Virus record (IMG/VR): IMGVR_UViG_3300035698_000901
Location: 1 to 30,185 of that record
DNA length: 30,185 nt
Origin: a virus
Strand: one strand, 5' to 3'
Shown: positions 1-30,185 of the stretch, piece after piece
Layout: the number at the start of each line of letters is the position of its first letter
Position numbering within the stretch: the first letter of the stretch is position 1
Made by a program: the position numbers and the translations under genes
The notes under the pieces: model-generated
The model's input: the letters and a program-made list of their open reading frames with translations, nothing else
The model's database searches: none
Told to the model about the DNA's origin: nothing

Positions 1-663
1 AAAAGGAACAGGTTGATTATAAAGAGCAACCCAGCAGTTGCCAACGAAAACAGCAGCTACAACATCGTCAGTGAAATAATGCGTCTTATCAATTTGCGGT
101 TGTGAGTAAATGTACTCGCTCTCTGCACCTGCTGCATCAGAAAAAGAACCGGCATTACAGGTTTGGCGTTTACCGACCAATGGCACAGTAGAACCAGACG
201 ATAGCTTAAACCATCGAATCCAGCCAACACCGAGATTAGCTCTACGGCCTACCCATCTTTTATTGCCTTCATCGTCGCTTACTTGCCAGCTTTGTAAATA
301 ATCGCCGAGCGATAGCTCCTGACCGTCTCGGTAGTTTTCGTCTAAATTCCAAACGTCCGTATCGACTTCATTAACTTTTACATACTTATCTGTAAGCGTA
401 ACTGCCGCCCAATCGGTAGCGTCTACGGTTACATGGTGACAAGTGTATATTCCATCGCCCGTACCAAGTGATTGTATTTTGTATAATCTTAATGGTGGCC
501 TACTTCCAATTGGGTTAATACTGACACCTTGATTAGACTGCTTAACTGTAATCCCGCCACGGCCTACGATATTAGACATGCCGTTTACACGGTCAACCAG
601 AGCATTGAAATCTTTAGAAGATGGAATTACGCCGCTTTTTAGTTTTGGTATTCTTTTAAGCAT
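1..663 (-). CDS. Tail-region protein, cut by the left edge
   Basis: An open frame runs from an ATG at 661-663 to the left edge without a stop (221 codons visible). It starts two bases after the stop of the preceding tail gene, so it is co-translated with it. The visible part starts MLKRIPKLKSG, then a short helical stretch, then a glycine-rich segment (GRGGITVKQSNQG) and a beta-rich region full of Asp, Thr and Trp. The style of the N terminus and the position after the tape measure and one tail protein suggest a tail tip, baseplate or fibre-attachment protein. I do not recognise a specific family, and the C terminus is outside the window. Confidence 0.75.
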   Translation of the reverse strand, partial: MLKRIPKLKSGVIPSSKDFNALVDRVNGMSNIVGRGGITVKQSNQGVSINPIGSRPPLRLYKIQSLGTGDGIYTCHHVTVDATDWAAVTLTDKYVKVNEVDTDVWNLDENYRDGQELSLGDYLQSWQVSDDEGNKRWVGRRANLGVGWIRWFKLSSGSTVPLVGKRQTCNAGSFSDAAGAESEYIYSQPQIDKTHYFTDDVVAAVFVGNCWVALYNQPVPF

Positions 664-665
664 TA

Positions 666-1505
666 CTATCGACCACTCCTGTCATTTTCTGCCTCAGCAC
701 GCATACCAAAGAGTAATTCCTCAAAATCATATTTATAATACATTCCTGTCTCAATTCCATGCTGAACATTCCAGCCGTCGAAATTAAAAACAAAAGTAAA
801 ATCATACTGCCAGCAGTTGTATTTCAGTCTCGTTATCGGACACCCGGTAAATAACCATTTACCTATATCGTTTATATACGCAACATCGTCAATGCCATCG
901 CCGGTTTGAATATCAGTTGCTTGCAAGGTTTGGAAGTAAGTTTTCATCCATGTGTTTTCATTAACGCAGCCAAGGTTATCTAAAATACGCTTGACATAAA
1001 ACCTGCTCGCGTAGGCAGTAACAGAATAGACCATACGGCCTTTGTTTATGTATATAGTTGGAGCTACTGCGTCTGCTGTTAAAGTTGAATTAGCAGCCGC
1101 CCAAACAGTATTCCAATCCTTCCAGCCTTCTGCACCCTCCGTGTAAGAGTAATAATGTGTAGCGGCTTCTTCATCAACACCAATGTCGAGATTCTCTTCC
1201 CAACTATATACTTGATCTGGCACTTTACGCTCTCTCGGTAAGCCGTACTCGGTACTATATAAGGCCTCAATCTTCACATGCTCATTATCAACCGCAATCG
1301 TCTGAATGTCAGTAGCACGCAAGCTGTTGAATAAAACCGTATCACCAAACGCTTCAGTTGAATCTTCATGTAGAGATTGACCTATATATATATCGAAAGT
1401 ATGGTCGTCCCAGTCAGTCCAAAGACCATCAAAGACGCGTAGCATCGTAACGCCCTCAGCCGTTTCGTGCATTGTTCTCGATGCGAAGTTTTCAGTAATC
1501 GCCAT
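666..1505 (-). CDS. Putative tail protein after tape measure
   Basis: This 279-residue protein lies directly downstream of the tape measure gene, the place usually held by the distal tail protein or another tail-tip component. The composition is beta-rich with many aromatic residues and no signal peptide or membrane helix. Two segments repeat the phrase ATDIQT (near residues 65 and 196) inside similar contexts (SLRATDIQTIA and TLQATDIQTGD), hinting at two related halves that each describe a similar beta domain. No catalytic motif is visible. The function is inferred from gene order only; the alternative is a tail-associated receptor-binding adaptor. Confidence 0.65.
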   Translation of the reverse strand: MAITENFASRTMHETAEGVTMLRVFDGLWTDWDDHTFDIYIGQSLHEDSTEAFGDTVLFNSLRATDIQTIAVDNEHVKIEALYSTEYGLPRERKVPDQVYSWEENLDIGVDEEAATHYYSYTEGAEGWKDWNTVWAAANSTLTADAVAPTIYINKGRMVYSVTAYASRFYVKRILDNLGCVNENTWMKTYFQTLQATDIQTGDGIDDVAYINDIGKWLFTGCPITRLKYNCWQYDFTFVFNFDGWNVQHGIETGMYYKYDFEELLFGMRAEAENDRSGR

Positions 1506-1516
1506 TTGAATATCCC

Positions 1517-2830
1517 TTAGTTAGTATATTCGCCTATCATTTTTTCTCTCTCAATATGCCAAGCCTTCTGATAACCTCGTTGCGTTTCAAGTAGCCCTTG
1601 TATTTCGGCATCAGCACGCCGGTTTCTAATAGCATTTATACCTTTACCAACTCCGACACCTGCTAATGCCGCAACTCCGCCAGCCGCCGCAACTCCGCCA
1701 GCACCTACCGCAGCAGCAGCCGTAGCGACACCTTTCAACCCTTGTAGTGTTGACACGACCTGAGCTGCACCACCCAACGCAACAACAGTAGCTGCCAATG
1801 TCGCAAAGAATTTTGTTTTCGCAGATGCTTCCGCGAATCCCTTAGCTATCATCCTGCCGAGTTCCTCTGCTCGTGGTTTCAGTATTTCCAATACTACAAT
1901 AAAGGCTTTCTTTATGTCCATACCTAATTTCTTAAGCACCTCTAATGGCCCTTTATCGTTAAGTATTTCCCACAAATCCCTGAACCACCCTACAACTTTT
2001 TCAAGCTGAACAGCGACAATGGCCGCCCAATCTGCTATGTTTTGTTTGTTATCTACGAACCAAAACTTTAGCTGGTCTGCAACTTTTGTCACAACCGGCA
2101 AAAATTCGTTGCCTATATTTATCGCAGTGTCCTTGATTACGCTAAAAAGAGAACGAAAAACATTAGTAGTACTACCAAGCGTTCGGGCTAAATCACCTTG
2201 AGCATCTTTTGTTTGCCTTAGAATTAACCTAAATCTGAGCATTACTTTTTGCGTGTCAGATAAATTGTCACCTTCTTGGATTAACCCCTCATTTAGCGCG
2301 AACGTCTTAACTGTTGTTTCGTTTATTAAAATACCAAGTCTTTTAAGTGGCTCAATTTCACCTGTAATTCCAGACTGTAATTTTAAAAACGCTTCCTCTG
2401 GTTTGAGATTATAAAAACTTGCCATATCAAGACTAAGCTGTGTTAATGCCTGGGACATTCCGGTAGATTCTTCAGCACCAAAACCCATCGCTTTAAGCAT
2501 AACATTAAAAGTAGATACAAACTTTCTTACCTCAAACGCATTAAGCCCAAGTGCCTTAGATATTTCCTCCGACCATTCCCTTGTAGAGTCAGCCATATTA
2601 CCCATAGAAACTTCAAATAGGTTTTCCGATTCCTGAGCATCCATCGCCATCTTAATAGAAGCAATACCGATTCCAATCAAAGCGGCAGCTATTACCTTGG
2701 CCGCGGTCTTGACACGCCTTGCAATTCCAGCCATGGCAGACTTAACAAGACCAAACGCCTTTTTTAACCCTGCCTTTAACGGTTTAAGGTTGGCGCGTAT
2801 ATTTACTTTTGCTTCACCGAGTGTAGACAT
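1517..2830 (-). CDS. Tail tape measure protein
   Basis: The tape measure protein fills the tail tube during assembly and sets tail length. Evidence: 437 residues, strongly alpha-helical, a basic N terminus, a hydrophobic stretch near residues 46-62 (AAKVIAAALIGIGIASIK), a conserved tape-measure-like segment around residues 70-180 (AQESENLFEVSMGNMAD, then the LKPEEAFLKLQSGITGE region), and a second long Ala/Gly/Val-rich hydrophobic region near residues 343-405. It follows the chaperone pair, as expected. The ATG overlaps the stop of the upstream frame by one base. Its length is small for a siphovirus, so the tail is probably short; a split tape measure is possible, but the next gene does not resemble one. 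Confidence 0.88.
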   Translation of the reverse strand: MSTLGEAKVNIRANLKPLKAGLKKAFGLVKSAMAGIARRVKTAAKVIAAALIGIGIASIKMAMDAQESENLFEVSMGNMADSTREWSEEISKALGLNAFEVRKFVSTFNVMLKAMGFGAEESTGMSQALTQLSLDMASFYNLKPEEAFLKLQSGITGEIEPLKRLGILINETTVKTFALNEGLIQEGDNLSDTQKVMLRFRLILRQTKDAQGDLARTLGSTTNVFRSLFSVIKDTAINIGNEFLPVVTKVADQLKFWFVDNKQNIADWAAIVAVQLEKVVGWFRDLWEILNDKGPLEVLKKLGMDIKKAFIVVLEILKPRAEELGRMIAKGFAEASAKTKFFATLAATVVALGGAAQVVSTLQGLKGVATAAAAVGAGGVAAAGGVAALAGVGVGKGINAIRNRRADAEIQGLLETQRGYQKAWHIEREKMIGEYTN

Positions 2831-3045
2831 TATTTAGATTCCTTTTTCTTTCTAATAGCCGGATCAAATCTTGCTTGATTTATCATTTTTTCCTTTGTGA
2901 GTTTCTCGCTCTCGCCATCGCTGCCGTTTTCCATCTTCAAGATTTTACCAAGCTCTTTCATAAATATACTAAACTGCTTCAATGTCAATTCTCTGACATC
3001 GCTTAACGTCCAGCCATAGTATTTACAGAGTACGGCGACTGACAT
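2830..3045 (-). CDS. Tail assembly chaperone, T-like frameshift extension
   Basis: This frame encodes 71 residues from an ATG at 3043-3045, but it is continuously open upstream to the A-run at 3095-3103 in the -1 frame relative to the preceding gene. It is therefore most likely made mainly as the C-terminal part of a gpG-T fusion of about 217 residues, as in phage lambda and many siphoviruses. The segment with YYGWTLSDVRELTLKQ is typical of T-domain proteins that contact the tape measure. The rest is charged and helical. The tape measure gene begins at its stop codon. Independent translation from the ATG is possible, since a GGAG precedes it closely. Confidence 0.72.
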   Translation of the reverse strand: MSVAVLCKYYGWTLSDVRELTLKQFSIFMKELGKILKMENGSDGESEKLTKEKMINQARFDPAIRKKKESK

Positions 3046-3053
3046 ACTCCAGC

Positions 3054-3482
3054 TTATTTCTTCTTCTTTTTTACCGGCTGTCTCTGACGTTTCGTTTTTT
3101 TTTCAAACCCAGACATTAGCTTTGTAATAATATCACCAACGTCTGCAAGGCCAATCATATCGCCAACTTCTTCAATAGTCATATTCGGGCTGTAAGCAAC
3201 TAAAGACTTCCAGAGCAAGTACCTTGCCCCTGTAGCGGTTGCTGCTGCGTCCATTACGGCATCATCACTTAGCGGAGCAGATAGTTTGTCGAATATCTCA
3301 GTTGGAATGTTATCGCCGTAAACTTCTTTTGCAGTTGAAAGCAAATCTGCTCTGTGTTTCTGCTGGATATGATTTTGGAAATCAGCCCAATCACCAAGCG
3401 TAATCTGCCCGCCTTTGTAATTCTTTCCGTTAAGATTAAACGTGATAGAGCCACCGCCTAAAGTGTCAGCTAAATTAGCCAT
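3054..3482 (-). CDS. Tail assembly chaperone, G-like
   Basis: This 142-residue protein sits between the tail tube genes and the tape measure, the conserved place of the first tail assembly chaperone. Residues 1-120 look like a compact helical domain with two glycine-rich strands at the start. The C terminus is an unusual basic tail (KKTKRQRQPVKKKKK) that begins at the slippery A-run and is replaced when the ribosome shifts to -1. The chaperone pair coats the tape measure before tube polymerisation and is absent from the mature virion in known phages. The assignment rests on position, size and the frameshift signal rather than on strong sequence similarity that I can see. Confidence 0.75.
   Translation of the reverse strand: MANLADTLGGGSITFNLNGKNYKGGQITLGDWADFQNHIQQKHRADLLSTAKEVYGDNIPTEIFDKLSAPLSDDAVMDAAATATGARYLLWKSLVAYSPNMTIEEVGDMIGLADVGDIITKLMSGFEKKTKRQRQPVKKKKK
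3095..3104 (-). promoter_or_regulatory. Programmed -1 ribosomal frameshift site
   Basis: On the minus strand the G-like gene reads GAA AAA AAA ACG. This contains a nine-A run and the heptamer A AAA AAA in correct phase for tandem -1 slippage. The -1 frame downstream has no stop codon and runs straight into the T-like frame, giving AsnGluThrSerGlu and so on after the shift. The upstream frame terminates only 14 codons later. This is the standard layout of tail chaperone frameshifting; the shift efficiency and any stimulatory structure cannot be judged here. Confidence 0.75.
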
Positions 3483-3509
3483 GATAAAGTTCCCTTCTTT
3501 TTTAATTTA

Positions 3510-3929
3510 TTATGCTGGTGCGTCTGTTTGGATTGTTACTGCATCGGTAAATATGAAGCTGTATGTAATAGTCTCTACATCGTTTATATCAACACTCAAC
3601 TCCCAGCCTGTAACTTTTGCCTCTCCTTCGTAGTAGCCATTGGCGACCGTCTCCTTAGTTCTGTACAGTCTTAATGTGTCCTCATCATTTTGAATGTTAA
3701 TCTGTACGTCAGCCGCCGCCACATACAAACAAGTGACCGTAGCTGTACCATGCTTAATACCTGCAACTCTGGTCTTGCCGTTATTAGTAGCGTGCATTTC
3801 GGTAGTTTCAGCCATGTCAGCGGTAAGGTCAACCGTCCAACCTCTGACTGACGCAAATGTAACAAGCGTGCCACCAAGTCCAAACGTAGCACCGCCTACT
3901 TTCCCGTGAATAGGGTCTCCTGCTGCCAT
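3510..3929 (-). CDS. Tail tube protein, copy 2
   Basis: This 139-residue beta-rich protein is probably a major tail tube subunit, which stacks in hexameric rings around the tape measure. Its segment WTVDLTADMAETTEM matches WSLTTSVDMAEITEM in the upstream neighbour at almost the same distance from the start, so the two are paralogues. It ends with a strand-rich region (ETITYSFIFTDAVTIQ) typical of tube proteins. It lies between the tail terminator and the chaperone pair. Either this or the neighbour could be the bulk tube protein; the other may form a special ring or decoration. Confidence 0.7.
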   Translation of the reverse strand: MAAGDPIHGKVGGATFGLGGTLVTFASVRGWTVDLTADMAETTEMHATNNGKTRVAGIKHGTATVTCLYVAAADVQINIQNDEDTLRLYRTKETVANGYYEGEAKVTGWELSVDINDVETITYSFIFTDAVTIQTDAPA

Positions 3930-3964
3930 GATAATATCTCCTGAAATCTAAAGTTTTATTTTAT

Positions 3965-4330
3965 TTAAGACCAAGCTAATCCGTCAACGTCATTGCCAAC
4001 AAACGTATAACTTATCGTGCCAACTTCACTGTAGCTTTGCGTTTCATTTATGCCGGTACAAAACGCCGTACCTGTAAATTGGTTTGTCTGGTCAACTTCG
4101 AATACAAGAGGATTAGAAGTACCAAGTAACGCCGCGGTATCGCAACCAATCCCATTTTGGCCATTAGCAGTTGCTGCGAAATCTATTAGTCCGTAAACCG
4201 AATTGCCCCATGTATCGCCCATTTCTGTAATCTCTGCCATATCAACCGAGGTCGTCAAAGACCAGTTTTGTAAATTGATTAAGTCTGAACCAAACTTAAC
4301 CATTGCCTCTTTACCATGATAAAAAGCCAT
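3965..4330 (-). CDS. Tail tube protein, copy 1
   Basis: This 121-residue beta-rich protein is paralogous to the following gene. The shared block begins near residue 20 with NWSLTTSVDMAEITEM, and both proteins end with a similar hairpin (GTISYTFVGND here, ETITYSFIFTD there). The Shine-Dalgarno GGAG lies just before the ATG. Gene order after the tail terminator strongly supports a tail tube role. The two copies have diverged beyond simple recent duplication. A two-component tube, or one tube and one tail-adaptor ring, are both possible. Confidence 0.7.
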   Translation of the reverse strand: MAFYHGKEAMVKFGSDLINLQNWSLTTSVDMAEITEMGDTWGNSVYGLIDFAATANGQNGIGCDTAALLGTSNPLVFEVDQTNQFTGTAFCTGINETQSYSEVGTISYTFVGNDVDGLAWS

Positions 4331-4344
4331 CTCATTATCTCCTA

Positions 4345-4764
4345 TTAAGCATGTTTGAAAGTTACTTCGTATATTGACGTTATCTGCCAGACTTCATCGA
4401 CGAAGCCGACATTTGTTGTACTTAATCTTGCCATTGCTATATGCGTTGCAGACGTATAGGTGAGCGTACACCAATCATATAGTGCGGTTAGCTTATCGAG
4501 TATATTTGCAGCCTCTACGCCGCCGTCATCGGCCTTGCTGTAGATGTTAAATTGTATATCAACCCTCTCGATACGATCTGATTGACCGCCCATATAATCA
4601 TCAGGTGTTGAGCCTTCCCAATTGTAGACGATGTAAGGCTCTGACGTTCCAGACTGAGCTTGTACCAGGAACAAACCGCCGGTATTAACAGTCCGCAAAG
4701 CTAAACCGTCAGCGGCACCGCCTGAATACAAATCGTATATAGCTTTTCCAACCTCGGCCAACAT
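4345..4764 (-). CDS. Tail terminator / completion protein
   Basis: This 139-residue protein has the form of DUF3168-like tail completion proteins: an N-terminal helix (MLAEVGKAIYDLYSGG), strands containing PYIVYNWEG, a conserved-looking segment around RVDIQFNIYSK, a helix (AANILDKLTALYDW), and a final strand (WQITSIYEVTFKHA). Such proteins cap the tail tube and join it to the neck. The ATG shares one base with the stop of the gp10-like gene (4764). Its place between the neck protein and the tail tube genes fits this role well. Confidence 0.72.
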   Translation of the reverse strand: MLAEVGKAIYDLYSGGAADGLALRTVNTGGLFLVQAQSGTSEPYIVYNWEGSTPDDYMGGQSDRIERVDIQFNIYSKADDGGVEAANILDKLTALYDWCTLTYTSATHIAMARLSTTNVGFVDEVWQITSIYEVTFKHA

Positions 4765-5231
4765 TAGCTGTTTTCCTTCTTGAACAGTCTAAGTATTTTT
4801 CTATTTAATTTCCTCAATGCAGGTCGCAAGAACGGTCTTGGTGCCATATTCTTTGTTCCGAGTTCTAAATAAAGACCATATTGTACGTTCGTTCTTATTC
4901 CAGCGGCAGTTGCTTTTTTAGTTGGTTTCATAGGATTTAGTACCCCTACGAATCCTGAAATTTGTGATGCCCTGTGGCGTATTTTTGATGCGATAGAGTT
5001 TTTCAACATACCATTATCTATATTAGGTACAAAACCCGGTGCTGACGGTCTATGGAAACTATTTTTCCCTCTTTTCGTCTTTACATCCATTCTACTCGCA
5101 CCAGTTCCAAAGCTTTTTTTGACTTCACGCTCAACCATAAACGTAGCTTTTTTCATAGCTTTCACGTTATGTTTTGTTGCTTCATCGAAAAACTGTTTAC
5201 CGAACCAAGTTATTTTGTAATCCTGAGCCAT
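4764..5231 (-). CDS. HK97 gp10-like neck protein
   Basis: This 155-residue basic protein resembles the HK97 gp10 family of head-tail joining components. Indicative parts are the N-terminal helix with KKATFMVEREVKKSFG, the central NGMLKNSIASKI segment, and the C-terminal YGLYLELGTKNMAPRPFLRPAL, where the ELGT-x-x-x-xRPFLRPA motif is the family hallmark. I chose the ATG at 5229-5231 (MAQDYK) because it overlaps the stop of the head closure gene in a TAATG junction with an AAAGG upstream; an upstream in-frame start would overlap that gene by a further 18 bases. Confidence 0.85.
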   Translation of the reverse strand: MAQDYKITWFGKQFFDEATKHNVKAMKKATFMVEREVKKSFGTGASRMDVKTKRGKNSFHRPSAPGFVPNIDNGMLKNSIASKIRHRASQISGFVGVLNPMKPTKKATAAGIRTNVQYGLYLELGTKNMAPRPFLRPALRKLNRKILRLFKKENS

Positions 5232-5560
5232 TAAGTAACCTTTGTGCAATCAATTTGTAGAACCTTGCCTTTACCAGCGACATCATAAACACTATCAACC
5301 TCGAACTTACCACTGTCGTAAACAATCCTGTCGCTTACAGTAATAGCGTTATTGGTGGTGTTTGCTTCAAAGTAGAACCTGTATATAGTCCGCTCTGCCG
5401 CTTTATTATATTCATCCATGAATCTGACGGTCTTTTGTTTGAATGAGCATGGTGCAGACGTGATCCGGGTAGCATAGGTCTTAATAACGCCACCCATAGC
5501 AGACTTCGTATCAGTTACGCTCTGAACTAAACATGTCAAATCTAATATGCTACCCAACAT
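5231..5560 (-). CDS. Head closure / head-tail adaptor protein
   Basis: This 109-residue, mostly beta protein has the size and layout of SPP1 gp16 / phage head-tail joining proteins that close the connector after packaging. The middle segment with KTYATRITSAPCSFKQK and the end with SGKFEVDSVYDV resemble the small beta-barrel of this family. The ATG at 5558-5560 lies inside the last codons of the connector gene, giving an 11-base overlap. The gp10-like gene starts at its stop codon. Assignment comes from family-like pattern plus exact gene order. Confidence 0.72.
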   Translation of the reverse strand: MLGSILDLTCLVQSVTDTKSAMGGVIKTYATRITSAPCSFKQKTVRFMDEYNKAAERTIYRFYFEANTTNNAITVSDRIVYDSGKFEVDSVYDVAGKGKVLQIDCTKVT

Positions 5561-6683
5561 AATCAAGATTCCTGTATGGTTTAAGTCTATTTTTTATCGT
5601 ATCAGACATTGTAAACTCTGTAGCACCTGCCAGCTTGTACGAATAATCGCCGAGCTTTTCACTCTCAACAGAGAAGTCTTTTGACCGTCTATCGAATATA
5701 TCTTTTACCAATTCAATGCAAGCCTGCTCAATATCTCCAGGAATATCGGAATAACCTGCCGTATATTTAACTATAATGTTTGCAGTCCCGCGTGAAACAG
5801 CAGCATCAAGTGTAATCACCCCGGTTTCTAAGTCGGAGTTGTAATATTCAAGCGGTTCCTCTGGCACTGAAAAATAAGCATAACTATCCAGCGATTCTCT
5901 TTTGCCAGCAGGTATCAACTCAATAGGGCTGTAGTTGTCATACGCCGTGCTTTGTGTTGCAGCCGTCCAACCAGTCCCTAAAGCGTTTATCGCAGTCACG
6001 AGAGCCGACAGCGTAGCGTAAGCGGACAATGTAAGTGTGGTTGCACCATCGTTATCGCCGCCGTAAACTTCCAGCTTCATTGTTGGGGCTATCAGCGTGC
6101 TATCCTCGACACTAACCGCCGCCCGGTAAGCGTCGGAATTGACGTTAATAATACTCAAAGCGTCTTGCTTTCCGATAGATACAAAGTCGATATCAGTTAC
6201 CGGGTATTCGTTTAATGCAATAATACCAGTACCATCGCCGTTGTATTCCTCACGGAATGTTTCACTTATCAGTTTGCGATTGCAATACACCTGAATCTCT
6301 TTCGTTGCCCTCAATAGTAAGTCGTCAATAAGGGTATCGTTGGTTGTAACCATTATTCCTGCATAGGTTTTATAATCTGCTCGGCTTGCCAGCGTGTTCG
6401 TTGTAGTTGTTGCGTCTAATATATGCTCGTCCCAATAAGTAACACCACTATAAACCCATTCAACCCAATATGTATAAACCAAACCATCAGCAGGAGCCGG
6501 AAACGAATAACTCCATTGCCCGTCGGAGTCCTCAGACATCACTTGACCGTCAACAACTACCACTACATCGGTATCGTTACGCTTCACGCCATATGTGCTT
6601 GTGGTATCAGATAACTTTACATCGGTAACGGCAATGTATGCACCGTCAACTTGGAAAGTTTCATTTAATGTAATTGTACTCAT
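5550..6683 (-). CDS. Head-tail connector (gp6/gp15-like) with extra domains
   Basis: The protein has 377 residues, far longer than the roughly 100-residue gp6/gp15 connectors. Residues about 1-95 form a beta-rich, Ig-like extra domain (DVVVVVDGQVMSEDSDG, VYTYWVEWVYSG). From about residue 100 the helical connector pattern begins (RADYKTYAGI, LIDDLLLRATKEIQVYCNR). A beta insert rich in Thr and Leu follows near residues 180-260 (MKLEVYGGDNDGATTL). The connector fold returns at the end with IEQACIELVKDIFDRR. The connector ring sits under the portal and receives the closure protein, which is the next gene. The N-terminal domain may project from the neck as a decoration or whisker. Confidence 0.78.
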   Translation of the reverse strand: MSTITLNETFQVDGAYIAVTDVKLSDTTSTYGVKRNDTDVVVVVDGQVMSEDSDGQWSYSFPAPADGLVYTYWVEWVYSGVTYWDEHILDATTTTNTLASRADYKTYAGIMVTTNDTLIDDLLLRATKEIQVYCNRKLISETFREEYNGDGTGIIALNEYPVTDIDFVSIGKQDALSIINVNSDAYRAAVSVEDSTLIAPTMKLEVYGGDNDGATTLTLSAYATLSALVTAINALGTGWTAATQSTAYDNYSPIELIPAGKRESLDSYAYFSVPEEPLEYYNSDLETGVITLDAAVSRGTANIIVKYTAGYSDIPGDIEQACIELVKDIFDRRSKDFSVESEKLGDYSYKLAGATEFTMSDTIKNRLKPYRNLDYVG

Positions 6684-6692
6684 ATTGGCCTC

Positions 6693-7580
6693 TTAATTTA
6701 CAGTTGAATCGCTACCCCTATCAATTCCTGGCTTAGGTACATCCGTTCCATTAGCAACACCCGTCGCAGTTGATTCTGATTCACTTGATCTTGTAACGTC
6801 TGGATTGTTTATTGTTATACCGCTTTGCCTGTTTATTTCGCCCTCTGCGTACTCACGATCTGAGCCAGAATAAACGGTAATACCAGACGACCTGCTAAAC
6901 GAAACACTACCACCAGCAGGGCCAAGTTCTAAAGCATGAGTTGTGAATTGTCTCACACCAGCATCGTCAGCCGTTGTTTCCCAAAGATGGTCTAATTTAC
7001 TGCCGTCAGTTTCCATCGCAGTAACAACAGCCGCGGCGGTAGCCCTTGTGCTTATTGCCGCATTAAGGTAATCAATGATAAGTTTACCCATAGTTGAAGC
7101 GGTTACAACCGCCGCCGTCAACTGATGCCAAATTGCAAGAATGCCCGCTGTTGATAAACTGAATCCTGTTTTATCTGATACTGTTACTGACGTTGCTGTT
7201 GTCCAATTTCCTTGATTAGTTTGTAGTTCGCCTGTGTCCTCTAATATCAAAGCAATATCAGCCGAATTATCTCTTACCGTTACCTCTGCTGTGCCATCCC
7301 AGTCAATTAACGCTATACCTATTTTCGTATCGCTACTATTAAAATGTTCTAACTTGTAAACATTAGCGGCAAAGCCGTCACTTTCAGCATCAAAATCGGC
7401 AACATATAAACCGCCACCATCACCGTTTTCACTGGTAGTAACTTTGTACGTCGCCAAATTCGCCGTTGCCCAATTCTCGAACGCATTGCTTGTATGATTA
7501 TAAACCTGCCCTGCGAACCGTTTAACGGCGTAAGTGTTAGCTAAACTCGGAACATTGCTAAATTGTATTTCATTAGCCAT
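6693..7580 (-). CDS. Putative neck or fibre structural protein
   Basis: This 295-residue protein is rich in Ala, Thr, Asp and Ser. The first half looks like a beta-sandwich (TYKVTTSENGDGGGLYVADF, then IALIDWDGTAEVTV). A helical middle part (TMGKLIIDYLNAAISTRA) resembles the short helix repeat found in many phage fibre- or neck-associated proteins. The C terminus is low-complexity (SSESESTATGVANGTD). It stands between small genes and the connector. I cannot name a family. Virion decoration or attachment of a fibre to the neck is inferred from context only. Confidence 0.6.
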   Translation of the reverse strand: MANEIQFSNVPSLANTYAVKRFAGQVYNHTSNAFENWATANLATYKVTTSENGDGGGLYVADFDAESDGFAANVYKLEHFNSSDTKIGIALIDWDGTAEVTVRDNSADIALILEDTGELQTNQGNWTTATSVTVSDKTGFSLSTAGILAIWHQLTAAVVTASTMGKLIIDYLNAAISTRATAAAVVTAMETDGSKLDHLWETTADDAGVRQFTTHALELGPAGGSVSFSRSSGITVYSGSDREYAEGEINRQSGITINNPDVTRSSESESTATGVANGTDVPKPGIDRGSDSTVN

Positions 7581-7587
7581 TACAGAC

Positions 7588-7770
7588 TCACTTATTCTTT
7601 TCTATTTCTGCGTATACGATTCTCATTTGCTGGTTGATTCTTTCCAGCGTATTCGCTACGTTCTCTCTATCGGCTTGAAGTTTGCCGTATTGCGCCCATA
7701 GAGCCTCAATCTTTGCCGTGTTGTCTTTCGCTACTTGCTCTTTCGCTGTCTTTTTTACGTCCTTGCTCAT
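7588..7770 (-). CDS. Small coiled-coil protein
   Basis: This 60-residue charged protein is predicted to be almost entirely helical. The central and C-terminal part (ALWAQYGKLQADRENVAN, then LERINQQMRIVYAEIEK) shows heptad-like spacing of hydrophobic residues. It has no cysteine and no membrane segment. The ATG overlaps the previous stop by four bases. It may be an assembly factor or a trimerising structural stub, but no function is recognisable. Confidence 0.6.
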   Translation of the reverse strand: MSKDVKKTAKEQVAKDNTAKIEALWAQYGKLQADRENVANTLERINQQMRIVYAEIEKNK

Positions 7771-7991
7771 GTTGCCTCCATAAAGTTTTCGTCTGTCGTT
7801 ACTGAAATATCTCTTTTAGCTACTTCGTATTCATACATGCGTACTAAGTCTGCAAGATAATGTTTCAGCATTGCCATCGTATGCTGTGCGTCCGTCAAGG
7901 CTGACTCCTCATCTTTCGGATGAAGCCAATTCAATGCAGAACCAAGCCTTACTTTGTTCTCGTCTGATATTGTTAGTATTATTTGTGCCAT
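7767..7991 (-). CDS. Small hypothetical phage protein
   Basis: This 74-residue protein is probably helical. I chose the ATG at 7989-7991 (MAQIILTISDENK) because GAGGCGG precedes it with normal spacing; a GTG five codons earlier lies within that ribosome site. The helix around ALTDAQHTMAMLKHYLADLV suggests a small oligomerising protein. It follows the fibre-like gene with a one-base gap and overlaps the coiled-coil gene, so the three form one translational unit. The function is unknown. Confidence 0.6.
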   Translation of the reverse strand: MAQIILTISDENKVRLGSALNWLHPKDEESALTDAQHTMAMLKHYLADLVRMYEYEVAKRDISVTTDENFMEAT

Positions 7992-7992
7992 T

Positions 7993-8790
7993 TTATACCG
8001 CCTCACATGCTATTCTATAAGTATTACCATCCACTATAACCGACAAATATCCTTCTATAGTTGGCGCGCCTATTGTGTAACCACCTAAATCCCAAGCTAC
8101 TGCTGAATTTGTAATTATAGCACTACCACCGACATTGCCCGTAGCAGTAATTGCTCCTGTAACCTCTGTGTTCTCGAGCAAGTTTATCTCTGTGCTGGAA
8201 AAATTAGCAACCTGAGAACGGGTATTGTTTACCCATATCCTGAATACGCCTGTATTCAAATCTGTTTTAGCCTCACCTGTTAATTCAGCGAATATATGTT
8301 TAGTTCCGTTATAAGGTGTAGCTGCACCGTAAGCTCCACCAAGCCTAAGCCTTGACCCAAAACCAGCAATAAAAGGGGTTACGTTGGCCCTTGTATTTAT
8401 AAATTCAGTGTTATTTGTTATGCCGGTATTCACAGAAGAGTATTGTTTATAAAACGAATGTGCCGCACCAGACGTATTCTTTGCTCTCACAACACCAGAA
8501 CAATCTATCGTAGTAACACCAGACAACGCACCGTCGTCAAGCGTGGCAGTGCCATCGGTTAGGGATGTGCATGTGATTGCTCCGGTTGAAGTTATAGCAC
8601 CTGAACCGATTGTGCCGATATTAGACATGTCTTGAGCGTTAAAATCGACCGCACCTGTAGCACCTGAATAAGGGACATAACCTGCCGCAACCTGAGCCTG
8701 AGTATAATATCTACCATCATGGTCTGTATTTGAGGCAGACGGCATGTCAGGTAGTGTGGAATGAAGCGGTATTTGGTATTCGTCTCGCAT
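7993..8790 (-). CDS. Fibre-like structural protein
   Basis: This 265-residue protein starts with the type of module seen in phage fibre proteins: SNTDHDGRYYTQAQVAAGY followed by VPYSGATGAVDFN, then several short repeats containing TGAI and GTI phrases. The remainder is beta-rich with Gly, Thr and Asn, and ends in a compact C-terminal tip (YLSVIVDGNTYRIACEA). Its location between capsid and connector genes suggests a head fibre or neck fibre rather than a tail-tip fibre. Its start overlaps the stop of the membrane protein gene by one base. A receptor- or surface-binding role is inferred. Confidence 0.62.
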   Translation of the reverse strand: MRDEYQIPLHSTLPDMPSASNTDHDGRYYTQAQVAAGYVPYSGATGAVDFNAQDMSNIGTIGSGAITSTGAITCTSLTDGTATLDDGALSGVTTIDCSGVVRAKNTSGAAHSFYKQYSSVNTGITNNTEFINTRANVTPFIAGFGSRLRLGGAYGAATPYNGTKHIFAELTGEAKTDLNTGVFRIWVNNTRSQVANFSSTEINLLENTEVTGAITATGNVGGSAIITNSAVAWDLGGYTIGAPTIEGYLSVIVDGNTYRIACEAV

Positions 8791-9086
8791 TAACCAGCCT
8801 TGCTAAGTAACGTTTTTATGTCGTCTTTTATTTCACCAATGTCCTCTTTTATCGAAACTTGTGCCTCTTTTAATGCTATACGTTGTGCCTTGCAGACCTT
8901 CTCGGTGACTAACGCATCAGTGCCAATGTGCATAGTTATGTCTTGATGATGACTATTAACGCTTTTGTATATATCGCCAAGTGTTTCCTTCGTGTCATTA
9001 GATACCTTGAAAGTCCAAACATAAACACCAATAATTGCTAAAAACAATACACAAATCATGCTCATTACAATGCCAAACTGTTCCAT
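8790..9086 (-). CDS. Single-pass membrane protein with coiled coil
   Basis: This 98-residue protein has an N-terminal hydrophobic helix at about residues 5-27 (GIVMSMICVLFLAIIGVYVW) and a charged helical C-terminal half (KEAQVSIKEDIGEIKDDI). The topology resembles small phage membrane proteins such as holin-like or spanin-like components, or an envelope-associated accessory protein. No lysis gene is adjacent, because the neighbours are virion fibre-like genes, so a holin call would be speculative. Confidence 0.6.
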   Translation of the reverse strand: MEQFGIVMSMICVLFLAIIGVYVWTFKVSNDTKETLGDIYKSVNSHHQDITMHIGTDALVTEKVCKAQRIALKEAQVSIKEDIGEIKDDIKTLLSKAG

Positions 9087-9119
9087 TTTATCATCGCTTT
9101 CAAATCGAAGTATCTCTGT

Positions 9120-9494
9120 TTATTTAGTGTAGCCCTGAACTATAACTGTAGTATCTCCGCCTGTAAAACTGACATCTATAGCAAGGGCGGTGTTGGCTGT
9201 AAGTTTTACAGGTCTTTCAAAGTGCCTAATCATAGGTGCACCGCTGGTCGCAGATAGATTAAGCTGGAAAAAGGGATTAGTTACTGTACCGAGAGCCAAC
9301 CCTTCACCTATAGTGATTCTTCTTGGTGGCCCGGCATCGCTGGATTGAATAAATATCATTTCAATATACAGACTTAACCCTGCACCTGGAGCGGCTTTAA
9401 TTGTTTCGCCCGTATTACTAAGAGCAGTTGACCACCTAAAAGCAGTCCACCCGTAAGGCCAAACGTCCGCATCTTTGGAAGTAATCCAAGCCAT
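9120..9494 (-). CDS. Beta-sandwich virion protein, paralogue 2
   Basis: This 124-residue protein is paralogous to the upstream gene. Both contain SxYIE-x-x-FI in the middle, then IGEG, then ATSGAP, a near-invariant RPVKLTA-x-TAL segment, and a final GY-x-K. It is Trp-rich at the N terminus (WPYGWTAFRW), where the two copies differ most. No signal peptide or catalytic motif is seen. The location after the beta-helix gene and before the fibre-like gene suggests a capsid decoration or fibre base. The conserved C-terminal half probably forms the shared beta fold. Confidence 0.62.
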   Translation of the reverse strand: MAWITSKDADVWPYGWTAFRWSTALSNTGETIKAAPGAGLSLYIEMIFIQSSDAGPPRRITIGEGLALGTVTNPFFQLNLSATSGAPMIRHFERPVKLTANTALAIDVSFTGGDTTVIVQGYTK

Positions 9495-9503
9495 GTCTTA
9501 CCC

Positions 9504-9869
9504 CTATTTGTAATATCCAGAAACGATTGCCGTCACATAGCCTGCGCCAGACGATTCAATACCGAGAGCAGTTGCAGCGGTGAGTTTAACCGGCCTTGAG
9601 AAATGTATGTCTATTGGTGCCCCGCTGGTAGCTACAAACTCAAAGGTAGTCCATACATCAACAACAGCATTAGACGTTACGCCTTCGCCAATAGATACGT
9701 TTATCGCTGAAACGCAACTGATGAAAAGATGCTCGATGTATATGCTCTTTCCAGCGACAGCAGCGACAAGTTGTTCACCGTCCGTAGTTGTTGTTAGATC
9801 TGCATCGAACGCAAAGACACAAAATCCATGACCATCAACGTCAGCTATTTCGGTTGTATCAAAAGCCAT
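9504..9869 (-). CDS. Beta-sandwich virion protein, paralogue 1
   Basis: This 121-residue protein is the first of a tandem pair. The shared features are SIYIEHLFIS, SIGEG, ATSGAP, HFSRPVKLTAATAL and a terminal SGYYK. The N-terminal third differs from its partner, which suggests that the two subunits bind different partners while keeping a common fold. It follows a terminator-like hairpin, so it may start its own transcript or depend on read-through. The function is unknown; a head decoration protein is the best guess. Confidence 0.62.
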   Translation of the reverse strand: MAFDTTEIADVDGHGFCVFAFDADLTTTTDGEQLVAAVAGKSIYIEHLFISCVSAINVSIGEGVTSNAVVDVWTTFEFVATSGAPIDIHFSRPVKLTAATALGIESSGAGYVTAIVSGYYK

Positions 9870-9884
9870 GATAATACTCCAAGT

Positions 9885-9915
9885 AAAAGATGGGTAGAGC
9901 CGAATTGCCCTACCC
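9885..9915 (-). terminator. Terminator-like hairpin after beta-helix gene
   Basis: On the minus strand the sequence GGGTAGGGC, loop AATTCG, GCTCTACCC forms a nine-pair stem with one G-T wobble. ATCTTTT follows. It lies in the 58-base gap between the beta-helix gene and the beta-sandwich pair. The U-run is short, so partial termination is more likely than a full stop. Confidence 0.5.
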
Positions 9916-9927
9916 GATTAAGTTTTG

Positions 9928-10851
9928 TTAAGATACCCATGTTCCAACAGCAGGAACGAGGTCGCCAGATTCAACTTCAACAGTAGTCTGGTAATTCTCA
10001 AGCTGTCCACAAGCATCAGCAGTAGACAAGCCAGCTACAGTGTTCTTGCCGGCAAACATCAGGTTGCGGACGATTAGTCCTGTGGTGGTTGCACATACAC
10101 TAATTGCAAGACCACAAGTAGCGTCAAGCTGGAAAATATCATTGTCTGCGATGTAAACGTCAAGACTTGCGACATCGAGAATATCTATCGGCGCTTGTGT
10201 GTTCCAGTCGCCAATGAATTGGCAATGCGTTATACGCAATCTATCAGCCGCACCAATAGCATGAATACCAGCAAGTGTACCTGAGCCAGCGACAAAAGTA
10301 TTGAAAAAGCAATTATTGATTGTCACATCAGCACAATCCGCCGTGATAGATATGCCAATCACCAATTCCAAGTTAGCAGCTCCCCCATCACTGAAAGTAC
10401 AATTGTCAATAGTTGCCCCATCAGCCAAGGCACCAAGTGTTAATGCGGATGCTAAATCCTCAACACCACTAACAAATTTACAATTCTGAATAACGCAATT
10501 CGGGGCAGTAACCTGTGCAAGAGCATCGTCAGCAGTAAAAGTAAAAGTCGGCTTTTGCCTTCCTTGTGTCAAGCCAATCAAATCAACACCGGCAATATCC
10601 ATAGTCCAAATATCAGTAGCAGCCGTTGCCTCTGTTTCAGCATGCCAAGGAGCCATGTAAATCTTATCACCTGAATTAGCGGTACACTTTGCAACAGCCA
10701 AATCGACTGTAGTTAAAGCATGTTGCCAGTCAAGACCGGAATTACCAGCCGCACCATTCGTAGCATCGACGCAAAACGCCTTGCCTACTAAGGTCGGAGG
10801 ATACAAAACCATGCTTCCTTGTAGCCATTTACTATTTAAAGGATTACTCAT
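9928..10851 (-). CDS. Parallel beta-helix virion protein
   Basis: This 307-residue protein has the repeating pattern of a right-handed parallel beta-helix. Short strands are followed by Asn- and Cys-containing turns, seen in CVIQNCKFVSG, GATIDNCTFSDGG, DVTINNCFFNTF and RLRITHCQFIGDW at intervals of about 25-30 residues. The N-terminal part contains DWQHALTTVDLAVAKC and GDKIYMAPWHAE, as in proteins that use a pectate-lyase-like fold. Such folds serve as phage tailspikes, depolymerases or head decorations. There is no obvious catalytic constellation. The position directly behind the capsid module favours a surface decoration or a head-attached spike. Confidence 0.72.
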   Translation of the reverse strand: MSNPLNSKWLQGSMVLYPPTLVGKAFCVDATNGAAGNSGLDWQHALTTVDLAVAKCTANSGDKIYMAPWHAETEATAATDIWTMDIAGVDLIGLTQGRQKPTFTFTADDALAQVTAPNCVIQNCKFVSGVEDLASALTLGALADGATIDNCTFSDGGAANLELVIGISITADCADVTINNCFFNTFVAGSGTLAGIHAIGAADRLRITHCQFIGDWNTQAPIDILDVASLDVYIADNDIFQLDATCGLAISVCATTTGLIVRNLMFAGKNTVAGLSTADACGQLENYQTTVEVESGDLVPAVGTWVS

Positions 10852-10875
10852 AATTGACCTTTCTGTTAAATAATT

Positions 10876-10907
10876 CCACGCCCCCGCCTAATGGCAAAGG
10901 GGCATGG
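10876..10907 (-). terminator. Strong hairpin after capsid and accessory gene
   Basis: On the minus strand CCATGCCCC pairs with GGGGCGTGG (nine pairs, one wobble), with an inner GCC-ATTA-GGC stem. AATTATTT follows, which is AT-rich but not a pure U-run. It lies between the 161-residue gene and the beta-helix gene. It may reduce transcription below the highly expressed capsid gene or protect the 3' end of its mRNA. Confidence 0.5.
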
Positions 10908-10917
10908 AGTTTAGATT

Positions 10918-11403
10918 TTAATCAGTTACCGTATCAAGTGTTGCTTCGTTATAGCGAGGGTCTGCCATTAGGATAATACAGCCGCCGAGCAATGGACCAT
11001 TTGCGAGTTGTGCGATATTGAGATATACATACTCATATGTAACCCCACTAACTACAGGCAAATCGGCAGCAGATACCTTAATCATATATACCTGCGAACT
11101 TCCTGCGGTTGTCGCTAAAGACGAACTCGAAGTCCAAGCCGTATTGGTTTCACCAGCACTCATTCGTTTGTAATAGAACGGTATAGCCGTAGTTGTATTA
11201 GATGGTGTTGCATCATCGGCAGGAACAGCGGTAATCGTACTTGTCCCGGTAGTACCTACACCCCAATGGATGAGGAAATACGCTGTTTCGTATTGTTTCA
11301 TACAAACAATATCACTAACAGTACCGCTATCCTGAAAATCGGCAATAGCACCGCCAGCAAGGGAAGTTGAGCCTGTTGGCATTACTAAGTGAAAATCACT
11401 CAT
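10918..11403 (-). CDS. Capsid-adjacent structural protein, possible decoration protein
   Basis: This 161-residue protein is beta-rich with many Thr, Ala and Ser. It directly follows the major capsid protein and is separated from the next gene by a strong hairpin, so it belongs to the capsid transcript. Visible features are a segment around YETAYFLIHWGVGTTGTST and a late segment TYEYVYLNIAQLANGPLLGG. No membrane segment or signal is present. The pattern fits an abundant capsid accessory or decoration protein, but no specific family is certain. Confidence 0.6.
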   Translation of the reverse strand: MSDFHLVMPTGSTSLAGGAIADFQDSGTVSDIVCMKQYETAYFLIHWGVGTTGTSTITAVPADDATPSNTTTAIPFYYKRMSAGETNTAWTSSSSLATTAGSSQVYMIKVSAADLPVVSGVTYEYVYLNIAQLANGPLLGGCIILMADPRYNEATLDTVTD

Positions 11404-11439
11404 TTTAATTCTCCTAAATATATGGTTTTATTTTACTTA

Positions 11440-12765
11440 TTACTCGCGTACTGCGATATTGACAAAGCTGCCTAATGTATTATCACCATGAGCAGGAGTC
11501 CTTGCCGCAATCTCCCAGGGCTGACCGTCGTAACGCATAACAAAGCGGAACGCAGTTTCATCCTGGTCGAATTTAAGGTGAATAGAACTTGCAACTTCAA
11601 GACCAGACGATTTTGTTCCGACAAGATACTGCCTAAAATCAGCAAGCCATAAATCACCAGCAGTACCAACAGTCTGGCAATGCTCTGTGAGAATAAGCGG
11701 ACGACCCATCAAAGTCATTCCCGGTGCACCAGCAACAGACTGTACCAGTCCAACAGTAGAACCACCTGTTCCGATATTCATAGTCAATGTGGCAAGCTGC
11801 GGGAAACAGTCCGGATTAGCAAGCCAGATAGCATTACCAGCAGAACGAGGTTTGAGTCTCGACCACATTTTAACGATATTCTCAGTAACGATTGATTCAG
11901 CCGCCTGGTCTGTTTCTATTGTAACTGAAACGCTGGCAGGTGCGTTGAGAATACCAAGAGCCTGATTAGCACCGGAACCATTGATGAAGTCTTCGTCTTC
12001 TTGGAATGCAATCGCTTCGCTGAACATCGTACTAAGCAATGGCTGTAAGGTAATCGGGCTGTCCTGCAACAGTTCGTCTGTCACGTAACACAAGCCAACC
12101 AGCTTATGCAAATTAAGACCAACCTGTCCGAACTTAGGAGCAGACGCGGTTTTACTCGAACCCTCAGACGGACGATAAACAATAATACCGCCGTATACCG
12201 AGCCAGAGCGTGTCGATTCGTTAACAACAGGAATCTTAACGCTATTAGTTGCCATCGGCAATACAGTTGCTCTCGGTCTTACAATGGCAGCCTCAAGCGA
12301 ATCCTTAAGAAGCGTGTTCCTGAATTCAGTCGGCACTAAAAAGCCACCGTCCGAAGATACCAGTTCACCCATACCAGTCGGAGCCTTCAAGACGTAGTTA
12401 CTCCAATCTGTTAATTTTTCATTTGGTACGTCAACACCAAAATCTTTAACGGCACATGCAAACTCGGAGATATTTCTAAACCCGCCCTGTTGAGCGAAGC
12501 CGTCTTTTTCGATGGCTGTGTCTTTCGTGTCTTTATTCGTCTCGGCGAGAATGCTTTTGATCTCAGCCTTAAGTTCCTCTGGCGATAAGTTGCCATTCTC
12601 AGGGCTAACCTTAATTACATCGCCTTTTTTAGCTTCATAATTCTCGGCGATACCCTGCTTAACTAAAGCAGCTGAATCTTCCTCTGAAATCTTCAACAGT
12701 TGACCTTCGGGGTAAGTGGTTTCACCGTTTACCCATTCTTTCAATAGCCTTATTTTACTCTTCAT
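11440..12765 (-). CDS. Major capsid protein, HK97 fold
   Basis: This 441-residue protein follows the prohead protease. Residues 1-120 form a charged N-terminal region that contains a short domain (MKSKIRLLKEWVNGETTYPE) and a coiled-coil, delta-like scaffold (SPEELKAEIKSILAETNK). The HK97 core begins near residue 125 with the GGFLVP region and contains ATVLPMATNSVKIP, the helix with FQEDEDFINGSGANQALGIL, and a C-terminal AFRFVMRYDGQPW. The protease probably removes the N-terminal part during maturation. An AT-rich stretch with TATAAT occurs about 20 bases upstream of the start, without a convincing -35 box. A GGAG ribosome site supports the ATG. Confidence 0.9.
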   Translation of the reverse strand: MKSKIRLLKEWVNGETTYPEGQLLKISEEDSAALVKQGIAENYEAKKGDVIKVSPENGNLSPEELKAEIKSILAETNKDTKDTAIEKDGFAQQGGFRNISEFACAVKDFGVDVPNEKLTDWSNYVLKAPTGMGELVSSDGGFLVPTEFRNTLLKDSLEAAIVRPRATVLPMATNSVKIPVVNESTRSGSVYGGIIVYRPSEGSSKTASAPKFGQVGLNLHKLVGLCYVTDELLQDSPITLQPLLSTMFSEAIAFQEDEDFINGSGANQALGILNAPASVSVTIETDQAAESIVTENIVKMWSRLKPRSAGNAIWLANPDCFPQLATLTMNIGTGGSTVGLVQSVAGAPGMTLMGRPLILTEHCQTVGTAGDLWLADFRQYLVGTKSSGLEVASSIHLKFDQDETAFRFVMRYDGQPWEIAARTPAHGDNTLGSFVNIAVRE

Positions 12766-12880
12766 AACTTGATCTCCAAAATTATAAACAACGATTTAAT
12801 CGCCTATAATCTCAATCTTCAAGTCTAATATCTCCAGCTTTCGCCTGATATCTCCAACAATCCAACTAATTATTCCGGCA

Positions 12881-13687
12881 TTATGCGAACATCACGCCTT
12901 TTTTGCGTAATATTTCGACCTCAACTTCTGCTTTAATGTCAATAAACGGCTCAACTTCAACCGCTTCTTTTTCAATTTCAACCTTTATCGTATTTATTGT
13001 TTCAACATCAAGGGCTACCTCGATAATATCAGCTTTATTTTTATTTGATTCGTCATTTTTTTGCTCTGAATTGTCTCCGGTAGGTTCCTTGATATTGTTC
13101 GCAGCGTAATGAACTACATCATCGTCAGGCGTTGGGCTTTCGACTTCAAAATCCTTAGCCAGGTTAGGTGATAGCGTTATATTTTTAGTCTTGACCGCCG
13201 TGGCTAATGCTTCCGGGTTAGCTGGTACTGGTACTGCTGAGAATTCCAACATCTCCCATTCATCAATTACCCGCCATACCTCAGCCCATTCGGGGTTTTT
13301 CTTTATTTCGTTTGGTGTCGGTTTGTGAGTTTTCGTCGGTATAAAGCCAATCGAGAACGCCTGTAAGAACCCGCCCTTGTATAAGTCAAATACCTCCTGT
13401 GCGAATTCATGCTCGGCAAACTTAGCCTTTGCAATTAGCTTACCCCTGCTCTGTTTGACCCACAATGCCCTTGCTATTGGTGTAGATGAATGGTTATGCG
13501 CCCATAGTACAACCGGGTTTTTCAAGAAGTTTTCAAGCTGACCTCCCTTAGCCATAACAATCTCGCCATCACGGTCAATACCGCTGGTCGATATAGTAGC
13601 TGTTACTGCCCGCTCGTCTTCATCTACATCTATTTTAGCGACAAATTGTTTTAGTACGTTTTGATTTTGTTCTTTTGGTTTTGGCAT
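12881..13687 (-). CDS. Prohead protease, HK97 family (U35)
   Basis: This 268-residue serine protease of the herpesvirus-assemblin-like fold matures the prohead. The start MPKPKEQNQN (ATG at 13685-13687) is preceded by AAGGG. The catalytic region is recognisable: SGIDRDGEIV at about residues 35-44, LWAHNHSSTPIARAL with His64/His66, and FLQAFSIGFIP with Ser112. A helical tail follows, and the last 100 residues are acidic, lysine-rich and of low complexity (SEQKNDESNKNK; VEIEKEAVEVEP), likely a scaffold-like extension. This suggests a protease-scaffold fusion. The order portal, protease, capsid is the standard one. Confidence 0.88.
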   Translation of the reverse strand: MPKPKEQNQNVLKQFVAKIDVDEDERAVTATISTSGIDRDGEIVMAKGGQLENFLKNPVVLWAHNHSSTPIARALWVKQSRGKLIAKAKFAEHEFAQEVFDLYKGGFLQAFSIGFIPTKTHKPTPNEIKKNPEWAEVWRVIDEWEMLEFSAVPVPANPEALATAVKTKNITLSPNLAKDFEVESPTPDDDVVHYAANNIKEPTGDNSEQKNDESNKNKADIIEVALDVETINTIKVEIEKEAVEVEPFIDIKAEVEVEILRKKGVMFA

Positions 13688-13763
13688 TGGTTTTTCCCTT
13701 CGGCCTTTTATTCTCCGAATCTTCAATCATTTTATTTCGTTCTCTGCGTCTGGTAACATACAT
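13635..13763 (-). CDS. Small basic protein ahead of protease (candidate)
   Basis: A 42-residue frame starts with ATG at 13761-13763, five bases after a GAGG that overlaps the portal stop. It encodes MYVTRRRERNKMIEDS followed by a Lys/Arg/Thr-rich tail (KTKRTKSKRTKTICR). It overlaps the first 53 bases of the protease gene in another frame. The good ribosome site and the coupled position argue that it is translated. The biased composition may simply reflect the lysine-rich start of the overlapping gene. Its role, if any, may be to couple protease translation to the portal. Confidence 0.35.
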   Translation of the reverse strand: MYVTRRRERNKMIEDSENKRPKGKTNAKTKRTKSKRTKTICR

Positions 13764-13770
13764 ATTAACC

Positions 13771-15927
13771 TCAATCAATCACCGGCACTATCGCACATCG
13801 ACACTGAGGGTGTAATGGTGGATGGTCGATGTCTTCATATGTGAATTGTAAAACCCCACCCTCGCCGCCTTCTTGAGACGAACCTAAATCGAAAAAATGC
13901 TCACCAATAGCAACTATCTTGCCGTCCATTGGTGCACAGAACTCACACAATCTATCGTCTTTGGCCGTACTCCATTCTTTGCGTGAAACAACTCCGCTTT
14001 GCTTGTACCCCTCAACCGCCCCGGCGTTATGTGCCCAGATAGTCTCAGTCCTGCTTATCTTAGCAGCCCTGTATTTCGTAAAGCTATCGTCAAATAGATT
14101 GTTTATACGATTGCGGATTAAAACAGCACTTTCGCCCTCTGATATACCAGCGGCAACCTGATTCCTAACCAGCTTACTACTGGTTGCGTTTATATCGACC
14201 AACCTGCCCCGTCTTGCTTCCATGGCACCGATAGCACCCGGAGCATTTTCGTCGAGCTTTAAGCCCTGTACGACCTGCTCTATCGCCCTCTCACCACCTG
14301 ACAAGAACGTAGCACGGATATAAGGAAAAACTGCATCGTCAATTTCCTTATTCCATTTATTGACATCAAACCAACCGGACACCATATCCCCGGCACTGGC
14401 ATCGATCTTGACCGCCTTTGGCATGGTATCGTCGAGCTTTGATAGTATCTCTTTTTTCTGCCTCTGGAAAAAGTTAGCCAACGACCTGGTTAGTGGTTGG
14501 TTTATGAAGTTTGTGGCGTGCTGGAGGGGTGCAACGTTGGCTTTTGTATTCTTAACTTGCTTTGCAGGCTCAGGAATTATAACCGATTGACTGTTGAGCG
14601 TTGCCATGCCCATCGGCATTATAGGCTCTTCGCCCCAATCCACCGGCTCCTGATTGTCAATTTGTCGCTCTTGGTTAATAGAGCTATAGCCCGTCTTTAG
14701 ATTGCTTTCACGCTCTTTCAAGCGGAATTCTTTATCTTCTGGAACAGGATTGTCAAATATCGCAAGTAACCTGTCATCGTAAGAAGGCATTAAGCGTTCG
14801 TTTATCTTTTGCTCAATTCGCCGTAATATAGGTAAGATAGTATCGCTCAAATATGTATAATTGCCAGCGTCAGCGTTTGCCCTATTGACATTATCGACGG
14901 TTAGCTTGCTCAATGGCACACCAAACACACCCGCTATTTCCTCGAGCGTAAACTTGCGACCATCTTTATACGCCATCTCTTTAGGTGTCATACTGATACG
15001 CTCTACCTTAGCGCCGCCGTGAATAACGGACATTCCACCTGTTTTACCAACACCGCCGAACTGCTTACGGAATTGGCTCTTAATGCGTTTGATCTGGGTG
15101 TCGTCCGGAGAACCAGCATCAGCCGGTAATACGAACGCGAAATCAGGCATTGCGTTATTCTCAAACATCGCCGTTTCGTATATGTTCATATTAGTATGTA
15201 AATCGGCGGCTAACACGCAGGCTTCAATTTTACCCATACCGAGAATTGGTGATTTAGGGTTAGGGTATTTAAAATGGATAACCTGATCTGCATCGAGCAA
15301 AACCTTCTTATTGCCGTCAACGCTGAAAACATAACCGTTTATGAAATTGGATTCGCTGACAATCGGCCTCATATATTGTGGGTATAAAGACCATATCTCC
15401 GTAGGAACTCCAAGATTGTTCTTGAGAATGAACCAATATGAATTGCCAGTAAGTTCTAAATGCGACACGGTCATTTCGATTAGCTCAAAGCCGTTCATAA
15501 ACTCGTTTACGGTTCGCATTAGTTCAAGGAAGGGGTGTCCGGTTACTTCTTCAATATTACTACTACTCGACATGAATTTATTAACTGTCGGAGATTTACG
15601 CAAGTATTCTGCTGTCTTATTGTCTACTTTATTGGTTGGGAATAGGCTTTTCTTGCCAGTTTGCTTGTTTACATACAATCTTAGTGGTATTTGAGCACAA
15701 TTGATAGCGTTCTTATTAACGCAGGCATAAACCCAAGACGTATAACGCCTCATAAGTTCTTGCTGGGACATGCCGTTACTGTATTTGCTACGGAATGACT
15801 GCAAGAAACCGAAAGATTGATTGATTAAAGAAAAAGGCTTGCCAGATTGACTTGGAAGCACATTCCACCCGCCAATATCAGCCCCCTTCAATCTAAACCT
15901 GTTTGCAATAGCAGCAAGTAACCCCAT
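13771..15927 (-). CDS. Portal protein fused to MuF-like head morphogenesis domain
   Basis: This 718-residue protein combines two head genes. Residues about 40-440 match the HK97-type portal: SWVYACVNKNAINCAQIPLR, the region with GNSYWFILKNN, DQVIHFKYPNP, and EIAGVFGVPLSKL. Residues about 560-718 match a MuF-like minor head protein: RAAKISRTETIWAHNAGA, then KEWSTAKDDRLCEFCAPMDG, and a final HPPLHPQCRCAIVP, with a Cys/His set that may bind metal. The portal forms the DNA entry vertex; MuF proteins attach inside the head near the portal. There is no toxin-like domain after MuF. It starts about 50 bases after the HTH gene. Confidence 0.9.
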   Translation of the reverse strand: MGLLAAIANRFRLKGADIGGWNVLPSQSGKPFSLINQSFGFLQSFRSKYSNGMSQQELMRRYTSWVYACVNKNAINCAQIPLRLYVNKQTGKKSLFPTNKVDNKTAEYLRKSPTVNKFMSSSSNIEEVTGHPFLELMRTVNEFMNGFELIEMTVSHLELTGNSYWFILKNNLGVPTEIWSLYPQYMRPIVSESNFINGYVFSVDGNKKVLLDADQVIHFKYPNPKSPILGMGKIEACVLAADLHTNMNIYETAMFENNAMPDFAFVLPADAGSPDDTQIKRIKSQFRKQFGGVGKTGGMSVIHGGAKVERISMTPKEMAYKDGRKFTLEEIAGVFGVPLSKLTVDNVNRANADAGNYTYLSDTILPILRRIEQKINERLMPSYDDRLLAIFDNPVPEDKEFRLKERESNLKTGYSSINQERQIDNQEPVDWGEEPIMPMGMATLNSQSVIIPEPAKQVKNTKANVAPLQHATNFINQPLTRSLANFFQRQKKEILSKLDDTMPKAVKIDASAGDMVSGWFDVNKWNKEIDDAVFPYIRATFLSGGERAIEQVVQGLKLDENAPGAIGAMEARRGRLVDINATSSKLVRNQVAAGISEGESAVLIRNRINNLFDDSFTKYRAAKISRTETIWAHNAGAVEGYKQSGVVSRKEWSTAKDDRLCEFCAPMDGKIVAIGEHFFDLGSSQEGGEGGVLQFTYEDIDHPPLHPQCRCAIVPVID

Positions 15928-15978
15928 TTATATCGCCCAAAAAACAAGACCTCTCTGTATTTAATGGGCAAATACAAC

Positions 15979-16236
15979 TTAAAATCTCTGCTTAATCTTG
16001 CAATCCATGTAATTAGCATAACTTATAGTTGTTATGGGGGGTTGTGAAACTGGCTCAAAAGTATCCCAAATATCGTCATCGTCTATATCTTCACGCTGCC
16101 TGTTGATTTTAAACCGGGCAATCAGCCGAGACACAGCCTGCTGTGATATGCCCATCAGAACCCCGATCTGTTGCTCAGAAAAGCCACAGCATGAAGCAAT
16201 ATAAGCTTGTACCTGCTTATCTGTTGGTTTCGTCAT
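15979..16236 (-). CDS. HTH protein between terminase and portal
   Basis: This 85-residue protein contains a clear helix-turn-helix at about residues 16-45 (FSEQQIGVLMGISQQAVSRL), similar to sigma-70 region 4 or small terminase DNA-binding domains. The C-terminal half is acidic (EDIDDDDIWDTFEP). Its ATG follows the stop of the large terminase gene with no gap. It may be a late gene regulator or a terminase partner. In most phages the small terminase lies before, not after, the large subunit, so its role is unsettled. Confidence 0.7.
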   Translation of the reverse strand: MTKPTDKQVQAYIASCCGFSEQQIGVLMGISQQAVSRLIARFKINRQREDIDDDDIWDTFEPVSQPPITTISYANYMDCKIKQRF

Positions 16237-17661
16237 TTACTCCCATCCCTGCCAATTATCGTCGTCCATTACGGCATCGTAGTTTTCGTCCGCCATTTCA
16301 TTCTTTTTATCTTCCCGGTAATCGTCAACCAGCGATATAACCCCTGCTTTGACCATGCCCTTCATATGAACCACAATATAACGTAGTGCGTCCATTGCAT
16401 GGTCGTTAAAGTTTACCGGCTTAGGCGGGTTGAGCTGTTCGCCGCTTTTGTTCTCCGCCCATTTATACATCTCGAATTCTTTGATTAAATTAGTACTCTC
16501 ATTGTCAACGTGTACCGTGTACTGCTGTACCCGCTGTATTCCATGAAGGACTGAATCTTTGCCCTTCTTACTGCCGATTATATTGTTGATTCCGTTCGAT
16601 CTCAGCTCATCAATACTCTTTGGCTCAGCACAATCGGCGCATATCTGGTAGCCTTCGTCTGGTAGCACCCCACCTTTTAGTTTTTGAGCCAGCATTGGAT
16701 TAGTCAACTTCGTACCATACAAGCACTCTTTTACAAATAAATGACTACCGATAAAGCCGACCTTTACTACCGCTGATGGATTATTTGAATACCCAAAGTC
16801 TAATCCAAAGCCTATCTGGTCAAATTCCTTGTCTTCTGGCCAATCATTGTCAATAGTCCAGTTGTTGTATATAAGCCCCTTAAGCACGCCCCACTTGCCC
16901 AAAGCATACACGTTGTGGTAGTTGGTGTCCTGGTTGATTAAGTTCTCAAGAACGGCTTTGTACTCAGCGTCAATAAACTTATTGTCTTTATACGTCGAGT
17001 GGTGGATGTATGCATGGGTCGTCGATATTTCGCCGTCAATAAGACGCTCTGACTTAATTCTTTGGCATTGTATCGCAGCGTCTCTTGGAATAGTTACGTT
17101 CTCGGTGTCTTGTCTATCATCGAAGAATCTTTTTTTAACCCAATTAACCTCACTAATCGGATTGAAAGATAAGATTATCTGCTTATATCCCGGAGTATTA
17201 CCACGTAACCGCAAATCAACTTGTGTAAAATCTAATAGTGTCAATTCCGTTGCCTCTTCTAACCAGACGCTTGATACCCCTTCGATTGACTTTATTTTCT
17301 CGGGATCATCAATTCCACCGCATATGATCTGTGAGCCGTCAAGAAACTCAAAGGTCATTGTAGTCAGATTAGGCTTGCCGCCTTTGAGTAAACTCGACAT
17401 TCCCCAATTATTGATATAGGTCTGAAACAGCGTGAAGATGGATTTCCTTGCCGATGGTGCGGTTTTACGCAAGACTAAGAATTTATGCTTGTGCTTTAGC
17501 TTCATTCCTACCAATACGCGTACCAGTATTTTAGCGGCTATAAAGTAACTCTTACCGGAACCAGCACCGCCCCAAAAAACAAGGTACCTGTCTTTATTCT
17601 TGTACATGGGCCAGAACTTAGGATTAGTCGCAGCCTCAAGATTTTTTAGATTAAATTCCAT
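16237..17661 (-). CDS. terL: Terminase large subunit
   Basis: This 474-residue ATPase-nuclease drives DNA packaging through the portal. Walker A is GGAGSGKS at residues 31-38. Walker B is SVWLEEATE at 131-139, with the catalytic acidic pair E135/E136. The coupling motif is ILSFNP at 163-168. The nuclease domain has GLDFGYSN with D288, ICADCAEP with D343, and the late HAMDALRY with D424, which together form the RNase H-like metal site. The layout fits the Terminase_3 / PBSX family. The next gene starts at its stop codon, so translation is coupled. Confidence 0.95.
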   Translation of the reverse strand: MEFNLKNLEAATNPKFWPMYKNKDRYLVFWGGAGSGKSYFIAAKILVRVLVGMKLKHKHKFLVLRKTAPSARKSIFTLFQTYINNWGMSSLLKGGKPNLTTMTFEFLDGSQIICGGIDDPEKIKSIEGVSSVWLEEATELTLLDFTQVDLRLRGNTPGYKQIILSFNPISEVNWVKKRFFDDRQDTENVTIPRDAAIQCQRIKSERLIDGEISTTHAYIHHSTYKDNKFIDAEYKAVLENLINQDTNYHNVYALGKWGVLKGLIYNNWTIDNDWPEDKEFDQIGFGLDFGYSNNPSAVVKVGFIGSHLFVKECLYGTKLTNPMLAQKLKGGVLPDEGYQICADCAEPKSIDELRSNGINNIIGSKKGKDSVLHGIQRVQQYTVHVDNESTNLIKEFEMYKWAENKSGEQLNPPKPVNFNDHAMDALRYIVVHMKGMVKAGVISLVDDYREDKKNEMADENYDAVMDDDNWQGWE

Positions 17662-17949
17662 TTATGTTCTCGCCACCTCTTTGAATCCAGCGGCAAAGTC
17701 TATATTAAGTATCCTCTCATCTGCGAATCGTTCATAATAAATAGTGACTACATTTTCGTAATTTATGTCGATGATAATTCTCCGACATAAATCTGGTACA
17801 ATTTTATTGTCCACTAATGATTTAACCAATTGCGGGTTTTGTCCCGATATACATTGTGCCATTTCATTCTCCTTAGTTTTTTTATTTATTGCCGCTTTAA
17901 CGTCTTTTGGAAAATCGCAACCAAACGTAATAATACCACCTTTTGCCAT
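17662..17949 (-). CDS. Small protein upstream of terminase, two possible starts
   Basis: The reading frame gives 95 residues from ATG 17947-17949 (MAKGGIITFGCDFPKD), which has a GGAAGG upstream and begins right after the Arg-rich gene. It also gives 66 residues from an internal ATG at 17860-17862 (MAQCISGQNPQLVK), which has a perfect AAGGAG six bases before it. The shorter part has a helix and an amphipathic strand region (VVTIYYERFADERILNIDF). The gene ends immediately before the large terminase ATG. I do not recognise a family. Production of two nested proteins is plausible. Confidence 0.55.
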   Translation of the reverse strand: MAKGGIITFGCDFPKDVKAAINKKTKENEMAQCISGQNPQLVKSLVDNKIVPDLCRRIIIDINYENVVTIYYERFADERILNIDFAAGFKEVART

Positions 17950-17950
17950 T

Positions 17951-18226
17951 TTATCGATCCCTTCCACATTTACGCTTATCAACCCAATCGAATCTATGTT
18001 CAATCCACTGCTCCCGGCTCCGCATATCCAAACGCCTGCGACGATAAATCCTGCCTTCCATGATATCCCGGCGTAACTGCCGCCTGCGGTAACGTGCCCT
18101 GCGTGTCTTAATGACCCTGCTATTCCGGGCATTAGACCAAGCGTATCGCTTAACGTACCGGCATCTTGCTAATGCCGGACTACTCAATATGACCAGTAGG
18201 ATTAAGAATACCAGTAAATGTTTCAT
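17951..18226 (-). CDS. Secreted arginine-rich small protein
   Basis: The 91-residue product starts with MKHLLVFLILLVILSS followed by PALA, a textbook Sec signal peptide with a cleavage site after residue 20. The mature 71 residues are extremely basic: repeated RRRR and RR clusters (RRARYRRRQLRRD, YRRRRLDMRSRE) and only two cysteines (Cys22 and one near the C terminus). The ATG at 18224-18226 has AGGA upstream. Such exported cationic proteins could bind the cell envelope, DNA or lipopolysaccharide. It lies between tiny genes and the terminase. No known family is recognised. Confidence 0.62.
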   Translation of the reverse strand: MKHLLVFLILLVILSSPALARCRYVKRYAWSNARNSRVIKTRRARYRRRQLRRDIMEGRIYRRRRLDMRSREQWIEHRFDWVDKRKCGRDR

Positions 18227-18227
18227 T

Positions 18228-18410
18228 TTACACATCCTTCCGTGTGGTTTCTATTTGTTGCAAATCAACATCTTTGCCGAACATTTTTCTTGCTGCGGTT
18301 TTGGTCTTAAAAACTGCCAGACAACCAACAACTCCAAGACCACCTATTGGCCATTGGTGGCCATTAAATTCTACGTTCTTTTGAAGACTTAATGCTATAT
18401 ACGCTTTCAT
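18228..18410 (-). CDS. Small hypothetical protein
   Basis: This 60-residue protein starts MKAYIALSLQKNVEFN and contains a short glycine-valine segment (GGLGVVGCLAVFKTKTAARK). Its start overlaps the stop of the previous tiny gene by four bases, and the GAAGGTG before it is the coding tail of that gene. It does not carry the Leu-Lys-Gly-Gly tail of its neighbours and ends two bases before the secreted Arg-rich gene. The function is unknown. Confidence 0.5.
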   Translation of the reverse strand: MKAYIALSLQKNVEFNGHQWPIGGLGVVGCLAVFKTKTAARKMFGKDVDLQQIETTRKDV

Positions 18411-18667
18411 TTTTCACCTTCTTTCAGGGATTTGTCGATTATACGTGCCGCATCATTAGTGACACAATGTTGTCCAGATTTATATTGACCGTGTATTATG
18501 CCCCATAATTTTCGTGTTTCAGTTAAAGCTGTCCTCAGTGTGTCATTCTTAGTTTGGAGTTGTTTAATTTTAATGTCATCCGCCATTGCCTCGGCATCAT
18601 AACCAAGTATCACTAATTCGATTACGCCACTTAAAGCTTCAATAGCCGTGTTTATTTGTTTACTCAT
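18407..18667 (-). CDS. Tiny-gene cassette member 5 (QLQ coiled coil)
   Basis: This 86-residue protein starts MSKQINTAIEALSG and contains KIKQLQTKNDTLRTAL, closely matching the KQIN start and KQLQTKNNEL segment of cassette member 1 (19530-19811). It ends SLKEGEK, a variant of the shared Leu-Lys-Gly-Gly-x-Lys tail. Start and stop overlap both neighbours by four bases (ATGA). The protein is likely an oligomerising helix bundle. The function is unknown. It is a diverged paralogue of member 1 rather than an independent gene. Confidence 0.62.
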   Translation of the reverse strand: MSKQINTAIEALSGVIELVILGYDAEAMADDIKIKQLQTKNDTLRTALTETRKLWGIIHGQYKSGQHCVTNDAARIIDKSLKEGEK

Positions 18668-18981
18668 TTTCCACCGCCCTTCAGGGCTTGTTTAAGTGCA
18701 TCTTTAACAGTATGACCTTGACCTATTACTCTATCATGTGGTTTTGTTTGGTAATGCTCAATCACTTTCCACAAGATGTCAAGGTCATCCCCACCAGTAG
18801 GGGCATCTTCACATCTTAAATCCCAATTATTGTCCTCAAGCTGAAAATACATGTCATTCTCGGCTTGGAGTTGCTCGATAATACGAATAGCCGTATCACC
18901 TGCTCCCTCGCTTTTCGACGGTTCATCTTCGATATTACCCATAATATAATCTGATAAAATATCTATTTGTGCTTTACTCAT
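18664..18981 (-). CDS. Tiny-gene cassette member 4
   Basis: This 105-residue acidic protein has the coiled-coil phrase AIRIIEQLQAENDMYFQL in the middle and the shared tail ALKQALKGGGK at the end. Its N terminus (MSKAQIDILSDYIMGNI) is unlike the others. The segment DDLDILWKVIEHYQTKP separates the coiled coil from the tail. Four-base ATGA overlaps join it to both neighbours. No known domain is recognised. The modular layout (variable head, QLQ helix, variable segment, fixed tail) is the main feature. Confidence 0.62.
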   Translation of the reverse strand: MSKAQIDILSDYIMGNIEDEPSKSEGAGDTAIRIIEQLQAENDMYFQLEDNNWDLRCEDAPTGGDDLDILWKVIEHYQTKPHDRVIGQGHTVKDALKQALKGGGK

Positions 18982-19265
18982 TTTACACCCCCTTTCAGGG
19001 CTTCATTGTAAGTGTTAATCCATTTGCGTAAGGGCTGGAAGACTACTAATGCCTTATATAGTAATCGCTCAACCTTTTTACTTGTGCTGCAACCGCTGTA
19101 AACAGAACCAATATAAGTCAATCCATCTTTTGCTGATAATATTAGTTCTTTCAGCCTCTCATTCTCGTCTTGGAGCTGCGAGACTTGCTTTTCAAGGAAC
19201 GTATAACAAATTATACATACTTCATCACATTCAATATGTTTTCCACAAATATCACATTTAAACAT
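18978..19265 (-). CDS. Tiny-gene cassette member 3, zinc-finger type
   Basis: This 95-residue protein starts MFKCDICGKHIECDEVCIIC: Cys pairs 4/7 and 17/20 could bind zinc. A coiled coil follows (LEKQVSQLQDENERLKEL), then a helical part and the shared tail NEALKGGVK. I chose the ATG at 19263-19265; a GTG three codons earlier lies in the ribosome site. The gene is coupled to both neighbours. The zinc-finger head plus coiled coil suggests an adapter that binds nucleic acid or protein as an oligomer. The function is unknown. Confidence 0.62.
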   Translation of the reverse strand: MFKCDICGKHIECDEVCIICYTFLEKQVSQLQDENERLKELILSAKDGLTYIGSVYSGCSTSKKVERLLYKALVVFQPLRKWINTYNEALKGGVK

Positions 19266-19266
19266 T

Positions 19267-19533
19267 TCACTCACTTCCTTTCAGGGCTTTTAAAATCTTC
19301 TCATTAGTTTTTTTTATGCCTGCCATTAGAGAGCCTCGGTTGGCTGCTGACTGTTCGTTTTTTTCTGCTTTTGCTATTATTATCATTTTATGCAGTCTAC
19401 GACCAATTAAGGACGAGTTAAGAGTTTTTGGGTCAAGAATGTAACAGAGTTGCGGGTTATGCCATGTCATTGAGTCAGCAAAAGCAAGTGCTATTTCTTC
19501 TTCATTTTTAGACATGTCACTTTCGATACTCAT
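19267..19533 (-). CDS. Tiny-gene cassette member 2
   Basis: This 88-residue protein begins MSIESDMSKNEEEIALAF and ends KILKALKGSE, a shorter form of the shared tail. It lacks a clear QLQ segment but has a long helix with RRLHKMIIIAKAEKNEQ. The middle part includes WHNPQLCYILDPKTL. The start overlaps the previous stop by four bases. It belongs to the cassette by its tail and position, and its body differs from the others. No function is recognised. Confidence 0.58.
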   Translation of the reverse strand: MSIESDMSKNEEEIALAFADSMTWHNPQLCYILDPKTLNSSLIGRRLHKMIIIAKAEKNEQSAANRGSLMAGIKKTNEKILKALKGSE

Positions 19534-19811
19534 TTTTCCCCGCCTTCCAGGACTTTTTTAATCTCTTGTTTAACACAATAACACCATTGACAAGGTTCAC
19601 AATCACCATTTGGTGGCACAGCATAACTACCAAAACCACCACAATTAGGACATTTAGCTACACTCAACAAACCTATTAACTCGTTATTTTTGGTTTGGAG
19701 CTGTTTGATTTCTTTTGCTGCTTCAGAAATCAAATTGGCCATATCTGTTGGGCCATAATAATCTATACCTGCATTTATTTGTTTTACCATGCTATCTCGC
19801 ACTATTCCCAT
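19530..19811 (-). CDS. Tiny-gene cassette member 1, Cys-rich
   Basis: This 93-residue protein starts MGIVRDSMVKQINAGIDYYG (ATG at 19809-19811 with AAAGGG upstream). It has the coiled-coil segment EIKQLQTKNNELIGLL, then a cysteine cluster (KCPNCGGFGSY and CEPCQWCYC) resembling a treble-clef or Lar-like zinc site, then the shared tail KKVLEGGEK. The KQIN and QLQTKN phrases match member 5, so they are paralogues. A 22-base repeat lies about 50 bases upstream of its start. It may be a small regulator or anti-restriction protein; this is inference. Confidence 0.62.
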   Translation of the reverse strand: MGIVRDSMVKQINAGIDYYGPTDMANLISEAAKEIKQLQTKNNELIGLLSVAKCPNCGGFGSYAVPPNGDCEPCQWCYCVKQEIKKVLEGGEK

Positions 19812-19859
19812 TTTATTCCCTTTCTTTCCAGCCGATGAGGGCGACACGATGCCGCCCTA

Positions 19860-19881
19860 CCACCGACTCATACCTTGTTAG
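19860..19881 (-). repeat. Leader repeat, copy 3
   Basis: Third copy of the repeat AACAAGRTATGAGTCGGTGG (minus strand), with one mismatch to the other two. It starts seven bases after the stop of the 147-residue gene and lies 49 bases upstream of the next start. It is followed, as in copy 2, by a second conserved block (GGG-GGCATCG). See copies at 20365-20384 and 20997-21018. Confidence 0.8.
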
Positions 19882-19887
19882 TTCTTT

Positions 19888-20331
19888 TTATTCCAAAACC
19901 AATATTGGTTTAAATCCGTATTCTTTGCTTACTAATGCAGCAATCTTGGCAAGAGTATCGCTGGCATATGTCTTTACTTGTATTCCACAAAAATTATATA
20001 CTTGACCAGTTAAGAGTTGCCTGTCAGTAAAATTGTTTACATTTATTTCATCACAATAATTTTTCATTCGCGCATAAATGCTATAAGTGGTAATAATTAA
20101 AGTGTGTTGATCTATGAAATCTTTACCAAAATTGTCACTTATATGTTTTATTTCTTCTAATGACACAGAATTAGTGCTATCTGCTCCATATTCAGTAGAC
20201 GTTAATCCACAAAGCAATTTTTCAGTAGTGTTAAAAATCTTTTCTTGGAACTTAGCATGCAATTGAAGCCTTCTAGCTGCTTCTGCATATTTATACGCCA
20301 TTGATTTGTAATATGTTATTTTCTTTTCCAT
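19888..20331 (-). CDS. Hypothetical protein
   Basis: This 147-residue protein has a helical N terminus (YKSMAYKYAEAARRLQLHAK) and a mixed C-terminal half (VYNFCGIQVKTYASDTLAK). There is no signal peptide, membrane helix or recognised motif. The ATG has AAAGG upstream and lies about 34 bases downstream of repeat copy 2. Its stop is followed by repeat copy 3. It is larger than its neighbours and lacks their coiled coil and tail, so it appears to be an unrelated insertion among the tiny genes. Confidence 0.62.
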   Translation of the reverse strand: MEKKITYYKSMAYKYAEAARRLQLHAKFQEKIFNTTEKLLCGLTSTEYGADSTNSVSLEEIKHISDNFGKDFIDQHTLIITTYSIYARMKNYCDEINVNNFTDRQLLTGQVYNFCGIQVKTYASDTLAKIAALVSKEYGFKPILVLE

Positions 20332-20364
20332 ATTAAACCTTTCCTTTTAAGCCGATGCCACCCT

Positions 20365-20384
20365 CCACCGACTCATATCTTGTT
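20365..20384 (-). repeat. Leader repeat, copy 2
   Basis: Exact copy of AACAAGATATGAGTCGGTGG on the minus strand, 33 bases before the start of the 147-residue gene. It is followed by AGGGTGGCATCGGC, which matches the block after copy 3 (TAGGGCGGCATCG) with small differences, so the repeated unit is about 33 bases. Confidence 0.85.
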
Positions 20385-20414
20385 CTCGTAGCCAAATTTC
20401 AACTACATAGCCAA

Positions 20415-20636
20415 TTAGTGACCGTCACCGTAACCGTCACCGTAACCGTAACCGCCACCGTCACCGCCACCGTCACCGTAACCGTAACCGTTACCGTCAC
20501 CGTTACCGTCACCGTAACCGTAACCGTAACCGCCACCGTCACCGCCACCGTCACCGTAACCGCCACCGTAACCGTCACCGTAACCGTAACCTAACGACGT
20601 AAATGTTAAGTCGAAATTTATAGTTCGTTTTTCCAC
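20415..20636 (-). CDS. Gly/Tyr/Asp hexanucleotide-repeat protein
   Basis: This 73-residue protein begins at a GTG (20634-20636) with GAGGA seven bases before it: VEKRTINFDLTFTSLGYGYG. From about residue 15 it consists only of Gly, Tyr, Asp and a few Asn residues in GYGDG and GGGDGG units, to the terminal His. The DNA is a run of hexamers of the type GGTNNC, so the low complexity is present at both DNA and protein level. It overlaps the upstream gene by 19 bases. Such sequences are aggregation-prone or calcium-binding-like and mutate quickly by slippage. Reading the other strand would give poly(Thr-Val), which lacks a ribosome site. Confidence 0.55.
   Translation of the reverse strand: MEKRTINFDLTFTSLGYGYGDGYGGGYGDGGGDGGGYGYGYGDGNGDGNGYGYGDGGGDGGGYGYGDGYGDGH
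20418..20591. repeat. Hexanucleotide tandem repeat, about 29 units
   Basis: On the plus strand the unit is CCGTMA/CCGYCA (mainly CCGTAA, CCGTCA, CCGCCA, CCGTTA). The variants are arranged in a higher-order pattern: a block GTAACCGCCACCGTCACCGC occurs near 20449 and again near 20526, so a roughly 77-base segment was duplicated. Every unit keeps the reading frame of the Gly-rich protein. Confidence 0.9.
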
Positions 20637-20947
20637 TTTGATTCCTCGCAATCTATCGTAAGCACAACAGTTAGGTAATCAAACTGCACCAAGCCGTGAG
20701 TCTTATCAAGTTTTGTATCGCTGGTCGGGCCACCAAGAGCAATCTCACCCAATCCTTTTGTTGTTCCCCATTTACGGATATTGGCAGCATTGTGTAGCTT
20801 GCAATCAGAACCATTTCTTTCAAATCTCCCAACCATCACCCATCCACGCTGGAGAACTACAATTTTTGTATCTCCAACTACAGATAGCACCGATGACTTT
20901 CGCACATACTCAACATTATCAATTCTAATGGTTTCTGGTTTACTCAT
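20618..20947 (-). CDS. Hypothetical protein
   Basis: This 109-residue protein starts MSKPETIRIDNVEYVRKS (ATG 20945-20947, AAGGA upstream). It has beta-strand regions (TKIVVLQRGWVMVGRFE) and a Gly-rich segment (KGLGEIALGGPTSDTK), and ends in VQFDYLTVVLTIDCEE. The pattern resembles small conserved phage proteins of unknown function that carry one mixed alpha/beta domain. Repeat copy 1 lies about 50 bases upstream. No catalytic residues are evident. Confidence 0.6.
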   Translation of the reverse strand: MSKPETIRIDNVEYVRKSSVLSVVGDTKIVVLQRGWVMVGRFERNGSDCKLHNAANIRKWGTTKGLGEIALGGPTSDTKLDKTHGLVQFDYLTVVLTIDCEESKWKNEL

Positions 20948-20996
20948 AATCACTTTCCTTTCAATTAAACTACTTGTTTGTTAAATACTGATGACG

Positions 20997-21018
20997 CCAC
21001 CGACTCATATCTTGTTAG
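20997..21018 (-). repeat. Leader repeat, copy 1
   Basis: The minus strand reads CTAACAAGATATGAGTCGGTGG. It overlaps the last codons and the TGA stop of the 53-residue zinc protein gene (AACAAGATATGA) and lies about 50 bases before the next start. Copies 2 and 3 share 20 and 21 of these bases. Confidence 0.85.
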
Positions 21019-21166
21019 CTCTTTGCGTGTTATTCGATGAATTCACTTTATCGCTACTACAATATGGACATCGGTCCCCACCTTTGTCAAAAAAGTTCTT
21101 GTGGCAATCAATACAATATGCAGGATAAAAAACCGTCGTCTCTAATACCGTAACTTCGTTATTCAT
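21005..21166 (-). CDS. Small zinc-ribbon-like protein
   Basis: This 53-residue protein begins MNNEVTVLETTVFYPAYCID, and its core is CIDCHKNFFDKGGDRCPYC: two CxxC pairs separated by 12 residues, which is a rubredoxin-like zinc ribbon. The tail is Asn/Ser/Lys-rich. The ATG at 21164-21166 overlaps the stop of the upstream CxxC gene. A TTG eight codons upstream is a less likely start. Such mini-ribbons are common in phages and may bind nucleic acid or host proteins. Confidence 0.65.
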   Translation of the reverse strand: MNNEVTVLETTVFYPAYCIDCHKNFFDKGGDRCPYCSSDKVNSSNNTQRANKI

Positions 21167-21299
21167 CCGACACAATTCCTTCTCTTTCAAGCTCCAATTC
21201 CGCCTGAATGAAACAATCCATGCAAACTATCCTTGGTCTACCTAGTATTCTAATCTCAATCCAAGCATTACATTCTTTACCGCATATGTCGCAGGTCAT
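21159..21299 (-). CDS. Small CxxC protein
   Basis: A 46-residue gene starts at ATG 21297-21299, 11 bases after the stop of the small terminase candidate. It begins MTCDICGKECNAWIEIRI, continues with RIVCMDCFIQAELELERE, and ends in SDE. Four cysteines in two CxxC pairs (3/6 and 26/29) form a likely zinc site. Its stop overlaps the start of the following zinc-ribbon gene, so the two are translated together. The product is short but well supported by the Cys pattern and the junctions. Confidence 0.62.
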   Translation of the reverse strand: MTCDICGKECNAWIEIRILGRPRIVCMDCFIQAELELEREGIVSDE

Positions 21300-21309
21300 C
21301 TTGGCCCTT

Positions 21310-21738
21310 TCACTCGAAATCTTCCAATTTCATGCCGCCCGGCAGGGCGATTGTTACAACAATATTGGTCGTGTCCTGCCCCGTAATTTCACGCTCCATC
21401 TTTACACCAGCGACGATACTGTCCATTGATTCCCGGTAGTTCTGCGTGACTTGCCCTCTATCTCTTATGCCTGATATGCCGCCAGCCTGTAATAACTGTG
21501 CCTGTGCAAGCTGTCTATTTTTACTGTCAACAGCCAGCTGAGTTCGTTTGGTATCTACTCGCTTAGCCGTCCGCTGTTGTATGTCCTGGTATCTTTGTTT
21601 CCACTTACCCCGCCTAGCGTATTTATAGATTACACCCTCGGAAACACTACATACTTTAGCTACAATCCTAGCACGGGGGTTTTTCATATATTCTGCTTCA
21701 ATTTCGGCGATTTTTTCTGCTGTTAGCGGTACTGTCAT
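21310..21738 (-). CDS. Small terminase-like DNA-binding protein
   Basis: This 142-residue protein has an N-terminal helix-turn-helix region (ARIVAKVCSVSEGVIYKYAR, then GKWKQRYQ), a basic helical middle (AKRVDTKRTQLAVDSKNRQ) and a C-terminal strand segment (TNIVVTIALPGGMKLEDF). This is the layout of phage small terminase subunits, which recognise the packaging site and stimulate the large subunit. It lies about 3.6 kb upstream of the large terminase gene, with tiny genes in between. The HTH gene at 15979 is a competing candidate. A transcription regulator cannot be excluded. Confidence 0.6.
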   Translation of the reverse strand: MTVPLTAEKIAEIEAEYMKNPRARIVAKVCSVSEGVIYKYARRGKWKQRYQDIQQRTAKRVDTKRTQLAVDSKNRQLAQAQLLQAGGISGIRDRGQVTQNYRESMDSIVAGVKMEREITGQDTTNIVVTIALPGGMKLEDFE

Positions 21739-21791
21739 TTGTTTTTAGCCTTAAAATGCTGTTTTCTCGTTTAAGCCGTCCTGCTTTGATT

Positions 21792-21887
21792 CTAAGCCGT
21801 TGTATTTTTCTGCGTATATTCGTACCAATTTTTCAATTCAGGCGACTGTACCCGGCAAAGCGTTTTGATTTCAGCCTGATTTAGCAA
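21792..21887 (-). CDS. Very small ORF candidate
   Basis: A 31-residue frame starts at TTG 21885-21887 behind AAGGGTGG, overlapping the stop of the HNH-like gene. It encodes LLNQAEIKTLCRVQ followed by SPELKNWYEYTQK. The composition looks like a real helical peptide, but the non-ATG start and short length keep confidence low. It fills most of the 142-base gap before the small terminase candidate. Confidence 0.3.
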   Translation of the reverse strand: MLNQAEIKTLCRVQSPELKNWYEYTQKNTTA

Positions 21888-22282
21888 GTTCCACCCTTCG
21901 GTTCCTTGAAATCCCACTTCGCATGACAGCTTCTACATAGCCACTTAACCTTTAAAGGCTCGTAGTAGTTGTAATGAGCCGCCTCAATCTTCTTATCAGT
22001 TGCCCCGCAGTCTTCGCAGATACTGGGCTTAACAATGTTCCCAGCGTTGACATGATACGCAACCAGAGATTGTGCCGATCTGGCCTTAGTTGTACACTTC
22101 CTTTTTAGCCTGTTAATTGGCCCAAACCTTATTCCGCAATAGAAGCAAAGCCTAAATGTCTGGAGCCAGAGCCGAGAAATAAATCTAAAATAGTTGAAAA
22201 GCCTAAATGTCTGTGGTCTCCTGTTGCCACCGTGTCGGTTATCAAAACGCGATTTTCTTTTTATGTCCGTCTCTAACAACAT
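21881..22282 (-). CDS. HNH-like / zinc-finger protein with unusual N terminus
   Basis: The C-terminal half is convincing: KPSICEDCGATDKKIEAAHY, then EPLKVKWLCRSCHAKWD. It has two CxxC pairs and AHYxxYxxPL, as in small phage HNH-type proteins. The N-terminal half (NRRPQTFRLFNYFRF, QTFRLCFYCGIRFG) is odd: QTFRL occurs twice, 17 residues apart, because of a 16-base DNA repeat. The start at 22280-22282 has GGAAAGG six bases before it; an ATG two codons upstream is the alternative. It overlaps the methyltransferase gene by 41 bases. The HNH catalytic His set is incomplete, so it may only bind zinc. Confidence 0.6.
   Translation of the reverse strand: MLLETDIKRKSRFDNRHGGNRRPQTFRLFNYFRFISRLWLQTFRLCFYCGIRFGPINRLKRKCTTKARSAQSLVAYHVNAGNIVKPSICEDCGATDKKIEAAHYNYYEPLKVKWLCRSCHAKWDFKEPKGGTC
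22147..22213. repeat. Direct repeat pair inside HNH-like gene
   Basis: AAAGCCTAAATGTCTG (plus strand) occurs at 22147-22162 and 22198-22213, exactly 51 bases apart (17 codons). The DNA between the copies includes 20 bases (22161-22180) that match 19 of 20 bases of the methyltransferase motif region at 22394-22413. Confidence 0.85.
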
Positions 22283-23486
22283 AAACATCCTTTCCGCTAT
22301 ATTCAGAAAACCTTTTACATATCACATCGCAATATATCTCATCGATTTCCATCCCAAAGCACTTACGGTTTAACTTTTCGCAGGCGATTAGCGTGGAGCC
22401 GGAGCCGAGAAATGGGTCGCAAACCAAGTCATCTTTCAGTGAAGCATGATTTATTGCGTTTTGTATTAGCTCGACCGGTTTCATTGTAGGGTGTAATTCG
22501 GAAGATTTTGGCCGGGCGTATTCCCAGACATTCGTTAAGTTTCGTGCCTCCGTGAATTTCGTACCGTCAACGCCCCACCCAAACCAGATTGGTTCGTATT
22601 TGTTCTGGTATTTCCCCCGACCGAGCGTAAACACGTCTTTTACCCAAATAATCGTGGTGCTGGTATGCAACAATCTATCAAGTTCTGTGAATAAAATACA
22701 GCCATCCTTGTGTTGTGCCCCACATACATAAATACAGCCGTCACAGATAGCCTTTAGCGATTCGGCTATTTTCTGAGAAAACTTCGTATATTCCTCGTCC
22801 GTCATAGAATCATTTTCAATCTCTCGCTGCTTGAATTTCGGGTGTTTGATCGTCCCTATGCTGACATTGTACGGCGGATCAGTAAAAACCATATCCGCTT
22901 TTTCCCCATCCATCAGCTTCTCGACATCTTCTTTTTTCGTGCTATCGCCGCACAAAAGCCTATGGTTTCCGAGCAACCAAAGGTTGCCGGTCTTGGTTAT
23001 CGCCTCTTTCGGTGGCTCTGGTACTGCGTCCGGGTCAGTCAGGCCGGGGTCGCCGGTCGGCCCAAGCACGTAATCATCAATCTGAATCTTATCAAGAGCC
23101 GTTAAGTCAAGATTGTAATTGAATTCGTCGAGTTCTACCAGCAAGTCAGCCATCTTCAAGCCATCTATTTCGCTGAATTCTTGTATAGCGTTGTCGGCAA
23201 TTAAGACCGCCCATTCTTCTGCTTCGCTTTCGTAGTCTTGGTAATCTACAGGGACGGTTTCAAGCCCTAAGTTTTGAGCCGCCATCAACCGGGCGTGTCC
23301 AGCTACGATAAAGCCGCTTCGGTTGCTAACCGTTATCGGGTGTCGCCATCCGTGGTACTTGATTAACAGAGCCAGTTTAGTTACCTGCCCGGCGTTGTGT
23401 TTGTTCGGGTTGCGTGGGTTAGGTATTAGCTCGCCGATATCTACAATCTTATCATGGCTGCAATGTACTGTTGGTTGGTCTGTCAT
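22242..23486 (-). CDS. ParB-domain DNA methyltransferase
   Basis: This 414-residue fusion has a ParB/sulfiredoxin-like N-terminal domain (about residues 12-110) with IPNPRNPNKHNAG and the GHARLMAAQNLG motif, and a C-terminal amino-methyltransferase domain. The catalytic DPPY is at 203-206, and the SAM-binding CDPFLGSGST is at 356-365, so motif IV comes first (beta-class order). The products of this group methylate adenine N6 or cytosine N4. Fusions of this kind are frequent in phages and protect DNA from host restriction or regulate packaging and transcription. No cognate restriction enzyme is visible, so it is an orphan. The ATG overlaps the upstream stop by four bases. Confidence 0.92.
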   Translation of the reverse strand: MTDQPTVHCSHDKIVDIGELIPNPRNPNKHNAGQVTKLALLIKYHGWRHPITVSNRSGFIVAGHARLMAAQNLGLETVPVDYQDYESEAEEWAVLIADNAIQEFSEIDGLKMADLLVELDEFNYNLDLTALDKIQIDDYVLGPTGDPGLTDPDAVPEPPKEAITKTGNLWLLGNHRLLCGDSTKKEDVEKLMDGEKADMVFTDPPYNVSIGTIKHPKFKQREIENDSMTDEEYTKFSQKIAESLKAICDGCIYVCGAQHKDGCILFTELDRLLHTSTTIIWVKDVFTLGRGKYQNKYEPIWFGWGVDGTKFTEARNLTNVWEYARPKSSELHPTMKPVELIQNAINHASLKDDLVCDPFLGSGSTLIACEKLNRKCFGMEIDEIYCDVICKRFSEYSGKDVYVVRDGHKKKIAF

Positions 23487-23929
23487 TTTAGCCCCTTCAT
23501 AAATCCAACTTTCCTGAAAATGCTATTGGCATACAATATACCATCTACATATTTTCTTGCAATATCTAATCTTCTGGACGCTTTTGGTTTGTTGGCGAAC
23601 ACCAGCACCAGGTTAAATTCCGGGTGGTGTTTTTTCATACGCTTAAACTTTGAATTGTCTTTGCCGGTCAAGTGCCCTTTGCATTCGTAGTATATATCGC
23701 CGGTGTCCCATACGGTTCTAAAGTCTATCAGGTAGTTAACCGGTGCGGTCTTTTCGTTCGGGAAGTAGAACCTGCACGCCCGGCTCTCGAATTCCCATTC
23801 TTTAATCACGCCCCCATCTTTTAGGAATTGCAGATATTTAGCCCAGCGGAACTCAAGCTTCGATCTAAACGTATAGGGTTGACCACCGATTACCGCTTTG
23901 GTTATTACGTTTCCCCATTTACTTCGCAT
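23483..23929 (-). CDS. DUF1064-like PD-(D/E)XK-fold protein
   Basis: This 148-residue basic protein has the features of phage DUF1064 proteins: YTFRSKLEFRWAKYLQFL near the N terminus (Glu26), IKEWEFESR, VNYLIDFR with Asp69, and IYYECKGHLTGK with Glu82-x-Lys84. These residues make a plausible PD-(D/E)XK nuclease site like that of RecU or archaeal Holliday resolvases. The start MRSKWGNVIT (ATG 23927-23929) has GGAGG upstream and overlaps the YopX gene by 11 bases. DNA cleavage is inferred from the motif, not proven. Confidence 0.75.
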   Translation of the reverse strand: MRSKWGNVITKAVIGGQPYTFRSKLEFRWAKYLQFLKDGGVIKEWEFESRACRFYFPNEKTAPVNYLIDFRTVWDTGDIYYECKGHLTGKDNSKFKRMKKHHPEFNLVLVFANKPKASRRLDIARKYVDGILYANSIFRKVGFMKGLK

Positions 23930-24338
23930 TGTCTGCCTCCACAAGCTCTTGGTTTTCGTGAATGTTGCCGATGACTTCAATATCTGAAAAAGTTGCATTG
24001 CCAATTGGTAATCTAAAACCAGAATAATAGCTTTCAGCATACGTTCCATCTGTTAGCTTGTCCCAAGATACTAAGTAATTGTGTTCGCTTTGAACATAAC
24101 CACCTTCACCTTTTGGTAATGTTGTTGCTGGTATATGTAATATATCCCCCTCGTATATCTCAACGCCGTTCTTGTCTGTCAGGTCGGTGTACTGCATAAT
24201 TACAACAGACTGGCCGAAGTCTTTTATGCCACGCCAATCAAAATAGTGTCCATCCTCAAAAAGTAATTCTTCGATAGATACAGGACTCGACATTAGTTTG
24301 CTTTCACAAAACCAAACTCTGAATTTTATATCATTCAT
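23919..24338 (-). CDS. YopX family protein
   Basis: This 139-residue protein has the full pattern of the YopX family: it begins MNDIKFRVWFCESKLM, continues with VVIMQYTDLTDKNGVEIYEG and DILHIPAT, and ends with IEVIGNIHENQEL. YopX proteins are common in phages and prophages, form multimers with a beta-barrel, and have no settled function. The ATG at 24336-24338 has GGAGG seven bases upstream. Upstream in-frame ATG codons would overlap the neighbouring small gene and lack a good ribosome site. Confidence 0.88.
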   Translation of the reverse strand: MNDIKFRVWFCESKLMSSPVSIEELLFEDGHYFDWRGIKDFGQSVVIMQYTDLTDKNGVEIYEGDILHIPATTLPKGEGGYVQSEHNYLVSWDKLTDGTYAESYYSGFRLPIGNATFSDIEVIGNIHENQELVEADNAK

Positions 24339-24382
24339 TTTGCAGCCTCCGCTTTCAGTGTGCCTTTGTACGTGTCCAAAAT

Positions 24383-24553
24383 TTAGCATTTATACCTTCC
24401 CGTAGAAACACAGGTTTTACATGCGCAATAATCACACAACATTTCTTTTAAAAATTCGTTGGCTATCTTCCCAATTGGGACTTCTGTCGCCGTTACCGTA
24501 TTGCAGTTTGTACACCTTATCCATACTTTGTAATAAACCTTTTCTCTTCTCAT
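24383..24553 (-). CDS. Small four-cysteine-pair protein
   Basis: A 56-residue gene has ATG at 24551-24553, sharing one base with the previous stop and preceded by GGAGGG. It starts MRREKVYYKVWIRCTNCNTV and ends with LCDYCACKTCVSTGRYKC. Cysteines 14/17, 40/43, 45/48 and 56 are available for one or two zinc ions. The pattern resembles small zinc-ribbon proteins that bind RNA, DNA or host RNA polymerase. The function is unknown. The stop lies within the overlap to an unused ATG of the YopX frame. Confidence 0.62.
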   Translation of the reverse strand: MRREKVYYKVWIRCTNCNTVTATEVPIGKIANEFLKEMLCDYCACKTCVSTGRYKC

Positions 24554-24789
24554 TATTCACCCTCCGCTTGGAGTTGATATTTTACGCCGTACTGGTTCCC
24601 GCAGGCTTTATCCCATGCCTCCTGTGTTTCCGGGCCATACTTACCGTCAGCCTTAACGCCGAGCCTACGCTGTATATCTTGCAGGCTTGGAATGTCGTTG
24701 CTAACTTGTGGCTCATCAAAAAAACTAAGCAGGGTGATTAACATCAAAACGCCGATAATAATTCCTACCACTGAATCTTTCATTTTCAT
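24553..24789 (-). CDS. Membrane-anchored peptidoglycan-binding mini-protein
   Basis: This 78-residue protein has an N-terminal transmembrane helix (VVGIIIGVLMLITLLSFF, about residues 7-24) and one peptidoglycan-binding repeat (SLQDIQRRLGVKADGKYGPE followed by TQEAWDKACG). This repeat is typical of endolysins and spore cortex enzymes, but no catalytic domain is attached. The periplasmic or outer-surface anchor could act in lysis, in superinfection exclusion, or as a spanin-like helper. AGAAAGGA precedes the ATG and lies directly after the U-run of the structured element. Confidence 0.78.
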   Translation of the reverse strand: MKMKDSVVGIIIGVLMLITLLSFFDEPQVSNDIPSLQDIQRRLGVKADGKYGPETQEAWDKACGNQYGVKYQLQAEGE

Positions 24790-24803
24790 TCCTTTCTAAA
24801 AAA

Positions 24804-24995
24804 CAGGGCAGGCGGGATTGGATACCCGCAAGTGCATCTCATAGTCTTCGGCTTCAGGCTTTAATAATAAGCCACCTGCAACAGAGAATTTGCAAGTCTC
24901 TGTAACTTTGCGTCTTGTTAGCTTTTCACTACTCCCAACGACAATAGTCCGCTGTCTGACGTTTCACTAATTAGCTCACTTCCGCCACTGCCCTG
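24804..24995 (-). ncRNA. Structured leader element B, tRNA-like ends
   Basis: This non-coding 192-base stretch lies before the peptidoglycan-binding gene. On the minus strand its ends ACAGGGCAG and CTGCCCTGT pair perfectly (nine pairs), and six T residues follow, so the whole is closed like a terminator. Inside are ACAGAGA/TCTCTGT (24881-24903, seven pairs), GGCTT/AAGCC with a seven-base loop (24857-24873), and GCGGG/CCCGC (24812-24829) directly before CTGCCCT, as a tRNA T-arm would be. A TTGACA, 17-base spacer, TTTTAA set at 25005-25033 could start transcription at its 5' edge. It could be an attenuating leader, a relic tRNA or a stable RNA. Confidence 0.45.
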
Positions 24996-25004
24996 TATTA
25001 ACTT

Positions 25005-25154
25005 TTAAAATGGCCGTCTCTCCGGCCTGTCAAACTTATCGCTGTTTTTGCGACCGCATGTCTTACAACACGGCAGGCACGCTTTACCGAGGATTACGGC
25101 CTCAATTTTCTCGCCTCGGTTGAACTGGGGCGGGCGGGATTCTAACCCGCTCAA
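25005..25154 (-). CDS. Small Cys-rich ORF, possible remnant
   Basis: A 49-codon frame from TTG 25152-25154 encodes a stretch ending FNRGEKIEAVILGKACLPCC, then KTCGRKNSDKFDRPERRPF. Four cysteines in nine residues suggest a small zinc protein. There is no ATG and no strong ribosome site at the TTG; a GAGG before an ATT codon further in is the only better option. It overlaps the 3' half of element A. It may be a broken gene. Coding is uncertain. Confidence 0.25.
   Translation of the reverse strand: MSGLESRPPQFNRGEKIEAVILGKACLPCCKTCGRKNSDKFDRPERRPF
25012..25027 (-). terminator. Short hairpin ahead of element B
   Basis: The minus strand forms GGCCG, loop GAGAGA, CGGCC, followed by ATTTTAAAA. The stem has only five pairs and coincides with the end of the Cys-rich ORF. 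It may be a weak terminator separating elements A and B. Confidence 0.35.
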
Positions 25155-25179
25155 TGCTCAAGCCCACACCGGTCGCCCC
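25127..25179 (-). ncRNA. Structured element A, tRNA-like ends
   Basis: A 53-base element on the minus strand begins GGGGCGA and ends in CGCCCC (six-pair closing stem). A GCGGG/CCCGC stem with seven-base loop TTAGAAT stands directly before the closing strand, as in a tRNA T-arm. Only about 22 bases lie between the 5' strand and this arm, so a cloverleaf with D and anticodon arms cannot form. Its upstream flank AAGTTAATACRGGGC is shared with element B, as is the T-arm-like block, so the two are related copies. The function is unknown. Confidence 0.4.
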
Positions 25180-25197
25180 GTATTAACTTGTAAAAAT

Positions 25198-25273
25198 AAG
25201 CCCGCTGGCACTTTGAGTTTATTACTACCAGTAATATTTTAATTCGCCGAACGGTTCGACTTCCAGCGGACTT
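25198..25273 (-). terminator. Long-loop stem structure C after helicase loader
   Basis: On the minus strand AAGTCCGCTGG, starting inside the stop codon of the helicase loader gene, pairs with CCAGCGGGCTT 54 bases later (11 pairs, one wobble). ATTTTTA follows. A small TTACT/AGTAA stem lies in the loop. It is probably the transcription terminator or mRNA-stabilising end of the replication operon. The loop is long for a classical terminator. Confidence 0.5.
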
Positions 25274-26000
25274 AAATATCATTCGTCAATCTCCTATCGC
25301 TTCCATCTATATGAATATTTATAGCCGTACTCAGTCGGCTTGCAATTCTGTAATCGAACGCACCGGCAAGCTGATCTATATTCTTATTGGTTGATATTAT
25401 TGTTTGGAGTTTTCGGCCTTGCCGTTTGTTTATAATACTGTAAAAAGTTACATACGCAAAGTCTGTCTCTTGCTTTGATCTCAATCCAATATCGTCGATA
25501 AAGATTTTATCAACTGCCGCGATCTGCTCGATCAGTTCGTATTCTGTAATGCGTGAATTGTTATTCCAAGTTGACCTGACCCGGCTGCAAAATGTATCGA
25601 AGTTCAACCATTTACATTCGTAGCCATCACACAAATAGTGCTTTGCCAGCGCTGCCATTGCATAGGTCTTACCAACGCCTACATCACCCCAAATAAATAC
25701 ATCTTGGTTGCCTGAGTCGATTAGCTGTTGCCGGTACGGTTGTTGTATTTTTTCAATATCGGCCTCTACATATTGAGCATCGACCATGTCGATTAGCCGC
25801 CTTGCAACAGTTCTTGGTTTATTGGCAATATCTTTTTTTCGCCGCCATAAATCAACACACCTCTGGCACCATTGTTTGTCAATCACTCTCAGATAAACGC
25901 CGCAATGTTTGCACCTATCGGACAAAGTGCTTTTCAAGACATCCGACAGCTTCACTGGAGGTGATGGGTCTTTTTCTTTGGTTTGGTTCTGATTTTCCAT
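25272..26000 (-). CDS. DnaC-like helicase loader ATPase
   Basis: This 242-residue protein has a four-cysteine zinc motif near the start (C30, C33, C45, C48: CKHCGVYLRVIDKQWCQRC) and an AAA+ domain. Walker A is GDVGVGKT at 105-112, and Walker B is KIFIDDIG with D169/D170. A sensor-like region (LQTIISTNKNIDQL) and an arginine-rich C-terminal segment (YRIASRLSTAINIHIDG) follow. The protein loads the replicative helicase on DNA. Its first 86 bases overlap the end of the initiator gene, and a weak GGGAT precedes the ATG. The zinc motif may bind DNA or the initiator. Confidence 0.87.
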   Translation of the reverse strand: MENQNQTKEKDPSPPVKLSDVLKSTLSDRCKHCGVYLRVIDKQWCQRCVDLWRRKKDIANKPRTVARRLIDMVDAQYVEADIEKIQQPYRQQLIDSGNQDVFIWGDVGVGKTYAMAALAKHYLCDGYECKWLNFDTFCSRVRSTWNNNSRITEYELIEQIAAVDKIFIDDIGLRSKQETDFAYVTFYSIINKRQGRKLQTIISTNKNIDQLAGAFDYRIASRLSTAINIHIDGSDRRLTNDI

Positions 26001-26616
26001 TTTTTCTATCCCAACTTAAAATTGTGTGATAGTGAGATTTATATTTATAGCCCTTACTGCCGATCCCATCATTAAGCTCTGTAATCTTTTCGAGCGTCTG
26101 TTTTTCTCCGAATTTATCAATCAGTTTTTGGTATTCTTCGGCAGTCAAAAACACAAATTCCATATGTATATTCTTTTCTTTATTTACTTTACTTACCTTT
26201 ACTTTACTTACCTTAGTTAAGGGTCTGTTATCGCCCCAGCGTTTTTTCATCGCTTTTTTGCCTGCTTTTACCTTGTTTTCTTTGTATTTTTTGGCTCGCT
26301 TGATTTCCACAGCAACCCTCTTATGGGTCAGTATTTTCCCGTTTATTTGGAATTTATGAGCGATTTTGCCCCATAACGCCTGCCATTCTACCCCTGTCTT
26401 TTGGTAGCTTGAAATAACCGCAAGCCTATTTGTGCTATTTGATAACAGCGTTATAGCACTGTTATCGCCCAAATCGATTTCGCCGTTATTGCAATACAGG
26501 TAAAATATGACCGAACAATAGACCCCGCGTTGCTCTGCGTCCATCATTTGAAAGTCAATATCGGTCAAAAATGCGGCAGGCTCAAGCTGAATATACTTAA
26601 TGTTTATCTCGGCCAT
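25915..26616 (-). CDS. Replication initiator-like protein (DUF1376/DnaD type)
   Basis: In this 233-residue protein the N-terminal domain matches DUF1376-type proteins: FLTDIDFQMMDAEQRGVYCS followed by VIFYLYCNNGEIDLGD. A basic linker (KVSKVKVSKVNKEK) and a C-terminal domain of the kind found in phage replisome organisers (EYQKLIDKFGE, SKGYKYKSHYHTILSWDRK) follow. Such proteins bind the origin and recruit the helicase loader encoded by the next overlapping gene. The ATG has AAAGGA upstream and stands behind a structured leader and promoter. Confidence 0.8.
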   Translation of the reverse strand: MAEINIKYIQLEPAAFLTDIDFQMMDAEQRGVYCSVIFYLYCNNGEIDLGDNSAITLLSNSTNRLAVISSYQKTGVEWQALWGKIAHKFQINGKILTHKRVAVEIKRAKKYKENKVKAGKKAMKKRWGDNRPLTKVSKVKVSKVNKEKNIHMEFVFLTAEEYQKLIDKFGEKQTLEKITELNDGIGSKGYKYKSHYHTILSWDRKNGKSEPNQRKRPITSSEAVGCLEKHFVR

Positions 26617-26634
26617 TTTATTCCTTTTTGAAAG

Positions 26635-26745
26635 AAAAAGCTGCCCGCTCGGAAGGTATAGGGAGTGCTCCCTATAACAACGGACAGCCTATAAATTCCC
26701 CGGCAAGTAATAGCGTTTGCAACAAACCAACAATAAAGACCTTCC
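26635..26745 (-). promoter_or_regulatory. Structured leader D with terminator-like stem and possible pseudoknot
   Basis: On the minus strand GCTGTCCG (26681-26688) pairs with CGGGCAGC (26640-26647), followed by TTTTTCTTT, just before the ribosome site of the initiator gene. An inner hairpin TATAGGGA-GCAC-TCCCTATA (26657-26676) lies in the loop. In addition GGAAGGT (26739-26745) near the predicted RNA 5' end is complementary over seven bases to ACCTTCC (26651-26657), which lies between the two strands of the outer stem. The RNA could therefore form a pseudoknot, or switch between pairings that favour or prevent termination. No known riboswitch class is recognised. Confidence 0.55.
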
Positions 26746-26760
26746 AAATCCATATTTGCT

Positions 26761-26789
26761 ATTATATACCGACAATTAAAACCTGTAAA
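26761..26789 (-). promoter_or_regulatory. Sigma70-type promoter for replication genes
   Basis: The minus strand has TTTACA (26784-26789), a 17-base spacer and TATAAT (26761-26766), the best promoter match seen in the window. Transcription would start near 26754 and give a leader of about 138 bases before the initiator ATG. It lies in the 189-base gap after the nuclease gene. Confidence 0.75.
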
Positions 26790-26805
26790 GTGAAAAATAA
26801 AAAAA

Positions 26806-27762
26806 TTATCCAGCTACTATTTTCTTACGCCATTGCTCGAATGGGCCACCAAGTGAAGGTTTACGGTTGCCCTCGATGTGCTTCCATACTACCAAGAACC
26901 GTCCGATTGCCATATCTTGACCTTTGACCATCAACACATCCCGCTGTTTCGTTAACTCTTTAGCCTCGGCGGTTGCCGGTTCCAGTTCGGTTAGCCGTTC
27001 CAGTATCGCTTCAAGCTCGTCATTCGATACAATCTCTAAATTGCCGCCGGTCGAATACTCAGGGTGGCATATATGGGCGTATTCGCACCGTGGGCACTCG
27101 TCAGGGTCGTTAAGTTTATCAGGTGGCGTATTACTATCAACTGCAAGGTTGACCGCTTCTGCCTTGTTTAAAAGCCCCTCAGCGTAATCGAAATCAAGCG
27201 GAAACTCGATTAGTTTCATATCGTAAAGTTGGCCTTTGTTTACAAACAATATATAGCACATCGGCAGGTTATGGGCCAGAGCGTAAAGCATTAACTGCCC
27301 TCTGTATTTCCGCGTCCAGGGGTATTTGCTCAAATCATCGTAGCTGTTTATGCGAGGAAATATATTCGGTGAACAGGTTTTTATGTCAATTACGCCTTGC
27401 GTAACCCACTGGTTGCCGTCCTTGACCTGCAAAAAACCGTCAATCGTTCCTGATATTTTGTAGCGGTCGAGCATCTTATCATTAGTCGTAACCTGCGTTC
27501 CTACGATGCGAAAATTAGGGTCAGAGTAATCGCCAAGCTCCGACACCATACGCTCGATAACCGGCTCAAGCGTATTGCCAGTCTCAAATATACCTTGCAG
27601 GAAATCGTTAGTCGGTGCAACCTTATCCCACGCCGTCCGTTTGTAATATAGCCGCCGCAGGCAGTTATCATCCATCGAGCTTATGCGGTTAACGTGGCAA
27701 GGAAATACCTTTTTCTTTGTCGCTAAAAATTTACTGATTGCTTCCTTTAGGTTAATCTTCAT
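26806..27762 (-). CDS. Cas4/RecB-like PD-(D/E)XK nuclease with Fe-S motif
   Basis: This 318-residue nuclease has catalytic residues in GTIDGFLQV (Asp108), VIDIKTCSP (Asp126-x-Lys128) and GQLMLYAL (Gln156, Tyr160). Cys34, inside DDNCLRRLYYKR, and Cys223/226/232, inside DECPRCEYAHICHPE, reproduce the one-plus-three cysteine arrangement of Cas4 and AddB iron-sulfur nucleases. The C-terminal 70 residues add a helix and a small beta domain (GRFLVVWKHIEGN). It probably resects DNA ends for phage recombination together with the two upstream genes. There are no CRISPR genes nearby. Confidence 0.85.
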   Translation of the reverse strand: MKINLKEAISKFLATKKKVFPCHVNRISSMDDNCLRRLYYKRTAWDKVAPTNDFLQGIFETGNTLEPVIERMVSELGDYSDPNFRIVGTQVTTNDKMLDRYKISGTIDGFLQVKDGNQWVTQGVIDIKTCSPNIFPRINSYDDLSKYPWTRKYRGQLMLYALAHNLPMCYILFVNKGQLYDMKLIEFPLDFDYAEGLLNKAEAVNLAVDSNTPPDKLNDPDECPRCEYAHICHPEYSTGGNLEIVSNDELEAILERLTELEPATAEAKELTKQRDVLMVKGQDMAIGRFLVVWKHIEGNRKPSLGGPFEQWRKKIVAG

Positions 27763-27952
27763 TTGTCACATCACTTTCCGTAATAGCATTACCAACGATT
27801 ACTGGGTTTATTGTATAATTTTTAGTTTCGTATGTTAATACAACAATAGTATTTGTTTTTAGTGCCAAAATAACAGATTCGGTTAAACAATCGTCAACCA
27901 TCGCATTGCGTATTGGCTTTACGCTTATTTGTGTTTTTGCTATGCTATTCAT
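27752..27952 (-). CDS. Small protein of the recombination module
   Basis: This 66-residue protein starts MNSIAKTQISVKPIRNAMVD (ATG 27950-27952, GGAG nine bases upstream). The second half alternates hydrophobic strands (TIVVLTYETKNYTINPVIVG). It overlaps the nuclease gene by 11 bases and is separated from the preceding stop by only four bases, so it is co-translated with both. No family is recognised. It may be a cofactor of the nuclease or of the annealing protein candidate. Confidence 0.6.
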   Translation of the reverse strand: MNSIAKTQISVKPIRNAMVDDCLTESVILALKTNTIVVLTYETKNYTINPVIVGNAITESDVTNED

Positions 27953-27956
27953 TTTT

Positions 27957-28880
27957 TTACTCTCCATTCTTAAACAAATCATACTGCTTGCGTACCTTGG
28001 CAAGCGAACTATTGAGCCATTTGCCCTTTAATAGCTTGGCCGATTCTTTGCCTTGTACCGTTTTGTCGTCCTTTTTGCTGTAAAAACTTGATACAGCAAT
28101 ACAGCTTAATTTTGCAGCGGCGATAGGATCGCTGGCAGAAAACTCGTTTTCCTCGTTCTCTACGTCTTTTGTTTCGTCATTGTATACTATAATAGTATTA
28201 CCGTTAGCCATTTCGATCAGCTTTTCTGCAAGCTCTTTTTGGTGTTCACTGTCACCTTTAGCGGTTCCACCTTTAGATCCATTTGTGAAAGTTGCACTCC
28301 CAGCAGCCTTAGAGTCTTTGCCGAGCTTGCCCATGATCTTATTCCACTCGGCAACAGGAATTCCCCGCAAGCCGAGTAATGCTTTTATCGCATTTCCGCA
28401 TGCGATATGAAATGCCGCCATCTGTATCGAGTTTTCCGGTATATCTTCTAACGCTTTGTATTCGCCTTTTGCCCGGCCTAAAAGCTTATCTCTGGTAGAA
28501 TAGATACCCTTTGCCGCAACGACACGATTGCCCATAGTCGCTTTTGTATTGCAAACGTAGCGATAACCCTTGCCCAGTGAGTCTGTGAATTCCTCTTTTT
28601 TGTCGGCAGTCTCGAAAAACTTAATGTCGAAAAGAGTACCAACCCGCTCAGCCCCAGCAGACTTTAGGCACATATAGCCGTTAAATTCAACCCAGTCTTC
28701 AGCATAAGTCTGGCTTGCCAGTACCATGTCGCGAGCTTTCTTGATTCTTGGTGCAAGAACAGCTATACGTTCTGCTTGAATCAGAAGTGCATCTGCATCA
28801 CCTACACTGGTTATTTGTGCTATCTCTGTCGATGGTGATTCTACTGGTGTTGCTTCTACAATGTCGTTTTGTGTTTCCAT
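27957..28880 (-). CDS. Unknown phage protein, recombination or annealing candidate
   Basis: This 307-residue protein has an N-terminal region (VGDADALLIQAERIAVLAPR), a middle domain with YMCLKSAGAERVGTLFDIKF, GYRYVCNTKATMGNRVVAAK and GIYSTRDKLLGRAKGEYK, then AAFHIACGNAIKALLGLRG. A low-complexity linker and a charged C terminus (KGKWLNSSLAKVRKQYDLF) follow. Genes placed just before a PD-(D/E)XK exonuclease in phages often encode single-strand annealing proteins of the RecT, Erf or Sak type, and the domain layout fits such a DNA-binding ring protein. I cannot confirm a family. A DNA-binding or metabolic accessory role is the alternative. Confidence 0.7.
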   Translation of the reverse strand: METQNDIVEATPVESPSTEIAQITSVGDADALLIQAERIAVLAPRIKKARDMVLASQTYAEDWVEFNGYMCLKSAGAERVGTLFDIKFFETADKKEEFTDSLGKGYRYVCNTKATMGNRVVAAKGIYSTRDKLLGRAKGEYKALEDIPENSIQMAAFHIACGNAIKALLGLRGIPVAEWNKIMGKLGKDSKAAGSATFTNGSKGGTAKGDSEHQKELAEKLIEMANGNTIIVYNDETKDVENEENEFSASDPIAAAKLSCIAVSSFYSKKDDKTVQGKESAKLLKGKWLNSSLAKVRKQYDLFKNGE

Positions 28881-28916
28881 TTTTTCCCTTTCTTAATAAT
28901 TTATCGTTACGTTAGG

Positions 28917-29183
28917 TTATTTTTTGTCCATATCTTCTCGATCATCAAGAAGCTCTGCCAACTTCTTAAATTTCGCCATCATACTCTTAATTTCTTTCTT
29001 AAATTTACGCATCTCTTGAACAGATTCAATGGCACTTCTAACAACAGATAAGTTTATTGATAGCCCGACATCGTCCTTCCTATCGCCGTACGATTTCCCT
29101 TCCATCCATTGTAAATCATTAAGTTCGCCTACTGTACAGGTAACAATTCTATCATTTCCTTGCATTTTCCCGATAATCCTCAT
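28917..29183 (-). CDS. Small coiled-coil protein
   Basis: This 88-residue protein begins with beta segments (MRIIGKMQGNDRIVTCTVGE) and ends with a long charged helix (VQEMRKFKKEIKSMMAKFKK followed by LAELLDD). It probably self-associates through the helix. It lies between two other small early genes with short gaps. No known motif, membrane segment or signal is seen. The function is unknown. Confidence 0.62.
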   Translation of the reverse strand: MRIIGKMQGNDRIVTCTVGELNDLQWMEGKSYGDRKDDVGLSINLSVVRSAIESVQEMRKFKKEIKSMMAKFKKLAELLDDREDMDKK

Positions 29184-29211
29184 GGTCTCATCCTTTTTTA
29201 ATAAGTGATTG

Positions 29212-29502
29212 TTAAAGTTTCTCTCTTAATTCCGGCTGTGGTGCTAAAGCTATGATGCCCACTTCCCTATCAAGCTCATGGCATATCTCTAGGAAAGTCT
29301 CAATAGTAATTTCTTTGTTTTTCAGGAACTTATGCGTTCCTTGTTCGTCGTATATCTTAAGTTCAACCTCAACATTCCCTGTATAATGTTTAGCAAAATC
29401 AATATTTACGGTTCGGTATATGTCTTTGCGGTTAAGCCACTTTGCAATTTCTTCTGCGTTATCAAAAATAAATTGAGCAGCCATTTTTATTTCCTTTTCC
29501 AT
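29212..29502 (-). CDS. Small hypothetical early protein
   Basis: This 96-residue acidic protein starts MEKEIKMAAQFIFDNAEEIA (AAGGG upstream) and contains mixed strands and helices (GNVEVELKIYDEQGTHKFL, then ITIETFLEICHELDREVG). There is no signal or metal motif. The start follows the previous stop by one base. It belongs to the early gene block upstream of the recombination module. The function is unknown. Confidence 0.62.
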   Translation of the reverse strand: MEKEIKMAAQFIFDNAEEIAKWLNRKDIYRTVNIDFAKHYTGNVEVELKIYDEQGTHKFLKNKEITIETFLEICHELDREVGIIALAPQPELREKL

Positions 29503-29503
29503 G

Positions 29504-29701
29504 TTACTTTCCCTTCTTAATAATTTTATTGCATTCTTTTAGTATCACGCCCATCAAAAAATCATTTTGAGTTACATTGTCTTTGTTCGGTGTTTCTTGA
29601 CCGGCTGAAATATGGTACGCTCTCTTAATTAACCACTTTTCGTCACGTGTTCCATTCAGTAGAAACAACCCCACTCTCTCCTGTTGCGTTTCTTTTGCCA
29701 T
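29504..29701 (-). CDS. Small hypothetical early protein
   Basis: This 65-residue basic protein, MAKETQQERVGLFLLNG followed by DEKWLIKRAYHISAG, ends with a helix (DFLMGVILKECNKIIKKGK). It has one cysteine and no recognised motif. It lies between the winged-helix-like gene and the 96-residue gene, with AGGAGAAAG before the ATG. It is probably helical. The function is unknown. Confidence 0.6.
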   Translation of the reverse strand: MAKETQQERVGLFLLNGTRDEKWLIKRAYHISAGQETPNKDNVTQNDFLMGVILKECNKIIKKGK

Positions 29702-29714
29702 TCTCTTTCTCCTG

Positions 29715-29954
29715 TTAAAATATTAGTTTTTGTTGTCCGACTTTTTCCAGCCGGTATTCAGATACGGTTATGTTACCCTGGCCGTATCTATTCTTGACGG
29801 TTATCGTTTCACTCTTAATAAGATGTCCCGCCGTTTTAAGGTCGTGAATTCGTGAAGCTAACCGAGTACAGCCCCAAAGTTCGTAGGACATTAACGAAGT
29901 AATTCTGCCGCCTGACTGTAGGAATCGTAGTATCTTTTCGTTTTGAGATATCAT
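29715..29954 (-). CDS. Winged helix-turn-helix protein
   Basis: This 79-residue protein fits a small winged helix domain: an N-terminal helix (QNEKILRFLQSGGRITSLMS), a recognition helix region (YELWGCTRLASRIHDLKTAG) and a beta-wing (HLIKSETITVKNRYGQGNIT then VSEYRLE). Domains of this type bind DNA and occur in many phage early regions. The ATG overlaps the stop of the upstream gene (TAATG). It may regulate the early operon; the target is unknown. Confidence 0.75.
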   Translation of the reverse strand: MISQNEKILRFLQSGGRITSLMSYELWGCTRLASRIHDLKTAGHLIKSETITVKNRYGQGNITVSEYRLEKVGQQKLIF

Positions 29955-30185
29955 TATTCATCTCCGTCTAATGCTCTTTGTGCTATTTTTGTTATTCCGT
30001 GCCAGCTCCAGCAGGTACACGATTTAAAGTGATGTTCGCAGTCAAGACATGCGATCTTTTGCAATGCCTCTCTATATCTATAGACTTTTATTTTTGGCGA
30101 TTTCATACCTGCCAATTGCCGGGCAAGGTCGGCTGAAATTATAGCTACCAGCCCGCAGACTATAGCGATTAGTAAGCGTTTAATT
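29954..30185 (-). CDS. Membrane-anchored Cys-rich protein, cut by the right edge
   Basis: The frame is open to the right edge and ends with TAA at 29954-29956. The 76 visible residues begin with IKRLLIAIVCGLVAIISADL, a likely transmembrane helix or signal, so the true start is probably only a few codons outside the window. The rest contains CLDCEHHFKSCTCW, a four-cysteine, two-histidine cluster that could bind metal. The function is unknown. The gene is coupled to the winged-helix gene by a TAATG junction. Confidence 0.6.
   Translation of the reverse strand, partial: IKRLLIAIVCGLVAIISADLARQLAGMKSPKIKVYRYREALQKIACLDCEHHFKSCTCWSWHGITKIAQRALDGDE

What the first reader, a model, noticed from the sequence alone, without database searches (positions are those of the whole stretch)
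18407..19811. Array of five tiny genes with a shared tail that encodes the next ribosome site
Five consecutive overlapping genes end in Leu-(Lys/Glu)-(Gly/Glu)-(Gly/Ser)-x-Lys, written in DNA as CTGAAAGGNGG-x-AAAATGA. The AAAGGNGG is at the right distance to be the Shine-Dalgarno site of the next gene. Several also share a QLQ coiled-coil segment (QLQTKN, EQLQAEN, QLQDENE), while heads and middle parts differ. Members 1 and 5 are clear paralogues (KQIN, KQLQTKN). This looks like a modular duplication machine in which the protein tail is a by-product of, or a constraint from, translational coupling. The coiled coils could let the members hetero-oligomerise.
Basis: partly seen in the sequence, partly recalled or inferred. 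Interest (0 to 1): 0.65.

Follow-up and report, generated by a model that had tools for sequence, protein, structure and literature searches.

The report
Phage gene array with copied ribosome-site junctions
Five small phage genes in a row end in nearly the same DNA because each gene's end holds the ribosome landing site for the next gene, and that boundary, with one internal stretch, seems to have been copied along the row while the genes themselves differ; smaller cases occur in other phages, so it points to one simple way in which phages may pick up new small genes.

Summary
Five small genes (A-E, minus strand 19811-18407) of an uncultivated tailed-phage contig, lying between a putative small-terminase gene and terL, end in L-(K/E)-(G/E)-(G/S)-x. 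The tail is the read-out of an unusually strong Shine-Dalgarno site for the next gene, mostly through ATGA overlaps. The same DNA signal gives the same tail on unrelated genes in 17 other phage gene families, and in another frame gives ERR/ERW tails, so the signal is nucleotide-level.

But the sharing exceeds what a ribosome site needs. CTG at codon -6 occurs in 5/5 here and in 7/505 other junctions. A 20-nt internal segment (QLQxxN) with rare codons is shared by A, C, D and E. Bodies are otherwise unrelated, except that A and E also share an N-terminus. Gene D is a mosaic joined next to that segment. A related phage lacks the array at the same locus, but there too a boundary is copied, read in a different frame. 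Copied boundaries recur elsewhere (13/836 adjacent pairs versus 8/3613 non-adjacent).

Best reading: serial gene gain or replacement using gene boundaries as recombination connectors. One two-gene precedent is published (phage Island3). Function and hetero-oligomerisation are untested.

The parts
19530..19811 (-). gene A (93 aa): KQIN head, QLQTKN segment, CxxCxGxG/CxxC cysteine body, tail VLEGGEK
   Evidence: ORF and SD at 19811
19267..19533 (-). gene B (88 aa): no QLQ segment, tail ALKGSE
   Evidence: ORF; no similarity to A, C, D, E outside the junction
18978..19265 (-). gene C (95 aa): CxxC..CxxC N-terminus, QLQDEN segment, tail ALKGGVK
   Evidence: ORF; ATG 1 nt after B's stop
18664..18981 (-). 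gene D (105 aa): EPSKSEGAGDTAI head (2-40), QLQAEN segment, Vibrio-phage-like body (48-101), tail ALKGGGK
18407..18667 (-). gene E (86 aa): KQIN head, QLQTKN segment, tail SLKEGEK
   Evidence: ORF; related to A over head and segment
18228..18410 (-). gene F (60 aa): downstream gene started by E's tail; no QLQ, no LKGG tail
19531..19552 (-). junction A>B: TCCTGGAAGGCGGGGAAAAATG
   Evidence: aSD duplex -11.2 kcal/mol
19263..19286 (-). junction B>C: CCCTGAAAGGAAGTGAGTGAAATG
   Evidence: -13.3 kcal/mol
18979..19000 (-). junction C>D: CCCTGAAAGGGGGTGTAAAATG
   Evidence: -18.5 kcal/mol
18665..18686 (-). junction D>E: CCCTGAAGGGCGGTGGAAAATG
   Evidence: -15.3 kcal/mol
18408..18429 (-). junction E>F: CCCTGAAAGAAGGTGAAAAATG
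   Evidence: -13.0 kcal/mol
19683..19703 (-). QLQ segment DNA in A: CAGCTCCAAACCAAAAATAAC
19158..19178 (-). QLQ segment DNA in C: CAGCTCCAAGACGAGAATGAG
18853..18873 (-). QLQ segment DNA in D: CAACTCCAAGCCGAGAATGAC
18542..18562 (-). QLQ segment DNA in E: CAACTCCAAACTAAGAATGAC

Best explanation
A translationally coupled operon of accessory phage genes in the variable gap between a putative small-terminase gene and terL. Each gene's last seven codons hold an extended Shine-Dalgarno site (GAAAGGNGGTG) for the next gene, so a terminating ribosome can restart at once; the LKGGxK tail is the amino-acid read-out of that site in the frame set by the ATGA overlap. The boundary itself (CCCTGAAAGGNGGTG..AAAATGAGTAAA) and the internal QLQ segment were copied along the array by local duplication or recombination, while heads and bodies were replaced or brought in from other phages. 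Boundary and QLQ segment would act as connectors that let a new gene be inserted without breaking coupling. Shown by sequence: SD tails, shared boundary and segment DNA, mosaic D, absence of the array in a relative. Inferred: recombination as the copying process, its order, and actual coupling in the cell.
For: Strong SD at all five junctions. Same DNA signal on 17 unrelated families as LKGGxK and on 6 in the other frame as ERR/ERW-x-K. Boundary shared beyond the SD: CTG at codon -6 in 5/5 versus 7/505, upstream 7-mer 86% versus 28%, exact blocks of 13 and 12 nt between neighbours. QLQ segment DNA shared with rare CTC codon in A, C, D, E. D joins a Gordonia-phage-like head to a Vibrio-phage-like body at QLQAEN; the same head carries other bodies elsewhere. 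The relative L172 has no array at this locus and its own copied boundary, read in two frames. Adjacent junctions share 12 nt or more in 13/836 versus 8/3613 non-adjacent pairs. Published two-gene precedent Island3/Brujita (PMC3029335).
Against: No near relative with a different number of members was found, so gain and loss were not watched directly; L172 is distant (portal 56%). Many comparison loci were fetched because they carry an LKGG junction, some copied-boundary hits are low-complexity (L064, L065), and two of three isolated phages showed none. Coupling and expression are untested; the host, and so its 16S tail, is unknown.
Confidence: 0.65

Rival explanations
1. Convergence only: unrelated small genes were packed with ATGA overlaps, selection for one host-optimal ribosome site made the ends look alike, and the coils are convergent helices.
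For: LKGGxK arises on many unrelated genes from the same signal. Ala-Leu before Gly-Gly is a plausible helix end and ALKGG recurs in other phages. Bodies are largely unrelated.
Against: CTG at codon -6 and the CCC before it do not pair with 16S RNA and are rare elsewhere (7/505). Codons, not only residues, are shared in the QLQ segment (about 1.6e-4 given the residues). Other -4 junctions of the same contig lack the block.
Confidence: 0.2
2. Plain tandem duplication of one ancestral gene (head, coil, tail), followed by such strong divergence that only boundary and coil remain recognisable.
For: A and E are related over N-terminus and QLQ segment. Tandem paralogues with SD tails exist in another phage, L084.
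Against: D's head and body each have separate outside relatives. Synonymous codons survive in segment and boundary while the rest is unrecognisable. B shares only the boundary.
Confidence: 0.15
3. The conserved block is a regulatory element: a small hairpin or a bound factor controls access to each ribosome site, and selection for this keeps the junctions alike.
For: Conservation extends beyond the SD; CCCT can pair with AGGG in some junctions, and shuffling the upstream bases weakens the A>B hairpin (p=0.007). Known SASs are repeated SD-containing elements with conserved flanks (PMC3203893).
Against: The hairpin is not stronger than in other junctions for B>C and E>F, and upstream shuffling is non-significant for four of five. 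The element is confined to this array, not spread over the genome like SASs.
Confidence: 0.08

Closest known systems
Mycobacteriophage Island3 genes 67/68 versus Brujita (Pope et al. 2011, PMC3029335)
   Same: Two adjacent genes share about 60 bp at their 3' ends (18 C-terminal residues) though gp68 otherwise has no homologues; a near-identical phage has one copy and lacks gene 68, pointing to recombination at the shared end.
   Different: One pair, about 50-60 bp; here five boundaries in a row, 12-22 nt, each carrying the ribosome site of the next gene, plus a second shared segment inside four of the genes. The single-copy near relative is missing here.
Start-associated sequences (SAS) of Cluster K mycobacteriophages (PMC3203893)
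   Same: Repeated 13-bp element containing the SD, a few bp before start codons of genes of different families, conserved beyond what rRNA pairing explains.
   Different: SASs are spread over the right half of the genome with their own consensus; this element is limited to one array and is part of the upstream coding sequence.
Termination-reinitiation at ATGA/TGATG gene overlaps (Huber et al. 2019, 2023; PMC6728339, PMC10666635)
   Same: SD of the downstream gene lies in the 3' end of the upstream gene; short overlaps.
   Different: That literature does not address repeated, near-identical boundaries along an array.
Mobile regulatory cassettes / promoter-stem-loop elements of T4-type phages (Arbiol et al. 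2010; Comeau et al. 2014; titles seen in reference lists only; papers not held)
   Same: From memory: repeated regulatory sequence between small genes serves as homology for gene shuffling.
   Different: From memory: those elements are intergenic promoter-terminator units, not translated gene ends with an SD.

Membership tests
Translationally coupled overlapping genes | Start codon overlaps or closely follows the upstream stop (-8 to +10 nt) | tested here: met
   Four -4 ATGA overlaps and one +1 spacing
Translationally coupled overlapping genes | SD of the downstream gene inside the upstream gene | tested here: met
   -11.2 to -18.5 kcal/mol against a generic 16S tail
Translationally coupled overlapping genes | Downstream translation depends on upstream translation | not testable with these tools
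   needs a reporter assay
Start-associated sequences (Cluster K) | Repeated SD-containing element at starts of genes of different families, conserved beyond rRNA pairing | tested here: met
   CCCTG upstream of SD shared by five junctions with differing proteins
Start-associated sequences (Cluster K) | Consensus GGGATAGGAGCCC and genome-wide distribution | tested here: not met
   Different sequence, confined to five junctions of one array
Genes with shared 3' ends (Island3 67/68 type) | Adjacent genes share 3'-terminal DNA while bodies are unrelated | tested here: met
Genes with shared 3' ends (Island3 67/68 type) | Near-identical phage with a single copy and one gene fewer | tested here: inconclusive
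   No near relative found; the distant relative L172 lacks the array
Tandem paralogue family | Homology along the whole length of all members | tested here: not met
   Only boundary and QLQ segment, plus A/E N-terminus
Known Pfam/PHROG/NCBIfam families | Match above the curated cut-off (Pfam, NCBIfam) or a clear profile match (PHROGs) | tested here: not met
   No convincing hits for A-F; best is D to phrog_20553 at E=0.0046 over residues 5-42

The most novel reading that the evidence does not exclude
Phages commonly gain small genes as cassettes flanked by copies of a translated boundary: the last codons of the upstream gene, carrying the ribosome site and start of the next. Recombination at such boundaries inserts or swaps a gene while keeping it coupled, so 'same tail, different body' neighbours are footprints of recent gene gain, and the window shows a five-step series with a second connector inside the genes.
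Probability: 0.3. Interest if true: 0.72.

Novelty: new variant of a known kind. Interest (0 to 1): 0.5.

Why it matters
[quoted passage not shown] A boundary that is both a coding end and a ribosome site, copied serially, is a concrete candidate connector that can be scanned for in any phage genome. It also warns annotators that shared C-termini in neighbouring phage proteins need not mean protein homology.

Tried and rejected
Close relatives of A, C, D and E by back-translated peptide scans of viral contigs: none; B was not scanned there. tblastn of all five in 50,697 phage records: only D gives clear partial hits. Known protein families: none convincing. SD-sequestering hairpin at all junctions: not supported. 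QLQ DNA as a widespread motif: no, one further site in 1.75 Mb, in L187; phage DNA searches gave only chance-level hits. Coil DNA of D versus L187 being more conserved than the head: 6/8 versus 11/22 identical codons, too few to claim. Structure prediction: E mean pLDDT 61.5, D 56.7, mostly helical, not used for a fold search. E and C in 13 related or module-sharing viral records: nothing. Rfam: nothing. Promoters/terminators: no excess over shuffles. Host assignment by terL in genomes: only distant hits, mostly on contigs of one Ignavibacteriae MAG, inconclusive.

Full report
What is there. The window is a 30,185-base viral contig of the IMG/VR collection, a tailed phage with most genes on the minus strand. 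The five genes lie between a putative small-terminase gene (ORF 21738-21310; best PHROG matches are DNA-binding protein and terminase small subunit, all weak) and terL (17661-16237). In order of transcription they are A 19811-19530, B 19533-19267, C 19265-18978, D 18981-18664 and E 18667-18407; F (18410-18228) follows.

Check of the observation. The tails read VLEGGEK, ALKGSE, ALKGGVK, ALKGGGK and SLKEGEK. Four starts (B, D, E, F) are ATGA overlaps; C most likely starts at an ATG 1 nt after the stop of B. Against a generic 16S tail the five junctions give -11.2 to -18.5 kcal/mol, four of them stronger than any other start examined in the window, and they rank in the top 0 to 17% of 406 other phage ATGA junctions. 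A itself starts from an ordinary intergenic SD, and F, the last gene started this way, does not carry the tail. So the tail follows the boundary, not the protein family.

The tail is nucleotide-level. Spacers of 1 and 4 create an in-frame stop in the upstream gene, so only 2 and 3 can belong to overlapping genes. Spacer 3 gives LKGGxK on 17 unrelated gene families by my count of the listed tails, and spacer 2 gives ERR-x-K, ERW-x-K or the like on 6. In -4 junctions generally, glycine is raised at positions -4 and -3 against isolated gene ends.

But the boundary is shared beyond the ribosome site. CTG at codon -6 occurs in 7 of 505 -4 junctions of other contigs (junctions matching the search pattern left out) and in all five here. 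The 7 nt upstream of the SD are 86% identical among the array's four ATGA junctions, against about 28% for other junction pairs. Neighbouring array junctions share exact blocks of 13 nt (AAGCCCTGAAAGG) and 12 nt (AAAATGAGTAAA). Two other -4 junctions in this contig (starts at 23486 and 7770) do not carry the block. An SD-hiding hairpin CCCT..AGGG was considered and is not supported across the set.

The second shared element. A, C, D and E contain a segment CARCTCCAARNCNARAATRA (repeat family D4). Its leucine is CTC in all four, although CTC is 8% of leucine codons in this contig. Given the residues, identical codons at L, the second Q and N have a probability of about 1.6e-4 (product of the values; post hoc). 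With tails removed, DNA comparison exceeds all 500 codon shuffles for A-E and C-D, and D-E gives p=0.008; protein comparison does so only for A-E. Thus DNA likeness sits in the segment and the boundary, while heads and bodies differ, except that A and E also share the KQIN N-terminus.

Gene D is a mosaic. Residues 2-40 are 61% identical to an internal domain of large Gordonia-phage proteins, and residues 48-101 match a separate 78-aa Vibrio-phage protein (37% identity; the database E-value of that hit was only 0.06). The joint is at QLQAEN. The same head occurs in further phage contigs with other bodies. In one (L187, an 87-kb contig) it is 79% identical and followed by QLQSKND written with the same CAACTCCAA codons but another body. 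In another (L194) head and coil are followed by CxxCxGxG motifs like that in A.

Gain and loss at this locus. The relative L172 (portal 56% identical) has a homologue of the putative small terminase, terL and portal in the same order, but only 1.1 kb and other small genes in between, and no array. It too has a copied boundary, TGGAAAGCGAGGT..GAATGA, at two successive genes. The first copy is read as VESEVVE and the second, in another frame, as IWKAR (the second gene is an unannotated ORF). This is an independent case of boundary copying without conservation of the peptide.

How general is it. In 149 non-redundant loci, adjacent short-distance junctions share an exact block of 12 nt or more in 13 of 836 pairs, against 8 of 3613 non-adjacent pairs in the same contigs and 6 of 1672 interior windows of the adjacent genes (Fisher p 1.5e-5 and 0.0018). 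In L200, L199, L062, L169, L172, L116 and L108 the neighbouring bodies are unrelated by shuffle test (the L169 middle/downstream pair is borderline, p=0.035); L084 is a true tandem paralogue case and L123 has a paralogous pair. Of three isolated phages tested, Vibrio phage 1.103.O shows a 17-nt copy on both sides of its small gene gp30; TM4 and Felix O1 show none between adjacent genes. Caveats: many loci were fetched for carrying an LKGG junction, junctions were called from ORFs rather than annotation, and L064 and L065 hits are low-complexity.

Mechanism proposed. Terminating ribosomes restart at the strong SD in each tail (established for overlapping genes: PMC6728339, PMC10666635). The boundary is then under double use, as coding end and ribosome site, and supplies short homology. 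A gene arriving with, or recombining at, such a boundary is inserted in frame with its coupling intact, leaving two copies of the boundary. The QLQ segment may serve similarly between head and body. The recombination half of this is inference from the pattern. The direct precedent is Island3/Brujita, where adjacent genes 67 and 68 share about 60 bp at their 3' ends, gp68 otherwise having no homologues, and a near-identical phage has one copy and one gene fewer (PMC3029335). Start-associated sequences of Cluster K phages are the closest regulatory analogue (PMC3203893).

The coils. The segment I/V-x-x-L-x-x-x-N-x-x-L would suit a short parallel dimer with a buried asparagine (own knowledge of leucine zippers); D departs from it at the last leucine. 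Overlapping gene pairs are enriched for heteromeric partners in cells (PMC10666635). No tool here tested interaction, and single-chain models are low confidence. Hetero-oligomerisation stays open.

Verdict. A real and non-random feature: a serial, five-gene case of copied coding boundaries in a phage accessory-gene spot. The tail itself is ordinary; its copying together with an internal segment across otherwise largely unrelated genes is the unusual part.

Noticed in passing
19860-19879, 20365-20384, 20997-21016 (-): A second repeated junction-like element, AACAAGRTATGAGTCGGTGG, three exact copies, upstream of gene A and of the two genes before it; at 20997 it forms the in-frame end (..ANKI*) of a small gene with an ATGA, elsewhere it is intergenic and would start short ORFs (MSRW..). 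Absent from shuffles.
   Followed up: partly
20415-20651 (-): ORF made largely of a Gly/Tyr/Asp-rich tandem repeat (YGDGYGGG..), 6- and 36-nt DNA periods.
   Followed up: no
24557-24576 (-): CAACTCCAAGCGGAGGGTGA, within 3 mismatches of D's QLQ segment, forms the SD-bearing tail of another small gene (..QLQAEGE), outside the array.
   Followed up: no
L203 20342-20497 (Vibrio phage 1.103.O, gp30): 51-aa annotated gene flanked on both sides by the same 17-nt boundary GAGGTCGCAGCGTAATG, just before the neck protein gene.
   Followed up: partly
L200 2931-3122 and L199 3678-3926: Neighbouring unrelated small genes with 23-nt identical SD boundaries (tails TEGDTQ and EAEGRK); both loci also carry a head module related to that of gene D.
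   Followed up: partly
20618-20947 (-): Sub-threshold match to Pfam DUF6948 (E=1.2e-4, 22.6 bits, cut-off 27).
   Followed up: no
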